From assembly GCF_013363995.1 (NCBI RefSeq), contig NZ_JABWGO010000004.1:496001-560000 (forward strand): DNA of 64,000 bases, in the 5' to 3' direction. Below, piece after piece: positions 1 through 64,000 of this stretch; within the stretch, counting starts at the first letter, position 1, and each line of letters begins with the position of its first letter. This DNA comes from Nonomuraea rhodomycinica. GTDB taxonomy: Bacteria > Actinomycetota > Actinomycetes > Streptosporangiales > Streptosporangiaceae. A model generated the notes under the pieces. It saw nothing but the letters and a program-made list of their open reading frames with translations, was not told the DNA's origin and searched no databases. The translations under genes and the position numbers were made by a program.

Positions 1-585
1 CTGCACGCGTACGCGCTCGCCCATCCCGGCGTGACCCGGGTGCTCATCGTGTGGACGGACCTGTTCGGGCCGTGGCCGTGGCGGATCGCGGTGATCGCGT
101 ACGCCGCCTGGCTGCTGTACAAGGGGGCGCCGCGGCTGGCCGTCTGGGCGGTCACCACCGTGACCGTGGGCGGGCTGCTCGGCCTCGCGCTGAAGATCGT
201 CGTCGCGCGGGCCCGGCCGCACCTTCCCGACCCCGTCGCGCTCGCGCCGGGCGACTCCTTCCCGTCGGGCCACGCGGTCAACGTGACGCTCGGCGCGGGA
301 GTGATCGTCCTGCTGCTCCTGCCCCATCTGCCGCGCTGGGGGAAGGCGGTGGCCTGGGCGCTCGCCTGGTTCCTCGTGCTGTCGGTCGGCTACACCCGGA
401 TCGCGCTCGGCGTGCACTGGGTGAGCGACGTGGTCGCCGGGATCGTGCTGGGCGCCGCGGTGGTCGCCGCCACCGCCGCGGGATTCGAGACGTGGCGGCG
501 TGAGCAGGGCCGCAGGCCCGTCTCGCCGCTGACTGAAGGAGTGGACCCCGAACCGGTGAAGGTGAGCCATGTCCAGAAGAGCTGA
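1..585 (+). CDS. PAP2-family membrane phosphatase (5' end outside window)
   Basis: Integral-membrane phosphatase of the type 2 phosphatidic acid phosphatase superfamily; such enzymes remove phosphate from lipid phosphates or undecaprenyl diphosphate at the outer face of the membrane. The three PAP2 signatures are visible: K-x6-RP (KIVVARARP), PSGH (FPSGHAVN) and R-x5-H-x3-D (RIALGVHWVSD). The reading frame is open back to base 1 and reads LHAYALAHPG, which resembles the interior of PAP2 proteins, so the gene is probably truncated by the window edge; a GTG at 31 is the first start codon inside it. Its 3' end overlaps the next PAP2 gene by 17 bases, so the two paralogues are probably co-translated. 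The natural substrate cannot be told from sequence. Confidence 0.85.
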   Translation: MHAYALAHPGVTRVLIVWTDLFGPWPWRIAVIAYAAWLLYKGAPRLAVWAVTTVTVGGLLGLALKIVVARARPHLPDPVALAPGDSFPSGHAVNVTLGAGVIVLLLLPHLPRWGKAVAWALAWFLVLSVGYTRIALGVHWVSDVVAGIVLGAAVVAATAAGFETWRREQGRRPVSPLTEGVDPEPVKVSHVQKS

Positions 586-1276
586 GCACGTGAAGTACTA
601 CGCCCTGACGATCTTACTGCCGCTGCTCCTCATGGGCGGCGTGACGTACGGCGTGGGCGAGCTGATCCTCGCCTGGCCCACCGGCGAGGCCGGGGTCAGC
701 CGGGCGCTGGCCGCCGACCGCACCCCGTTGTGGAACACGCTCACCGACTTCGGCAGCAGCCTGTCGGACACGCCGTACATCGTGGCGCTCACCGCGATCG
801 CCGCGATCGCCTTCCGGCTGGCGTACCGGCGCTGGCGCGAGTCGGTCTTCCTCGTCGTGGCGGTCTGGAGCCAGTCGCTGGTCTTCCTGGCCGTCACCGA
901 GGTGGTCGGGCGGCACCGGCCGCCGGTGGAGCACCTCGACCCGGCCCCGCCGACCTCCAGTTTCCCCTCGGGGCACGTCAGCGCCGCCGTCGCGTTCTAC
1001 TGCGGGCTCGCGCTCGTCCTGACCACGCACCTCCGCAACCGGGCGCTCCAGGTGGTGGTCTGGACGCTCGGGATCGCCGCCCCGCTCTCCGTCGCCTTCT
1101 CCCGGCTGTACCGCGGCATGCACTTCCTCACCGACATCACGTGGGGGCTGCTGCTCGGCGTCGTCTGCGTCGTGGTGGCCGCCCGCGCGATCCTGTACCG
1201 GCGCGAGGGGCGGGCCGTGGCGCGCGAGTCCCGGCCGAGGATCCGGCCGGGCGCTCAGTCGTCCATGACGCCGTAG
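569..1276 (+). CDS. PAP2-family membrane phosphatase
   Basis: 235-residue protein with the PAP2 signature set: an RHRP-type motif 1, SFPSGHVSAAV (PSGH) and SRLYRGMHFLTD (R-x5-H-x3-D). It has several membrane spans, the first near residues 10-30. The start ATG lies inside the end of the preceding PAP2 gene, with GGTGAG just upstream. A tandem pair of diverged PAP2 enzymes suggests different lipid phosphate substrates or leaflets, which is inference. The last 22 bases overlap the convergent glycosylase gene on the other strand. Confidence 0.88.
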   Translation: MSRRAEHVKYYALTILLPLLLMGGVTYGVGELILAWPTGEAGVSRALAADRTPLWNTLTDFGSSLSDTPYIVALTAIAAIAFRLAYRRWRESVFLVVAVWSQSLVFLAVTEVVGRHRPPVEHLDPAPPTSSFPSGHVSAAVAFYCGLALVLTTHLRNRALQVVVWTLGIAAPLSVAFSRLYRGMHFLTDITWGLLLGVVCVVVAARAILYRREGRAVARESRPRIRPGAQSSMTP

Positions 1277-2136
1277 GTGGAGGCCCGGAACGCGAAGGAG
1301 GCCCAGGAACGGTAGGGCCGCCACGCCTCGGCCAGCCTCCGGTACGCCGACGGGGGCGCGTCCTCCGGCAGGCCGTACGCCTCGCGCAGGATCGCGAACA
1401 GGCGCGGCTCGTCGCCCGGGAACGCGTCGGGCGCGCCCGCTCCGCGGATGAGGATCAGGCCGGCCGAGAACGGCCCCACGCCGGGCAGGGCGCGCAACTC
1501 GGCCAGGGCCTCCTCCGGGGCGAGCGAGCGCAGGTGCTCGGTCGTCAGGACGCCGTCCAGCGCCGCCCGGGCCAGCCCGCGCAGCCACTCCTCCTTCTGC
1601 GCGGGCAGGCCGAGGCCGCCGGCGTCCAGCAGCGTCATGGGCGGCGGGAACGCCGTGCACTTCCGGCCGTCCACGGTGACCGTCGCGCCGTACCGCTCGG
1701 CGACGCGCTGCTTGATCCGGGACGCGATCAGCATGGACGAGCGCTGCACGATCACCGCCCAGCAGGCCGCCTCCCACGGGCTCCAGAAGCAGACCGGCCG
1801 CAGGCCGGGGCGGCGGCGCTGCAGGTCGCCGAGCACCGGGTCGGCCGCACCGACCTCGGCGAACCCGGCGCCGTCCACGTCGAGCGAGAGGATGCGCGCC
1901 ACCTCGCCGCGGATCGCCGGGCCCGCGGCCCGGGTCGTGGCGACCGCGACCCCGCCCGGCGCGCCGGTCACGCTCACGCCGATCGGCAGCCAGTCGGCCT
2001 CCGCGCAGTAGGCGAAGCGCAGCGTCCGGCCGTCGGAGGGCAGCGCGCTGGTGGCCGGCCAGTCCTCGACGAAACGCAGCGAGGCGGCGAAGTCGAACGG
2101 GCCCTCGGCGGTGAGCCCGAAACCGTGCGTGGTCAT
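1255..2136 (-). CDS. DNA-3-methyladenine glycosylase II / AlkA-type HhH-GPD base-excision protein
   Basis: 293-residue protein of the HhH-GPD superfamily, which flips out alkylated bases and cleaves the N-glycosidic bond. Residues 180-250 hold the helix-hairpin-helix (LPGVGPFSAGLIL) followed by the Gly/Pro-rich loop and the expected catalytic Asp (FPGDEP). An AlkA-like N-terminal half (residues 1-110) precedes it; there is no Ada-type methyl acceptor domain and no C-terminal iron-sulfur cluster cysteines. The ATG is preceded at 6 bases by TAGCAT (2143-2148), so the transcript may be leaderless; no Shine-Dalgarno sequence is visible. The stop end overlaps the convergent PAP2 gene. Confidence 0.85.
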   Translation of the reverse strand: MTTHGFGLTAEGPFDFAASLRFVEDWPATSALPSDGRTLRFAYCAEADWLPIGVSVTGAPGGVAVATTRAAGPAIRGEVARILSLDVDGAGFAEVGAADPVLGDLQRRRPGLRPVCFWSPWEAACWAVIVQRSSMLIASRIKQRVAERYGATVTVDGRKCTAFPPPMTLLDAGGLGLPAQKEEWLRGLARAALDGVLTTEHLRSLAPEEALAELRALPGVGPFSAGLILIRGAGAPDAFPGDEPRLFAILREAYGLPEDAPPSAYRRLAEAWRPYRSWASFAFRASTYGVMDD

Positions 2137-2167
2137 GCGCGCATGCTACGAGCCCCGGCGGACCTCT

Positions 2168-3070
2168 TCAGCCCTGGCGGCCTGGGCCGTGTGGCAGGGT
2201 GAGGCGCCAGGCGTGGGGGAGGACCGTCCAGGTGCGGTCGGTGTACGGGCCGGTCAGCTCGCCGTCGGCGTTGACGCGCACCGCGGGCCCCGACAGGCGC
2301 ACGCGGCGGCCCCGCACCGTCACCACGTCCGCCCGCCCGGTGTGCCGGCCCAGCTTCAGCAGCAGGCCGTAGCCCAGGCGGCGCAGCGGGCCCGTGGCGA
2401 AGGAGACCATCACGTCGGCGAGCCGGTCGTCGGGGCTGGCGCCGGGCGTGACGGGCGTCCCGCCGCCGATGGTGCGGCCGTTGCCGATGCCGACCATGAG
2501 CACGCGGCGGCGCCCGTCCGCGACCACGTGGCCGTCCACCTCCACCCGCAGCGGCGCGCCGCGCGTGCGCACGCCGGCGATCACGCTGCCGGCGGCGTAG
2601 GCGAAGCGGCGCAGGAACGGCTTGAGCGGCCGGGCCGTCCGGGCGGCCTCGACCCCGACCCCGGCGTGCACGGCGTTGACCACGACGCCGCCGTCGTCGT
2701 CGCGCAGCAGGTCCAGCGGGTGCGGCTCCCCGGTGGCCGCCACCCGGGCCGCCGCCACGGGGTCGAGCGGCAGCCCGACGCCCCGGGCCAGGTCGTTGCC
2801 GGTGCCCAGCGGGACCAGCCCGACCGTGCGGGACCCCAGCTCGCCGCGCTCGGCCAGCGCCGCCACCAGGCAGTGCAGCGACCCGTCGCCGCCCAGCACC
2901 ACCGGGTCGCGCCCCGGATGCTCCCCCAGCAGAGCGGCCAGTTCGGACGGGTCCTTGATCCGGGCCTCCACGGTGTCGGCGTGCCCGGCCAGCTCGGCCA
3001 GGACCCGCGACAGCACGTCGTCGTCCGTGCCCCCGGCCGAGGAGTTGACGATGGCCACCAGTCGGCGCAC
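2168..3070 (-). CDS. Diacylglycerol kinase-family lipid kinase (YegS/DagK/LCB5 fold)
   Basis: 300-residue soluble lipid kinase. The family signature is clear: N-terminal NSSAG, the nucleotide-binding GGDGS near residue 80, and PLGTGNDLARG near residue 108, typical of DagK, YegS and sphingosine kinases. It probably phosphorylates diacylglycerol or a related lipid alcohol at the membrane surface. The GTG start is preceded by AAGGGAG at a good distance. Nearby PAP2 phosphatases could run the reverse reaction, a plausible but unproven link. Confidence 0.88.
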   Translation of the reverse strand: MRRLVAIVNSSAGGTDDDVLSRVLAELAGHADTVEARIKDPSELAALLGEHPGRDPVVLGGDGSLHCLVAALAERGELGSRTVGLVPLGTGNDLARGVGLPLDPVAAARVAATGEPHPLDLLRDDDGGVVVNAVHAGVGVEAARTARPLKPFLRRFAYAAGSVIAGVRTRGAPLRVEVDGHVVADGRRRVLMVGIGNGRTIGGGTPVTPGASPDDRLADVMVSFATGPLRRLGYGLLLKLGRHTGRADVVTVRGRRVRLSGPAVRVNADGELTGPYTDRTWTVLPHAWRLTLPHGPGRQG

Positions 3071-3163
3071 GAGTGCTCCCTTCTCGCCGTGCGCCGTCTA
3101 CCCCGATCCGGCCCCGGCTCACCGCGGCGGGACCGTCAGGTGCGCCGGGCCGCGGCCGCCCCG

Positions 3164-5209
<2,046 letters not shown>

Positions 5210-5418
5210 GCCGCTCCCTCCCCGTCCTTCCCGGATGTGCGCGGCCCTGTGCGGGCGATCCACACCATAGGGCCGCCCGCCCTTCCCCCGGAAGCCGGGG
5301 TCGCCGGGCCGATCACCGCCCCCAGGTGGGCGCCACGTTCCCGGATGAGGCAGTATGGGGAGAACGTGACCGGACGGCGCCCCATCCTCGCGCCCCCATC
5401 GACCCCGGCTCCCACCCC

Positions 5419-6204
5419 ATGCTTGACGACTTCACGCATCACCATCCCGAGTCGCCGGCCCTGACCCGCGACGACCCCATGGCCCGGCCCCTGACCTATC
5501 CCGGCCTGCTGCCGCGGGGCCCGGGCGTGCTGGCCGGCCGCCGCTTCCTGCCGCTGGCCGGACGCGACGGCGACTGGCACGTGGACGGCTCGCCCATCGA
5601 CGCGTGGCTGGCCGCCCGCGGGGAGGCGCCGATGCGGGCCCGCCACGCGGTGGTCGCCGTGGGCTCCAACGCCGCCCCGGCCCAGCTCCACCGCAAGTTC
5701 ACGCGCCACCGGGTGCCCACGGTGGTGCCGCTCACCCGGGTGAGGGTGCGCGGCCTCGCTCCGGGCGTGTCCGCGCACATCAGCAGGTACGGGTACATCC
5801 CGGCCGCCCCCGTGGCGGCGCCCGGCGTGTCCGAGCTGTTCGTGTCCTGGGTGGACGACAGGCAGCTCGCCGCCCTCGACCGGACCGAGCCCCACTACCG
5901 GCGGCGCGTCCTGGACCCCGGCGCTCACCCTGTGACCTTCGACGGGCCGCCCGCCCGGCCGGAGCAGGCGGGGCCGGTCGCCTGTCACGTGTACGAGGGC
6001 CTGTACGGCTGCCTCGCGGACGAGGCGGGACGGCCGGTGCGCCTGGCGCCGCAGCGGCGGCTGATCGGCGCGCTGCTCGGCGCGTCGGCGGAGCTGGCGC
6101 GGGTGTGCGGCGCCACGCCGGAGGAGTTCGTGGTCAGGGTGCGTGACCCGCGGGTGCGCGACACCGCCCAGAGACTGCTGCGCCGGACCCCTCCCGCCTG
6201 CTGA
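5419..6204 (+). CDS. Gamma-glutamylcyclotransferase-like hypothetical protein
   Basis: 261-residue protein without a firm family name. The middle reads [11 protein letters not shown] and later [22 protein letters not shown], resembling the N-terminal YGSN loop and the 'lD..E..Y.R' element of gamma-glutamylcyclotransferase (GGCT/AIG2) folds. No signal peptide or membrane segment is visible. Two ATG codons (5419 and 5479) could start it and neither has a good Shine-Dalgarno sequence, so the start is uncertain; conserved-looking sequence begins near [10 protein letters not shown] just after the second. It ends 29 bases before cobQ and may share its transcript. Enzymatic activity is not established. 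Confidence 0.6.
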
Positions 6205-6233
6205 CGAATCGGGAGATGTGGGAGGATCCGGGC

Positions 6234-7742
6234 GTGCGAAACGTGCGGGCGGTCAGGGGCGCGCTGCTCGTGGCGGGAACCACCTCCGACGCGGGCAAGA
6301 GCGTGGTCACCGCCGGGATCTGCAGGTGGCTGGCCCGGCAAGGGGTCCGCGTGGCGCCGTTCAAGGCGCAGAACATGTCCCTCAACTCGTACGTCACGAC
6401 CGACGGCGCCGAGATCGGGCGGGCCCAGGCGATGCAGGCGCAGGCGGCCGGCATCGAGCCTGACGCCGACATGAACCCCGTCCTGCTCAAGCCGGGCAGC
6501 GACCGGCGCAGCCAGGTCGTGCTCCTCGGCCGGCCCGTCGCCGACGTGGACGCCATGGAGTACGGCCGGGTCCGCGACCTGCTGCGCGCCACCGCGCTGC
6601 GCTCGCTCGACCGGCTGAGGAGCCGGTACGACGTGGTGATCTGCGAGGGCGCCGGCAGCCCGGCCGAGATCAACCTGCGGCGCGGCGACCTGGCGAACAT
6701 GGGTCTCGCGCGGGCCGCGAACCTGCCCGTGGTCGTGGTGGGCGACATCGACCGGGGCGGGGTGTTCGCCGCGTTCTACGGCACGGTCGGGCTCCTGGAG
6801 GCGGCCGACCAGGCGCTGGTGGCCGGGTTCGTGGTCAACAAGTTCCGCGGCGCTCCCGAGCTGCTGCGGCCCGGGCTCGACCAGCTCCGCGGGCTGACCG
6901 GCCGCGAGGTGTACGGGGTGCTGCCGTGGGCGGACGGCCTGTGGCTGGACGTCGAGGACTCCCTGGCCCTGGACGCGCGCCCGGCCGCCACCCGCGAGCC
7001 GTACGGGCGGCAGACGCTGCGCGTGGCCGTGGTGCGCCTGCCGCGGATGTCGAACTTCACCGACGTCGACGCGCTGGCGGCCGAGCCGGGCGTGGTGGTG
7101 CGGTTCGTCACGGGCGCGGCCGACCTCGACGACGCCGACCTGGTGGTGCTGCCCGGCTCGCGGGCCACCGTGGACGACCTCGCCTGGCTGCGCCGCACCG
7201 GCCTGGCCGCGGCGCTGCTGGCGCGCAAGGGGCCGATCCTCGGCGTCTGCGGCGGCTTCCAGATGCTCGGCCGGGAGATCGTGGACGAGGTCGAGTCGGG
7301 CGCCGGGCGGGTGGACGGGCTCGGGCTGCTGCCCGCGCGGTTCGTGTTCGCCGCGGACAAGGTGCTCGGCCGGCCCTCCGGCCACGCCTACGGCCAGTCC
7401 GTCTCCGCGTACGAGATCCACCACGGGGTGGCGACGGTGGACGGCGGCGAGCCGTTCCTGGACGGCTGCCGCGTCGCGAACGTCTGGGGCACCACCTGGC
7501 ACGGCGCGCTGGAGAACGACGGCTTCCGCCGCGCCTTCCTCACGGACGTGGCCCGGGAGGCGGGCCGCGACTTCACGCCCGCGCCCGGCACGGACTTCGC
7601 CCGGCTGCGCGAGGAGCGCCTGGACGCGCTGGGCGACCTCGTCGAGCGGCACCTCGACACGGACGCGCTGCTGCGCCTCATCGAGCACGGGCCGCCCGAG
7701 CTGCCCTTCCTCCCGCCGGGCGCGCCCGGCCCCGTCCCGTAG
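6234..7742 (+). CDS. cobQ: Cobyric acid synthase (adenosylcobyrinate a,c-diamide amidotransferase)
   Basis: 502-residue glutamine-dependent amidotransferase that amidates side chains b, d, e and g of adenosylcobyrinic acid a,c-diamide in cobalamin synthesis. The N-terminal synthetase domain has the variant P-loop [11 protein letters not shown] and the family motif NMSLNSYVT. The C-terminal class I glutamine amidotransferase domain has the nucleophile Cys in [10 protein letters not shown] (near residue 339) and EIHHG. GTG at 6234 is preferred because GGGAGG lies eight bases upstream; the in-frame ATG at 6216 has its purines adjacent. Four other B12 genes lie at 43-47.6 kb, so the pathway is split. 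No cobalamin riboswitch is seen in front. Confidence 0.95.
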
Positions 7743-7839
7743 CCGCTCCGGTGGTTGCCGGGGGCCGGAAAGGAGCCGCCCGGCCGCTTGCCGGGTTCGC
7801 GCCCTGACAGCGCCCCGCCCCCGCCGTCACCATGGCGGC

Positions 7840-8751
7840 ATGACGGCAGTGGTGCGGGCCGAAGGGCTCAGCAAGTACTACGGCAGGCGCCGTGGCCTGG
7901 AGGATCTCACGCTGGACATCCAGCCGGGAGAGATCTTCGGCTACCTCGGGCCGAACGGCGCGGGAAAGACGACCACGATCAGGCTCCTCATGGACCTGAT
8001 CCGGCCCACCGGCGGCCGGGTGCGCGTGCTCGGCGCGCCTCCCGGCGAGGCGGCGATCCGGGCGCGGATCGGCTACCTGCCCGGCGACCTGGTGCTGGAG
8101 GGCCGCGAACGGGCCCGCGACTACCTGGCGTTCCTGGGCAGGATGCGGGGCGGCGTGCCGCCCGGCCGCGTCACCGAGCTGGCCGAGCGGCTCGACGCGG
8201 ACCTGTCGCTGCCGATGCGCAAGCTCTCCAAGGGCAACCGGCAGAAGATCGGGCTGATCCAGGCGTTCATGCACGAGCCGGAGTTCGTGATCCTGGACGA
8301 GCCGACCTCGGGGCTGGACCCGCTGGTGCAGCAGGAGTTCCTGGCCATGGTGCGGGAGGTGCGCGCCTCCGGCCGCACGGTCCTCATGTCCTCGCACGTG
8401 CTGGCCGAGGTGGAGCACGTCTCCGACCGGGTCGGCATCGTCCGCTCCGGGCGCCTGGTCGCCGTGGAGAACGTGGCCGCGCTGCGGGAGAAGGCCGTGC
8501 GCCGGGTGGAGCTGCACTTCGACGCGCCCGTGCCGCGCGAGGCGTTCGAGGGGCTGCCGGGCGTGCGCGACCTGCGCGTGGAGGGGGCCGCCGTGCGCTG
8601 CACGATCGACGGCCGTCCGGACGCGCTGGTCAAGGCCGCCGCCCGCTTCACCGTCGTGCACCTCGTCAGCGCCGAGCCGGACCTGGAGGAGATCTTCCTC
8701 ACCTACTACAGCGAGGAGGGCGCACATCATGATCATCAAGTACCTGCGTGA
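7840..8751 (+). CDS. ABC transporter ATP-binding protein (ABC-2 exporter type)
   Basis: 303-residue ATPase with Walker A (GPNGAGKTT), signature LSKGNRQKIG, Walker B (FVILDEPTSGLD) and switch His (SSHV). The C-terminal 80 residues form the extra domain typical of DrrA/CcmA-like exporter ATPases. It overlaps the permease gene by 23 bases, so the two are translationally coupled and form one exporter. The signature motif has LSKGN instead of LSGG, common in this exporter class. Substrate unknown; drug or lipid export is usual for this family. Confidence 0.92.
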   Translation: MTAVVRAEGLSKYYGRRRGLEDLTLDIQPGEIFGYLGPNGAGKTTTIRLLMDLIRPTGGRVRVLGAPPGEAAIRARIGYLPGDLVLEGRERARDYLAFLGRMRGGVPPGRVTELAERLDADLSLPMRKLSKGNRQKIGLIQAFMHEPEFVILDEPTSGLDPLVQQEFLAMVREVRASGRTVLMSSHVLAEVEHVSDRVGIVRSGRLVAVENVAALREKAVRRVELHFDAPVPREAFEGLPGVRDLRVEGAAVRCTIDGRPDALVKAAARFTVVHLVSAEPDLEEIFLTYYSEEGAHHDHQVPA

Positions 8752-9520
8752 CAACCTGCGGGCCCTGGCGGGCTGGACGGTCGGCCTGAGCGCGTTCCTG
8801 ACGATGTACCTCGGCATCTACGCGAGCATCAAGGACGACCCCGCGACCTACAGCGCCCAGGCCATGGCGAAGTACCCCGGCGCGCTGAAGGACCTCATGG
8901 GCGGCCTGCAGGACATCGCCACCGGCACCGGCTACCTCCAGACGGTCGTCTACCAGCTCATCGTCCCGATGCTGTTCGTCGTCTGCGCGATGATCCTGGC
9001 CAACCGGGCCATCGCCGGGCCCGAGGAGGCCGGCACGCTGGAGCTCGTCGTCACCCTGCCGGTGGAGCGCCGGCGGGTGGTGCTGGAGCGGTTCGCCGGG
9101 CTGGCGCTCGGCCTGCTCGCCGTGGCGGCCGTGACCTTCGTGGTCGTGTGGGGGATGACCCGGCAGGTCGGCATCGACACCCCCTTCGGCCGGCTGCTGG
9201 CCGCGCACACCGGCCTCTACCTGCTCGCGCTGTTCTTCGGCACGCTGACGCTCGCCGTGGGCGCCGCCACCGGGCGCAAGGCCGCCGCCTCGGCCGTGCT
9301 CGGCGTGTGGGCCGTGCTCGGCTACATGGTCGTCACCGTCGGCCGCGGCGTGGACGCCGTCTCCTGGCTGCGATGGGTGTCGCCGTTCCACTACTACGCC
9401 GACGGCAGGCCCCTCTACGAAGGACTGCCGGCCGGGGACTACCTTGTGCTGGCGGGGGCGACGGCCGTGCTCGCCCTCACCGCGGTCCTCGCCTTCGACA
9501 GGCGCGACGTAGGAGTGTGA
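8729..9520 (+). CDS. ABC-2 type transporter permease
   Basis: 263-residue membrane protein with about six hydrophobic helices, including LVVTLPVERRRVVLERFAG, a cytoplasmic element found in ABC-2 permeases. It starts inside the ATPase gene and its TGA shares an A with the ATG of the PucR gene (TGATG at 9518), so the three genes form a tightly coupled operon. At roughly half the size of double-length exporters it probably acts as a homodimer with two ATPase copies. Confidence 0.88.
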   Translation: MIIKYLRDNLRALAGWTVGLSAFLTMYLGIYASIKDDPATYSAQAMAKYPGALKDLMGGLQDIATGTGYLQTVVYQLIVPMLFVVCAMILANRAIAGPEEAGTLELVVTLPVERRRVVLERFAGLALGLLAVAAVTFVVVWGMTRQVGIDTPFGRLLAAHTGLYLLALFFGTLTLAVGAATGRKAAASAVLGVWAVLGYMVVTVGRGVDAVSWLRWVSPFHYYADGRPLYEGLPAGDYLVLAGATAVLALTAVLAFDRRDVGV

Positions 9521-10539
9521 TGGCAGCGTCCCGGGTGCCCGCCGACCTGCTCGGCGGGCACTTACAGGTGCTCGCCCGGGCGGCGGAGACCGGGCGGCTG
9601 CCCGAGCGGGCCGACCTGGACGCCTACCACGAGGCCGGGGCCCGCGCCGCGCGGCTGGGCGTCCCGCTGCGCGACCTGGTGGACGCGGCCCTCGCGGCGG
9701 CCGAGCGCCGGCCCGCCGGGAACGCCGTCCTCGCCGCGCTGCGCCGGGCCGTGTCGGCCCTCATGGAGGGGTACGAGCAGGCCCAGCACGCCGCGATCCG
9801 CGAGGAGGAGGCGGCGCGCCGCGCGTTCGTGGACGACCTGCTCCTCGGCCGCGCCGAGCGCCTGGCCGAGCGCGCCGAGCACTTCGGGCTGCGGCTGGCC
9901 GAGTCGTACGTCGTGGCCGTGGCCCGCGGGCTGGAGGACGGCGGGCAGGAGCGCATCGAGCGCGACCTCGTCGCCCGCTTCGGCTCCCACAACGTGCTGG
10001 TGGCCGTGCGCGACGGGCTGCTCGTCTGCGTCGCCCCCGCCACGCTGACGCCGGCGGTGGGGGAGTTCACCCACCACGTGCGCTCCCGCTTCGCCCCGGG
10101 CTGGCGGGTCGGGGTCGGCCGCCCGCAGCGCGGCCCGGGCGGCGTGGTCACCTCGTTTCGCGAGGCCGCCTCCGCCCTCGACCTCGCCGACCGGCTCGGG
10201 CTCACGATCGACGTGGTCAAGGCCGCCGACCTGCTGGTCTTCCCCGTCCTGCTGCGTGACCGGGCGGCGATGGAGGATCTCGTGACGAGCGTGCTGAGCC
10301 CCCTGCTGACCGCTCGCGGCGGCCACGGGCCCCTGCTGGAGACGCTGGAGGCGGTCTTCGCCGCGCAGGGCAACCAGACGGCCGCCGCGCGCCGGCTGGG
10401 CATCAGCACCCGCGCCGTCACCTATCGCCTCGAACGGGTGCGCCGCCTGACCGGTTTCTCCCCGGACGACCCCACCCAGCGCTTCACCCTGGAGACGGCC
10501 GTCCTGGGCGCCCGCCTGCTGGAGTGGCCGTGGGCGTGA
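9520..10539 (+). CDS. PucR-family transcriptional regulator
   Basis: 339-residue regulator. The C-terminal 60 residues form the PucR-type helix-turn-helix (NQTAAARRLGISTRAVTYRLERVRRL followed by DPTQRFTLETAV). The middle is a GGDEF-like fold without a catalytic motif, and the N-terminal 120 residues are an unassigned helical domain. The start overlaps the stop of the permease gene as TGATG, so it is made together with the exporter and probably controls it or a linked catabolic function. No effector can be read from the sequence. Confidence 0.87.
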   Translation: MAASRVPADLLGGHLQVLARAAETGRLPERADLDAYHEAGARAARLGVPLRDLVDAALAAAERRPAGNAVLAALRRAVSALMEGYEQAQHAAIREEEAARRAFVDDLLLGRAERLAERAEHFGLRLAESYVVAVARGLEDGGQERIERDLVARFGSHNVLVAVRDGLLVCVAPATLTPAVGEFTHHVRSRFAPGWRVGVGRPQRGPGGVVTSFREAASALDLADRLGLTIDVVKAADLLVFPVLLRDRAAMEDLVTSVLSPLLTARGGHGPLLETLEAVFAAQGNQTAAARRLGISTRAVTYRLERVRRLTGFSPDDPTQRFTLETAVLGARLLEWPWA

Positions 10540-10551
10540 GCCCGGCCGAGG

Positions 10552-11178
10552 TCACCTCTCGACAGCCAGGCGCAAGCCGAAGCCCACGATGACCACGCCC
10601 GTGACCCGGTCGAGCACCCGCCTGACCCGGTCGGTGCGCAGCACCCCGCTCATCAGCATGGCGAACCCGATGAGCACGGTGCTCCACACCAGGCCCTCGG
10701 CCACGTGCACGCCGGCCAGCAGCAGGCCCATGGCGGCGTGCGGGGCGTCGTCGGGGATGAACTGCGGCAGCATCGCCACGTAGAAGGCGCCCACCTTGGG
10801 GTTGAGCAGGTTCGTGAGCAGCCCGCGCCGGAACCCGGTGCGGAAGCGGGTCTCCCGCCGCCCCTCCTCCGCGGGCGCCGCTCCCGCGGCTCCCTTCGCG
10901 AGCAGCATGCGCAGACCCATCCACAGGAGATACGCGGCCCCGGCCCAGCGCAGCACGTCGTACGCGAGCTGGGAGGCCGCGAGCAGCGCGGACAGCCCGG
11001 CCGCGGTGAGGCCGCCCCACAGCAGCGTGCCGAGCTGGACGCCCAGCACGACGCCCCAGGCCGGGCGGCGTCCGGCCATGACGGAGGTCCGCAGGATGAG
11101 CGCCGTGTCGAGGCCGGGCGTCACCGTGAGCAGGGCGACGACCACGGCGAACGAGGCGACGGAGGCACCGATCTCCAT
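10552..11178 (-). CDS. LysE/RhtB-family amino-acid exporter
   Basis: 208-residue membrane protein with five to six helices and the family signature VTPGLDTALILRTSVMAGRRPAWGV near residues 20-45. A second typical element is LTNLLNPKVGAFYVAMLPQF. Family members export basic or neutral amino acids and homoserine lactones. The ATG at 11178 gives the usual family length and has AGGG nine bases upstream; an earlier in-frame ATG would add 19 residues without similarity. Divergent from the LtrA gene. Confidence 0.87.
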   Translation of the reverse strand: MEIGASVASFAVVVALLTVTPGLDTALILRTSVMAGRRPAWGVVLGVQLGTLLWGGLTAAGLSALLAASQLAYDVLRWAGAAYLLWMGLRMLLAKGAAGAAPAEEGRRETRFRTGFRRGLLTNLLNPKVGAFYVAMLPQFIPDDAPHAAMGLLLAGVHVAEGLVWSTVLIGFAMLMSGVLRTDRVRRVLDRVTGVVIVGFGLRLAVER

Positions 11179-11254
11179 GACGTCGAACCCTACCGAAACC
11201 CTCACGAATGGAGCCGATCGCCCTCCTTCTGACATATGAGGTTCCGTGGCGATC

Positions 11255-11260
11255 TATTCT
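11255..11260 (+). promoter_or_regulatory. Putative -10 box of a leaderless ltrA transcript
   Basis: TATTCT lies eight bases before GTG 11269, where transcription would start at or next to the start codon. CTGACA at 11229-11234 could serve as -35, but the 20-base spacer is long, so the assignment is tentative. Confidence 0.4.
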
Positions 11261-11268
11261 CGTGTGCC

Positions 11269-12480
11269 GTGAGTGAAGCGGGAGAGCGCCACGCGAGCTG
11301 GCTTGAGCTGTTCTTCGACCTGGTCGTGGTGGTGGCGGTGGCCCAGCTCGCGCACCGGCTCCAGCACCCGACATGGGAGAACGTCGCCCTGTTCGCGGTG
11401 CTCTATTACGCGGTGTGGAGCATCTGGACGTCGTTGACCCTGTACGCCAACGTCCGGGCGGAGCAGACGCACACGCGCAGCATGCTCATCGGCATGTTCG
11501 GCATCGCCGTCATGGCGGCCGCCGCGCCCGACGTCGCGCACGAGATCACCGGGGTCGGCACGCACGACGGCTGGTTCATCGCCGCCTACATCACCTGCCG
11601 CATCAGCGCCTCCCAGTCCCTGCAGGCCGCGGGCACGGTCATGACGGCCTGGCCGGCGACCCAGCTCGGCGCGGGGCTGGCGCCGTGGTTCGCCTCCATC
11701 TGGATGGAACCGCCGGGCCGCTACGTCATGTGGGCGCTCGGCGTCGTGCTGGACGTGACCTTCTCGGTGCTGCAGAGCCGCCGGCCGGAGCGCTTCATCG
11801 ACGAGATGCGCAAGCAGGCCGAGCGCCTGGAACGGCGGGAGCGGCGCAGGCTGCTCACCGGCCGGCCCACGCACCCCGTCCGGACCGCCGTCCCGGCCGT
11901 CCTCGACCCCGCCCACCTGGGGGAGCGGCTCGGCCTCTTCGTCATCATCGTGCTGGGCGAGGCCGTCATGCAGGTCGTGGTGGCCGCCTCCGGCCACGAC
12001 TGGGGGCTGCCGCTCGGGCTCGCGGCCGTGGCCGGGTTCGGGCTGATCGTCTCCCTGTGGTGGCTCACGCTCCACTACGGCCTGAGCGCCGTCCCCGGCG
12101 CCAGCGAACGCGGGCTCAAGCCGTACATCGCGCTGCCCGCCCACTTCGCCATGACGGCGGGCATCACCGCGACCGCCGCCGGTCTCGGCGTGGTGGCCGC
12201 CGCGCCCGAGGAGCACCTGCACGGCGGCACCGGCTGGGTCATGGGCGGCGGACTGGCCGTCTACTTCGCGGCCTCCGCCGTGCTGGGCGTGGCGGCGCGG
12301 GCCGGGCGGATGTGGATCTGGGTGTGGGCGCTGCCCTCCGTCATGCTGCCGCTGGCCGTGGCGGTGGTGTCGGGCCTCCTGCCGGGGTGGGGCGTGGTGG
12401 CGCTGCTGCTCGTCGTCGCCCTGTGGCGCGTGGCCTACCGCCCCCGCGGCGGCGCCGTGGAGGCGGCCTCGCCGGCCTGA
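11269..12480 (+). CDS. Low-temperature-requirement A (LtrA) family membrane protein
   Basis: 403-residue multi-pass membrane protein. The start of the mature-looking part, ERHASWLELFFDLVVVVAVAQLAHRL, is the hallmark of LtrA proteins. About ten hydrophobic segments follow, with HLGERLGLFVIIVLGEAV as second family motif. The biochemical role of LtrA is unknown; Listeria ltrA mutants fail to grow in the cold. GTG 11269 is preferred because a -10-like TATTCT sits eight bases ahead; an in-frame ATG at 11236 is the alternative. It ends four bases from the convergent quinone reductase gene. Confidence 0.85.
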   Translation: MSEAGERHASWLELFFDLVVVVAVAQLAHRLQHPTWENVALFAVLYYAVWSIWTSLTLYANVRAEQTHTRSMLIGMFGIAVMAAAAPDVAHEITGVGTHDGWFIAAYITCRISASQSLQAAGTVMTAWPATQLGAGLAPWFASIWMEPPGRYVMWALGVVLDVTFSVLQSRRPERFIDEMRKQAERLERRERRRLLTGRPTHPVRTAVPAVLDPAHLGERLGLFVIIVLGEAVMQVVVAASGHDWGLPLGLAAVAGFGLIVSLWWLTLHYGLSAVPGASERGLKPYIALPAHFAMTAGITATAAGLGVVAAAPEEHLHGGTGWVMGGGLAVYFAASAVLGVAARAGRMWIWVWALPSVMLPLAVAVVSGLLPGWGVVALLLVVALWRVAYRPRGGAVEAASPA

Positions 12481-12496
12481 CCCGTTACGGGATCAG
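12477..12496. terminator. Bidirectional hairpin between convergent genes
   Basis: CTGACCCG, loop TTA, CGGGATCAG: an 8-bp stem with one bulged A, overlapping the ltrA stop codon and lying just beyond the end of the convergent reductase gene. No U-tract, as is usual in high-GC actinomycetes. Confidence 0.5.
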
Positions 12497-13432
12497 CAGC
12501 AGCTTGCCCGTGGTGCGGCGGGCCGTCAGGTCCTCGTGGGCCCGGCCCGCCTCCGCCAGCGGGTAGCGCGCGGAGACGTTGACGCGCAGCCGTCCCGTGC
12601 GGATCCACTCGAACAGGTCGGAGGCGCGCTGGAGCAGCTCCTCCCGCTCGGCGATGTAGTGGACCAGGGTCGGGCGGGTCAGGAAGAGGGAGCCGTTCCT
12701 CGCCAGGACCTGCGGGTCCAGGGGCGGGACCGGGCCGCTGGCCGCGCCGTACAGGGCCATGAGGCCGCGCGGGCGCAGCGCCTTCAGCCCACCCTCGAAG
12801 GTCGTGGCGCCCACGCCGTCGTAGACCACGTGCATCCGGCCGGCCAGCGCCTCGGCGAAGTCGTCGTAGCGCAGCACCTCGTCGGCTCCGGCCTCGCGGG
12901 CCAGCTTCTCCTTCTCGGGCGTGGACACGGTGCCGTACACCTTGGCGCCCCTGAGCTTGGCGAGCTGCGTGAGGAGCAGCCCCATGCCGCCGGCCGCGGC
13001 GTGGACCAGCACCTCGTCGCCCTCGCGCACCGCGTACGTCGAGTGGGTGAGGTAGTGGGCCGTCATGCCCTGGAGCATCACGGCGGCGGCCAGGTCGGCG
13101 CTCACGCCCTCCGGCACGGGCACCACCCGGCCGGCCGGCACCACGGCCTTGTCCGCGTAGCTGCCGAGCACGCTCGCCCAGGCCACCGTGTCGCCCACGG
13201 CGACGTCGCGCACGCCCGGGCCGACGGCCGACACGACGCCCGCGCCCTCGGAGCCGATCGTCGTGGGCAGCTCCAGCGGGTACGCCCCGGAGCGGTGGTA
13301 GACGTCGATGTAGTTGACCCCGCTCGCCGCGACGTCGACCACCACCTCGCCCTCGCCCGGCTCGGGGTCGGGTCGTTCGACGTACTCGAGAACCTCTGGC
13401 CCGCCGTTGGCGGAGATGACTATGGCTCGCAT
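12485..13432 (-). CDS. Zinc-independent NADPH:quinone oxidoreductase (MDR superfamily)
   Basis: 315-residue medium-chain dehydrogenase/reductase of the QOR type, reducing quinones or alkenals with NADPH. It has the N-terminal GroES-like domain (MRAIVISANGGPEVLEY, SGVNYIDVYHRSGAYP) and the dinucleotide-binding motif AAAGGMGLLLTQLAK. The Cys/His zinc ligands of alcohol dehydrogenases are absent. ATG 13432 matches the usual family N-terminus; a TTG four codons upstream is possible. Divergent from the conservon; an 8-bp inverted pair TAGTCAAC/GTTGACTA (13438 and 13524) lies in the shared upstream region. Confidence 0.9.
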   Translation of the reverse strand: MRAIVISANGGPEVLEYVERPDPEPGEGEVVVDVAASGVNYIDVYHRSGAYPLELPTTIGSEGAGVVSAVGPGVRDVAVGDTVAWASVLGSYADKAVVPAGRVVPVPEGVSADLAAAVMLQGMTAHYLTHSTYAVREGDEVLVHAAAGGMGLLLTQLAKLRGAKVYGTVSTPEKEKLAREAGADEVLRYDDFAEALAGRMHVVYDGVGATTFEGGLKALRPRGLMALYGAASGPVPPLDPQVLARNGSLFLTRPTLVHYIAEREELLQRASDLFEWIRTGRLRVNVSARYPLAEAGRAHEDLTARRTTGKLLLIP

Positions 13433-13524
13433 GCTCCTAGTCAACCTCGCAGTCCGGCGCTCGATTCCACCGGGCGGCGCCCCCGGCGCCGACCTGGTGA
13501 TCTTCCGCGGACCCTTACGGACAG

Positions 13525-13552
13525 TTGACTAATGTGACTAAAACGGAATACT
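13525..13552 (+). promoter_or_regulatory. Putative conservon promoter
   Basis: TTGACT (13525-13530) and AATACT (13547-13552) are separated by 16 bases, close to a housekeeping sigma-factor promoter. Transcription would begin near 13560, leaving a 5' leader of about 95 bases before cvnA. Assigned by eye. Confidence 0.5.
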
Positions 13553-13655
13553 GGGACTCCTGATTCGGCCGCTGCGGACGGACGCAGTGGACGGCTTCCT
13601 CCGTGCTGCCGCCGTCCCGCCGGGTGTCCCCCCTCCCCCCGACCCCAGGATTCTC

Positions 13656-15317
13656 ATGCCGCAAGACCCCCTCATCCTCGCGACGGTGATCGGCGTCGCC
13701 GTGCTCGCCGTCGCGGGCGTCCTGTTCGTCCACCTCCGCGTACGGCGTGACCTGGCCCAGGCCCGCGCGCAGCTCGCCCAGGCCCGGCAGGCGCAGGAGC
13801 ACCTGTCCCGCGAGACCAACGTGAGGGACCAGCGGCTGAGGGAGGCCGAGCGGCAGATCCACGAGGCGGTGGAGCGGCAGGCGCTGGAGGCCGCCGAGGC
13901 CGTCCGCGAGGCCCGCGGCCACTACGAGCAGATGTGCGCCGAGACCGCGTACCTGCTCGACAAGCGGATCCCCGCGCTGGTGTCGCACCTGCGCTCCCCG
14001 CACGTCGTCGTGCCCGGCCTGCGCGACGCGACGCTGGCCGGCACCGACGTGGACCGGCTGCACCGCGGCATCCTCGACGCGCTCGCCCGCGCCATCCGCG
14101 AGGAGGGCGAGCGCGTCGACGAGGCGGCCCAGGCGGTCGTGCGCGGCGCGATGTCGCGCGTGCAGACGCAGGCGCTGCGCGCCCAGGACCTGCTCGCCGA
14201 CGTGCAGCGCCGCTACAGCGGCGACGAGCACACCGCGCTGCTGCGCGAGGTGCTGGGCCTGGACATGTTCAACGAGCTGATCATCCGGCGGGTCCAGGCG
14301 ACCGGCATCGCCTGCGGCGCCACGCCCGGCCTGTCGCGTGACGACACCTACCTCGTGGACCTGGTGGTGGGCGCCATCTCCCGCGTGGAGAACTTCGAGC
14401 AGCGCGTCGAGGGCCCGGCCAACCACCTGCGCCGCCGGGTCGGCGTGGCCGCCCGCGCCGCCGAGCCGATCCTGTTCGTCACCTCCGAGCTGCTGGCCAA
14501 CGCGGTCCACCACTCGCACGGCACGCTCAAGGTGTCCATCGCCGTGCACGAGACCAACACCGGCGCGGCCATCGTCATCGACGACGCCGGGGTCGGGCTG
14601 AACGAGGAGCAGTTCGCCCGCGCCTCCCGCCTGCTGAACGGCACCCAGCCCGTGCGGCTGGTGGACCTGGGCAACCCGCCGCACACCGGCTGGGCCGCGA
14701 TCGGCCGGCAGGTCGCCCACTACGGCATGCAGGTCACGGTCAAGAAGAGCGCGTTCGGCGGGGTCCAGGCGGTGGTGGGCATCCCCAACGGGCTGCTGGT
14801 GGAGATGCCCGAGCACAGCCGGCCCTCGGTGCTGGCGCCCGAGCCGGTCCGGGCCGTCGCCGCCACGTCGCTCCGCCGGGAGCCCGCCGCGACGCCGTCC
14901 CGGGCCGCCGCCCCGGAGGCCCGTCCGGTGTCCGTCCCGGCCACCAGCGCCGCGCCGGCCACGGTCGCGGGTCCCGGCTCGGCGGCCACGGTCGCCGGCA
15001 CGGCCCCCGGCGCCGGCCCGGTCGCGGACCCCGGCCCGGTCGCGGCCCCCGGCTCGGTCGCCGGCCACGACGGGCAGGCGCGGCCGGACGGCGCCGAGCC
15101 GCTCCCCGGGCTGCCCCAGCGCCGCCGCCAGACGCCCCGCGCCACCCCCGCCCGCGCCGCCCGCCCGGCGGCCGGAGCCCCCGGCAGGGGCGCGGACCGG
15201 GCGCTCACCACCCCCGAGGAGGCGCAGAGGCGGTGGGGAGACTTCCAGACCGGCGCCGAAGCGGGCCGCCGCGAGGCGATCCCGTCCCAGCCGCACGACA
15301 TCACCGAAGGGAACTGA
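13656..15317 (+). CDS. cvnA: Conservon sensor-kinase-like protein CvnA
   Basis: 553-residue first member of a conservon, the actinomycete operon whose products resemble a eukaryotic G-protein-coupled complex. It has one N-terminal transmembrane helix (about 5-26), a coiled-coil stretch (30-100) rich in Ala, Arg and Gln, and a histidine-kinase-type ATPase domain from about residue 255 (N-box ELLANAVHHSHG, then DDAGVGL). The last 170 residues are Pro/Ala-rich and disordered, ending before EEAQRRWGDFQ. No phosphoacceptor HisKA domain is obvious. ATG 13656 is chosen for AGGA five bases upstream and the direct transmembrane start. Seven bases separate it from cvnB. Confidence 0.9.
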   Translation: MPQDPLILATVIGVAVLAVAGVLFVHLRVRRDLAQARAQLAQARQAQEHLSRETNVRDQRLREAERQIHEAVERQALEAAEAVREARGHYEQMCAETAYLLDKRIPALVSHLRSPHVVVPGLRDATLAGTDVDRLHRGILDALARAIREEGERVDEAAQAVVRGAMSRVQTQALRAQDLLADVQRRYSGDEHTALLREVLGLDMFNELIIRRVQATGIACGATPGLSRDDTYLVDLVVGAISRVENFEQRVEGPANHLRRRVGVAARAAEPILFVTSELLANAVHHSHGTLKVSIAVHETNTGAAIVIDDAGVGLNEEQFARASRLLNGTQPVRLVDLGNPPHTGWAAIGRQVAHYGMQVTVKKSAFGGVQAVVGIPNGLLVEMPEHSRPSVLAPEPVRAVAATSLRREPAATPSRAAAPEARPVSVPATSAAPATVAGPGSAATVAGTAPGAGPVADPGPVAAPGSVAGHDGQARPDGAEPLPGLPQRRRQTPRATPARAARPAAGAPGRGADRALTTPEEAQRRWGDFQTGAEAGRREAIPSQPHDITEGN

Positions 15318-15324
15318 CCACCCC

Positions 15325-15780
15325 ATGGACGCCCACTCCGCAGCCACCACCGCGCAGACCAAGGGCCGCCCGCTCTCGCTCGACGTGTCCTGGGTGCTGG
15401 CGCCGCTGCTGGCGCTGCCCGGCGTCGCGAGCGGCGTGGTGCTGAGCCGTGACGGGCTCATCCTCGGCGGCTCCGCCGGCCTGTCCGTCGAGGCGGGGGA
15501 GCGCTCCGCCGCGATGACCAGCTCCGTGCTGGGGGCCGCGCGCGCCCTGTGCGCCGGCCTCGGCTCCGCCGCCGACGGCGAGGTGGTCGACATCGTCATC
15601 TCCACGGGCGCCGGCTACACCTACATCGCCCCCGCGGGGGAGCGGGCCGCCATCGTCGTGTCCGCCACCGGAGGGGTCAACATCGGCTCCCTGGCGTACG
15701 AGGTGCAGCTCCAGGTGCAGAAACTGATCAAGGCCCTCGACGAGGCGAGCGCCGCCAGGACGCCGGGCGTCCGCGCATGA
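15325..15780 (+). CDS. cvnB: Conservon roadblock/LC7 protein CvnB
   Basis: 151-residue roadblock/LC7-domain protein (residues 18-140: LDVSWVLAPLLALPGVASGVVLSRDGL). In conservons CvnB is thought to act as regulator or scaffold of the small GTPase CvnD, as MglB does for MglA. The stop overlaps the start of cvnC as ATGA, indicating coupled translation. Confidence 0.92.
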   Translation: MDAHSAATTAQTKGRPLSLDVSWVLAPLLALPGVASGVVLSRDGLILGGSAGLSVEAGERSAAMTSSVLGAARALCAGLGSAADGEVVDIVISTGAGYTYIAPAGERAAIVVSATGGVNIGSLAYEVQLQVQKLIKALDEASAARTPGVRA

Positions 15781-16127
15781 GCTCCGGACGGCAACGGCGG
15801 CGTGTCGTCCCGGACTACATGGCCGCCGCCAGGGTGAGCGTCCCCGAGCACATCACCGTCGAGAGGACCACCCTCGTCTACGTCGCCCCGGACGTGGTCG
15901 CCGACGGGCTGGACCCGCCCGCCTCCCACCTGCTGACCCTGCTGGCGGACGGGCCGCTGTCGGTGTACGAGTGCGCCGCGCACCTCGGCCTGCCGTACTG
16001 CGTGGTGCGGCTGCTGGTCGCCGGGCTGGCGGCCGGCGGAACCCTCCTCACCCGCGACCCGCCTCCCGCGGACCTGCCCGACCTGGAGATCTTGGAGTTG
16101 GTGATCAGTGGCCTTCGCGCGCTCTGA
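15777..16127 (+). CDS. cvnC: Conservon DUF742 protein CvnC
   Basis: 116-residue DUF742 protein with a winged-helix-like core (LLTLLADGPLSVYECAAHLGLPYCVVRLLVAGL) and the usual C-terminal DLEILELVISGLRAL. It links CvnA/B to CvnD in the accepted complex model; its own activity is unknown. Starts within the cvnB stop (ATGA) and overlaps cvnD by 20 bases. Confidence 0.92.
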   Translation: MSSGRQRRRVVPDYMAAARVSVPEHITVERTTLVYVAPDVVADGLDPPASHLLTLLADGPLSVYECAAHLGLPYCVVRLLVAGLAAGGTLLTRDPPPADLPDLEILELVISGLRAL

Positions 16128-16686
16128 CGGCCGCATCAGCGCCGACCACGTACCGGTCAAGCTGGTCATCGCCGGCCCGTTCGGCGTGGGCAAGACGACC
16201 ATCGTCAACGCCCTGTCCGAGATCGAGCCGCTCAACACCGAGGAGGTGCTGACGCAGGCCGGCACGCTGGTCGACGACCTCACCGGCGTGAACGAGAAGA
16301 CCACCACCACGACCGCGATCGACTTCGGCCGCCTCACGCTGCCCGGCGTGGTGCTCTACCTGTTCGGGGCGCCCGGCCAGACCCGGTTCCAGGTGCTGTG
16401 GGACGAGCTGGTCCGCGGCGCCCTCGGCGTGCTGGTGCTGGCCGACACGCGCCGCATCGACGACAGCTTCGCCGTCCTCGACCTGGTGGAGAACGCCGGG
16501 ATCCGGTACGCGGTGGCCGTCAACCACTTCCCCGACTCGCCCCAGTACCCGTCCGACGCCCTGCGCAAGGCGCTGGACCTGGACCCGCGCACGCCGTTGC
16601 TGGTGTGCGACGCACGCGACCCCGTGTCCGCCCGCGCGTCCCTGATCGCGCTGGTCGAGCACATCAGAGAACTGGTTCTGTCATGA
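16108..16686 (+). CDS. cvnD: Conservon small GTPase CvnD
   Basis: 192-residue Ras-like GTPase with P-loop GPFGVGKTT (residues 23-31), a threonine-rich switch I region (KTTTTTAIDFGR) and switch II FGAPGQTRF. The usual guanine-specifying NKxD is represented by NHFPDS, a common conservon variation. It is the switch of the cvn complex, presumably regulated by CvnB. GTG start; the stop overlaps the first P450 start as ATGA. Confidence 0.92.
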   Translation: MAFARSDGRISADHVPVKLVIAGPFGVGKTTIVNALSEIEPLNTEEVLTQAGTLVDDLTGVNEKTTTTTAIDFGRLTLPGVVLYLFGAPGQTRFQVLWDELVRGALGVLVLADTRRIDDSFAVLDLVENAGIRYAVAVNHFPDSPQYPSDALRKALDLDPRTPLLVCDARDPVSARASLIALVEHIRELVLS

Positions 16687-17911
16687 CGACGCGCTACATC
16701 CCCGACGCCGGCCGCCTGTACGGGCCCGACTTCGCCCGCGACCCGCAGGCCGTCTACGCGGAGCTGCGCCGGCGCTACGGCCCGGTCGCGCCCGTCGAGA
16801 TCGCGCCCGGCATCGGGGCGCACCTCGTGCTCGGCTACCAGGCGGCCGTGGACGTGCTCACCAACGCGGGCGGGGCGTGGAGCAAGGACTCCCGCGACTG
16901 GATGGCCACCCTGCCCGAGACGCCCGAGGCGGCCGGCGCGGTCGGCATGCTCGGCTACCGGCCCAACGCGCTGTACTCCGACGGCGCCGAGCACGCCCGC
17001 TACCGCAAGGCGATCATCGACTGCTTCGGCATGGTCCAGCCGCACAAGCTGCGCCAGCTCGTGATCGAGGTGGCCGACTCGCTCATCGCCCGCTTCGCCG
17101 GGCGGGGCGAGGCCGACCTGGCCGGCGACTTCGCCCGGCCCATCCCGCTGAAGATCTTCAACCGGCTCTTCGGCCGTCCCGACTCCGACAGCGACGCCCT
17201 GATCAGCGCCCTGTCGGACCTGATGGAGGCCGACGGCGAGGCGGGCGCGCGCGGGCTGGACGCCTTCAGCCGCTACCTCGGCGAGCTGGTCGCGGCCAAG
17301 TACGCCGAGCGGGGCGACGACCTCACCTCCTGGCTGATCGACCATCCCGCCGGGCTGAGCCAGGAGGAGCTCATCTGGCAGCTCGTCCTGGTGGTGGCCG
17401 CCAGCTACGAGCCCACGGCCAGCCTCATCTCCAACGCCATCTCCCGCATGGTCAGCGACGACCGCTACTACTCCTCGCTCACCAACGGGGCCCTCAGCAC
17501 GTACGACGCCCTGCTGGAGGCGCTGCGCGCCGAGCCGGCCATGGCCAACTACGGCCCCTACTTCGTGCGGCATCCCGTGCACTTCCACGGCACCTGGATC
17601 CGCCCGGCCGAGCTGGTCCTCGTCTCCTACGCCGGGGCCAACACCGAGCCGACGAACGTGCCCGAGGAGCTGCGCTCCGACGGCGGCGCCTACCTCGGGT
17701 TCGGCGCGGGCCCGCACCGCTGCCCCGCGAGCGACCCGGCCATGCTCATCGCGATGACCGCGATCGAACGCCTGACCTCTCACCTGTGCGACCTGGAGCT
17801 GACCGTGCCCCGCGAGGAGCTGTCCTGGCGGCCCGGCCCGTTCCACCGGTCGCTGGCGCACCTTCCGGTGCGCTTCACACCCATCCGTCCTGACCAGCCT
17901 GGAGAATCCCC

Positions 17912-19149
<1,238 letters not shown>

Positions 19150-19153
<4 letters not shown>

Positions 19154-19168
19154 CCCTTCGCCGGTCAG
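19150..19168. terminator. Bidirectional hairpin ending the conservon
   Basis: CTGACC, 7-base loop, GGTCAG: a perfect 6-bp stem spanning the stop of the P450 gene and the last codon and stop of the convergent hemerythrin gene. Confidence 0.5.
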
Positions 19169-19632
19169 GCGTCGCCGAACATCTGCTGTTTGCCGCTCTC
19201 CGGAGCGTCGAGCGCGTGAAGCGCCCGGGTCAGCGAGCCTTCCTCGTAGGCGAAATGGGCCTTCATCACGGCCTTGATGTTGTTGATCTGCAGGAAGAGC
19301 TCCTGCGGTGATGTCTCCGGGGAGTCCAGGCTCCGCTGGAAGTCGGCGAGAAGCCGTGCCAGGACCTGGTGCTCGCGAGTCAGACGCGTGATCGCGGGCT
19401 CCAGGTCCGGCATCCGCTCCAGCAGGGCCGGGAAGAGGACGGCGTCCTCGCTGCGGTGATGGCTTCCGAGAGCGGAGCAGAAGGTGTAGCAGAAGTCGCG
19501 CAGCTCGGGCTTGAGGGCCTGGGCGCGGTTGCCGGAGCGGATCGCCCTGCGGGCGTCCTCCAGCGCCCTCTCCAGGCGGTGATGGACGTTCTGCAGTTCG
19601 AGGTGCCAGGCGAAGACGCGGTTGCGCAGCAT
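19165..19632 (-). CDS. Hemerythrin HHE-domain protein
   Basis: 155-residue all-helical protein with hemerythrin-type iron ligands: HH..E in SHHRSEDAVLFPAL, EH in TREHQVL, and H..YEE in AHFAYEE near the C-terminus; an N-terminal LQNVHHRLE supplies a further His. Such proteins carry a di-iron centre that binds or senses oxygen, nitric oxide or peroxide. ATG with AAGGAAGGG eight bases upstream. It follows padR on the same strand with a 21-base gap, so the PadR protein may control it. Confidence 0.85.
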   Translation of the reverse strand: MLRNRVFAWHLELQNVHHRLERALEDARRAIRSGNRAQALKPELRDFCYTFCSALGSHHRSEDAVLFPALLERMPDLEPAITRLTREHQVLARLLADFQRSLDSPETSPQELFLQINNIKAVMKAHFAYEEGSLTRALHALDAPESGKQQMFGDA

Positions 19633-19653
19633 GACGGGCCCTTCCTTTCGGCT

Positions 19654-20232
19654 TCATGTCGTCGGATCATGCGAGCCCCGGCGGGACCTCTCCTCGGCGA
19701 CCAGCTCGGGGAGACGCGACGCCAGCTCGCGATGCCAGGTGACCTCCGCGCGCAGGCGGGCGACGCGGTGCCGCATCGCGAGGGACTCCGCCAGGGTCAG
19801 ATGGCGGGCGATCGACCGCGCGTGCGCCTCGTAGTCGGTGAGCATCGCCTCCAGCGACGCGATCCGGGCCTCGATGACGGGAGGCAGGTCGTCGAGATGG
19901 TCGGGGTCGAGCCGGGTGAGGACGAGGTCGAACGGGTCAGGCTTCAGGACGATCTCGCGCAACCCGCTCAGCCGGAGCGACGACAGCGTCCGCGAACCGG
20001 CGTCGGTGATCCGCCACACCTGGCGCTGCGGATAGGAGCCGACCCGCTCCGTCCGGACCTCCCCGATCAGCCCTTCCGCGGCGAGCCGCTTGATGGCGCC
20101 GTAGAGCCCGCCGATGGTGATGTCGGTCCAGAGGTCGAGATGCTCCTCCTCGGCGAGGAGCCGTAGCTGGTGGCCGTGCATCGGGCCGCGCTCGGACAAC
20201 GCGCCGAGGATGAAGACACGTATCGACGACAC
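19654..20232 (-). CDS. PadR-family transcriptional regulator
   Basis: 192-residue regulator with the PadR winged helix at residues 5-90 (FILGALSERGPMHGHQLRLL, then TIGGLYGAIKRLAAEGLI) and a C-terminal dimerisation helix region (110-185). GTG start without a clear Shine-Dalgarno sequence. The 10-bp palindrome AGACTAGTCT lies directly before the start and could be an autoregulatory operator. Probably co-transcribed with the hemerythrin gene. Confidence 0.88.
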   Translation of the reverse strand: MSSIRVFILGALSERGPMHGHQLRLLAEEEHLDLWTDITIGGLYGAIKRLAAEGLIGEVRTERVGSYPQRQVWRITDAGSRTLSSLRLSGLREIVLKPDPFDLVLTRLDPDHLDDLPPVIEARIASLEAMLTDYEAHARSIARHLTLAESLAMRHRVARLRAEVTWHRELASRLPELVAEERSRRGSHDPTT

Positions 20233-20233
20233 G

Positions 20234-20243
20234 AGACTAGTCT
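20234..20243. promoter_or_regulatory. Palindrome abutting the padR start
   Basis: AGACTAGTCT is a perfect 10-bp palindrome one base upstream of the padR GTG. The position fits autorepression; PadR binding is inference. Confidence 0.35.
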
Positions 20244-20290
20244 TGCGAGAGTACCGCTCACGATCAAGAGCGCCAGCGTGATCAGTCCGG

Positions 20291-20392
20291 CTCCAGGACC
20301 GGCCTGGCTCCAGGACCGGCCTGGCTTCAGGACCGGCCTGGCTTCAGGACCGGCCTGGCTCCAGGACCGGCCCGGCTTCAGGATCGGCCCGG
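20291..20392. repeat. Tandem repeat, six 17-bp units
   Basis: Six head-to-tail copies of CTCCAGGACCGGCCTGG with C/T variants at a few positions; each unit contains the inverted pair CCAGG/CCTGG around ACCGG, so each can fold into a small hairpin. It occupies a third of the 314-base gap (20233-20546) between padR and the Vgb-like gene. Apart from this array and the palindrome at the padR start I see nothing in that gap. Confidence 0.9.
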
Positions 20393-20546
20393 CCTCCCAC
20401 CCCGTGATGCCGTCTCGTCGCACCGCCGTCCCGGCCACCGCGTCGCCGCCATCCGCACCCGAGCCGACGCCGCCCGCCCGATCACGCCGCACCAGAGGCT
20501 GGTCACGGGCCGGACGGCGTCGGCTGTCGCGCCGCGCCCGGAGGTG

Positions 20547-21641
20547 TCAGGAGATCTCGACCCGGGCGAGGGCGCCCGCTTCGAGAGCGACCCAGATGGC
20601 GCCGTCGGGCCCGACCGTCAGGCCGTGCGGCTCGGCGCGGGCGGTACCGGCGTCCGGCCCGGCCCCCGCCTGCCCCGCCTGCCCGCCCGTTCCCTCCGAG
20701 GACGTGGTGGAGGACCCGGAGGGGGCGGACGACTCCGAGGAACTGGAGGACTCCAAGGACGCGGAGGACACCGACGACGCGGAGGCGTCCGAGGATGTGG
20801 AGGACTCGGAAGAGTGGGAGGGGGCGGAGGACGAGGACACGGAAGAGTCGGAGGACGCGGAGGACGGTGACGGGGACGGGGACGGCAGGTCGTGCTCGTC
20901 CACCTTGCCCTCCAGCGTGATGCGGCCGAGGCGGTCGGCGGCCCACTCGGTGAACCACAGTGCCCCGTCCGGCCCCGAGACGATGGCGTGCGGACGGCAG
21001 GCGCGGTCGGGCAGCGGGAACTCCGTGACCTCGCCCGCCACGGTGATGCGCCCGATCTGCCCGGCGCCGATCTCCACGAACCACAGCGCCCCGTCGGGCC
21101 CCGCCGTGATGCCCACGGGCGCGGCCCCGGGCGTGGGCAGCCGGTGGATCGTCATCTCCCCGTCGAGCGCGACCCGGCCGATGGCGTCGCCCTGGTTGAG
21201 GGTGAACCACATGGCGTCGTCCGGCCCGGCGGTGAGGGCCGAGGGCATGCCGCCCTTCAGCGGCACCTCGAAGTCGGTCACCGTGCCGTCACCGGCGATC
21301 CGCCCGACGCGGTCGGCCTGCAACTGGGTGAACCACATGGCTCCGTCCGGCCCGGCCGCGATGCCGTACGGCGCGCCGACCGCGAAGGACGTCACCTCGC
21401 CCGTCTCCGTGATGCGGCTGACCCGGCCGCCCTGGAACTCGGTGAACCACATCGCCCCGTCGGCGCCCGGTGTGATCACGGTCGGTCCGCCGTCGGCCGG
21501 GTCGAGCCGGTGGACGACCGGTTCCTCGCCGGGCACGAGCCTGCCGACCATCCCCTGATGGACCAGCGTGAACCACAGCGCCCCGTCCGGGCCGGTCGCG
21601 ACGCCGTAGGGGGCGCCCTGCGGGATCATGGTCAGTGACAT
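20547..21641 (-). CDS. Virginiamycin B lyase (Vgb)-like beta-propeller with Ser-rich insertion
   Basis: 364-residue protein built of seven repeats of the type [14 protein letters not shown], as in streptogramin B lyase, which opens the cyclic depsipeptide by elimination. Residues matching the known Vgb active site are present: Tyr12 (APYG), His218 (RPHAI), Arg240, Glu337 and His339 (AEPHG), and Glu354. It is longer than Vgb (about 299 residues) because some 80 Ser/Gly/Ala-rich residues (253-335) are inserted before the last blade. No signal peptide. Its ATG lies 10 bases inside the end of the ABC-F gene, so both are co-translated. Homologues of unknown function exist, so lyase activity is likely but unproven. 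Confidence 0.85.
20637..20885 (-). repeat. Low-complexity Ser-rich coding insertion in the Vgb-like gene
   Basis: Codons 253-335: runs of Ser with scattered Asp/Glu/Pro/Ala ([14 protein letters not shown] type), then a Gly/Ala/Gln segment. The DNA is an irregular array of (G/T)(C/G)C-type triplets. It falls exactly between two propeller blades, separating catalytic His218 from Glu337 and His339. Confidence 0.85.
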
Positions 21642-23422
21642 ACGCGTCCTCCTGAGACTTCCAGCCGCGTCCCCCGGAATCGCCGCCGGAGGGCGCGGTC
21701 GTGCGTGACCACCACGAGGGTGCCCGTGAAGTGGTCGAGTGCCTGCTCCAGCGCCTCGGCGAGGTCCGGGGACAGGTGGTTGGTCGGCTCGTCCAGCAGC
21801 AGCACGTCGTGCTCCTCGGCGAGCAGCCGGGCCAGCGCCAGTCTGCGCCGCTGGCCCACGGACAGCTCGCCCACCCTGAGGTCGAGCGCCCCGGCCCGGA
21901 ACAGGCCGGTGGCGAGCAGCGCGGCCCGCCGCTCGTCGGGATGGCCGTGGCCGTACGCCTCCAGCACCGGCAGGGACGGGTCGAAGCACGTCTCCTGGGC
22001 GAGGTGGCCCACCCGGCCACGGGCCCGCTCGGCGACGGCCCGCAGCAGCGTGGACTTGCCCGCGCCGTTGTGCCCGTGCACGAGCAGGCGGTCGCCGGAC
22101 CGGATGACCAGCGACTCCACGCACAGCCGGTCGGCGACGCGGACGTCACGCAACTCGGCCACCACCGCACGGGTACGCGCGTGGGCGGCGGACGGGGGAC
22201 GGGGGTTGTGCGGGTCGGCGGCGTCCGGGGGAGTGGTCTCCGAACTCGTCGCGGCCTCGGGGGAGGAGGCGGTGAAGGCACCGTGGAAGCGGAGCGGGTC
22301 GGGGGGCCGGGGGACCGGGTCGGCCTCCAGACGGCGCAGGCGTTCCTGGGCGTTGCGGACACGGCTGGCGATCGAGCTCTGGACGCGGCCGGCGTTGCGG
22401 TCGTAGGCCATCTTGTTGTTGTCGCGCATGGCGCGGCCGACGGCCACGCGGTGGGCGGTCGTCGCGGCGTGCTCGCGCACCTGACGGACCTCCTCGCGCC
22501 AGGCGGTGTACGCCTGCTCCCAGCGGGCCCGGGCCGCCGCCTTGGCGGTCAGGAAGCCGGTGTAGCCCCCGCCGAAGCGGGTGACGTCGCCGCCCTCCAC
22601 CTCGATCACGGCGGTGACCACCCGGTCGAGGAAGATCCGGTCGTGCGACACGACCACGACCGTGCCCGGGTAGCCGGTCAGCCGCTCCTCCAGCCAGCCG
22701 AGCGCGGACTCGTCGAGATGGTTGGTCGGCTCGTCCAGCAGCAGCGTCGCCGGGGCGGCGGCCAGCACGCACGCCAGGCCGAGCCGCGCCTGCTCGCCGC
22801 CCGACAGGCTCCCCAGGGTGCGGTCACGACCGCCAGGAGTGGCGGAACGTCCCTCCCCGCCGCGCGTCGTGGGCTCCTCCCCGCAGGGTCCTGAAGGCTC
22901 GTCCTGGCCGGGTGTCGCGGTCGCCGGCACGAGAGTCGCTGAGCGTGGAGAAGGGGCGGAGCTCGTGGCGAGGTGGGGCAGGCCGAGGGCGTGCAGGGAC
23001 CTGTCGACCCGGGCGTCGGCCTCGTAGCCGCCCCGCGTCTCGAACGCCGTGAGCAGCTCGCCGTACTCCTCCAGCAGGGTGTCCTGCCCGGTGGCGGGGT
23101 CGGCGGCGAGGGCGGCCTCGATCTCGCGCAGGCGGCGCTCCATCGCTCGGAGCCCGGCCAGCGCGGCGTCGATCGCCTGCTGGACCGTGAGGTGCGGCGG
23201 CAGGCCGAGCGTCTGGCCGAGGTGGCCGATCTCGCCCGTCGCGACGACCTCGCCGGAGTCGGGCCGCTCGGCGCCGGCCAGGAGCCGGAGCAGCGTGGAC
23301 TTGCCCGAGCCGTTCTCGCCCACGATGCCCAGGCGCTCGCCCGGCCGGACGGACAGGGACACGCCGGACAGAACCCTGCGGTGGCCGTAGGACTTGGTGA
23401 TGTCTCGAAGCAGGATGGTCAG
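21632..23422 (-). CDS. ABC-F family ATPase, probable ribosome-protection antibiotic resistance protein
   Basis: 596 residues with CTG start (576 from the GTG at 23362). Two ABC domains without membrane segments: Walker [10 protein letters not shown] and GHNGAGKST, signatures [12 protein letters not shown] and [12 protein letters not shown], Walker [10 protein letters not shown] twice, and a charged interdomain linker. This is the soluble ABC-F class that includes ribosome-protection factors for macrolides, lincosamides and streptogramins. The GTG would omit the conserved first strand [13 protein letters not shown], which is in frame upstream; no ATG, GTG or TTG precedes it before a TAA. GGAG lies seven bases before CTG 23422, so a CTG (or adjacent ATC 23425) start is inferred. 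Codons for about 48 low-complexity residues (22823-22966) sit just before the first signature motif. Confidence 0.85.
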
Positions 23423-23424
23423 GA

Positions 23425-23434
23425 TGGAGCTCCA
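23425..23434. promoter_or_regulatory. Palindrome over the ABC-F ribosome-binding site
   Basis: TGGAGCTCCA is a perfect palindrome containing the GGAG of the ABC-F gene. With the second palindrome at the tetR start it suggests operator sites for the divergent TetR repressor, or an RNA hairpin masking the ribosome-binding site. Confidence 0.4.
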
Positions 23435-23480
23435 ATCGCAACGGGTGTAGCTTTAGTGTGGCAGGTGTGAGGATCTAACG

Positions 23481-23492
23481 CAACTGGAGTTG
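23481..23492. promoter_or_regulatory. Inverted repeat at the tetR start
   Basis: CAACT-GG-AGTTG overlaps the GGAG and first start candidate of tetR. Probable autoregulatory operator or translation-control hairpin. Confidence 0.4.
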
Positions 23493-23495
23493 TCT

Positions 23496-24083
23496 TTGGA
23501 AGTGACCAAGCGACCCGGCGGACGCAGCGCACGGGTCCGTGACGCGGTGCGGCAGGCCACGCTCGCGGAGCTGGCCGAGCACGGGTTCCGCGGCCTGACC
23601 GTGGAGAACGTGGCGGAGCGGTCGGGCGTCCACAAGACGACCGTCTACCGGCGATGGGGCAACGTCGAAGGGCTCATCGCCGACGCGCTGGAGCTGGCCG
23701 CCCACGAGCCGTGGCCGGTCCCCGACACGGGCACGGTCGAGGGCGACCTGCGCGGGGTCGTGGAGCTGGTGCGCAGCGGGTTCGAGGACCCGGAGCTGGG
23801 GCCCGTCTCGTCGGCGTTCGTGGCGGCGGCCATGCAGAGCCCGGAGGCCGCCCGGGCGCTGCACGCGTTCTTCGAGGCGCGTCACGACCAGTCGGCCCAG
23901 GTCGTACGGCGGGGCGTGGAGCGTGGGGAGCTGCCCGTCACGGTCGACGCCCGCGAGGTGGTGCGGGTCGCGGTCGCGCCCGTCTACTACCGGCTGTTCG
24001 TCGCCCACGAGCCGGTGAGCCGGGAGGACGCCGGTCGGGCCGCCGACGCCGCCCTCGCCGCCGCCCGCGCCGGAGTCCTGTAG
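23496..24083 (+). CDS. TetR-family repressor divergent from the ABC-F/Vgb operon
   Basis: About 195-residue TetR regulator: N-terminal HTH at residues 10-60 (RDAVRQATLAELAEHGFRGLTVENVAERSGVHKTTVYRRWGN) and an AcrR-like ligand domain. TTG 23496 has GGAG six bases upstream; TTG 23490 and GTG 23502 are alternatives. The divergent arrangement with about 73 bases between the two starts is the classical layout for a repressor of a resistance operon; the inducer could be the antibiotic itself. Confidence 0.9.
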   Translation: MEVTKRPGGRSARVRDAVRQATLAELAEHGFRGLTVENVAERSGVHKTTVYRRWGNVEGLIADALELAAHEPWPVPDTGTVEGDLRGVVELVRSGFEDPELGPVSSAFVAAAMQSPEAARALHAFFEARHDQSAQVVRRGVERGELPVTVDAREVVRVAVAPVYYRLFVAHEPVSREDAGRAADAALAAARAGVL

Positions 24084-24138
24084 GCGGCCCTTCCACGGGA
24101 CGCCGCGCCCGAGCCCGGTGACGGAGTCGCGGGCGGGT

Positions 24139-25845
24139 TCAGGTCTGCTTCGGGCCGCGCAGTTCGAAGTCGTCGAACGACATCCTCAGCACCGAGTCGT
24201 CCCCCTTGGGGGTGCGGGCGAACAGCCCCACGTACCCGTTGCCGAGCCCGCTCGGGTCGTCCACCTGCTGGACCTGCTCGCCGTTCACCCACATCGTGAG
24301 CCGGACGCCGGTCCCGTGCTGCTCGCACGACGCCTCGATGCGGACCCGGCCCGGCTCGCCGTCGACCTTGACCGGCTGCGCCAGCGTGCCGCCCGAGCCG
24401 TCCAGGACGCGCCGGATGCGGGCCTGGCCCTTGGTGTCCAGGCCGAACTCGTACGACGTCGAGTCGTCGGCCGAACGGCAGTACACCCCGTACTCGCCGC
24501 CGCCCACGACCTGCCGGACCTGCGCGGTGACGCCGACCACCACGCTCATGGGCATCATCGGCGTCGGCGTGCTCGACGGCAGGGGCGGGCCCGTGGGCGA
24601 GGCGATGAGGTACGACGTGGGCGCCTTGATGCGGCGCTCCTCGTAGGTGTCCTCCACGTCGATCCCGAACGTGCCGTCGCTCCGGTAGCCGTAGGACGCG
24701 GTGTCGTCGGGGTCGTAGGTGCCGCCCCAGCCGCCGGAGGTCTGGGTGAAGTCCTCCTGGAGCAGCACCGGGCCCTCGGGCGGGCTGCCGGGCGTGAGCA
24801 GCACCCAGCCGCCGATCCCCGCGCCGGCGAGGACGACCGTGGCGGCGGCGATCCCGGCCACCAGCCGGCCCCTCGCCGGCCTGCGTCCCCCCGGCGAAGA
24901 ACCGCCGCCCCCGAAGGAGGTCCCGGGAGCGCCGTACGAGGCTCCGGAGCCGGCATGCGAAAGGCCGCCGGGCACTCCCGGATGGGTGAACGGCGTCGTC
25001 CCCGGCTGCTGCCAGCTCAGCTGCACCGTCCGGGCCGTCTGCTCCGGCGCCGCCGAGCGGCCCACCAGGTGGTCGAGGAGCTGCTGGGCCGTCGGCCGGG
25101 CCGCCGGGTCCTTGCGCAGGGCCGCGGCCACCAGCTCGCGCAGCCCGGGATCCACCTGGCTCAGGTCGGGCTCGGTGTTGAGCACCTGGTAGACGATCGC
25201 CGGCAGCGTCTCGCCGCCGAACGGGGCCCGGCCGCTGGCCGCGTACGCCACCAGGCAGCCCCACGAGAACACGTCGCACGCGGCGGACACCGGGTCGCCC
25301 CGCAGCACCTCGGGCGCCATGTAGCGCGGCGTGCCGACGATCTCGCCGGTGCCCGTGACCCCGCCGAGCGTGTCGAGAGCCCGCGCGATGCCGAAGTCGA
25401 TCACCCGGGGGCCGACGGGCGACAGCAGCACGTTGGACGGCTTGAGGTCGCGGTGGACCACCCCGGCCCCGTGGATGGCGGTGAGCGCGGTGGCCACGCT
25501 CACGGCCAGCGCGTCGAGGCTGGACCCGCGCAGCGGCCCCGACTGCTCGACGGCCTGCTCCAGGTTGGGCCCGGGCACGTACTCGGTGACGACGTAGAGG
25601 AGCTGGCCGTCGAGGTCGGCCTCCAGCACCGCGGCGGTGCAGAACCTGCGCACCCGCCTGGCGGCGTCCGCCTCCCGGCGGAAACGCATGCGGAACTGGT
25701 CGTGCTGGCTGAACTCCGGGTTGATCACCTTGATGGCGACGCGCTGCCCCGCGGTGTCCTCGGCGAGGTGCACCGTGCCCATCCCGCCCCTGCCCAGCAC
25801 GCTCAGCAACCTGTAGCGCCCGATGTGGGAGGTTTCACCGCTCAC
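24139..25845 (-). CDS. Transmembrane Ser/Thr protein kinase with extracellular lectin-like domain
   Basis: 568-residue Hanks-type kinase. The kinase domain (9-262) has GRGGMG (18-23), Lys39, HRDLKPSN (Asp133) and DFG (Asp150). A Gly/Ser/Pro-rich linker is followed by one transmembrane helix (about 328-350). The outer 200 residues (QEDFTQTSGGWGGTYDP ... GYVGLFARTPKGDDSVLRMSFDDFEL) look like a concanavalin/LamG-type jelly roll that may bind a glycan. GTG start without Shine-Dalgarno; TAAGCT at 25854-25859 lies eight bases upstream, so a leaderless mRNA is likely. Unlike the kinase at 3.2 kb it senses through a jelly roll, not a propeller. Confidence 0.9.
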   Translation of the reverse strand: MSGETSHIGRYRLLSVLGRGGMGTVHLAEDTAGQRVAIKVINPEFSQHDQFRMRFRREADAARRVRRFCTAAVLEADLDGQLLYVVTEYVPGPNLEQAVEQSGPLRGSSLDALAVSVATALTAIHGAGVVHRDLKPSNVLLSPVGPRVIDFGIARALDTLGGVTGTGEIVGTPRYMAPEVLRGDPVSAACDVFSWGCLVAYAASGRAPFGGETLPAIVYQVLNTEPDLSQVDPGLRELVAAALRKDPAARPTAQQLLDHLVGRSAAPEQTARTVQLSWQQPGTTPFTHPGVPGGLSHAGSGASYGAPGTSFGGGGSSPGGRRPARGRLVAGIAAATVVLAGAGIGGWVLLTPGSPPEGPVLLQEDFTQTSGGWGGTYDPDDTASYGYRSDGTFGIDVEDTYEERRIKAPTSYLIASPTGPPLPSSTPTPMMPMSVVVGVTAQVRQVVGGGEYGVYCRSADDSTSYEFGLDTKGQARIRRVLDGSGGTLAQPVKVDGEPGRVRIEASCEQHGTGVRLTMWVNGEQVQQVDDPSGLGNGYVGLFARTPKGDDSVLRMSFDDFELRGPKQT

Positions 25846-25853
25846 GGCGGGTT

Positions 25854-25859
25854 AGCTTA
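25854..25859 (-). promoter_or_regulatory. Putative -10 box of a leaderless kinase transcript
   Basis: TAAGCT on the minus strand, eight bases before GTG 25845. No convincing -35. Confidence 0.4.
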
Positions 25860-25974
25860 CCGATATCGGCCTCGTCCGGGCGGGCCGACACGGGCTCCCC
25901 GCGACATGGGCTCCCCGGCCGGCTCACCCGCACCGGCCGGGCAGGCGTGAGCGACTTGCGCTCGACGCCGCAAA

Positions 25975-25986
25975 GAACATATGTTC
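25975..25986. promoter_or_regulatory. LexA/SOS box
   Basis: GAACATATGTTC matches the Gram-positive/actinobacterial LexA operator GAAC-N4-GTTC exactly and is a full palindrome. It lies 69 bases before the DUF6504 start, the right place to put the DUF6504-dnaE2 pair under DNA-damage control. Confidence 0.8.
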
Positions 25987-26055
25987 GATATGTAAGAACA
26001 CCCGCCTTCCCCCGGGTGGCTGGACACAGTCGACGAAGCCGCGGGGAGAGGCGTC

Positions 26056-26322
26056 TTGAGCAGACTCTATGGCGATCCGATCGAGGTCTGGACGCGCGAC
26101 GGCGAGCCCAGCCAGTTCGTCTGGCGCGACCGGCTCTACCTCGTGCGCCGCGTCCTCGACCACTGGGTGGTGGCGCGGGAGTGGTGGAAGATCCGGGAGG
26201 GCGATCCCGGTGAGCGTCAGTTCTGGCGGGTCGAGGCCAGTCCGGGGCGCGAGGCCGGCTCGTACGAGCTGAGGTTCGACACCGCCAGCGGCGGATGGCT
26301 GCTCATGAGGGCGTGGGACTGA
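26056..26322 (+). CDS. DUF6504-family small protein upstream of dnaE2
   Basis: 88-residue protein with a compact beta-rich pattern (YGDPIEVWTRDGEPSQFVWRDRLYLVRRVLDHWV ... YELRFDTASGGWLLMRAWD). DUF6504 proteins occur beside DnaE2 or Y-family polymerase genes in actinobacteria; the role is unknown and participation in the translesion mutasome is inferred from position. TTG start with GAGAGG four bases upstream. Its TGA shares a base with the dnaE2 ATG. Confidence 0.8.
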   Translation: MSRLYGDPIEVWTRDGEPSQFVWRDRLYLVRRVLDHWVVAREWWKIREGDPGERQFWRVEASPGREAGSYELRFDTASGGWLLMRAWD

Positions 26323-29300
26323 TGGCCGCGCCGTTCCCGCACCTCAACGTGGCCTCCGCCTACTCGATGCGGTACGGCACCGCGTTCCCGCGCGAGCTGG
26401 CGCGGCGGGCGGCCGACGACGGCATGGACATCCTCGCGCTGACCGACCGCGACGGTCTGTATGGCGCGGTCAAGCACGCGCAGGCGTGCGCGGACGCGGG
26501 GATCGGGCCCGTCTTCGGCGTCAGCCTCGCCCTCGCCGAGCCCGACGGCACACTCGACGGCCTCGGGTACGGCAGTTCGCTCGACGGCGCCCTCGGCGGT
26601 GCCCTCGGCGGTGCCCTCGACGGCGCTCCCGGCGGTGCTCCCGGCGGCGCGTTCGACGGCCTCGGACATCCCGGGGCCCCGGGCGAGAGCCGCAAACGGC
26701 ACCGCCCCCGCACGGGGGCCGACGCCGAGGACCGGATCACCGTGCTGGCCCGTTCGAACGGCTGGTCGCGCCTCGCCCGGCTGGTCACCGAAGCCCACTA
26801 CGCGGGCGAGCGCGGCGAGCCGCGCGTGACCCGCGAGATGGTGGCCGCGTGGGCCGGCCCGGGCGACACCCCCGACGACGCTCTCGTGGTGCTGCTCGGC
26901 CCACGGTCCGACGTGGGCCGGGCGATGGCCGCGCGCCACGACGACCGGGCCCGGGCGCTGCTCGCCCTGTGGCGCTCCATGGTGCCCGGGGTGGTGGTCG
27001 AGCTGGTCGACCAGTACGGCTTCCGCGACGCGATCACGGCCGTCCACATGCTGGCTCTGGCCGAGTCCGCCGGGGTGCCCGCCGTGCTCACCAACGCCGT
27101 CAGGTACCTCGACCCGGACGACCACCAGGTGGGCGACGTGCTCGACGCGGCCCGCCAGCTCGTCCCCCTGCACCCGCGCCATCTGGAACGCACCACCTCC
27201 CACGCCTACCTCAAGGGCTCCAAGGACATGGCCCGGGTGGCCGCCAAGATCTGCGGCTCCGACGCGCGCCGGGCCGCCGACCTGCTGCGCGCCACCCGCA
27301 GGGTCGCGGAACAGTGCGTGATGGACCCGGGCGAGCTGCTCGCGCTGCGCGGCGACCCGCCCGCCCTGCACCTGCCCGAGATCGGCGCCGACCCGGTGCC
27401 GCTGCTGCGCCGGCGGGTGGAGGACGGGATGGCCGGGCGCGGCCTGGCCCGTTCGCGCGAGGCGCGGGAGCGGCTGCGGGACGAGATGGACATCATCGAG
27501 CGCAAGCGCCTGTCCGGCTACTTCATCGCCGTGTCCGACATCACGAGCATGATCCGGCGCATGGGCGTCCGGTGCGCCATCCGCGGCTCCGGCGCGGGCA
27601 GCCTGGTCAACTACCTCATCGGCATCGGCGAGGTGAACCCCCTGGACCACGGCCTGCTCATGGAGCGCTTCCTGTCGGAGGGCCGCGTCGGGCTGCCCGA
27701 CATCGACGTCGACGTGGAGTCCGCCCGCCGGCTCGACTGCTACCAGGCCATCTTCGACAGGTACGGCGAGGCGCGCGTGGCCTGCGTGTCCATGATGGAG
27801 ACCTACCGGGCCCGCAGCGCGATCCGCGACGTGGCGGGCGCGATGGGCCTGCCCCCGTACGAGATCGACGCGATCGCCAAGGCGTTCCCGCACATCCGGG
27901 CCAAGCAGATCACCGCGTCGCTGAGCGACCTGCCCGAGCTGCGCGACAGCAGGCTGGCGGAGGCGGGGCTGGACCGGGTGTTCAGGCTGGCCGAGAAGCT
28001 CGACGGGCTGCCCCGGCACATCGCGCTCCACCCGTGCGGGGTGCTCATCGGCAACGCCGGGCTGCGCGACCGCACACCGGTGGAGCGCAGCCTGCTGGGC
28101 TTCCCGATGTCGCAGTTCGACAAGGAGGACGTGGAGGAGGCGGGGCTGCTCAAGCTGGACGTGCTGGGCGTGCGCATGCAGTCGGCGATGGCGTACGCGC
28201 TGGGCGAGATCGAGCGCGTCGACGGCGTCAGGGTCCGGCTGGACGAGCAGAGCGCCCCCGAGGAGGCCCAGGAGGACGCGGGGGACGCACAGGTGCGGTA
28301 CGTGCCGCACGACGACCAGGACACCTACGACATGATCTGCGCCGCCCGCACCCTGGGCTGCTTCCAGATCGAGTCGCCCGGCCAGCGCGAGCTGGTCGCC
28401 AAGCTGGAGCCGCGCGCGATGCACGACCTGATCGTGGACATCTCGCTGTTCCGGCCCGGACCGGTGAACTCCGACATGGTCACCCCGTACCTGGAGGCCA
28501 GGCACGGGTGGCGGGCGGCGTACTACCCGCACGAGCGGCTGCGCGAGCCGCTGAAGGAGACGCACGGCGTCGTGGTCTTCCACGAGCAGGTGCTCAGGGT
28601 CATCGCGGCGATGACGGGCCGCGACCTGTCGTTCGCCGAGATGCTGCGGCGCTCGCTGGGCACGCCCGAGGGGCGGGAGCTGGTCCGCAAGACGTTCGTG
28701 CCGCTGGCCAGGGCGAACGGGTTCGACGACGCGACCGTGGAGCGGGCCTGGCAGGTGCTCGACGCGTTCGGCGGGTTCGGGTTCTGCAAGGCGCACGCGG
28801 CGGCGTTCGCGCTGCCCACCTACCAGTCGGCCTGGCTCAAGCGGCACCACGCGGCGGCGTTCTTCGCGGGGGTGCTCACGCACGAGCCCGGCATGTACCC
28901 GCAGCGGGTCATCATCGACGAGGCCCGGCAGTGCGGGGTCGCCATCCTGCCGCTCGACGTCAACAGGTCGGGCCGCGACTGGCAGGTGGAGCGCCTCGGG
29001 CCGCGCCCGCCGCTGCGGCTCCAGGTCCGGGCCGACGCCCTGGGGGAGGGGGACGAGCCCCGGCGCGTCCCCTTCAAGGCCGAGGAGCTGGGCAAGGGGT
29101 ACGCGCTGCGGGTGCCGTTCTCGGCGGTCAAGGGGGTGAGCGAGGCGGAGGTGGACCGCATGGTCGCGGGCCGGCCGTACACGTCGCTGGCGGACTTCTG
29201 GGACCGCGCCCGGCCGTCGCGGCCGATCATGGAGCGGATCGTGCAGGTGGGCGGGATGGACGCGCTGCACGGCCTGAGCCCGGGCGGCCCGGGCGAGCGC

Positions 29301-30125
29301 TGGCGGCCCGGCCGCCTGACCCGCCGCGACCTCGTCGCCCAGGTGGGCGCCCTCGAACGCGCCTCCGCCGCCTCCGGCGTGGGACACGCCACGGCCGGCC
29401 GCTCCCGCCGCTACGCCCCGGCCGGGCCCGCCCCGTCGGGCGGCGGGCGCGAGGGGGAGGCGGCAGCCGTGCAGCTCCCGCTGGGGTTCGGCGAGCACGT
29501 GCCGCCGGGCGAGCTGCCCGAGATGACCGAGGCCGAGATGGTGGAGGCCGAGCTGGAGATCCTCGGGATCGACGTCTCGCGCCACGTGATCAGCTTCCAC
29601 GACGAGCTGCTCGACGCGCTCGGCGTGGTGCGCTCCAAGGACCTGCTGCGCCAGCGCAACGGCGCCGAGGTGCTGGTCGCGGGGGTCAAGGTGGCCACGC
29701 AGACGCCGGCGGTGCGCTCGGGGCAGCGGGTCATCTTCGCCACGCTCGACGACTCGACGGGTCCGGTCGACCTGACGTTCTTCGAGTCGGTGCAGGGCAG
29801 GTGCGCGGCGACGGTGTTCGGGTCGTGGCTGATGGTGGCCAAGGGCGTGGTCCGCCGCACGGGCACGCGGGCGGTCTCGCTGCGCGCGGTGGACTGCTGG
29901 AGCCTGGCCGACCTCGACCGGGTGTGGCGTGCGGAGGGGATCGAGGCGGTCCGGGCGCTGATGGCCCGCGAGACGCAGCCGCGGGGCGGCGTGGGCGGTC
30001 GGCCGATCGAGTACGCCAACGGCTTCCGGCTCTCGCCGTACTCCGATCTCGGCCCGGCGGTCACGTCGCCGCCGCGCCTGCTGTGGCACGCGAGCCCCGG
30101 CAGCTCCGGTCCCACGGCGGCGTGA
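26322..30125 (+). CDS. dnaE2: Error-prone DNA polymerase III alpha subunit DnaE2
   Basis: 1267-residue C-family polymerase for damage-induced translesion synthesis. The PHP domain (1-210) lacks the normal H-x-H metal motif (reads HLNVAS) and has LTDRDG in place of LTDHDG. The palm carries the acidic residues GLPDIDVDVES and LLKLDVLG; an OB-fold domain is near residues 1110-1190 (VLVAGVKVATQTPAVRSGQRVIFATLDD). About 64 extra residues (73-136) form a Gly/Ala/Asp-rich insertion in the PHP domain, which helps explain a length above the usual 1050-1150. No tau- or beta-interaction test is possible by eye. Starts at TGATG with DUF6504; regulated by the SOS box at 25975. No imuA/imuB gene is in the window. 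Confidence 0.93.
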   Translation: MAAPFPHLNVASAYSMRYGTAFPRELARRAADDGMDILALTDRDGLYGAVKHAQACADAGIGPVFGVSLALAEPDGTLDGLGYGSSLDGALGGALGGALDGAPGGAPGGAFDGLGHPGAPGESRKRHRPRTGADAEDRITVLARSNGWSRLARLVTEAHYAGERGEPRVTREMVAAWAGPGDTPDDALVVLLGPRSDVGRAMAARHDDRARALLALWRSMVPGVVVELVDQYGFRDAITAVHMLALAESAGVPAVLTNAVRYLDPDDHQVGDVLDAARQLVPLHPRHLERTTSHAYLKGSKDMARVAAKICGSDARRAADLLRATRRVAEQCVMDPGELLALRGDPPALHLPEIGADPVPLLRRRVEDGMAGRGLARSREARERLRDEMDIIERKRLSGYFIAVSDITSMIRRMGVRCAIRGSGAGSLVNYLIGIGEVNPLDHGLLMERFLSEGRVGLPDIDVDVESARRLDCYQAIFDRYGEARVACVSMMETYRARSAIRDVAGAMGLPPYEIDAIAKAFPHIRAKQITASLSDLPELRDSRLAEAGLDRVFRLAEKLDGLPRHIALHPCGVLIGNAGLRDRTPVERSLLGFPMSQFDKEDVEEAGLLKLDVLGVRMQSAMAYALGEIERVDGVRVRLDEQSAPEEAQEDAGDAQVRYVPHDDQDTYDMICAARTLGCFQIESPGQRELVAKLEPRAMHDLIVDISLFRPGPVNSDMVTPYLEARHGWRAAYYPHERLREPLKETHGVVVFHEQVLRVIAAMTGRDLSFAEMLRRSLGTPEGRELVRKTFVPLARANGFDDATVERAWQVLDAFGGFGFCKAHAAAFALPTYQSAWLKRHHAAAFFAGVLTHEPGMYPQRVIIDEARQCGVAILPLDVNRSGRDWQVERLGPRPPLRLQVRADALGEGDEPRRVPFKAEELGKGYALRVPFSAVKGVSEAEVDRMVAGRPYTSLADFWDRARPSRPIMERIVQVGGMDALHGLSPGGPGERWRPGRLTRRDLVAQVGALERASAASGVGHATAGRSRRYAPAGPAPSGGGREGEAAAVQLPLGFGEHVPPGELPEMTEAEMVEAELEILGIDVSRHVISFHDELLDALGVVRSKDLLRQRNGAEVLVAGVKVATQTPAVRSGQRVIFATLDDSTGPVDLTFFESVQGRCAATVFGSWLMVAKGVVRRTGTRAVSLRAVDCWSLADLDRVWRAEGIEAVRALMARETQPRGGVGGRPIEYANGFRLSPYSDLGPAVTSPPRLLWHASPGSSGPTAA
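26538..26729 (+). repeat. Gly/Ala repeat insertion within dnaE2
   Basis: Codons 73-136. Bases about 26580-26660 are imperfect 12-base tandem units of the form GGCGGTGCCCTC, coding for DGALGGALGGALDGAPGGAPGG. The remainder is basic (ESRKRHRPRTG). Confidence 0.8.
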
Positions 30126-30134
30126 GAACCGCGG

Positions 30135-30824
30135 TCAGCTCGCCTGGCCGAGCGGCGCCGACTCCGGCGGCGCCGCCGGCCGGCGCAGGCGCAGCAGCGT
30201 GGGAACGGCCACCCCGCGCGCCGCGCACTGCACGGCCGTGATCTCCCGGACGGTCGCCGCGCACAGCAGCGCCGCCGCCGACAGCGCCACCAGCTCCGGA
30301 ACGCCGACCCCGGTCAGCCCGTCGGCCGACGTCTCCAGCGGCAGCCGGACGGTCACCAGCGCCAGCGTGGTCAGCCAGCTCGCCCACCACGCCGCCAGAA
30401 GCGCGAGCCAGCGCCGCCGGCGGCCGTCCGGCGGCAGGGAGCCCCGCCACAGGGCGTCCACCAGCAGGACCGGCGCCACGAGGTTGACGCCGGGGATGAG
30501 CCAGGCGGCGGCCACCGGCCCGGCGGGGGCGTGCCGGTCGCCGACGTGCCGGGCGCGGATCAGCCAGGTGGTGTACGCGGCGGCGCAGGCGATCGTGGCG
30601 ACGCCGAGCAGCAGGATGAGGACGGCGAAGAGCGTGACCGCGCCCACGACGGCCTCGGCCTCGGCGCCGCGGGGACGCCCGTCGAAGGCCGCGAGCTGGG
30701 CGGCGAGGCTGCGCCCGCGGACCAGCTCGAACGTCACCAGCGCGCCCAGGCAGAGGACCTGCGCGGCGAGCGACGCGTAGACGGCGGAAGCGGCTCTCGT
30801 GGGCGGTGCCTGGGCGTAGCGCAC
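30135..30824 (-). CDS. DUF4328-type membrane protein
   Basis: 229-residue protein with about six transmembrane helices and the DUF4328 core (TTWLIRARHVGDRHAPAGPVAAAWLIPGVNLVAPVLLVDALWRG). Function unknown; such proteins occur widely in actinomycetes. GTG 30824 is chosen because GGGGGGAG lies six bases ahead, whereas the ATG seven codons upstream has no Shine-Dalgarno. Its end lies nine bases from the convergent dnaE2 stop. Confidence 0.75.
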   Translation of the reverse strand: MRYAQAPPTRAASAVYASLAAQVLCLGALVTFELVRGRSLAAQLAAFDGRPRGAEAEAVVGAVTLFAVLILLLGVATIACAAAYTTWLIRARHVGDRHAPAGPVAAAWLIPGVNLVAPVLLVDALWRGSLPPDGRRRRWLALLAAWWASWLTTLALVTVRLPLETSADGLTGVGVPELVALSAAALLCAATVREITAVQCAARGVAVPTLLRLRRPAAPPESAPLGQAS

Positions 30825-30891
30825 GTTGTTCTCCCCCCGGGCCATGCGCTGAGGTTCTCATTCACTTCTATCCCGCTGAGCTCGCTGTTAA

Positions 30892-31539
30892 TCAGCGCAC
30901 CACGCCGGATTCCCACGCCCAAGCTGCGATTTCCACCCGATTCCGGACACCGAGTTTGGCCTGGATGCTGCCGAGATGCGTCTTGACCGTGGACAGCGAG
31001 ACGAACAGCTCGGCGGCCACCTCCTGGTTGGTGCGGCCCCGGGCCACCAGCCGCACCACGTCGAGCTCCCGTTCGGTCAGCGGCTCGTCGGGGGCGGGGG
31101 CGCCCCGCTCGGGCCGGGACAGGTGCCGCAGCAGCCGCACGGTCACCGACGGCGACACCAGCGCCTCCCCGTCGGCCGCCGCCCGGACCGCCTCGATGAG
31201 CAGCGTCGGGCCGCTGTCCTTGAGCAGGAAGCCGGTGGCTCCCGCCCGCAGCGCCCCGTAGACGTACTCGTCCAGGTCGAAGGTGGTGACGATGACCACC
31301 CGCATCGGGTTGTCCACGCCCGGCCCGGCCAGGGCGCGGGTGACCTCCAGCCCGTCCAGCTTCGGCATCCGGATGTCGAGCAGGCACACGTCCGGCCGGA
31401 GCCGCCTGGCCTCGGAGACGGCCTCGGCGCCGTCGGCGACGGCCGCCACGACCTCCATGTCCGGCTGGGCGTCCAGGATCATCTGGAAGCCGGTGCGCAC
31501 CAGTTGCTGGTCGTCTGCGATGAGAACCCGAATAGTCAC
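30892..31539 (-). CDS. LuxR/NarL-type response regulator (orphan)
   Basis: 215-residue response regulator. Receiver domain residues 3-120 with Asp9/Asp10, phosphoacceptor Asp55 (CLLDIRMP) and FLLKDSG; C-terminal LuxR helix-turn-helix (LTERELDVVRLVARGRTNQEVAAELFVSLSTVKTHLGSIQAKLGV). No partner histidine kinase is adjacent. It is divergent from an ABC/FtsX exporter 91 bases away, a layout in which the regulator often controls the exporter. Minus-strand TAGAGT (31547-31552) lies seven bases before GTG 31539, indicating a leaderless transcript. Confidence 0.9.
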   Translation of the reverse strand: MTIRVLIADDQQLVRTGFQMILDAQPDMEVVAAVADGAEAVSEARRLRPDVCLLDIRMPKLDGLEVTRALAGPGVDNPMRVVIVTTFDLDEYVYGALRAGATGFLLKDSGPTLLIEAVRAAADGEALVSPSVTVRLLRHLSRPERGAPAPDEPLTERELDVVRLVARGRTNQEVAAELFVSLSTVKTHLGSIQAKLGVRNRVEIAAWAWESGVVR

Positions 31540-31546
31540 GGCGAAC

Positions 31547-31552
31547 ACTCTA
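31547..31552 (-). promoter_or_regulatory. Putative -10 box of the leaderless regulator gene
   Basis: TAGAGT seven bases before the GTG. TTGTGC about 20 bases further upstream is a weak -35 candidate. Confidence 0.45.
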
Positions 31553-31630
31553 GGATCGGCCGTTCGGCCGAGGCACAACCGGACGCACGGCCGATCCGCC
31601 GGCAGGGGTCGCGCCGGAAGACTCTCCGGC

Positions 31631-32308
31631 ATGAACGACGTGCTCGCTGGACGAGCCCTGACCAAGAGGTTCGGGCAGACGGTCGCCCTGGCGGGCGTGG
31701 ACATGGCGGTGCGGCCGGGCGAGGCCGTGGCCATCATGGGGCCGAGCGGCTCCGGGAAGTCCACGCTGCTCCACTGCCTGGCCGGCATCATGAGACCCGA
31801 CTCGGGCGAGGTGCGCCTGGAGGGCACCCGCATCGACGACATGGGCGAGCGCAGGCGCAGCGCCCTGCGCCGCACCCGTTTCGGCTTCGTCTTCCAGTTC
31901 GGCCAGCTGCTGCCGGAACTGCCCGCCGACGAGAACGTGGCGCTCCCGCTCATGCTGGGCGGCGTGACCCGCGCCGAGGCGGTGCGGCGGGGCCGGGAGT
32001 GGTTCGCCCCGCTCGGCCTGGGCGGCATGGAGGCGCGGCGGCCCGGTGAGCTGTCCGGCGGGCAGGCGCAGCGGGTGGCCATCGCCCGCGCCCTGGTGAC
32101 CAAGCCGGCGGTGGTCTTCGCCGACGAGCCGACCGGCGCCCTCGACCAGACGACCGGCCACGACACGATGCGGCTGCTGGTCGAGGCCACCAAGCACAAC
32201 GGCGCCTCGCTCATCGTGGTCACCCACGACCCGGGCGTGGCCGGCTGGTGCGACCGCACGGTCGAGGTCCGGGACGGCGTGCTGCTCGCCGCGGGGGCGC
32301 GCGCATGA
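31631..32308 (+). CDS. ABC transporter ATP-binding protein (LolD/MacB-like)
   Basis: 225-residue ATPase: Walker A GPSGSGKST, Q-loop FVFQFGQLLPELPADENVALPL, signature LSGGQAQRVAIARAL, Walker B VVFADEPTGALD and H-loop VVTHD. The sequence type goes with FtsX-like permeases (antimicrobial peptide, lipoprotein or macrolide export). The stop overlaps the permease start as ATGA. Confidence 0.92.
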   Translation: MNDVLAGRALTKRFGQTVALAGVDMAVRPGEAVAIMGPSGSGKSTLLHCLAGIMRPDSGEVRLEGTRIDDMGERRRSALRRTRFGFVFQFGQLLPELPADENVALPLMLGGVTRAEAVRRGREWFAPLGLGGMEARRPGELSGGQAQRVAIARALVTKPAVVFADEPTGALDQTTGHDTMRLLVEATKHNGASLIVVTHDPGVAGWCDRTVEVRDGVLLAAGARA

Positions 32309-34302
32309 ACGTGGGCCTGACCTGGAGGCTGCTCAAGGGCGGCGGGCGCAGGGGCATGCTCGGCACCTGGCTCACCCTGGGCGCCGTCGCGGTGTCCACG
32401 GCGCTGCTGCTGTTCGCGGTCGCGGTGGACTTCGCCTTCGCGGCCCGCGCCGACCGGGGCGCCTGGCGCAACCCGGTCGCGGCCGGCTCGCGCCCGGCTG
32501 TCGCGATCGAGGCGAGCCGGCACGACTACGTGCGCGGCAGGGAGATCACGGTGGTGGACCTGGCCGCCCTGCCGGGCAGGAGCCCCGAGCCGCCGCCCGG
32601 CCTGCCGCGCTTCCCGGCGCCCGGCGAGGTGTGGCTCTCGCCCGCCCTCGCCGGACTGGCCGACCGGCTGCCCGCGGCCGAGCTGGCCGCCCGCTACCCG
32701 AAGCGGGCCGGCGTGCTCGGCGACGAGGGGCTGGTCCACCCGGACGAGCTGATCGTGGTGGCCGGCCGCGCGCCGGACGCGCCCGAGCTGACGGCCGCGC
32801 GCAGCTCCGACTGGATCGTCGGCTCGCAACCGGTCAAGGTCGCCTCGCTGGCGGGGGAGCCGACGGAGGACGCCGAGGGGTACCAGGTGCTCGGGCTCAT
32901 CGCCAGCGTGCTCATGGTGGTGCCGCTGCTGGTGTTCGGCGGGGCCGCCGCCCGGCTCACGGTGGCCCGGCGGGACCAGCGGCTGGCCGCGCTGCGGCTG
33001 GTCGGCGCGACGCCCGGCCAGGTGGTGGCCATGACGGTGGCGGAGGCGGTCATCGTCGCGTTCGCGGGCGCGCTGGCGGGGGCCGTGGCGTACGCGCTGG
33101 CCGTGCCGCTGCTGACGCGCGTGCGGATCGACGGCGGTCCGTGGTTCGTCGCCGACCTGTGGCCGCACCCCCTGGTGATGGCGGGCACCGTGGTCGCGGT
33201 GCCGCTGCTGACCGGCCTGTCGGCCGTGGCGGGGCTGCGCCGGGTCGTGGTCAGCCCGCTGGGCGTGGCCAAGCGGGAGACGCCTCCCGGCATGCGGTGG
33301 GTGCGGCTGCTCGCGCTGGTCGCGGTGCTCGTCGCCGTCCCGGTGGTCTCCCGCGGCGACAGCGTCGGCCTGATCGCGGTGGTGATCGGGCTGGCGTTCC
33401 TCTCGATCAACCTGGTGGGTCCGTGGGTCGTGGGCCTGATCGGCCGGATCACCGCCGCCTCGGCCCGCCGCCCGGCCCGGCTGCTGGCCGGGCGGCGGCT
33501 GGTCGACGACCCGCGCTCGGCCTGGCGCACGGTGAGCGGCGTGGCCCTGACCGGCTTCGTCGCGGGCTTCCTCGGGCTGCTCAGCCCCGGGACCCTGGCC
33601 GGGACGCAGGACACCGGCCACCTGCGGGTGAGCGCGCCCGCCGGGCAGGCCGCGACCGTGGCGCAGGAGGCGCGGGACCGGCTGAAGCGGGCCGGCGTGG
33701 GCGCCGCGGTGACGACGCGCAAGGACGTCGTCGTGATCGCCCTGAAGGACGCCACCCCGATCACCGACGAGGACGCGCGCCGCAGAGCGCTGGACGGCGC
33801 TCCCGCGCAGGCGGCCCCCGCGGCGCTCGACCGGGCGCGGACCGCGCTCACGGGCCTCGTGCCCGGCCGCACGCCGACGACCCAGGCCGACGACGAGTAC
33901 TTCGGGGGCCAGATCCTCGGCGACATCGCCGTGGGGACGGTCGTGGTGCTGTCGGTGTCGTTCCTGGTGGCGATCGCCAGCGCGGGGATCACGGCCGCCT
34001 CGTCCGTGCTGGACCGGCGGCAGACGTACGCGCTGCTGCGCCTGGCCGGCACGCCGCTGGAGGTGCTGGACCGGGCCCGCCGCGCCGAGACGCTGATCCC
34101 GCTGGCGGTCATGGGCGGCGGGGCCATCCTGGTGGGCGCCTTCTGCGGCGTCCCGTTCATGATCACCGATCCGAACCTGACGGGGCTGGTCACGCTGATC
34201 GTGTGCGTCGCCGCCGGCTTCGCCGGGGTCGTGGGCGCGGGGGCGCTCAGCAGGCCGCTGCTGCGCTCGGTGACCGCCGACCCGGCGCCCCGCCCCGACT
34301 GA
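32305..34302 (+). CDS. FtsX/MacB-type ABC permease
   Basis: 665-residue permease with an N-terminal helix (25-45), an extracytoplasmic domain, a central FtsX block of three helices (about 200-330, containing RRDQRLAALRLVGATPGQV), further central helices and a C-terminal FtsX block (from about residue 545, with LDRRQTYALLRLAGTPLEVL). The duplicated FtsX core is typical of bacitracin/lantibiotic resistance-type permeases. Coupled to its ATPase; probably controlled by the divergent response regulator. Confidence 0.88.
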   Translation: MNVGLTWRLLKGGGRRGMLGTWLTLGAVAVSTALLLFAVAVDFAFAARADRGAWRNPVAAGSRPAVAIEASRHDYVRGREITVVDLAALPGRSPEPPPGLPRFPAPGEVWLSPALAGLADRLPAAELAARYPKRAGVLGDEGLVHPDELIVVAGRAPDAPELTAARSSDWIVGSQPVKVASLAGEPTEDAEGYQVLGLIASVLMVVPLLVFGGAAARLTVARRDQRLAALRLVGATPGQVVAMTVAEAVIVAFAGALAGAVAYALAVPLLTRVRIDGGPWFVADLWPHPLVMAGTVVAVPLLTGLSAVAGLRRVVVSPLGVAKRETPPGMRWVRLLALVAVLVAVPVVSRGDSVGLIAVVIGLAFLSINLVGPWVVGLIGRITAASARRPARLLAGRRLVDDPRSAWRTVSGVALTGFVAGFLGLLSPGTLAGTQDTGHLRVSAPAGQAATVAQEARDRLKRAGVGAAVTTRKDVVVIALKDATPITDEDARRRALDGAPAQAAPAALDRARTALTGLVPGRTPTTQADDEYFGGQILGDIAVGTVVVLSVSFLVAIASAGITAASSVLDRRQTYALLRLAGTPLEVLDRARRAETLIPLAVMGGGAILVGAFCGVPFMITDPNLTGLVTLIVCVAAGFAGVVGAGALSRPLLRSVTADPAPRPD

Positions 34303-34319
34303 CCGGCCGCGCGGGCCGG
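34303..34319. terminator. Bidirectional hairpin
   Basis: CCGGCC-GCGCG-GGCCGG directly after the permease stop and before the stop of the convergent oxidoreductase gene. Confidence 0.5.
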
Positions 34320-34320
34320 C

Positions 34321-35322
34321 TCAGCCCAGCACCAGGTCGCGGATCACGGCCAGCTGCTCCTCGTCGCGCGGCCCCATGACGAGCAGCGAGGTCACGGGGG
34401 AGGCCCGCCAGAGTTCGAGGCGCTCCTTGATGCGCTCCGGCGGGCCCACCAGCGCGATGCCGTCGGCCAGCTCGTCGGGGATCGCCTGGAACGCCTCGTC
34501 CTTCCGCCCGGCCAGGTACAGCGCCTGGATCCGCTCGGCCGCCTCGGCGTACCCCATCCGGCCCATGATGTCGGCGTGGAAGTTGCGGTGCCGCGCGCCC
34601 ATGCCGCCGATGTAGAGCGTCAGCATCAGCTTCACGCCGTCGAGCGCGGCCCGCACGTCGTCGGAGATGACCACCATGACCATCGCCGCGATGTCGAAGT
34701 CCGGGCCGCGGGCCGCGAGCGCGTCGCCGTACATCTCCTCGATCTTGGAGGGGAACGTGAACAGCGGCAGCCAGCCCTGCGCGATCTCGGTCGCCAGGGC
34801 GACGTTCTTCGGGCCCTCGGCGCCGAGGTAGACGGGGATGTCCGGGCGCAGCGGATGCGTGATGAGCTTGAGCGGCTTGCCGAGCCCGCCCGGCAGGGGC
34901 AGCGGGTAGTGCGGTCCGTCCGAGGTCACCGGCTCCTCGCGCCGCCACACCTTGCGCATGATCTCCACGTACTCGCGGGTGCGCGCCAGCGGCCGGGCGA
35001 ACGGCCGGCCGTACCAGCCCTCGACGACCTGCGGCCCCGAGGCGCCGACGCCGAGCAGGAGCCGGCCGCCCGTGAGGTGGTCGAGCGTCATGGCGGTCAT
35101 CGCGGTGGTGACCGGAGGGCGGGCCGAGAGCTGGGCGACCGACGTGCCGAGCTTGATGCGGGACGTGCGGGCGCCGTACCACGCCAGCGGCGTGAAGGCG
35201 TCGCTGCCGTACGCCTCGGCGGTCCACACCGAGTCGTAGCCGAGCCGTTCGGCGGCCAGCACGAGGTCCGTCGCGTCGTTGGGGTGGCGCTGCCAGTAGC
35301 CGAGGTTGAGGCCGAGTCTCAT
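34321..35322 (-). CDS. Luciferase-like (LLM) F420-dependent oxidoreductase
   Basis: 333-residue bacterial-luciferase-like TIM barrel. The N-terminus MRLGLNLGYWQ, AERLGYDSVWTAEAYGSDAFTPLAW and LTGGRLLLGVGASGPQVVEGW are typical of the actinobacterial F420-dependent LLM class. Substrate unknown. ATG 35322 has GGAGG four bases upstream, deciding against longer in-frame starts. Confidence 0.88.
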   Translation of the reverse strand: MRLGLNLGYWQRHPNDATDLVLAAERLGYDSVWTAEAYGSDAFTPLAWYGARTSRIKLGTSVAQLSARPPVTTAMTAMTLDHLTGGRLLLGVGASGPQVVEGWYGRPFARPLARTREYVEIMRKVWRREEPVTSDGPHYPLPLPGGLGKPLKLITHPLRPDIPVYLGAEGPKNVALATEIAQGWLPLFTFPSKIEEMYGDALAARGPDFDIAAMVMVVISDDVRAALDGVKLMLTLYIGGMGARHRNFHADIMGRMGYAEAAERIQALYLAGRKDEAFQAIPDELADGIALVGPPERIKERLELWRASPVTSLLVMGPRDEEQLAVIRDLVLG

Positions 35323-35401
35323 GACACCTCCAGAATTTAGTTCTATTACGGCCATGGCGACCCCGCGTGTCAATGCATGATCTTCCGGGGAGGTCTGAGC
35401 T

Positions 35402-36850
35402 GTGCTCAAGGGTTTGCGTCACATAGTCTCCGCCCTGGTCGTGCTCGCCGCCGGGGCCGTCCCCACGGCCGTCCCGCGCACCGCCTGCGCCCAGGGGCCG
35501 GCGGCGAAGCCGAACATCGTCATGGTGCTCGCCGACGACCTGGAGACCGGCACCCTGCCGTACTTCCCCAACATCACCCGCCTGGTGCGCGAGGGCGCGT
35601 CCTTCGACCGGTTCTTCGTGACCAACTCGTGGTGCTGCCCGTCGCGCTCGTCGATCCTGCGCTCGCAGTACGTGCACAGCCACGGCGTGTGGACCAACAC
35701 GCCGCCCGAGGGCGGTTTCGACAAGTACCACACCAGCGGTTTGGAACGTTCCGACCTGGGGTTGTGGATGCAGCAGGCCGGGTACCGCACGGGACTCATG
35801 GGCAAGTACCTCAACCACTATCCCGGCCGCAGCGCCGAGGAGTCGTTCGTGCCGCCCGGCTGGAACGAGTGGGACGTGCCCGTCCGCCGCCTGTACGAGG
35901 AGTACGGTTACCGGCTCAACGAGAACGGCGCCACCGTCGACTACGGCTGGGCCGAGGACGACTACCTCTCCGACGTGCTCGCCCGCAAGGCCGGCAGCTT
36001 CGTCGCCGCCTCCGACCAGCCGTTCTTCCTCTACCTCGCGCCGATCGGGCCACACAACCCGGACAACCCGGCCGTCCGCCACGCCGACGCCTTCATCGGC
36101 GCGCAGGCGCCGCGCACGCCCTCGTTCGACCAGCCGGACGTCAGCCGCGAGCCCGCCTGGCTGCGCGCGCGCCCGAGGCTGTCCGAGGACGTCATCGACC
36201 GGATCGACGAGCGCTACCAGGCGCGCATGCGGGCCATGCTGGGCGTGGACGACCTCGTCGGCTCGCTCGTCGAGTCGCTGCGCGCCGCGGGCAAGCTGGA
36301 GAACACCTACATCATCTTCACCAGCGACAACGGCTTCCATCTCGGCACCCATCGCCTCAAGCAGGGCAAGACCACGCCGTTCGAGGAGGCCATCCGGGTG
36401 CCGCTCGTGGTGCGGGGGCCGGGCGTGCCGGCGGGTTCGGTGATCCACGAGATGGCGCAGACCGTGGACCTCGGCCCCACCTTCGGCGAGCTGGGCGGGG
36501 CCACGCTGCCGTCCTTCGCCGAGGGGCGGTCGCTGGTGCCGCTGCTGCGCGGGCAGCACCCGTCGCCGTGGCGCAAGAACGCGCTGGTCGAGTTCTCCAG
36601 GCCCACCGACAGGTCCTCGGCCGCCCAGACGCCCGTGCCCAACTACCAGGCGCTGCGCACCGAGAACTACACGTACGTCAAGTACGCGACGGGGGAGACC
36701 CAGCTCTACGACCTCACCAAGGACCCGTACGAGCTGACCAACCTGGCCGCCGGCGCGGATCCGGAGCTGGTGCGCAACCTCCAGGACCGGCTCCAGGCGA
36801 TGGTCTCCTGCTCAGGGGCGAGCTGCCGGGAGGCCGACGTGCGGGAGTGA
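35402..36850 (+). CDS. Secreted sulfatase (N-acetylglucosamine-6-sulfatase-like)
   Basis: 482-residue sulfatase with a Sec signal peptide (about 1-31, cleavage after ACAQ). The metal site NIVMVLADDLE and the formylglycine motif C-C-PSRS (Cys of CxPSR) identify an active type I sulfatase needing a formylglycine-generating enzyme, which is not in the window. HNPDNPAVRH and TSDNGFHLGTHRLKQGK supply further metal and substrate ligands. It probably removes sulfate esters from extracellular polysaccharide. GTG start with GGAGG nine bases upstream. No sulfur-assimilation genes adjoin. Confidence 0.88.
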   Translation: MLKGLRHIVSALVVLAAGAVPTAVPRTACAQGPAAKPNIVMVLADDLETGTLPYFPNITRLVREGASFDRFFVTNSWCCPSRSSILRSQYVHSHGVWTNTPPEGGFDKYHTSGLERSDLGLWMQQAGYRTGLMGKYLNHYPGRSAEESFVPPGWNEWDVPVRRLYEEYGYRLNENGATVDYGWAEDDYLSDVLARKAGSFVAASDQPFFLYLAPIGPHNPDNPAVRHADAFIGAQAPRTPSFDQPDVSREPAWLRARPRLSEDVIDRIDERYQARMRAMLGVDDLVGSLVESLRAAGKLENTYIIFTSDNGFHLGTHRLKQGKTTPFEEAIRVPLVVRGPGVPAGSVIHEMAQTVDLGPTFGELGGATLPSFAEGRSLVPLLRGQHPSPWRKNALVEFSRPTDRSSAAQTPVPNYQALRTENYTYVKYATGETQLYDLTKDPYELTNLAAGADPELVRNLQDRLQAMVSCSGASCREADVRE

Positions 36851-36866
36851 CCCGCCGGGCGGGCCG

Positions 36867-37568
36867 TCACTCGCCGCAGAGGTCGGGGTAGGCGCGCGCC
36901 AGGTGGTCCGTCACCGCCTCCGTGGCCTGGTCGGGGTCGCCCTCCAGGACGGCGCGCAGGATGCGGCGGTGGTCGGTCTGCAGCCCCGACGTGTCGCCCA
37001 GCCGTACGACGGCCTCCACCGCGTACCGGCGCAGCGAGTCGCGCAGCGAGCGCATGAACGCGGCGATCAGCCGGTTGCCCGACGCCTCGGCCAGCGCGCA
37101 GTGGAAGGCCGTGTCGTGCTCCACGAACTCCTCCGGCGAGGCCGCCCGGTCCATCCCCGCGATCGCCTCGGCCAGCACCGAGACGTCGGGCCCGGTCAGG
37201 GCCGCCCGCGCCGCCGCCCAGCGCTCGATCATCAGCCGCGTGTCGATCACCTCGCGCGGCTCCAGCGAGGCCAGGCCGAGATGCAGCCGCAGCAGGTCGG
37301 TCAGCGCCGCGTCCGGCTTGGAGACGAGCACCGCGCCCGCGTCCGGGCCCCGGCCGACCTGCGAGGACACCACGCCGAGCGTCTCCAGCACGCGCATCGC
37401 CTCGCGCACCGACGACCGGCTGACGCCGAGCTGCTCGGCGAGCTGCCGCTCGGCGGGCAGCCGGTCGCCCGCCGTCAGGCCGTCCTCGGCGATGCGCCGC
37501 TCGACCTGCGCGAGGACGTCCTCGAACGTGCGGGTCTTCCTGACGGGCTGCCAGCCGGTGCCGGTCAA
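36867..37568 (-). CDS. FadR/LldR-type GntR regulator of lactate utilisation
   Basis: 233-residue GntR regulator: N-terminal winged helix (LTAGDRLPAERQLAEQLGVSRSSVREAMRVLETLGVV) and a C-terminal FCD domain (residues 95-230) with the metal/ligand histidine pattern D...H (HDTAFHCALAEASGN, TDHRRILRAV, TDHLARA). Divergent from lutABC and separated from it by two tandem TGGTCTGACCA operators, so it most likely represses lutABC until lactate is present. TTG start with AGGGGGA just upstream. Confidence 0.9.
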   Translation of the reverse strand: MTGTGWQPVRKTRTFEDVLAQVERRIAEDGLTAGDRLPAERQLAEQLGVSRSSVREAMRVLETLGVVSSQVGRGPDAGAVLVSKPDAALTDLLRLHLGLASLEPREVIDTRLMIERWAAARAALTGPDVSVLAEAIAGMDRAASPEEFVEHDTAFHCALAEASGNRLIAAFMRSLRDSLRRYAVEAVVRLGDTSGLQTDHRRILRAVLEGDPDQATEAVTDHLARAYPDLCGE

Positions 37569-37584
37569 CGCTTCCCCCTGATGC

Positions 37585-37599
37585 TATGGTCTGACCATA
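37585..37599. promoter_or_regulatory. GntR (FadR-type) operator 1
   Basis: TATGGTCTGACCATA: inverted repeat TGGTC-T-GACCA with flanking TA, the pattern bound by FadR-subfamily regulators. It lies 17 bases before the regulator start. Confidence 0.75.
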
Positions 37600-37600
37600 C

Positions 37601-37615
37601 TGTGGTCTGACCATA
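37601..37615. promoter_or_regulatory. GntR (FadR-type) operator 2
   Basis: TGTGGTCTGACCATA: same core, centre 16 bp from operator 1, so two dimers would sit about one and a half helical turns apart. 43 bases before the lutA start. Confidence 0.75.
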
Positions 37616-37657
37616 CCTCGGATCCGCGGCGGGATCGGGTCCATCGGAAGGAGAGCG

Positions 37658-38395
37658 GTGCGAGTCGCCCTGTTCATCACGTGCGTGAACGACACGCTCT
37701 TCCCCGGCACCGGCAAGGCCGTCGTGTCGCTCCTGCGCAGGCTGGGCTGCGAGGTCGACTTCCCCGCCGCCCAGACGTGCTGCGGCCAGATGCACGTCAA
37801 CACGGGCTATCGCGAGGAGGGCGTGCGCCTCGCCCGCCACTTCACCGAGGTGTTCGCCGGGTACGACGCCGTCGTCGCGCCGTCCGGCTCCTGCGCCGCG
37901 ATGGTGCGCGAGCAGTACCCCAAGCTCGTCAAGCCGGGCAGCAGGGGCGCGGCGGCCGTCGCCGCGGTCGCGCCCAAGGTCCACGAGCTGACCGAGTTCC
38001 TGCTCGACGTGCTGAAGGTCGAAGACGTCGGCGCGTACTTCCCGCACCGGGTGACCTACCACCCGACGTGCCACTCGCTGCGCGGCCTGCGCCTCGGCGA
38101 CCGCCCGGCGCGGCTGCTGCGCAACGTCCGGGGCCTCGACCTGGTCCCGTTGCCCGGGGCGGAGGAGTGCTGCGGGTTCGGCGGCACGTTCGCGGTCAAG
38201 AACCCGGCCGTCTCCTCGGCGATGGGCGCCGACAAGGTGCGCGGCGTCCTCGACACGGGCGCCGAGGTGCTCTGCGCGGCCGACAACTCCTGCCTCATGC
38301 ACATCGGCGGCATGCTGGGCCGCCAGCGGACCGGCGTCCGGGTCATGCACCTGGCCGAGATCCTCGCCTCCACCGAAGAGGTCAAAGCATCATGA
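37658..38395 (+). CDS. lutA: L-lactate oxidation complex subunit LutA
   Basis: 245-residue iron-sulfur oxidoreductase with two CCG domains (QTCCGQMHVNTGY and EECCGFGGTFAVK) characteristic of LutA/LldE. With LutB and LutC it oxidises L-lactate to pyruvate. GTG with GGAAGGAGA upstream. Stop and lutB start overlap as ATGA. Confidence 0.95.
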   Translation: MRVALFITCVNDTLFPGTGKAVVSLLRRLGCEVDFPAAQTCCGQMHVNTGYREEGVRLARHFTEVFAGYDAVVAPSGSCAAMVREQYPKLVKPGSRGAAAVAAVAPKVHELTEFLLDVLKVEDVGAYFPHRVTYHPTCHSLRGLRLGDRPARLLRNVRGLDLVPLPGAEECCGFGGTFAVKNPAVSSAMGADKVRGVLDTGAEVLCAADNSCLMHIGGMLGRQRTGVRVMHLAEILASTEEVKAS

Positions 38396-39777
38396 GCGCC
38401 ACCTTCCTCGGCATGCCAGGAAATTTCCCGAAGAACTCCGCGCGAGCCGTGCAGGACTCGCAGCTCCGCTACAACCTCCGCAAGGCCACGCACACCATCC
38501 GCGGCAAGCGCGCGAGCGTCGTCGGCGAGCTGCCCGACTGGCAGGAGCTGCGCGCGGCCGGCAAGGCGATCAAGGACGAGACCCTGCGCCACCTCGACCG
38601 CTACCTCGTGCAGCTGGAGGAGACCGTCACCGCGGCCGGCGGCCACGTCCACTGGGCCAGGGACGCCGCCGAGGCCAACCGCATCGTCGCCGGCCTGGTC
38701 AAGGCCACCGGCGAGCGCGAGGTGGTCAAGGTCAAGTCCATGGCCACCCAGGAGATCGGGCTCAACGAGGCGCTGGCCGCCGAGGGGATCACCGCGTACG
38801 AGACCGACCTCGCCGAGCTCATCGTCCAGCTCGGCGACGACTTCCCCAGCCACATCCTGGTCCCCGCCATCCACCGCAACCGCGCCGAGATCCGCGAGAT
38901 CTTCCTCGACCGGATGGACGACGCGCCGCCCGGCCTGACCGACGAGCCCGCCGCCCTGGCCGAGGCCGCCCGCGTGCACCTGCGTGAACGGTTCCTGCGC
39001 AGCAAGGTCGCCGTCTCGGGCGCCAACTTCATGGTCGCCGAGACCGGCACCCTCGTCGTGCTGGAGTCCGAGGGCAACGGCCGCATGTGCCTCACCCTGC
39101 CCGAGACGCTGATCAGCGTGGTCGGCATCGAGAAGGTGCTGCCCACCTGGCGCGACCTGGAGGTGTTCCTCCAGCTCCTGCCGCGCAGCTCCACCGGCGA
39201 GCGCATGAACCCGTACACGAGCACGTGGACCGGCTCCGCCGAGGGCCAGGACTTCCACCTCGTGCTCCTCGACAACGGCCGCACCGACGTCCTGGCCGAC
39301 GAGGTGGGCCGCCAGGCGCTGCGCTGCATCCGCTGCTCGGCCTGCCTCAACGTCTGCCCGGTCTACGAGCGGGCGGGCGGCCACGCGTACGGCTCGGTCT
39401 ACCCCGGCCCCATCGGCGCCATCCTCACCCCGCAGCTTCGCGGCATGGGCTCGGAGCTCGACGCGTCGCTGCCGTACGCCTCCAGCCTGTGCGGCGCCTG
39501 CTACGACGTGTGCCCGGTCGCCATCGACATCCCCGAGGTGCTCGTGGACCTGCGCGCCAAGGCCCCGCACGGAGCGGCCGAGCGGGCGGGCATGCGCGTG
39601 GCCGGCTGGGTGCTCAACGACCAGGCCCGGCTGGCGGCGGCGCAGCGGGCGGCCGGCCGGCTGCGCCGGCTGGTGCCGCGGCGGCTGCCGGGCCCCCTGT
39701 CGGCCTGGACCGACACCCGGGACCTGCCCGGCATCCCGGAGGAATCCTTCAGAGACTGGTGGGAGCGAGAAGGGTGA
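38392..39777 (+). CDS. lutB: L-lactate oxidation complex iron-sulfur subunit LutB
   Basis: 461-residue subunit with an N-terminal LUD domain and two [4Fe-4S] motifs, CIRCSACLNVCPVY and CGACYDVCPVAI, at about residues 310-385. Full family length. Overlaps lutA (ATGA) and lutC (GTGA), so the three subunits are made together. Confidence 0.95.
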   Translation: MSATFLGMPGNFPKNSARAVQDSQLRYNLRKATHTIRGKRASVVGELPDWQELRAAGKAIKDETLRHLDRYLVQLEETVTAAGGHVHWARDAAEANRIVAGLVKATGEREVVKVKSMATQEIGLNEALAAEGITAYETDLAELIVQLGDDFPSHILVPAIHRNRAEIREIFLDRMDDAPPGLTDEPAALAEAARVHLRERFLRSKVAVSGANFMVAETGTLVVLESEGNGRMCLTLPETLISVVGIEKVLPTWRDLEVFLQLLPRSSTGERMNPYTSTWTGSAEGQDFHLVLLDNGRTDVLADEVGRQALRCIRCSACLNVCPVYERAGGHAYGSVYPGPIGAILTPQLRGMGSELDASLPYASSLCGACYDVCPVAIDIPEVLVDLRAKAPHGAAERAGMRVAGWVLNDQARLAAAQRAAGRLRRLVPRRLPGPLSAWTDTRDLPGIPEESFRDWWEREG

Positions 39778-40364
39778 GCAGGAGCGCGCGCGAGGACATC
39801 CTCGCCCGGATCAGGCGGGCCGTGGACGGCGCCCCGGAGGTGGAGATCCCCCGGCGCTACCGCGTGACGGCCGAGGCGGACGACCTGGTGGGGCTGTTCG
39901 CCGAGCGGGTCGGCGACTACCGCGCCATCGTCCACGTCGTCCCGGAGGCCGAGGTCCCGGCGCGGATCGCCGCGATCGTCGGGGGGCGGCGCATGGTCGT
40001 CCCGGACGGGCTCCCCGCCGGGTGGACGCCCCCGGACGCGCCAGGCGCGGGCCCGGCCGACCCGTACACCGCGGACGGCGTCGTCACCGGATGCGCCGTC
40101 GCGATCGCCGAGACCGGCACGATCGTCCTGGACACGGGGCCCGGTCAGGGCAGCCGGGCCCAGACGCTGGTGCCCGACTACCACCTGTGCGTGGTGCGGG
40201 CGGACCAGATCGTGGCCGGGGTGCCCGAGGCGGTGTCCCGGCTGGACCCGGCCCGCCCGCTCACCTGGATCAGCGGGCCCTCCGCGACGAGCGACATCGA
40301 GCTCAACCGCGTGGAGGGCGTCCACGGCCCCAGGACGCTGGAGGTCCTGATCGCCACCCCGTGA
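39774..40364 (+). CDS. lutC: L-lactate oxidation complex subunit LutC
   Basis: 196-residue LUD-domain protein (TGCAVAIAETGTIVLDTGPGQGSRAQTLVPDYHLCVV is the family core). GTG start overlapping the lutB stop. Last gene of the lut operon; no lactate permease follows. Confidence 0.93.
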   Translation: MSRSAREDILARIRRAVDGAPEVEIPRRYRVTAEADDLVGLFAERVGDYRAIVHVVPEAEVPARIAAIVGGRRMVVPDGLPAGWTPPDAPGAGPADPYTADGVVTGCAVAIAETGTIVLDTGPGQGSRAQTLVPDYHLCVVRADQIVAGVPEAVSRLDPARPLTWISGPSATSDIELNRVEGVHGPRTLEVLIATP

Positions 40365-40385
40365 GCAGGGGCGCGACCAGGAGCG

Positions 40386-40433
40386 GATGACGGCCGCCGG
40401 TGATGACGGCCGCTAGTAGCGGATGACGGCCGC
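40386..40433. repeat. Three 12-bp direct repeats straddling a stop codon
   Basis: GATGACGGCCGC at 40386, 40402 and 40422. The rightmost copy is the coding end of the Vms1-like gene and the next copy begins 11 bases beyond and reaches its TAG; the outer copy lies in the 48-base gap to lutC. Confidence 0.85.
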
Positions 40434-41429
40434 GACCTCCGACACCTTGTCGGTGAACCACAGCTCCGCGTCCGTCATCGCCGCGGCCCTGGCCAGCGCC
40501 GAGTCGGCGCGCTCGCGCACCGGCTCCTCGACGCCCCACAGGCGCAGCTCGCCCGCGTCGGTGGAGACCTGCGTGCCTCCCTCGCCGATCCACACCTCAT
40601 CGGGCAGCTCGCCCGGTGACAGCACGGCGTGCACGCGCCCCTCGCGCAGCGCCTGGAAGACCTGGGCCTTTCCCGTCGGCCCGGACGCCTCGCGGTGCCG
40701 GTCGAGCAGCTCGGCGCGCCGTTCCTCCAGCCACGCGTCGAGCGCCTCCTCCACGTCGCGCTCGAACGTCCCGTGATCGGAACGGCTGCCGTGCTCGACC
40801 ATGACGACCCGGTCCGACGTCTTCGTGCCGAGGTGGTCGGTGAGCATCGCCCGCGACCTCGGTTCGCCGGCCACGAGGACGAGCTCCGCGCCGATCCGGC
40901 GCACCTGCTCGTCCACCTCCCTCGCCACGGCCGCGGCGTTCTTCTCCCAGGTGTCCTCCACCGCGCTCTCGTAGCGCCGCTGCGACCAGCCGCCCTGCGC
41001 GGTCTTCTGCAGCGGCCAGTCCTGCGCCTCCACGACCGCCGTGCGCGGCGAGCCGCCGCCGAACACCGTGACCTCGGCGCCCGCGTGGTCCACGATGACC
41101 CGCAGGTGCGGCACGTTCTCGCCCCGCGCCATGAGCAGCGGCGTCACGCGCGGCAGCGGCGACCAGACCGCGAGCTCGCTCGGCGGCGGCTCGGCCAGCG
41201 GCTCGGCGAGGACGACGTCGCCGTGCGTGGCGAACACCGCCTCTCCCGCCCCCGGCCGCCGCGCGTAGCTCTCCAGGACCTTGACCGTGTCCGGGTCCGC
41301 CGCCGTGCCGAGCCGGTCGCGTACGGCGTGCCAGCGGGACTCACGGTCCCGCTCGGTCAGCGCGCCCGTGTAGACCGACGCGTACGGCCCCCGGCGCTCG
41401 TACAGCGGCCGGATGAAGTCGAGCCGCAC
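40413..41429 (-). CDS. Vms1/Rv2629-type (baeRF family) release-factor-like protein
   Basis: 338-residue member of the bacterial/archaeal eRF1-domain family. The diagnostic GGWSQRRYESAVEDTWEKNA (near residue 150) corresponds to the glutamine loop of Vms1/ANKZF1 peptidyl-tRNA hydrolases; eRF1 domain 3-like sequence follows. Mycobacterial Rv2629 is the closest known type. Possible roles are peptide release on stalled ribosomes or stress; not proven in bacteria. The end of the gene is part of a short repeat. Confidence 0.8.
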   Translation of the reverse strand: MRLDFIRPLYERRGPYASVYTGALTERDRESRWHAVRDRLGTAADPDTVKVLESYARRPGAGEAVFATHGDVVLAEPLAEPPPSELAVWSPLPRVTPLLMARGENVPHLRVIVDHAGAEVTVFGGGSPRTAVVEAQDWPLQKTAQGGWSQRRYESAVEDTWEKNAAAVAREVDEQVRRIGAELVLVAGEPRSRAMLTDHLGTKTSDRVVMVEHGSRSDHGTFERDVEEALDAWLEERRAELLDRHREASGPTGKAQVFQALREGRVHAVLSPGELPDEVWIGEGGTQVSTDAGELRLWGVEEPVRERADSALARAAAMTDAELWFTDKVSEVAAVIRY

Positions 41430-41432
41430 GGT

Positions 41433-41840
41433 TCACCACCTCCGCCTCTCCTTGCCCAGCCCCAGCGCGTCGGCCACCTGGGCGACGTTGTCGAACCCGC
41501 GGTCCGGCAGCGAGCGCACCATCTCGACGACGTGGTCGGGCGCGTGCGCGTCCTCGGCGTGCCGCACCAGCTCGCCCTTGGAGGAGGGGAAGTGGGTGTC
41601 GCTGAGCCATCGGGCCAGGTCGCTGCGGGCCTCCACGCCCTCCTGGCTGATGCCCTCGGGGGTGCCGGGCTCGTGTCCGGGCGCGTATCGCGCGTGCTCC
41701 TCCTCACCGGGGGCGGGTGTGGGTTCGGGCTCCTTCCACTCCTCCGCGTGGGTCGGGCCGCCGCCGCGTACCATCCCCTCGGTCTCGTGCTTCTGCTGCT
41801 CGTCGACGCGACGGGTGTGCTTGGCGCTTCCTCGATCCAT
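41433..41840 (-). CDS. DUF2795-domain small protein
   Basis: 135-residue hydrophilic protein. The C-terminal 65 residues (ARWLSDTHFPSSKGELVRHAEDAHAPDHVVEMVRSLPDRGFDNVAQVADALG) form the DUF2795 helical domain; the first 60 are Glu/Pro/Gly-rich and disordered. Function unknown. ATG with GAGGAG eight bases upstream; three bases from the Vms1-like start, so probably one operon. Confidence 0.78.
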   Translation of the reverse strand: MDRGSAKHTRRVDEQQKHETEGMVRGGGPTHAEEWKEPEPTPAPGEEEHARYAPGHEPGTPEGISQEGVEARSDLARWLSDTHFPSSKGELVRHAEDAHAPDHVVEMVRSLPDRGFDNVAQVADALGLGKERRRW

Positions 41841-41914
41841 GGTTCTCACTCCTCTCCCTGGCGCCCCTACCCCCGCTTTCATGGGCAAACATCGCGAACG
41901 ACATCGCGGATGTG

Positions 41915-41920
41915 TACGCT
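41915..41920 (+). promoter_or_regulatory. Putative -10 box of a leaderless GNAT transcript
   Basis: TACGCT seven bases before GTG 41928. Confidence 0.35.
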
Positions 41921-41927
41921 GCCGGTC

Positions 41928-43025
41928 GTGTTCGATGCCGACGTGAAGGTCGTCACACCCCGGCTCACGCTGCGCCCCTTCGGCCCGGCCGACGCCGCGC
42001 GCGTCAGGTCGATCGTGGAGTCCGGAGCCCGGTTCCTGCCGCCGGGAGCGCCGGCGCACGTCGCCGGCGTCCCCCGCTGGCTGGAGACCGGCGTGCACGA
42101 GCTGCGGGACTCCGGCCAGGGCGTCCACCTCGCGATGACCGACGCCGAGGGGCGCATCGTGGGCGCCATCGGCCTGTTCAAGACCTCCTGGGGCGCGGGC
42201 ACCACCGAGATCGGCTACGGCGTCCACCCGCTGCACCGCAACCGCGGCTTCGCCACCGAGGCCGTACGCGGGCTGACCGAGTGGGTGTTCGCGACCACCG
42301 ACCTGCGCCGCGTGGACCTCACGGCCAACCTCGACAACCTCGCCTCGCTGCGCGTCGCCCAGAAGGCCGGCTTCACCTGGGAGGGCGTGCTGCGCGAGGC
42401 CAGCCTGGAGGACGACGGCCCGCACGACCTCGTCGTCTTCGGCCTGCTCCGCGAGGACGACCGCGCCCCCGCCGAGATCATGCCCGCCGCCGAGCTGCGC
42501 ACCGAACGCCTGCTGCTGCGCCCCCTGTCGGAGGAGGACGTGCCCGGGCTGACCGCCACCGGCGCCGACACCCTCACCCAGGCCATGACCGGCGTGCCCC
42601 GCGGGTACACCGAGGCCGACGCCCGGGCCTTCGTCGCCCTCACGGAGCGCAGGCGCATCAGGGGGGAGGGCGTCGCCTGGGCCGCCGCCGAGGCGGACGG
42701 CGGCCGGTTCGCCGTGAGCGTGGACCTGCGGGACCTCGACTGGCGCAACGGCTCGGCCGAGGTCGGCTACATGACCGCGCCGTGGGCGCGCGGCAACGGG
42801 TACGCGGGGGAGGCGGTGCTCGGCATCGCCCGGTGGCTGTTCGAGGCGCAGGGCTTCCAGCGGCTCGTGCTCCGCGCGGCCCTCTCCAACCCCGCCTCGC
42901 TGAGAGTGGCCGAGAAGGCGGGCTTCGTGCGCGAGGGCGTCGCCCGCGCGGTGCTGCGCGGGGAGGACCTCGTCGTCCACAGCCTGGTCCCGTCCGACCT
43001 GCCCCGGCCTCCCGGTCGCGGCTGA
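41928..43025 (+). CDS. Tandem-GNAT (RimJ/RimL-like) acetyltransferase
   Basis: 365-residue protein with two consecutive GNAT domains. Each has the acetyl-CoA loop region and a C-terminal 'NxxSLRVAxKAGF' element: EIGYGVHPLHRNRGFATEAV and NLASLRVAQKAGFTWEGV in the first, EVGYMTAPWARGNGYAGEAV and NPASLRVAEKAGFVREGV in the second. Related to ribosomal-protein N-acetyltransferases; substrate unknown. GTG 41928 fits a leaderless start; ATG 41910 is the alternative. Confidence 0.88.
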   Translation: MFDADVKVVTPRLTLRPFGPADAARVRSIVESGARFLPPGAPAHVAGVPRWLETGVHELRDSGQGVHLAMTDAEGRIVGAIGLFKTSWGAGTTEIGYGVHPLHRNRGFATEAVRGLTEWVFATTDLRRVDLTANLDNLASLRVAQKAGFTWEGVLREASLEDDGPHDLVVFGLLREDDRAPAEIMPAAELRTERLLLRPLSEEDVPGLTATGADTLTQAMTGVPRGYTEADARAFVALTERRRIRGEGVAWAAAEADGGRFAVSVDLRDLDWRNGSAEVGYMTAPWARGNGYAGEAVLGIARWLFEAQGFQRLVLRAALSNPASLRVAEKAGFVREGVARAVLRGEDLVVHSLVPSDLPRPPGRG

Positions 43026-43082
43026 CCCCTGGTGAATCGGCCGGGAAGCCGTCACCCTTGGTGGTGAGGACGGTGAGGCGGC

Positions 43083-44258
43083 ATGATCACGGTGGTCGGG
43101 TGGGACGGATCGGAGCTGTCGGCCAAGGCCGCCGACCGCCTCGACGCGGCGGCGCTGATCGTGGGCCCTCCGTCCCTGGCCGGCCGGCTTGGGCCGGCCG
43201 CGCCGCTCGTGCCCGACGACGCGCTCCTGGAGACCCTCGACCGGCACATCGGCGAGGGCGGGGGCCCGGCCGTCGTCGTCACCGAGGGCGACCCCGGCTT
43301 CTTCGGCGTCGTCCGCGCCCTGCGGCGCCACGGCCTGGAGCCGGAGGTGCTGCCCGCGACCTCGCTCGTCACCCGCGCCTTCGCCTGCGCCGGCCTCAAC
43401 TGGGAGGACGCCCTCGTCGTCGCCCCGGCCGGACCGCGCCAGCTCGACCGGGTCGTCAACGCCTGCCGCGCCCACCCCAAGGTGGCCGTCCTCGTCACCC
43501 CCGGCGTCGGCCCCGGCGAGATCGCCCGCGAGCTGGCCCCCACCACGCCGCGCGCCCTGCTGGTCTGCGAGGACCTCGGCGGCCCCGACCAGCGCGTCAC
43601 CCACAGCCGCATGGGCGAGGCCACCACCCGTCCGTGGAAGGACCCCGAGGTGGTGCTGGTCATCGACCCGCTGCACCGGGCCGGGCCGCCCGGCTGGGTG
43701 GCGGGCGCGCAGCCCGGCCCGGCCGAGTGGGCGCTGCCGCTCGGCGGCCCGCTCCCGCCGGAGGTCAAGGCGTACATCCTGGCCAAGCTGGGACCCCGGC
43801 TCGGCGACCTGGTGTGGGACGTCGGCGCCGGCTCCGGCGAGATCGCGGTCGAGTGCGCCCGGCTCGGCGCGGCCGTCATGGCCGTCGAGCGCGACGAGGA
43901 GTCCTGCGCCCGGCTGCGCTCCACCGTGCTGGCCCACGGCGTCAAGGTCGCGCTCACCCGCGGCCAGGCGCCTCCCGCGCTGGAGCCGCTGCCCGACCCC
44001 GACGCCGTGTTCGTCGGAGGGGGCGGCATCGACGTGATCGTCGCCTGCGCCGCGCGCCGCCCCCGCTCGCTCGTGTGCGCCGTCAGGACCCTGGAACGCG
44101 TGCCCGCCGTCCTCGACCGGCTGCGCGAGCACGGCTACCGCGCCGAGGGCACGCAGATCCTGGCCTCCAGGTTCACCGTCCAGCCCGACGGCTCCCACGG
44201 TCTGGCCGCCACCGACCCGGTCTTCGTCGTCCACGCGGTGCCCGCGCACCCCGCGTGA
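43083..44258 (+). CDS. cobL: Precorrin-6Y C5,15-methyltransferase (decarboxylating)
   Basis: 391-residue CbiE-CbiT fusion that methylates C5 and C15 and removes the acetate side-chain carboxyl of precorrin-6Y (or its cobalt form). The N-terminal tetrapyrrole methylase half (1-200) starts MITVVGWDGSELS; the C-terminal CbiT half has the SAM motif WDVGAGSGEIAVECAR and AVFVGGGG. GAGG lies upstream of the ATG. First gene of the 43-47.6 kb B12 cluster. Confidence 0.93.
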   Translation: MITVVGWDGSELSAKAADRLDAAALIVGPPSLAGRLGPAAPLVPDDALLETLDRHIGEGGGPAVVVTEGDPGFFGVVRALRRHGLEPEVLPATSLVTRAFACAGLNWEDALVVAPAGPRQLDRVVNACRAHPKVAVLVTPGVGPGEIARELAPTTPRALLVCEDLGGPDQRVTHSRMGEATTRPWKDPEVVLVIDPLHRAGPPGWVAGAQPGPAEWALPLGGPLPPEVKAYILAKLGPRLGDLVWDVGAGSGEIAVECARLGAAVMAVERDEESCARLRSTVLAHGVKVALTRGQAPPALEPLPDPDAVFVGGGGIDVIVACAARRPRSLVCAVRTLERVPAVLDRLREHGYRAEGTQILASRFTVQPDGSHGLAATDPVFVVHAVPAHPA

Positions 44259-44324
44259 CCTGTCGCTCACGGGCGCGCATCGGTTATCCTCGCGTGTCTT
44301 TGTCTACCTCCGGAGAATCCCTCG

Positions 44325-45167
44325 ATGAAGCCGCCGCTCCTGCTGATCGGGCAGGGCTCGAACGATGACGCCGACTCAGCGGAGTTCGGCAGGTTCGTCC
44401 ACCGGCTCCGCTGCCGGCTGGACCAGCGTGCCGCCGACGTCTCCGGCGGTTACCTGGAGCGGGCCACGCCGCGGTTGAGCGAGTCCGTCGCCTCCCTGGT
44501 CGCCCGCGGACACCACCGCCTGGTCGCGCTGCCGCTGAGCCTCAGCCGCGTGGGCGAGGAATGGCCCGCCGCGCTGGAGGCCGAGGCGCGCCGCCACCCC
44601 ACGCTGATGTACGACTACGGCCGTCCCCTCGGCCCCGACCCCCGCGTGCTCGCGCTGCTGGCCGAGCGGCTCAAGGACGCCGCCACCGAGATGCCGCGGC
44701 TGCGGCCCCTGGAGGCCGTGGGCGGCAGGTACCGCCAGCTGCGCGCCGTCGACACGCCCCCCGACTACCAGCCCGGCCACGTCGAGCCGGGTGAGACCGC
44801 GGTCGTGCTGGTCGGCGAGGGCTCGACCGACCCGGCCGCCAACGCCGAGGTCCACCGTGTGTCCCGGCTGTTCTGGGAGACCCACGCCTACGACTTCATG
44901 ACCGTCGAGACCGCGTTCGTCTCCGTCACGCCGCCCGGGGTGCCGGGCGGCCTGGAGCGCTGCCGCCGCCTCGGCGCCAAGCGGGTCATCGTGGTGCCCT
45001 ACCTGCTGTTCGCGGGCGGGGTGCTGGAGCGGGTCTGGGCGCAGGCGCTCGCCTACGGCGCCGGCCACCCCGACCTCGACATCCGCTGCGCCGAGGTGAT
45101 CGGCGACTGCGACACCCTGGCCGACGTGGTCATCGACCGTTACGAGGAAGCACTCCAACTCGCCTGA
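44325..45167 (+). CDS. CbiX/SirB-type sirohydrochlorin chelatase-like protein with altered active site
   Basis: 280-residue duplicated chelatase fold (domain 1: 1-140; domain 2: 155-280, starting VVLVGEGSTDPAANAEV). The family inserts Co2+ or Fe2+ into sirohydrochlorin using His of the N-terminal GHGS and His of AGHxK. Here the first is Gln10 (IGQGSN) and the second region reads RVGEEW (75-80), so both canonical metal ligands are missing, with Glu78/79 as possible substitutes. Position between cobL and cobT still argues for a role in cobalamin synthesis. Confidence 0.82.
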   Translation: MKPPLLLIGQGSNDDADSAEFGRFVHRLRCRLDQRAADVSGGYLERATPRLSESVASLVARGHHRLVALPLSLSRVGEEWPAALEAEARRHPTLMYDYGRPLGPDPRVLALLAERLKDAATEMPRLRPLEAVGGRYRQLRAVDTPPDYQPGHVEPGETAVVLVGEGSTDPAANAEVHRVSRLFWETHAYDFMTVETAFVSVTPPGVPGGLERCRRLGAKRVIVVPYLLFAGGVLERVWAQALAYGAGHPDLDIRCAEVIGDCDTLADVVIDRYEEALQLA

Positions 45168-45203
45168 TCCCCCCGATCCCCTGATCCCCCACGGAGGTTC
45201 GCC

Positions 45204-46274
45204 GTGCTCGCAGAGACGCTCGCCGCGATCCGTCCCGCCGATCCACGGGCGCTCGCCGAGGCCCGCGCCCATCAGGACCGGCTCACCAAGCCCAAGGGCT
45301 CGCTCGGGGCGCTGGAGGAGGTCGCCGTACGCCTCGCCGGGGCGGCCGGCGTCTGCCCGCCGCCCATGCCCGAGCCGGCGGTCCTGGCCATCTTCGCGGC
45401 CGACCACGGCGTCCACGCCAGCGGCGTCACGCCGTGGCCGCAGGAGGTGACAGTCCAGATGGTCGCCAACTTCCTGTCCGGCGGCGGCGTGGCCAACGCC
45501 TTCGCCGCCCAGGCGGGCGTCTCGGTGACCGTGGTGGACGTCGGCGTCGCGGCCGACCTGCCCGACGCGCCCGCGCTGGTCAAGCGGAAGATCGCGTACG
45601 GCACCGCCGACCTGTCCAAGGGCCCGGCGATGACCGTCGACCAGGCGGCGCGCGCCATCGAGGCGGGCATCGAGGTGGCCCGCGACCTGGTCGCCCAGGG
45701 CGCCCGCTGCCTGATCACCGGCGACATGGGCATCGCCAACACCACGGCCTCGGCCGCGCTCGTCGCCGCCTTCACCGGGGCCGACCCCGCCGAGGTCACG
45801 GGGCGCGGCACCGGCGTGGACGACGCCACGTACGAGCGGAAGGTCGGCGTCGTCCGTGAGGCCCTGCGCGTCAACGGCGTCACCCGGGCCGGCTCCGAGG
45901 CGAGCGACGCGCTGCGCGTGCTCGCCGCCGTCGGCGGCTTCGAGCACGCGGCGATCGCCGGCTACATCCTCGGCGGCGCCGCAGCCCGCGTGCCGGTGAT
46001 CCTCGACGGCGTCATCGCCGGCGCCGCCGCCCTCGCCGCCGCGGCCCTCGACCCGGCCGCCGTCGACCACTGCCTGGCCGGCCACCGCTCGGCCGAACCC
46101 GGGCACACCGTCGCGCTGACCGCCCTCGGGCTGCACCCCCTCGTCGACCTGGAGCTCCGGCTCGGCGAGGGGACCGGCGGCCTGCTCGCCCACCCCCTCG
46201 TCTGCGCGGCCGTCCGCGTCATGCACGAGGTGGCCACGTTCGACTCGGCGGGAGTGACCGAGAAACCCGTGTGA
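45204..46274 (+). CDS. cobT: Nicotinate-nucleotide-dimethylbenzimidazole phosphoribosyltransferase
   Basis: 356-residue CobT, which activates the lower-ligand base to alpha-ribazole phosphate. Family motifs: LTKPKGSLGALEEVA, FAADHGVHASGVTPWPQEVT, GDMGIANTTASAA and the C-terminal SAEPGHTVALTALGL with catalytic Glu expected in LRLGEGTGG. GTG start with GGAGG six bases upstream. Full length. Confidence 0.95.
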   Translation: MLAETLAAIRPADPRALAEARAHQDRLTKPKGSLGALEEVAVRLAGAAGVCPPPMPEPAVLAIFAADHGVHASGVTPWPQEVTVQMVANFLSGGGVANAFAAQAGVSVTVVDVGVAADLPDAPALVKRKIAYGTADLSKGPAMTVDQAARAIEAGIEVARDLVAQGARCLITGDMGIANTTASAALVAAFTGADPAEVTGRGTGVDDATYERKVGVVREALRVNGVTRAGSEASDALRVLAAVGGFEHAAIAGYILGGAAARVPVILDGVIAGAAALAAAALDPAAVDHCLAGHRSAEPGHTVALTALGLHPLVDLELRLGEGTGGLLAHPLVCAAVRVMHEVATFDSAGVTEKPV

Positions 46275-46408
46275 CAGGTGACGTCGTGTGATGGCGGCTG
46301 ATGACACGGGTTGACGCGGGTTGACACAGCCGAAACACCGGGCGGGCCCGGACCCGGTAGGTTTACCTCCTGACACAGCCCAACCTTCGCGAACGGGAGA
46401 ATCCCACC

Positions 46409-47641
46409 ATGGGCCCCTACCTCCTCGGCCTGCGGCTTTCCGGTCGCCGGGTCCTCGTCGTGGGAGGAGGCCACGTCGCCCAACGCAGGGTCCCCGCCCT
46501 GCTGGAGGCGGGCGCGGTGGTCACCTTGGTGTCGCCCGGTGTCACCCCCGCCCTCGACGACCTCATCGCCGCCGGCCGCGTCACCTGGCACGCCCGGCCG
46601 TACGAGGTGGGCGACTGCGACGGCGCCTGGCTCGTCCAGGCCTGCACCGACGACCGGGCCGTCAACACGGCCGTCGCCGCCGAGGCCGAGGCCAAGCACA
46701 TCTGGTGCGTGCGCGCCGACGACAAGGACGCCTCCGCCGCCTGGACCCCCGCCTCCGGGCGCGTCGACGAGATCAGCGTGGCGGTCACCGCGGGCGGCGA
46801 CCCGCGCCGGGCCGCCGGCATCAGGGACGCCGTGGTCGGAGCCCTGCGCGACGGCACCGTGGACGCGCGCCGCAGCAGGACCAAGCCGGTGGGCGTCGCC
46901 CTCGTCGGCGGCGGGCCCGGCGACCCCGGGCTCATCACCGTGCGCGGCCGCCAGCTCCTCGCCCAGGCCGACGTCGTGGTCGCCGACCGCCTCGCTCCGC
47001 GCGCCCTGCTCGACGAGCTCGCGCCCGACGTCGAGCTCATCGACGCCGCCAAGGTCCCGTACGGCAGGTCGCTGGCCCAGGACAAGATCAACGAGATCCT
47101 CGTGGACCGGGCCCGGCAGGGCAGGTTCGTGGTGCGGCTCAAGGGCGGCGACCCGTTCGTGTTCGGCCGCGGCGGCGAGGAGATGATCGCCTGCGCCCGG
47201 GCCGGGATCCCCGTACTGGTCGTGCCGGGCATCACCAGCGCCGTCGCCGTGCCCTCCGCCGCCGGGGTTCCCGTCACCCACCGGGGCGTCAGCCAGGAGT
47301 TCCACGTGGTGTCCGTGCACGTGGCGCCCGACGACCCCGCCTCCACCGTCGACTGGCCCGCCATGGCCCGCTCACAGGGCACGCTGGTCCTGCTGATGGC
47401 CGTCGAACGGCTCGCCAAGGTGGCCGAGGCGCTCCTGCGGGACGGACGCTCACCGGAGACTCCCGTAATGGTGGTGCAGGACGGTACCCTTCCGACCCAG
47501 CGGACGGTTGTCGCTCCCCTCTCCACCGTGGCCGACCGCGTGTCCGCGGCCGGGATACGGCCGCCCGCCATCGTCGTCGTCGGTGATGTCGTCAGGGTCG
47601 GCCAGGAGGTCGAGATGGTTCGAGCGGAGCGCTTGCCGTGA
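46409..47641 (+). CDS. cobA: Uroporphyrinogen-III C-methyltransferase fused to siroheme dehydrogenase domain
   Basis: 410-residue CysG-like protein. Residues 1-150 are the precorrin-2 dehydrogenase/ferrochelatase-type domain with NAD site [11 protein letters not shown]; residues 160-400 are the SUMT methylase ([56 protein letters not shown]). It makes precorrin-2 for both siroheme and cobalamin. The stop overlaps the start of the GTPase gene as GTGA, tying tetrapyrrole and GTPase translation together. Confidence 0.93.
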
Positions 47642-49797
47642 GCACGGCCATGGATGACGGGCGCCCGGAGTCGCCGGGCGAGCAGACGTTGAGCTTCCGC
47701 GCCTTCGTGGACGAGGACGCCGCCGGGCCGGAGGCGGGGCATCCTGGCTCGGAGCCGCCGGCGGAGGCCGTACCGGAGCCTGAGCCGGAGCCTGAGCCGG
47801 AACTCGGCCCGGACCCGGAGCCGGACCCTGAGTCCGCACCCTCGCCCGGGCCTGTCGCCGAGGAAGCCGACGAGGCGGACGAGCCCGCTGAGCCGGAGGA
47901 GTCTCCTGAACCGGAGCCCGAGGCGTCCTCCGAGCCAGAACCGGAACCCGAGCCGGACCCCGCACCCGACCCCGAGCCGGACCCCGCATTCGAGCCTGAG
48001 CCGGAACCCGAACCTGAGCCCGAGCCTGAGCCTGAGCCGGAACCCGAAGCCGCGCCCGAGCCCGCGCCCGAGCCCGAGCCGGAACCCGAAGCCGCGCCCG
48101 AGCCGGCGTCAGTCAACGGCGTGCGCGCCGAGGTGGCCACCCGCGCCGAGGTGCACGTACTCCCCCCTGAGACCATCGCCGCCCTCACCTCCGCCCTCGA
48201 CACCCTCCGCCTCAGCGTCGCCGACCTCCGCTTCGGCCTGGACCTGCCCGGCGCCGACGAGGCCCGGCAGGCGCGCGCCGACCTCCTGACCCAGCTCCAG
48301 GACTACGTGCTGCCCCGGGTGCGCACCAGCACCGCGCCCGCCCTCATCGTGGTGGCCGGCTCGACCGGCGCGGGCAAGTCCACGCTGGTCAACTCCCTGG
48401 CCGAGAAGAACGTCTCCCGCACCGGCGTCCGCCGTCCCACCACCGGCGTGCCCGTCCTGGCCTGCCACCCGGACGACCAGCGCTGGTTCGCCGAGGGAGA
48501 GCTGCTCGGCGGCCTGCGGCGCATCGACAAGCCGACGCCCGACGCCGGTCCCGACAGCCTCGTCGTCGTGCCCACCGAGAAGCTGCCCCAGGGTGTGGCG
48601 CTGCTCGACACCCCCGACATCGACTCGGTCGTCGAGAAGCACCACGAGATCGCGCAGCGCATGCTCGACGCCGCCGACCTGTGGGTCTTCGTCACCACCG
48701 CCGCCCGCTACGCCGACGCGCCCGCCTGGAACCTCCTGCGCATGGCGAAGGAGCGCGGCGCCCGCCTGGCCATCGTCCTGTCGCGGGTCCAGCCGAAGGC
48801 GCGCGAGGTGGTGCTCAAGCACTTCGCCCGCATGCTCACCGAGTACGGCCTGGGGGAGATCGACCGGTTCGTCATCGGCGAGTCCAAGGTGGTCGACGGC
48901 CGGCTGCCCGACAGCGAGGTGACCGACCTGCGCCTGTGGCTGGCGGAGCTGTCGGTCGACGAGGAGCGGCGCGCGAAGGCCGTGCGGGAGACCCTGGACG
49001 GCGTGCTGAACAGCTTCCGCACCCGCGTGCCCGCCCTCGCCAAGCACATGGAGACCCAGGTCGCGTTCCGGACCGAGCTGCGTTCGGACGTGGACGCCGC
49101 GTACCGCAACGCGCTGGCCGACATCGACCGCGCCTTCCGCGGCGGCTCGCTCATCCACGGTGAGGTGCTCGCGCGATGGCAGGACTTCGCGGGCTCGGGC
49201 GACCTCATGCGCACGCTCCAGCTGCGCCGGCGCGGCCGGGCCGCCCGGCAGGCTCCCGAACGGGTGCTGGCGTTCCGTGCCGCGCTGCGCTCCGGCCTGG
49301 AGTCGGTGATCGTCGCCGCGGCCACGCGCGCCGCCGACGAGGTGGCGGCGCGGTGGCGCCACCGCTCGCCGCTCGGCGCGAAGCTGGTCGCGGACCTCGA
49401 CCGGCCCTCCGACGATCTCGTACGGCACGCCGCCCGCGCCATCGCCGCCTGGCAGGACCACGTCACCGAGCTGGTGCGTACGGACGGGGTGGCCAAGCGC
49501 TCGGTGTCCAAGCTGGTGTCGTTCGACGCCGACTCGCTGGCGTTGATCTTCATGGTGGCGATGTTCAGCGGTGTGACCACCGGGGTCGCGCACCGGCTGG
49601 TCAACGCGCTGCTGGGCGCCGAGTCGCTGCGCGGCATCGGCGCCAAGGCGCTCAGCGACCTGCGCGCCCGCATCGGGATGTTGTTCGACGAGGAGTCCAT
49701 GCGGTACGTGCAGGCGCTCGACTCGGCCGGGATCCCGGACGAGTCCATCGCGACGCGCCTCTACCAGGCCACGTACAACCTGGAGGTGGCGCGATGA
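47638..49797 (+). CDS. Dynamin-like/YfjP-type GTPase with long Pro-Glu repeat N-terminus
   Basis: 719-residue protein. Residues 40-158 are almost pure Pro-Glu with some Asp, Ala and Ser, in dipeptide periodicity. A GTPase domain follows: P-loop [10 protein letters not shown] (240-249), switch-like VRRPTTG, and ALLDTPDID as DxxG. The C-terminal half is helical with a hydrophobic patch ([27 protein letters not shown], about 630-655) suggesting membrane contact. In actinomycetes this gene is commonly paired with a second GTPase, as here. GTG start at the cobA stop. Function unknown; dynamin-type membrane work is a guess. Confidence 0.8.
47770..48110 (+). repeat. Pro-Glu codon repeat tract
   Basis: Imperfect 6-base repeats of GAGCCN/GAACCN inside the first GTPase gene, giving a rod-like acidic (PE)n segment. 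Confidence 0.9.
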
Positions 49798-49989
49798 CCG
49801 ACGCGCCGGCCCCCGCCACGCCTCTGGGGGTGAGCCGATGACGACCGCGCCGACCTCCACGAGGCCCCTGGGCGTGACCTGATGAACGACACCCCGACGC
49901 CCTCGGCGTGACCCGATGAACACCACCCCGACGACCCCCGGGACGACCCGATGAGCACGATGACGACGACCCCCGGCGTGACCCGATGA
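49794..49989 (+). other. Relay of five overlapping micro-ORFs between the two GTPase genes
   Basis: Five consecutive tiny ORFs, each starting with ATG: 49794-49841 ([15 protein letters not shown]), 49838-49882 (MTTAPTSTRPLGVT), 49882-49911 (MNDTPTPSA), 49916-49954 (MNTTPTTPGTTR), 49951-49989 (MSTMTTTPGVTR). The first ATG overlaps the stop of the upstream GTPase (ATGA), the last stop overlaps the ATG of the downstream GTPase (49986), and every internal junction but one overlaps (ATGA or TGATG; the exception is a 4-base gap). The repeat units are 44, 44, 34, 35 and 35 bases and look like diverged copies of the downstream gene start, which reads MSTMTTRPG. Translation would have to terminate and restart up to six times to reach the second GTPase. 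Confidence 0.75.
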
Positions 49990-51608
49990 GCACCATGACC
50001 ACCAGGCCCGGCCTCGCGCCGCGGCTCACCGCGCTCACCAAGCTCGTTGAGCTGGGCCCGGGGCGCCTGGAGCCCAAGCTGCTGGCCGAGGCGAGCACGC
50101 TGCTCAAGCGCGCCGGCGAGCGGCTCAAGCTGTCCTCGGAGCACACCGTGGTCGCGCTGGCGGGCGGAACGGGCAGCGGCAAGTCGTCGTTGTTCAACGC
50201 CGTCTCCGGGCTGGAGCTGTCGCCCACGGGCGTGCGCCGCCCCACCACGGCCCGTACCCACGCCTGCGTGTGGGGCCTGGAGGGAGCGGGGCCGCTGCTC
50301 GACTGGCTGCAGATCCAGGAGCGGCACCGGTTCACCCGCGCCAGCGCGCTCGACCGGGGCGAGAGCCAGCTCCACGGGCTGATCCTGCTCGACCTGCCCG
50401 ACCACGACTCGATCAGGGCGCTCACCGACAACGAGGCGGACCGCCTCATCGGCCTGGCCGACCTGGTGGTGTGGGTGCTCGACCCGCAGAAGTACGCCGA
50501 CGCCTCCACCCACCGCCGTTACGTCACGGAGCTCGCCGGGCACGACGCGGTGACGGTGTTCGCGCTCAACCAGGCCGACAAGCTGAGCGCCGAGGAGCTC
50601 GCCGAACTCGTCATCGACCTCAACGACCTGCTGCGCCGCGAAGGCGTCGAGCACCCGACGGTCGTCCCCACCTCGGCGACCACGGGACGCGGCATCGACA
50701 GCCTGAAGAGCGTCGTCGCGGCGGCGGTCTCGCGGCGCCGGGCGGCCATCCAGAAGATGGAGGCGGACCTGCACCGGCTCGAACAGCGGGTGGCCAAGTC
50801 CATGCCGGTGGGGGAGGCGCTGTCCGCGCCCTCGACGGTGGACGACGCCCGGCGGCTCGGGCTGACCGACGCGCTGTGCGACGCCGTGGGCGTCCCGGCG
50901 GTGGGCGAGGCCATGGAGAACGTCTACGCCGAGCGTTCCATGCAGTGGGTCGGCTGGCCGTACCCGCGCTGGATCTCCAAGCTGCGCCCCGACCCCGTCA
51001 AGACGCTGCGCCTGCAGGACGTCGGCGACGAGATCCGCGGCATCACCACGGGCACGGTCAGCGCGCAGACGGCGGAGGTCGTCAACGCGGTGCAGGCGCT
51101 GGCCGACGGGCTGTCGGCCGACATGCACCCGGTGTGGAGGACGTCCCTGCAGCACGCGGCGCGCTCGCACCTCAAGCAGCTCCCGCAGACGCTCACGCAG
51201 GAGCTGTCGGAGGTGGCGCCCCGGCTCGACCACGTGCCCGGCTGGTGGTGGCTGCTGAAGATCTGGCAGTACCTGCTCGTGGCGGCGTTCCTGCTGGGAC
51301 TGGGCTGGCTCGTGACCGGGCTGCTGTTCGCCGGCGAGTCGCCGCTGGGATTCCAGCTCCTGGGCGACACGGCGGCGCTCCCGTGGGTGGGGTTGATGAT
51401 GGCCTCCGTGCTCGGCCTGGGGGTGCTGTCGGGGATCGCCGCGCGCAACTTCGTGGAGCTGGGGGCGTCGAAGGAGCGCGAACGGCTGGAGCGGGAGATG
51501 CGGCGGCGCGTCGCGGCGGTGGCCGAGTCGTCGGTGGTGGAGCCGGTCGAACGCGAACTCGGCCGCCACCACGCCTTCTACACGGCCATGCGCGCCCTCG
51601 CGGGCTAG
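49986..51608 (+). CDS. Second membrane GTPase of the pair (YfjP/EngA-like G domain)
   Basis: 540-residue protein with G-domain motifs G1 GGTGSGKSS (60-68), G2-like VRRPTTARTH, G3 LDLPDHDS, G4 NQADK and G5-like TSATTGRG. Two hydrophobic hairpin segments (about 420-443 and 462-483) follow, then a charged tail, so the protein is probably inserted in the membrane by its C-terminal part. Paired with the upstream GTPase and reached through the micro-ORF relay. Its 3' end is itself part of a tandem repeat. Confidence 0.85.
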   Translation: MSTMTTRPGLAPRLTALTKLVELGPGRLEPKLLAEASTLLKRAGERLKLSSEHTVVALAGGTGSGKSSLFNAVSGLELSPTGVRRPTTARTHACVWGLEGAGPLLDWLQIQERHRFTRASALDRGESQLHGLILLDLPDHDSIRALTDNEADRLIGLADLVVWVLDPQKYADASTHRRYVTELAGHDAVTVFALNQADKLSAEELAELVIDLNDLLRREGVEHPTVVPTSATTGRGIDSLKSVVAAAVSRRRAAIQKMEADLHRLEQRVAKSMPVGEALSAPSTVDDARRLGLTDALCDAVGVPAVGEAMENVYAERSMQWVGWPYPRWISKLRPDPVKTLRLQDVGDEIRGITTGTVSAQTAEVVNAVQALADGLSADMHPVWRTSLQHAARSHLKQLPQTLTQELSEVAPRLDHVPGWWWLLKIWQYLLVAAFLLGLGWLVTGLLFAGESPLGFQLLGDTAALPWVGLMMASVLGLGVLSGIAARNFVELGASKERERLEREMRRRVAAVAESSVVEPVERELGRHHAFYTAMRALAG

Positions 51609-51680
51609 TCGGACGACGAGCCTGGCGGGCTAGCCGGACGATCCTCGCGGGCTAGCCGGACGATCCTCGTGGGCGGCCGG
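51597..51680 (+). repeat. Tandem repeat over the stop codon of the second GTPase
   Basis: Units of 22-25 bases built on CGGGCTAGCCGGACGATCCT; CGGGCTAG recurs at 51601, 51626 and 51648, each containing a TAG, and a fourth decayed copy begins near 51667. The first copy is the true end of the gene (ALAG-stop). Confidence 0.85.
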
Positions 51681-51715
51681 ACCACGTCGTGCCGCCGCCT
51701 GCTCCCGCGGCGGGG

Positions 51716-51724
51716 TTGTCCACA
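51716..51724. promoter_or_regulatory. DnaA-box-like site upstream of the ssb paralogue
   Basis: TTGTCCACA matches the actinomycete DnaA-box consensus and lies within GTTGTCCACAAC; a second weaker box CCATCCACA is at 51746-51754. Could allow replication-linked control. No AT-rich unwinding region is present, so this is not an origin. Confidence 0.4.
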
Positions 51725-51846
51725 ACCCGTCCCACCTCCAAGCCCCCATCCACAGAACGTCGCTCGAATCCCCGGAGCCACCCCCCGCTCCGGCACCGTG
51801 ATCCCAGACCGCGGGCACCCCGCCCGCAGGCATGGGAGGCAAACGG

Positions 51847-52659
51847 ATGAACGACATCTACATCACGCTCACCGGCAACGTCGCAGCAGAGCCCCGCCAG
51901 TACACCTTCGAGGACGGTGCCAGGGTGACCTCGCTCCGGGTCCTCACCTCGCACCGCTACTTCGACAGGAAGACCGGCCAGTGGACCGACGGTGAGAGGG
52001 TCTGCTTCGCGGTGCGCTGCTGGCGCTCCCTCGGCGACAACGTGGCGCGGTCGATCAGGATGGGCCATCCCGTGGTGGTGTCCGGCAAGCTTCGCATCCG
52101 CGAGTTCGGCCCGGAAGGCGACCGCCGGTTCATGCCCGAGATCGAGGCCAGCGCGGTGGGTCACGACCTGCGCTGGGGCGCCGGCACGTTCGTCAAGCCG
52201 GAGCGGACCGGCGGCCCGGCCACGGTGAGCAAGGAGATGCGCGACCGCCTGGACGCCGAGACCGAGGACTGGGCCATGGGCGGAACCACCCACCTGCCCG
52301 CGAGCAGGAGCGCGATGGCAAGCGACGGAGCGGCCATGGCGGCCACCGCGTCCACCACGGAAAACGCCGGGACCGCCATCGGTAACCGGACAACCCACCC
52401 CTTCCCGGAGCCCCCGGCCGACCCCCACCCGGAGACCGAGACGCCAACGAACGACAACGGCCCGGCGGCCGCGCAGAACGGCGAAACCCCTGCCATACCG
52501 AACGGCGAAGAGCGAGCGCCCACCGCCGCCGCCCCGGCTCCCGGCAAGCCCCCCGCCAGGCCTGCCCGCGCGAAGGGCCGCCCCTCCCGCGCGGACAACG
52601 ACAACGAGCCCGAGCCGGAAGACGCGGAGTGGCCCACGAGGGAGCCCATAGCCGCCTGA
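51847..52659 (+). CDS. Single-stranded DNA-binding protein paralogue
   Basis: 270-residue protein with an N-terminal OB fold (1-115: MNDIYITLTGNVAAEPR, TSHRYFDRKTGQWTDGERVCFAVRCWRSLGDNVA). The remaining 155 residues are disordered (Ala/Pro/Glu/Asn/Thr-rich) and end EDAEWPTREPIAA, without the acidic DDDIPF-type tip that recruits repair partners, so this is a non-canonical SSB paralogue and not the housekeeping gene. ATG 51847 has GGGAGG seven bases upstream. Stands alone. Confidence 0.85.
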   Translation: MNDIYITLTGNVAAEPRQYTFEDGARVTSLRVLTSHRYFDRKTGQWTDGERVCFAVRCWRSLGDNVARSIRMGHPVVVSGKLRIREFGPEGDRRFMPEIEASAVGHDLRWGAGTFVKPERTGGPATVSKEMRDRLDAETEDWAMGGTTHLPASRSAMASDGAAMAATASTTENAGTAIGNRTTHPFPEPPADPHPETETPTNDNGPAAAQNGETPAIPNGEERAPTAAAPAPGKPPARPARAKGRPSRADNDNEPEPEDAEWPTREPIAA

Positions 52660-53198
52660 CCTGAAAGGCTCCCAGCCGACCCGATGTCACCGACGAACGC
52701 CCGGCCATCGGGTCGGCCATGGGCGGACCGGAAAGAAGACAGGGCTCCAGAGGCTGAATCGAGGAGAAGACCGGAGACCTAAGAGGCGGCGGAGAGCCGC
52801 AGCGAATACCAAGCCGCCGAACGAACAGGCGAATCAACGGACCACAGAGGAGAAGTTCAGGGGCACGAATTCAGGGGGGGTCGACTCATGGGCGGCGGAG
52901 ACCCATGTAACGGGGACCCATGTACCGGAGACCCACACACCGGGGGACCCATGCACCGGGGACCTACGCAGTGGTGACGTGACGTACACACCGGGACCCC
53001 ACACACTGCTCAAGTCCAGGTCACACCTCGCACCACGGCTGCTCCTTTCCCGTGTTTCCCCGCTCGGGACGTGAGCGGAATCTCCCTTAGGAACCACGAT
53101 GACCCAGGTGGTCCCGGTGCCCAACGTAGCGGTTCCGATCGCACAACGCACACTCCGCAACTATTGTGTTACATATCGTTAGTCAGGGAGGAGACGTG
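52660..53198. other. 539-base intergenic region before the diguanylate cyclase
   Basis: No credible gene on either strand. It contains the 15-bp repeat array at 52896-52971 and, near its end, TATTGT (53162-53167) as a possible -10 and GGAGGAGA as ribosome-binding site for the cyclase gene. Base composition is less GC-rich than the neighbours. Confidence 0.6.
52896..52971. repeat. Tandem repeat, five 15-16-bp units
   Basis: Units of the type CGGGGACCCATGTAC (variants CGGAGACCCACACAC, CGGGGGACCCATGCAC, CGGGGACCTACGCAG) repeat head to tail; a sixth decayed unit may follow near 53010. Confidence 0.85.
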
Positions 53199-56081
53199 AT
53201 GGCGGCCCCTCGTCACACCCCGATCACGCCTCGCGACGGAGTGTCCACCCTGGTCGGCCGCTGGCCCCTCCTCGGGCAACGGCGTCCGCTCGTGGTCTAT
53301 CTCGTCGGGATCGTGACTCTCGATCTCGTCGCGATCGTCCTGTTGGCGGTGTCCACCCCGCTCCGCTGGCCGGACATCATGGCGTTCGTCGCGCTCATGG
53401 CATGCGGTGCGGCGTGCATCGAGGCGACCAGACGTCTCGGCATGCCCGCCGGCGTCTCCCGCGACCTGCTCTCGGCGTGGTGGCTGCCGGTGGCACTGCT
53501 GCTGCCGTCCTTGTACGCCCTGCTCGCGCCGATCGTGTTGCAGATCCTCCTGCAATGGCGGGTGAGGGCGACGGTGCTGCATCGCCGGGTGTTCAGCTCG
53601 GCCGCCATCGGGCTCGCGGGCTGCGCCGCCTCGATGACCTTCCACCGGCTGGTGCCCGATCCAGCGGCGCTGACCCGCGGCGCCATCGAGCCGATCGGCT
53701 GGGCGGTGGCAGCCGCCGTGGTGTTCGCCCTGCTCAACACGTCACTCATCGCCCTGGCCGCGCACATGGCCGATCCGGAGGTGCCGTGGCGCTCGGTCCT
53801 GTGGGACAAGGAGAGCGCCCTGCTCGACGTGGTGGAACTGTGTCTGGGCGTCAGCGTGGCCATCTCGGCCGGACTCAATCTCGTCCTGCTGATCCTCGCG
53901 CTGCCGCCCGTCGTGCTGCTGCAACGCAGCCTCCTGCATGCCCAGCTCCAGGCGGCCGCCCGCACCGACCCCAAGACCGGCCTGCTGAACGCGGCGGCGT
54001 GGCAGCGTGAGGCCGACACCGAGATCGTCCGCGCCCGGCGCACCGGCGAGACGCTGGCGCTCCTCATCGTCGACATCGACCACTTCAAACGGGTCAACGA
54101 CCGTCACGGCCACCTCGTCGGCGACCAGGTGCTGGCCGGAGTGGCGGCCACGCTGCGCAGCCAGCTGCGCGAGTACGACGTGGTAGGCCGCTTCGGCGGG
54201 GAGGAGTTCGTGGTCCTCCTGCCGGGGGCCGACGTCCACGAGGGGCGCCAGGTCGCCGAACGCCTCCGCAACCGGATCAGCCACATGGCGGTCGCCGCCG
54301 ACGACGACGCCATGATCACCGTGACGATCTCGGTAGGCGTCGCGATCATGAGCCTGCACGGCGACGATCTCATAGAGCTCCTGGCCGCCGCCGACCTGGC
54401 CCTCTACCGAGCCAAAGAACTGGGCCGCGACCGCATCTGCCTCCCCGTCATCCAGCCCACCCACCTCGCCGACCCCCAGACGGCCGCGATCCCCGTCCCC
54501 TCATTCCCCGAAGACCCACACCCTGAAGGCTCAACCCCGGAAGACCCACACCTCGAGTCTCCACACCCCGAAGGCTCGCGCGCGGAGGGCGCCCACTCGG
54601 ACGGCTCGCGCAAGGAAGGGGCGCGCGCGGAGCGAGAGCGCTCGGAAGGCTCGCGCTCGGAAGGGCCGCGCGCGGAGGGAGAGCACTCGGAGAGCTCGCG
54701 TTCGGCAGAATCATGCTCGGAAGGGCCACGCCTCGAAGGCTCGGGTCCGGAGGGGGCGCGCTCGGAGGACTCGACCTCGGAGGAGGCGCGCTTCGGGAGA
54801 TCGGCCTCGGAAAGCCCGCGCCCTGAAGAGTCAGGCCCTGCAGAGTCAGGGCCTGCCGAGTCGCGCTCGGAAGGGTCGCGTCTGGGAGATTCACGCGTGG
54901 AGGAGGTGCGCTCCGAGGGCTCGGGTTCGGACGGTGCGCGCTTGGAGAGGCCACGCCTTGAGGATTGGGGCTCGGAGGGGGCTCGCTCGAAAGGCTCACG
55001 CCCTGACGAGTCACGCTTGGAAGGGTCACGCCTCCAAGACTCATCCCCGTCGCCAGACCGCCCACCGCACCCGGACCTGTATTCAATGCCGGATCCCTCG
55101 TCCGCCCCGCACTCTTACGTGACGCGGGACTGCCCCTCAGACCCGGCCACCGATCCAGGGCCGGACTGCGCGCTGGTGACCGATGCCTATCCAGGGGCGG
55201 ACTGTTCACTGATCACTGATGCCTATCCGGGGTCGGAACCTTCGCTGCCCCTGGAGGCTTCTGCCGGGCCGGATCGTTCGCCGGCCACGGACGCTTATCC
55301 GGGGTCGGGTTGTTCACCGATCGCGGAGCTTCACTCGACGTCGGAGCGTTCACTGGAGTCAGTGTTCGGCTCATCTTCGGACGGTGGCTCACCTGTCCCA
55401 GACCCTCATCCATGGGCCGACCCTTCACCAGAACCGGAGCCACGCTCGGCGCCGGACCGTCCACCGATCCCGGGCTCGTCGCACATCCCAAAGCCCCCAG
55501 CCACCCCCGATCACTCCCTGACGGAAGACTCCCCGCTCGCAGGGTCCTCGGTCTTTTCGATCATCCAGGGGTCGCCTCCAGCCCCAGAGCCGTGGACCCC
55601 CACTGAGCCGCCGCAGACGGACGAACCTCAGCCGACACCTCCACAGCTCTCAGACCACCCTCCACATACGGGAGCGACCCCCGACGCCGGCCATCCGGCC
55701 ACACCCGAATGCTCCGATCTCCGCGACAGGCCAGCGCCAGTCGATCAGCCGCCGACGACGCAGATTTCGTTCTCATCTGCTGAGCCTCCACAAGCCGCCG
55801 ACCCGCCAGAAGCCATCGATCAAGCTTCTGTCGACGGCCCACTGCCGCTCATTGAGCGTCCACATATTGATGAGCAGCCTCAGAGTGACGAAGCGCCACG
55901 GGTGGTCGAATCCCCAAGTGCTGTCGTCGTCCGACAGGCACCGGATCGCGGCTTCGCGCAGCACGACGCCGACCCGCATCTCGCCTCCGATCCGTCGCTG
56001 CCGGACACAGCCTCCGCGCCCACCAGTGATCGGCCCACCGGGAGCGACAAGACGGGCGCCGGCGACGAGCCGGTCACATGA
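53199..56081 (+). CDS. Membrane diguanylate cyclase with very long disordered C-terminal tail
   Basis: 960-residue protein. Residues 30-245 contain six or more transmembrane helices, residues 255-415 a GGDEF domain with intact GGEEF (333-337), metal Asp in VDIDHFKRVN and inhibitory-site RxxD (Arg324-Asp327), so it should make cyclic di-GMP. Residues 425-960 are low complexity: first about 190 residues of (S/A)EG(S/P)R-type repeats rich in Ser, Glu, Gly and Arg, then Pro/Ser/Asp-rich sequence with DAYPGS/DAYPGA recurring three times. ATG 53199 follows GGAGGAGA. No EAL domain. The tail is not a known GGDEF partner. Confidence 0.85.
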   Translation: MAAPRHTPITPRDGVSTLVGRWPLLGQRRPLVVYLVGIVTLDLVAIVLLAVSTPLRWPDIMAFVALMACGAACIEATRRLGMPAGVSRDLLSAWWLPVALLLPSLYALLAPIVLQILLQWRVRATVLHRRVFSSAAIGLAGCAASMTFHRLVPDPAALTRGAIEPIGWAVAAAVVFALLNTSLIALAAHMADPEVPWRSVLWDKESALLDVVELCLGVSVAISAGLNLVLLILALPPVVLLQRSLLHAQLQAAARTDPKTGLLNAAAWQREADTEIVRARRTGETLALLIVDIDHFKRVNDRHGHLVGDQVLAGVAATLRSQLREYDVVGRFGGEEFVVLLPGADVHEGRQVAERLRNRISHMAVAADDDAMITVTISVGVAIMSLHGDDLIELLAAADLALYRAKELGRDRICLPVIQPTHLADPQTAAIPVPSFPEDPHPEGSTPEDPHLESPHPEGSRAEGAHSDGSRKEGARAERERSEGSRSEGPRAEGEHSESSRSAESCSEGPRLEGSGPEGARSEDSTSEEARFGRSASESPRPEESGPAESGPAESRSEGSRLGDSRVEEVRSEGSGSDGARLERPRLEDWGSEGARSKGSRPDESRLEGSRLQDSSPSPDRPPHPDLYSMPDPSSAPHSYVTRDCPSDPATDPGPDCALVTDAYPGADCSLITDAYPGSEPSLPLEASAGPDRSPATDAYPGSGCSPIAELHSTSERSLESVFGSSSDGGSPVPDPHPWADPSPEPEPRSAPDRPPIPGSSHIPKPPATPDHSLTEDSPLAGSSVFSIIQGSPPAPEPWTPTEPPQTDEPQPTPPQLSDHPPHTGATPDAGHPATPECSDLRDRPAPVDQPPTTQISFSSAEPPQAADPPEAIDQASVDGPLPLIERPHIDEQPQSDEAPRVVESPSAVVVRQAPDRGFAQHDADPHLASDPSLPDTASAPTSDRPTGSDKTGAGDEPVT
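54460..55330 (+). repeat. Degenerate coding repeats in the cyclase tail
   Basis: Imperfect 15-18-base units on the theme TCGGAAGGCTCGCGC (54580-55040), followed by longer units around GATGCCTATCCAGGG (55180-55310). Both are in frame and cause the low-complexity protein tail. Confidence 0.8.
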
Positions 56082-56139
56082 GGTCAAGTGATTAGAAGAG
56101 GCCACCGATCGCAAGGCGCTCCTCGATCGCGGCGGCTCG

Positions 56140-56229
56140 GCGATCGCAAGAGGCTCCGGACCCCAAGAGACTCTGCGATCGCAAGAGGCTCCGGGTCCTA
56201 AGAGACTCTGCGATCGCAAGAGGCGACGG
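56140..56229. repeat. 35-bp tandem repeat carrying GCGATCGC
   Basis: Two complete copies (56140-56174 and 56175-56209, five mismatches by eye) and a partial third (56210-56229). Each opens with the octamer palindrome GCGATCGC followed by AAGAGGC. They lie just beyond the cyclase stop, in the 263-base gap shared with the convergent ABC gene. Confidence 0.88.
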
Positions 56230-56281
56230 AATCTCGCAAGATCAGCTGGCTGGCACCCGTGGTGAGCACGCGTGGTGAACC

Positions 56282-56390
56282 GAGCTGGTCGTCAGGCGTG
56301 GTCAACGGCGTTGCCGTCACGCATGGTCAGCACCGAGCTGGCCGTCACGCATGGTCAGTATCGAGCTGGCCGTCACGCATGGTCAGTACC
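56282..56390 (-). repeat. 28-bp tandem repeat over the end of the ABC ATPase gene, with two micro-ORFs
   Basis: Four units: 56282-56309, 56310-56334, 56335-56362, 56363-56390, on the theme GAGCTGGCCGTCACGCATGGTCAGTACC. The two rightmost cover the last codons of the ABC ATPase (MRDGQLDTDHA-stop). Because 28 is not a multiple of three, the copies restart out of frame: 56352-56317 encodes MRDGQLGADHA and 56324-56292 encodes MRDGNAVDHA, each overlapping the previous stop by eight bases (ATGCGTGA). The ATPase C-terminus was probably redefined by the duplication. Confidence 0.85.
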
Positions 56391-57022
56391 GTGTCCACAG
56401 CCGACAGACTGGCCAGGTCGTGCGTGACCATCACCGTGGCCAGGTCGTTGCGCCTGGTCAGCTCGGCCAGGAGGGAAACGACCCGCTCGCCGCGCTCATG
56501 GTCGAGCGCGCTGGTGGGTTCGTCGACGAGCAGCACCTCAGGCTCGTTCATCAGGGCGCGGGCGATGTTGACCCGCTGCCTCTCACCGCCCGACATCTGG
56601 TGCGGCCGCTTGTGCTCCTTGCCGCCCAGGTCCACGGACAGCAGCAGCTCACGGGCCCGGGCAGCCGCCGCGCGGAGTGAGCCGCCGGCCAGGTGCGCCA
56701 CAACCAGCAGCTGGTCGAGGGCGGTGAGCGAAGGCAGCAGGTTCGCCTGCTGGAACACGATCCCGACGTGGTCGCGGCGAACGCGGGTCCTGGCCGCCTG
56801 GCCCATGGCCGACACCTCTTGTCCGGCCACGGACACGGTGCCGGAGGTGGGAGTGATCAGGGTGGCGGCCACAGCCAGCAGACTGGACTTGCCCGAGCCT
56901 GACGGCCCCACGACGGCGGTGAACTCCCCAGGAGCGACCGCCAGGTCGACGTGGTCGAGCGCGGTCAGCGTCCGGTCGCCATCGGGGTAGGTCAGGACGA
57001 TGTCGGTGAGCTTCAGTGTCAT
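56345..57022 (-). CDS. ABC transporter ATP-binding protein (MacB/DevA-like)
   Basis: 225-residue ATPase: Walker A GPSGSGKSS, Q-loop GIVFQQANLLPSLTALDQLLV, signature MSGGERQRVNIARAL, Walker B VLLVDEPTSALD, H-loop VTHDL. Partner of the FtsX-like permease upstream, from which it is separated by a 268-base micro-ORF relay. The ATG sits on the stop of the last micro-ORF (ATGA) with GGAG eight bases upstream. The last residues lie in a tandem repeat. Confidence 0.92.
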   Translation of the reverse strand: MTLKLTDIVLTYPDGDRTLTALDHVDLAVAPGEFTAVVGPSGSGKSSLLAVAATLITPTSGTVSVAGQEVSAMGQAARTRVRRDHVGIVFQQANLLPSLTALDQLLVVAHLAGGSLRAAAARARELLLSVDLGGKEHKRPHQMSGGERQRVNIARALMNEPEVLLVDEPTSALDHERGERVVSLLAELTRRNDLATVMVTHDLASLSAVDTVLTMRDGQLDTDHA

Positions 57023-57294
57023 CGGGATGCTCCGGGGGTGGTGCACGGGTCGAGGGAGTCCGCGGGATTCCATGTCATGGGGACTCCTGGGGTGGTCAGC
57101 GAGGTCAACGAGTCGGTGGGGTTGGGTGTCATTGCGCTGTTCTGGGGGCGTTGAGCGGGCCGAAGAGTTCGGTGGGGTTCGTCGGCGTCATCGGGAAGTC
57201 TCCTGGCCGGCCTGGGCGGACGAGGGGCCGGCGGGGTTGGGTGTCATTGGGGTGGTCTGGGTGGGCCGGGGGAGACGGCGGAGGTGAGGGTCAC
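57019..57294 (-). other. Relay of overlapping micro-ORFs between permease and ATPase genes
   Basis: Minus strand, in order: 57294-57244 (GTG; MTLTSAVSPGPPRPPQ), 57247-57188 (MTPNPAGPSSAQAGQETSR), 57191-57129 (20 codons, starting MTPTNPTELF), 57132-57019 (37 codons). The last is an in-frame doubling: 57132 MTPNPTDSLTSLTTPGVP, then 57078 MTWNPADSLDPCTTPGASR. All five junctions, from the permease stop (GTGA at 57294) to the ATPase start (ATGA at 57022), are four-base start/stop overlaps. AGGAG or GGAG precedes the starts at 57294, 57191, 57078 and 57022. The units begin like the ATPase (MTLKLTD) and two end like the permease (GASR), so they look like diverged copies of the original gene junction. 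Confidence 0.8.
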
Positions 57295-58352
57295 CGGGAT
57301 GCTCCGAGGGCGGTCAGGGGGTCGACGGAGGTGATCTTGCGGATGGCCAGTGCCGCCCCGAGGGCGCCGAGCGCGACCATGACCGCGACGGGCAGGACCG
57401 TGGTGGCCACCGACAGCACGAACGGGACCGTGCCCTTCGCCACCGCTCCGAGCGCCGCTCCCAGCGCGCCGCCGATGCCGGCCCCCAGGAGAAGGACGAT
57501 GACGGCCTGGGCCAGCGCGTCGAGCAGCAGGTAGCCGGTGCTCGCGCCGAGCGCCTTGAGCACGGCGACGTCGGCGCGCCGCTGGATCGTCCAGACGGTG
57601 AAGAACGCGCCGATGACCAGCGCGGAGATCGCGAACAGGAACCCGCGCATGAGCTGGAGCGAGCCGTTCTCCGAGGTGAACGAGCCGATGGCGGCGGGCG
57701 CGTCGGACAGGGGGACGGTCATGGTGCCCAGCCGCTTGTCGGCCCCCGCCAGGTCGGGCGTGCCGTCGGTGCGCAGGGCCAGGACGGTCGCCACGGTGTC
57801 GGCGCCGCTCTGGCGGCCCAGCCATTCCCAGTCGTCGATGCTGATCCAGGCGACGGGGGTGTGGCTGTAGGAGGCGGCGCCGCCGGTACCGGCGACGGTG
57901 AGGTCCCGGCCGGCGAGCTGCACCTTGTCGCCGACGGCGAGGCCGCTGTCGGCGGCGAGTGCGCTCGACAGCACGATCTTGCCTGTGCCGACCGACGGCG
58001 GGGACAGCTCGCCGCCGGGCTGGACGCCGAAGACGGCCGCCGCGGCGCCGGAGTCGCCGTAGCTGAGCCGTCCCATGGAGACGCCGAGCCGCTCGGCGGT
58101 GACGCCGCCCACCTTGCGCCATTCCTGCCAGGTCCGGTCGGTGATGCGGCTGTCGGAGAAGGCGGGCTTGTCGCCGCCGGCGAAGACGACGTGGTCGGCG
58201 GGCAGGTTCTCCACCGCCGAGATGTTCTCCTGGGCCAGCCCGGCGGTGAGGCCGGACAGCATGGTCACCAGCAGCGTGATGAGGAAGACGACCCCGCCCA
58301 TGAGGGCGAAGCGCCCCTTGGCGAAGCGCAGGTCTCTGAGCGCCACGAACAC
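57291..58352 (-). CDS. FtsX/DevC-like ABC permease
   Basis: 353-residue permease: N-terminal helix (VALRDLRFAKGRFALMGGVVFLITLLVTMLSG), a periplasm-type domain of about 190 residues, then three C-terminal helices (GFLFAISALVIGAFFTVWTIQRRADVAVLKALGAS, then two more). This is the MacB/DevC topology used in tripartite-like or peptide exporters. GTG 58352 has GGGGGG about seven bases upstream. It ends ...ALGASR with the TGA overlapping the first micro-ORF. Confidence 0.88.
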   Translation of the reverse strand: MFVALRDLRFAKGRFALMGGVVFLITLLVTMLSGLTAGLAQENISAVENLPADHVVFAGGDKPAFSDSRITDRTWQEWRKVGGVTAERLGVSMGRLSYGDSGAAAAVFGVQPGGELSPPSVGTGKIVLSSALAADSGLAVGDKVQLAGRDLTVAGTGGAASYSHTPVAWISIDDWEWLGRQSGADTVATVLALRTDGTPDLAGADKRLGTMTVPLSDAPAAIGSFTSENGSLQLMRGFLFAISALVIGAFFTVWTIQRRADVAVLKALGASTGYLLLDALAQAVIVLLLGAGIGGALGAALGAVAKGTVPFVLSVATTVLPVAVMVALGALGAALAIRKITSVDPLTALGASR

Positions 58353-58515
58353 GGCGCAGCCCCCCGTTGTGTATGGGTTGGACACGGACCAATCCAGGCT
58401 GGGGCAGCCGGTCGGGCCTGTGCGTCGCTCCTTCGGCCCGGCTGGAATACACCTTTTGTACGATGTGGCGCACGACGGGCCTCGCCTAAGCTGAGCAGGA
58501 CATGCTGAGCGAGAG

Positions 58516-59718
58516 ATGATGGACTTTCCGTTCCCGCCCGCCCTCCGGCTCCTGAGATGGGCCATCCACGGCACGTTCGCGATCCTCCTGGTGATCGCGG
58601 TCGCCGGAGTCGCACGAGAGGGACGCGGCGTCCTGGCGGTGGGCGGCGTGCTGCTGCTCGTCCTCTACGCGGCCGGGATCGTCGTCGAGGGGCGGCTGCC
58701 GCACTTCGGCGGGCGCACGCACCTGCTGCTCGGCCGGATCTGGCTGGTGACGGTCACCCTCGGCTGGGCGGCGCTGGTGCTGGCCGCGCCGCAGTTCGTC
58801 TGGCTGGCCTTCCCGCTGTTCTTCGCCTACCTCCACCTGCTGCCGCTGGCCGTCGCGCTGCCCGGGGTGGCCGTGCTGACGGTGGGAGCCATCGGGGCGG
58901 CCGGCTGGCACACCGGCACGATGACCGCGGCCCAGGTGATCGGGCCCACGATCGGCGCGGTCGTGGCCACGCTGATGGCGCTGGTCTACAAGGCCCTGTA
59001 CGTCGAGAGCGAGCAGCGCCGGATCCTGATCGACGACCTGGTACGCACCCGCGGCAAGCTCGTCGAGGCCGAGAGCGACGCCGCCCGGCTGACCGAGCGC
59101 GAGCGCCTGGCCAGGGAGATCCATGACACGCTGGCGCAGGGCATGTCCAGCATCATCCTGCTCCTGCGCGCCGCCCGGCGCGACCTGACCGACCATCCGG
59201 ACGAGGCCGCGCTGCGCATCGCCGAGGCCGAGCGGGCGGCGCAGGACAACCTGGAGGAGGCGCGCAACTTCGTCAGGGCGCTGGCCCCGCCCGCCCTGCA
59301 GCACTCCTCGCTGACCGCCGCGCTGCGCCGGATCAGCGAGGCTGCCGTCGCGGGCAGCGCCACACGGACGCGCTTCGAGGTGTCCGGCGTGCCGGTGCCC
59401 TTGCCCGCCGACTACGACCTGGTGCTGCTGCGGGTCGCCCAGGGCGCGCTGGGCAACGTCAGCCGACACTCCGGGGCCGCCAACGGCCGGGTGACCCTCA
59501 CGTACCTGGACGACATGGTGGTGCTGGACGTCTACGACGACGGGCGCGGCTTCGACCCGGACCGGCCCAGGAACCCGAAGACCGGCACCGGGTACGGGCT
59601 GCGGGTCATGCGCGACCGGGTGACCGCCCTCGGCGGGACCCTCACCGTCGAGTCGGCCCCCGGCGAGGGAACCGCCGTCGCCGCCACGCTGCCGTTGCCC
59701 GCGAGGGAGGTACGGTGA
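58516..59718 (+). CDS. NarL-family sensor histidine kinase
   Basis: 400-residue kinase with five or six N-terminal transmembrane helices (15-160), a HisKA_3 dimerisation domain with phosphoacceptor His203 (REIHDTLAQGM) and a C-terminal HATPase (LLRVAQGALGNVSRHSG N-box, DDGRGFDP, GTGYGLRVMRDR). Divergent from the ABC permease by 163 bases; the pair with the following response regulator probably senses the substrate of that exporter. ATG 58516 or 58519. Confidence 0.92.
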   Translation: MMDFPFPPALRLLRWAIHGTFAILLVIAVAGVAREGRGVLAVGGVLLLVLYAAGIVVEGRLPHFGGRTHLLLGRIWLVTVTLGWAALVLAAPQFVWLAFPLFFAYLHLLPLAVALPGVAVLTVGAIGAAGWHTGTMTAAQVIGPTIGAVVATLMALVYKALYVESEQRRILIDDLVRTRGKLVEAESDAARLTERERLAREIHDTLAQGMSSIILLLRAARRDLTDHPDEAALRIAEAERAAQDNLEEARNFVRALAPPALQHSSLTAALRRISEAAVAGSATRTRFEVSGVPVPLPADYDLVLLRVAQGALGNVSRHSGAANGRVTLTYLDDMVVLDVYDDGRGFDPDRPRNPKTGTGYGLRVMRDRVTALGGTLTVESAPGEGTAVAATLPLPAREVR

Positions 59719-60338
59719 TCCGCGTCGTCCTGGTCGACGACCACCCCGTGGTGCGTTCGGGCATCCGCGCCATGCTCGCCGGGCAACCCGACGTCGAGCT
59801 GGTCGGCGAGGCGGCCACCGGAGAGGACGGCGTCGAGCTGGCCCGGCGGCTCGCCCCCGACGTGGTGCTGATGGACCTCCAGCTCGGCGCGGGCATCCAC
59901 GGGAGCGAGGCGACCAGGCGGATCGTCGCCCTGGGCGGTCCACGCGTGCTGGTGCTCACCACCTTCGACACCGACGCCGACATCCTGGCCGCGATCGACG
60001 CGGGCGCGACCGGCTACCTCCTCAAGGACGCCCCCTCCGACGACCTCCACACCGCGATCCGCTCGGCCGCAGCCGGAAGCAGCGCGCTGGCGCCGAGCGT
60101 CGCCTCCCGTCTGCTGGGCAGGGTGCGCGCTCCCGACACGACTCTCACCCCGCGCGAGCTGGAGGTGCTCGGCCACGTCGCCGCCGGGCTGGGCAACCGG
60201 CAGATCAGCAGGGAGATGTTCCTGAGCGAGACCACCGTCAAGACCCACCTGGTGCACATCTACGCCAAGCTCGGCGTCGACTCGCGGACGGCGGCGGTCG
60301 CGGCGGCCATCAGGAAGGGCCTCATCCGTCCCTCCTGA
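59715..60338 (+). CDS. NarL/LuxR-type response regulator
   Basis: 207-residue response regulator: receiver (2-118) with Asp54 (VLMDLQLG) and LLKDAPSDDL; LuxR helix-turn-helix at 140-200 (LTPRELEVLGHVAAGLGNRQISREMFLSETTVKTHLVHIYAKLGV). GTG start overlapping the kinase stop (GTGA). Likely regulator of the divergent ABC operon. Confidence 0.93.
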   Translation: MIRVVLVDDHPVVRSGIRAMLAGQPDVELVGEAATGEDGVELARRLAPDVVLMDLQLGAGIHGSEATRRIVALGGPRVLVLTTFDTDADILAAIDAGATGYLLKDAPSDDLHTAIRSAAAGSSALAPSVASRLLGRVRAPDTTLTPRELEVLGHVAAGLGNRQISREMFLSETTVKTHLVHIYAKLGVDSRTAAVAAAIRKGLIRPS

Positions 60339-60486
60339 CCGACCACCTGCTCGTCTTCCGGGTCCTGCCCTTCCGGGACCCTCACCCTTCCAAGGCCCTC
60401 ACCCTCCGGGACGGGTGCGCGGGCGCTATGCCGGGCCGTCCTGCGGCGGGCTCAGGTGAGGGCGGGCGACGGGTGCAGGTCTCCCG

Positions 60487-60567
60487 TCGGCGGCCTCCGC
60501 GCCGTTCGGGCTTTCGGCGGCCTTCGCGCCGTTCGGGCCCTCGGGCGCCTCGCCGCTGTTCAGGCCC
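60487..60567. repeat. 27-bp tandem repeat over the stop codon of the NmrA gene
   Basis: Three units of 27 bases (60487-60513, 60514-60540, 60541-60567) on TCGGCGGCCTTCGCGCCGTTCGGGC. The third contains the TGA of the reductase (minus strand); in the other two that triplet is CGA. Confidence 0.88.
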
Positions 60568-61459
60568 GGCCGGCGACGGACGGGGAGCTCACCGGCACGG
60601 CCTCGACCACCACGTCCCGGACGGGGCGCGGCGCGGTGGGGAGGAGCGCGGTCAGGTCGGTGTCGCGGGCCTGGAGGAGTCCGGCGCCGGCGTTGGAGAA
60701 CAGCGAGATCGTGTGGGCGACCTGATAGGGCTCCAGCCCGAGGCCGGTCAGCGCGGCGCGCGCCGCGGACAGGGACATCGGGTGGTAGTCGACCCGGCGG
60801 CCCAGCGCGTCGCCCAGCGCGTCGGCGAGGTCCTGGCCGCCGATCGTCTCCACGCCCTCCAGCTCGTACGTCCTGCCCGCGTGACGGCCGCGCCGGCCCT
60901 CGGCGAGGTCGCGCTGGATCTCCGCCGCCACCCGGACGGCGACGTCGGCCAGGTCCCGCCTGGCCACCACGGACACCCGTCCCGCGCCGAACGCGGCGGC
61001 GAAGACGCCGGTCTCGGCCGCCGACGCCGCCGCGGCGGCGGCCAGGCCGGCGGGCAGCTCGGCGTACAGGCCGTTGCGCAGGATCGTCACGTCGAACGAG
61101 GCATCGGCGAGGCGCGCTTCGGTCCAGCGGTGCGGCAGCGCGATCGTCATCAGGCTGCCCGAGCCCGCCAGGCTGGTGTAGACGACGTGCCGGACACCCG
61201 CGGCCTCGGCCGCGTCGACCACGGCGCCGTGGCGGGCGAGCACCACGTCGTCCTCGGCGTACCCGGCCGAGACGAACACCAGGACGTCCACGCCGCGGAA
61301 ACCCTCGGCGAGTGACGCCGGGTCGTCGAAGTCGATCCGGCGGGCGGCCACCCCGTCACCCGAGCGGGTGCCGCCGACCACGTCGAGGCCCTCCTCGCCG
61401 GAGAGACCATGGAAGATCAGGCTGCCGAGCCCGCCGGAGATGCCGGTGACCAGAATCAT
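60560..61459 (-). CDS. NmrA/QOR2-type NAD(P)-dependent reductase
   Basis: 299-residue atypical short-chain dehydrogenase. The N-terminal Rossmann motif is TGISGGLGS; sequence follows the NAD(P)H:quinone oxidoreductase type 2 (YtfG) pattern (VDVLVFVSAGYAEDD, VRHVVYTSLAGS, TILRNGLYAE). ATG 61459 has AAGGAG six bases upstream. Divergent from an HxlR regulator as in Escherichia ytfG/ytfH, so quinone or aldehyde stress is a likely inducer. Confidence 0.88.
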   Translation of the reverse strand: MILVTGISGGLGSLIFHGLSGEEGLDVVGGTRSGDGVAARRIDFDDPASLAEGFRGVDVLVFVSAGYAEDDVVLARHGAVVDAAEAAGVRHVVYTSLAGSGSLMTIALPHRWTEARLADASFDVTILRNGLYAELPAGLAAAAAASAAETGVFAAAFGAGRVSVVARRDLADVAVRVAAEIQRDLAEGRRGRHAGRTYELEGVETIGGQDLADALGDALGRRVDYHPMSLSAARAALTGLGLEPYQVAHTISLFSNAGAGLLQARDTDLTALLPTAPRPVRDVVVEAVPVSSPSVAGRA

Positions 61460-61541
61460 TTGACGCTCCTTGACGTTGGTGCCGGAGAGAAACAGCACCG
61501 ATCATCCGCGCCGGACCGCGGGGCCGTAAGGAGGCACTCTC

Positions 61542-61949
61542 GTGTCAGTGACGAACACCGCGGTAACCCCGCAGGTCAGCGGCCCCGCTCCGGCTGGGCC
61601 GTGCGGCGGGGACGACTGCGGGATCCGCGACGTGCTCGACCGGCTCGGCGACCGGTGGACCGTGCTGGTCCTGGTCGAGCTGTCGAAGGGCACCCGCCGC
61701 TTCCGGGAGCTGGAACGCGCGATCCCCGGCATCTCCCAGCGCATGCTCACGGTGACGACCAAACGCCTGTGCCGGGACGGGCTGGTCGAACGGACCGTCT
61801 ATCCGACCATCCCGCCGCAGACCGAGTACCAGCTCACTCCGATGGGAGAGAGCCTGGCGACCATGGTGTCCGCCCTGGCCGACTGGTCCCGCGACCACAA
61901 GGACGCCATCACCGCCGCCCGCGGCCGCTGGGACGAACAGCAGAGGTAG
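61542..61949 (+). CDS. HxlR-family transcriptional regulator
   Basis: 135-residue winged-helix regulator of the HxlR/YtfH class (CGIRDVLDRLGDRWTVLVLVELSKGTRRFRELERAIPGISQRMLTVTTKRLCRDGLV). Cys25 (in GGDDCGIRDVL) is the position of the redox- or aldehyde-sensing Cys conserved in the family; Cys21 lies four residues before. GTG with GGAGG seven bases upstream. It likely controls the divergent reductase from the 82-base shared region. Confidence 0.9.
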   Translation: MSVTNTAVTPQVSGPAPAGPCGGDDCGIRDVLDRLGDRWTVLVLVELSKGTRRFRELERAIPGISQRMLTVTTKRLCRDGLVERTVYPTIPPQTEYQLTPMGESLATMVSALADWSRDHKDAITAARGRWDEQQR

Positions 61950-62047
61950 GAGGAGCGGGGCCGGGCGTCGCGCGGCCGCCGGCGTCACATCCCCGTACCC
62001 TGGCCCGGGATCGGCGGGCGACCGGCGGAAGCCCGGTCAGGAGCCCC

Positions 62048-62053
62048 TAAGCT
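62048..62053 (+). promoter_or_regulatory. Putative -10 box of leaderless ettA
   Basis: TAAGCT seven bases before ATG 62061; no Shine-Dalgarno sequence in front of the ATG. Confidence 0.4.
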
Positions 62054-62060
62054 AGATGTC

Positions 62061-63725
<1,665 letters not shown>

Positions 63726-63791
63726 GCGTCCCCGACGCGCCCGGTGAGCGTTTGAGCGCTCCCGCGGTCGGTGGTTCTCCGCGTACGACGT

Positions 63792-63859
63792 GAGAGCCGC
63801 GCCCGCCGTCATCTCCTCCATCACGCGGATGCCGATGGACGACGGCGGGCGCGGCTCTC
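63792..63859. terminator. Large hairpin downstream of ettA
   Basis: Perfect 19-bp arms GAGAGCCGCGCCCGCCGTC (63792-63810) and its complement (63841-63859) with a 30-base loop that contains a further inverted pair TCCATC/GATGGA. It lies 66 bases after the ettA stop. Probably a terminator or mRNA 3'-end stabiliser; no U-tract. Confidence 0.65.
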
Positions 63860-63890
63860 GCGCGTTCACCGGGGCGCCGCTCCCGAGGCG

Positions 63891-63985
63891 TCGTTCCATG
63901 GCGGGCCGACGTCGTCCATGGTGGGCCGACGTCGTCCATGGGGCGTCGTCCATGGCGGGCCGGCGTCGTTCGTGGTGGGCCGAGG
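63891..63985. repeat. 20-bp tandem repeat near the window edge
   Basis: Five units on the theme TCGTCCATGGCGGGCCGACG (21, 20, 14, 20 and 20 bases), with an internal deletion in the third. The array may continue beyond the window. Apart from this and the hairpin I see no gene in 63726-64000. Confidence 0.85.
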
Positions 63986-64000
63986 TGAGGAGGGCGGCGC

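Follow-up and report, generated by a model that had tools for sequence, protein, structure and literature searches.

On the minus strand of the 64,000-nt window of Nonomuraea rhodomycinica DNA (the whole stretch analysed here), the 268-nt gap between the gene of an FtsX/MacB-type permease and that of its ATPase is tiled by four micro-ORFs, linked to one another and to both genes by five 4-nt stop/start overlaps, one GTGA and four ATGA. The repeated unit reproduces the joint, having been made by tandem duplication across the ATGA overlap; further duplications of this kind are seen here in other lineages and at additional joints of the N. rhodomycinica genome. We regard the array as probably a self-made spacer, filtered by reading frame, at a translationally coupled joint: slippage would multiply the stop/start joint, and a reading-frame filter would keep the hand-over of the ribosome. 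The features of this joint are as follows.

57291 to 58352, minus strand: ABC permease with FtsX C-terminal and MacB_PCD domains (Pfam PF02687 and PF12704 on 57291-58481).
57244 to 57294, minus strand: micro-ORF 1, 16 codons, GTG start with GGAG 7 nt 5' of it (sequence, relay trace and SD scan).
57188 to 57247, minus strand: micro-ORF 2, 19 codons, ATG start without SD match (relay trace and SD scan).
57129 to 57191, minus strand: micro-ORF 3, 20 codons, ATG start with AGGAG 8 nt 5' of it (relay trace and SD scan).
57019 to 57132, minus strand: micro-ORF 4, doubled, 37 codons, start at 57132 without SD match (relay trace and SD scan).
56345 to 57022, minus strand: ABC transporter ATPase (Pfam PF00005, 4.4e-35; orthologs with the same start).

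The permease start is uncertain, being called at 58352 in a frame that is open to 58574; its stop codon (TGA, 57293-57291) overlaps the start of micro-ORF 1. Starts then follow at 57294 (GTG), 57247, 57191, 57132, 57078 (an in-frame internal ATG) and 57022 (the ATPase), with spacings of 47, 56, 59, 54 and 56 nt, or 2, 2, 2, 0 and 2 modulo 3, so that the geometry given in the preliminary description, four micro-ORFs (one doubled) and five overlaps, proved exact. With their stops the micro-ORFs measure 51, 60, 63 and 114 nt, and their products are VTLTSAVSPGPPRPPQ, MTPNPAGPSSAQAGQETSR, MTPTNPTELFGPLNAPRTAQ and the doubled MTPNPTDSLTSLTTPGVPMTWNPADSLDPCTTPGASR. The second, in-frame unit of micro-ORF 4 begins at ATG 57078 with AGGAG 5 nt upstream, and the ATPase ATG at 57022, which overlaps the stop of micro-ORF 4, has GGAG 7 nt upstream. 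On the opposite strand, next to the permease, Pfam recognizes a histidine kinase together with a response regulator that carries a LuxR-type domain.

A ribosome ending the permease would terminate on the first overlap, restart and read a micro-ORF, and termination and restart would be repeated overlap by overlap until the ribosome stops on the ATPase start. Coupling would in this way survive a 268-nt insertion that would otherwise weaken or break it, and ATPase synthesis would depend on the relay. When a 4-nt overlap is copied with a length of 3n+2, the result is a micro-ORF opening on the stop before it and closing on the start after it; a copy of length 3n adds an in-frame N-terminal extension, and one of length 3n+1 carries the ribosome past the start in the wrong frame. 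Selection would act on arrival at the ATPase start, by relay or in frame, and not on the peptides, with the sequence and number of the units free to churn.

The origin of the units was evident from their make-up. The last one consists of the ATPase head (ATGACA..., about 27 nt) followed by the permease tail (...GGAGCATCCCG, about 29 nt), the succession of downstream head and upstream tail that marks a tandem duplication straddling the junction, and across the five units column identity averages 68%, 12 columns being invariant. Compared phase-blind, the upstream-stop and downstream-start flanks of this junction scored 22, against a maximum of 17 among 3000 random pairs. No dispersed copy of the array was found in the genome of N. 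rhodomycinica, where the self match (1.6e-135) was followed by a next best match of 0.004 over about 42 nt. Among 177 candidate junctions sampled from this genome (1.66 Mb), six are clear duplications, two in relay phase, four in frame and none out of frame or broken; by phase alone, six unbroken joints out of six have a probability of (2/3)^6 = 0.09. These counts use the phase-blind list only; 7 of the 12 rows of an earlier list from the same genome had been chosen for their relay or in-frame path. One of 45 junctions was a clear duplication in the sister species G060, namely the ABC array, and one of 43 exceeded the threshold in G014, with CTGA upstream and no relay. Three two-unit relays were also seen at other joints of the N. 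rhodomycinica genome (35+35, 41+41 and 38+38 nt; G000:C44 near 587545 (+) and near 192965 (-), and G000:C11 near 366380 (-)), and only the 35+35 relay, at G000:C44 near 587545 (+), passes the phase-blind threshold.

Tandem repeats called by TRF make up 8.9% of the intergenic DNA in the sampled part of the N. rhodomycinica genome (1.66 Mb), 8.6% in that of G060 and 4.1% in that of G014 (0.4 Mb). Genic tandem periods of at least 10 nt in N. rhodomycinica are mostly multiples of 3 (377/409), and intergenic periods are distributed 59/38/34 over 0, 1 and 2 modulo 3. Slippage debris had been named in the preliminary description as the competing explanation of the array; duplication is indeed where the units come from, but it is no alternative to the relay, and a frame filter acting on the copies may be selected.

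To place the array among relatives, the ATPase was searched in 41 genomes (N. rhodomycinica included), which gave eight relatives with best matches of 53-96% identity; G060 was added by synteny. Seven of the nine (G022, G023, G014, G005, G001, G016 and G008) have a direct ATGA overlap at this joint, and G009 has a single extra unit of 47 nt, a relay composed of a permease-tail copy (30/35 nt) and a head (9/12). In G008 (L008) the direct overlap is followed at once by in-frame repeats of the ATPase head, each about 27 nt long. The genome of G060 shares 93-96% DNA identity with N. rhodomycinica in most of the long collinear stretches listed (mean 92.2% over 78 matches), and its ABC gap of 351 nt holds six ATGAC-headed units spaced by 57, 89, 52, 51, 53 and 53 nt, that is 0, 2, 1, 0, 2 and 2 modulo 3. 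Read from gene to gene, the gap is a complete relay of two longer micro-ORFs with steps of 146 and 209 nt. A scan of 54 genomes of the genus for the pattern ATGAC-N-ATGAC-N-ATGAC was uninformative, as all 54 matched, many in plainly coding sequence.

Between N. rhodomycinica and G060, 210 of 261 aligned columns of the two arrays match (105 gap columns), compared with an average of 199.9/255.6 for 20 shuffled pairs, so the arrays align no better than shuffled sequence. The 600-nt flanks on either side give 567 and 562 matches. With the arrays at shuffle level and the flanks well matched, the content of the array has turned over while the hand-over stayed. The earlier idea that the overlaps had persisted while the sequence drifted, with each unit held in ATGA phase, is not supported by the unit spacings of G060, and seven of the nine relatives, G022 included, have no array. 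On these spacings, what N. rhodomycinica and G060 conserve is the end-to-end hand-over and not the phase of each unit. The relay part of that interpretation gained from the same comparison, given a G060 gap that is differently built and still a complete relay, and the 47-nt unit of G009; taken as a whole, the first interpretation is partly supported.

The ABC relay is not a chance string. A complete relay of at least four micro-ORFs arose in 39 of 5000 dinucleotide shuffles of the gap interior, and 1.66 Mb of the 9.6 Mb genome, with 555 same-strand junctions of gap 8-600, showed two relays of this size against 0.13 expected and at most 1 in 100 shuffles. The second of the two is an array at a GTPase joint in the same window. 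Chains counted anywhere in the sequence, rather than from gene to gene, are fewer in real DNA than in shuffles, and for this reason later counts were restricted to gene-to-gene relays. A relay nevertheless arises easily from a stop/start joint that is already duplicated.

The GTPase joint comprises the following features.

47638 to 49797, plus strand: upstream dynamin-like GTPase (Pfam Dynamin_N, 7.9e-12).
49794 to 49989, plus strand: second relay array, six micro-ORFs (relay trace).
49986 to 51608, plus strand: downstream GTPase (Pfam, weak Dynamin_N and a GTP_EFTU match).

Here the steps are 44, 44, 26, 8, 35 and 35 nt (gap 49798-49985), and the last micro-ORF stops on the start of the downstream GTPase, an ATGA at 49986. 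The joint is a relay in all three sister species with differing units, the steps being 80, 35, 8, 35 and 35 in N. montanisoli SMC 257 (G022) and 101, 77 and 35 in G060. The 30 best loci of the genus (54 genomes) comprise 25 direct overlaps, two in-frame shifts of the matched start and the three arrays. When the best 80 of 559 loci were considered, 48 were direct overlaps, 21 relays, six in frame and two broken, two had no usable upstream stop and one no upstream sequence. Twenty of these best 80 are shorter relays outside Nonomuraea (19 single, one double), and it is the presence of short relays at the same joint in other genera that makes the GTPase joint a better case than the ABC array. Their lengths are 41 (four species) and 53 in Planotetraspora, 62 (five) and 53 in Microbispora, 41 and 173 in Sphaerimonospora, 92 in Planomonospora and in Planobispora siamensis, 47 in Actinomadura, and 59, 23 and 23 in Actinoallomurus; the genera with relays at this joint belong to one order. 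Two Planobispora species have a direct overlap. One base has been lost at the joint of Microbispora rosea (L258), where a GTGA in another frame catches the shifted reading and gives a relay of 50 + 11, and in Streptosporangium minutum and S. canum (L239, L241) a spacer is present with the chain broken and a TAA shortly upstream of the GTPase start. Loci scored as in frame look like direct overlaps whose start was called too late in four cases (L240, L242, L245 and L290) and are probably the same in two (L265 and L299), and the loci labelled 'nostart' (L259, L264) are probably miscalled upstream genes.

Changes of length at the GTPase joint bear on whether reading frame is filtered. In a FastTree phylogeny of the GTPase (82 rows; weak support at 25 of 79 inner branches), with the states of N. 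rhodomycinica, G060, L239 and L241 set by hand, relay lengths change at least six times in one clade (14 loci) and twice in a second (4 loci), in every case from relay to relay. Random indels of 1-30 nt keep the relay in 50% of cases and leave another 32% in frame, so that the chance of eight changes all remaining relays is about 0.004 at a keep-probability of 0.50, and 0.21 if in-frame outcomes are counted as equal.

A phase test was performed on parts of three genomes (1.66 Mb of N. rhodomycinica, 0.4 Mb of G060 and 0.4 Mb of G014), comparing junctions whose upstream stop overlaps a start codon ([AGT]TGA) with a CTGA control, each with an xTGA start downstream. Gene starts came from a codon-usage caller with a bonus for xTGA starts that is the same in all classes. 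For gaps of 8-400 nt, in-frame, out-of-frame and relay phases numbered 35/24/49 (relay 49/108) against 54/51/39 (39/144) for CTGA (Fisher 0.003); the corresponding counts were 17/6/26 against 22/10/8 for gaps of 8-60 nt (0.002) and 30/18/42 against 38/36/29 for gaps of 8-150 nt (0.011), the three values being uncorrected for the choice of limit (60, 150 or 400). Across the three genomes, enrichment of the relay phase was absent from the CTGA class and from the TAA/TAG upstream-stop classes. By genome the relay phase accounts for 32/76 junctions in N. rhodomycinica (p 0.11 alone), 5/13 in G060 and 12/19 in G014; the pooled p value is optimistic, because N. rhodomycinica and G060 hold orthologous junctions.

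Full relays were found at 33 of 76 N. rhodomycinica junctions (33 rather than the 32 of the phase count, probably because the scripts differ in trimming near ends or in one-base overlaps), compared with 17.1±3.1 after random deletions of 1-2 nt, where none of 200 replicates reached 33, and with 25.2±2.4 in length-preserving shuffles. The same deletion test gave 11/19 against 3.9 in G014 and 5/13 against 3.3 in G060. In a second sample of 1.52 Mb, made up of the named loci other than L221 and three short ones (76 of 80), with one count per orthologous junction and length, the phases were 24/17/30 (relay 30/71) against 39/31/27 (27/97), p 0.07, and without the GTPase joint 22/16/22 (relay 22/60), p 0.29. 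The evidence for a frame filter is moderate (p 0.003-0.004) and weakly replicated: the direction agrees between samples, the strength does not replicate well.

After one simulated random indel of 1-2 nt the N. rhodomycinica ABC array remains a relay in 57% of cases and becomes in frame in 33%, the G060 array in 77% and 4%, and the three GTPase arrays remain relays in 79-84%; across these five large arrays the in-frame share runs from 4 to 33%. The three two-unit arrays of N. rhodomycinica keep the relay in only 10-27% of random indels, and the single-unit bridge of G009 in 0.00 of 1000 frameshifting indels. Overlaps in several phases make an array intrinsically tolerant of indels in this simulation, and several units in different phases would, in the simulation only, buffer later frameshifts. 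Since large arrays mostly stay relay or in frame after random indels, the ABC array alone proves no selection, and it is the one-unit bridges and the phase test that carry the evidence for a filter.

The proposal that the micro-ORFs yield a family of short peptides is disfavoured. Over four groups with 13 loci, the columns that vary in micro-ORFs of the GTPase joint are spread over codon positions 1/2/3 as 18/18/14, compared with 50/37/160 (Microbispora group) and 14/8/87 (Planotetraspora) over 1200 nt of the GTPase gene, and the peptides accordingly look unconstrained as far as codon positions can tell. On this variation a reading by peptide function was rejected. SD-like matches of at least 4 nt precede 4 of 6 starts in the N. 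rhodomycinica ABC array (ATPase included), 1 of 7 in the ABC array of G060 and 1 of 7 in the N. rhodomycinica GTPase array; direct overlaps of this genome have them in 118 of 196 cases and random positions in 416 of 2000. As SD matches are missing at many array starts, each restart would have to work without one. In the GTPase array GGAGGTG precedes the first micro-ORF, and the GTPase start itself has no upstream SD match of even 3 nt, an arrangement in keeping with a relay; G022 has the same 18 nt upstream of its GTPase start as N. rhodomycinica, and G060 shows no match by eye. A scan of 56900-58600 for sigma-70-like promoters, covering this one promoter type, gave no hit, and a terminator scan of the same interval gave none. 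RNA folding of the array is unremarkable (z -0.71, a stability reached by 22 of 100 shuffles), and Rfam gives no match up to E 1, results that speak against a structured RNA element or riboswitch as a candidate.

Pure neutral debris is a somewhat unlikely but serious alternative. Here slippage copies the joint, the relays are incidental, translation of the ATPase begins de novo at its own GGAG, and the micro-ORFs are idle; relays would appear because every copy of an ATGA joint includes a stop and a start and the copies stand in several phases. The tolerance of large arrays to simulated indels is in keeping with this, as are the frequency of intergenic tandem repeats (8.9% in the 1.66 Mb of N. 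rhodomycinica, 4.1% in the 0.4 Mb of G014), the seven of nine relatives without extra units at the ABC joint, and the GGAG retained 7 nt upstream of the ATPase, which together with a promoter scan limited to one type leaves room for de novo initiation. One-unit bridges are less robust (0.00 for G009), yet those at the GTPase joint stay relays through at least eight length changes, and an excess of the relay phase is seen with upstream stops that overlap a start codon but in neither the CTGA nor the TAA/TAG class; both observations count against debris and for a frame-filtered spacer. A mutational phase bias, improbable in our judgement, would produce the relay phase without selection if slipped pairing of codon-periodic gene ends favoured 3n+2 copies. 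By reasoning, the frames in a 4-nt overlap differ by one base and codon-matched mispairing would give 3n+2; the phase-blind duplicate joints of N. rhodomycinica are however four in frame and two relay, intergenic tandem periods show no such excess (59/38/34 for 0, 1 and 2 modulo 3), and later length changes inside the spacer would be left unexplained.

Two functional readings fare worse. A regulatory device, in which five successive restarts dampen ATPase synthesis or set its timing with respect to the permease, would draw on the multiplication of restart efficiencies below 1, a matter of inference only; it is very improbable given that the number and lengths of the steps differ between sisters (four against two micro-ORFs, none in G022) and that neither the fold (z -0.71) nor Rfam points to an RNA element. 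Functional short peptides are hardly credible: the related first residues within the array (MTPNP and the like) are the likeness expected of duplicated DNA, a third-position excess is missing at the GTPase joint (18/18/14), and alignment of the two sisters' ABC arrays does not rise above the shuffle level. Beyond the frame-filtered spacer itself lies a wider proposal that we advance tentatively, as doubtful: stop/start joints may multiply into hypervariable arrays that act as frame-agnostic ribosome funnels, in which overlaps in several phases would re-phase the ribosome after almost any indel, so that coupling would be inherited while the sequence turns over completely between sisters. Locus-born relays might then be a general means by which these actinomycetes preserve coupling over insertions, reached independently of the mobile MIRUs (mycobacterial interspersed repetitive units).

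Intergenic variable-number tandem repeats arise by slippage and turn over fast, and the array shares this origin and fast turnover; unlike them, its units carry a stop/start joint, and it is the units that reading frame appears to filter. Termination-reinitiation at 4-nt overlaps is treated in PMC6728339 and PMC10666635, and each joint of the array is the same standard ATGA or GTGA overlap. A 4- or 1-nt stop/start overlap, the mark of a coupled pair, is present five times in the array (4 nt each) and as a direct overlap in seven of nine relatives. The coupling cases described there join two genes directly, whereas here the joint is multiplied and one to six micro-ORFs bridge 19-351 nt. According to PMC10666635, gaps of about 20-38 nt all but abolish coupling in native pairs; this fall-off, within about 20-40 nt, is the problem a relay would solve. 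The same paper cites synthetic constructs whose coupling persisted over gaps from 73 to 850 nt, and it cites ribosome-profiling work that doubted reinitiation as the main mechanism; if coupling survives long gaps, or reinitiation is not the main mechanism, no relay is needed.

The closest known systems are the MIRUs, which PMC12548453, a 2025 review, describes as intergenic units with a small ORF coupled to a gene by a 4-nt overlap, as in senX3-regX3, where the unit lengths given in PMC4213456 are 77 and 53, both 2 modulo 3. The array has intergenic units with small ORFs coupled by 4-nt overlaps, as in the definition of PMC12548453, and its make-up varies between sisters as unit make-up does between the MIRU-bearing strains covered there. 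MIRUs are portrayed in that text as repetitive and apparently mobile, whereas the array units are made from local gene ends; no interspersed family at many loci, and no other copy, was found in the N. rhodomycinica genome. We file the array under translational coupling; it has the architecture of a MIRU relay and may work like one. With the short upstream ORFs discussed in PMC12548453 it would share the delivery of a ribosome to a coupled gene, not a peptide, as the proposed function, with the difference that its frames are placed between two genes, the upstream of which would supply the ribosomes. A literature search that reached few subscription journals found no report of locus-born relay arrays.

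Sister spacers that differ in length, sequence and unit phase with the relay grammar kept are natural experiments on whether ribosomes are handed over locally at overlaps or scan between genes. They suggest how coupled pairs may tolerate insertions and how 4-nt overlaps may multiply and move apart in evolution. Conservation of such micro-ORFs would lie in frame and position and not in the peptide, and annotation and small-protein screens would misread them.

Two further repeat regions were seen in the window. At 56279-56391 the 3' end of the ATPase gene is covered by tandem 28-bp repeats, which reiterate the final codons (LTMRDGQL...) and extend beyond the stop. At 54506-55237 the C-terminal half of a GGDEF protein consists of degenerate 15/30/45-bp repeats, and N. 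montanisoli has other repeats in that place.
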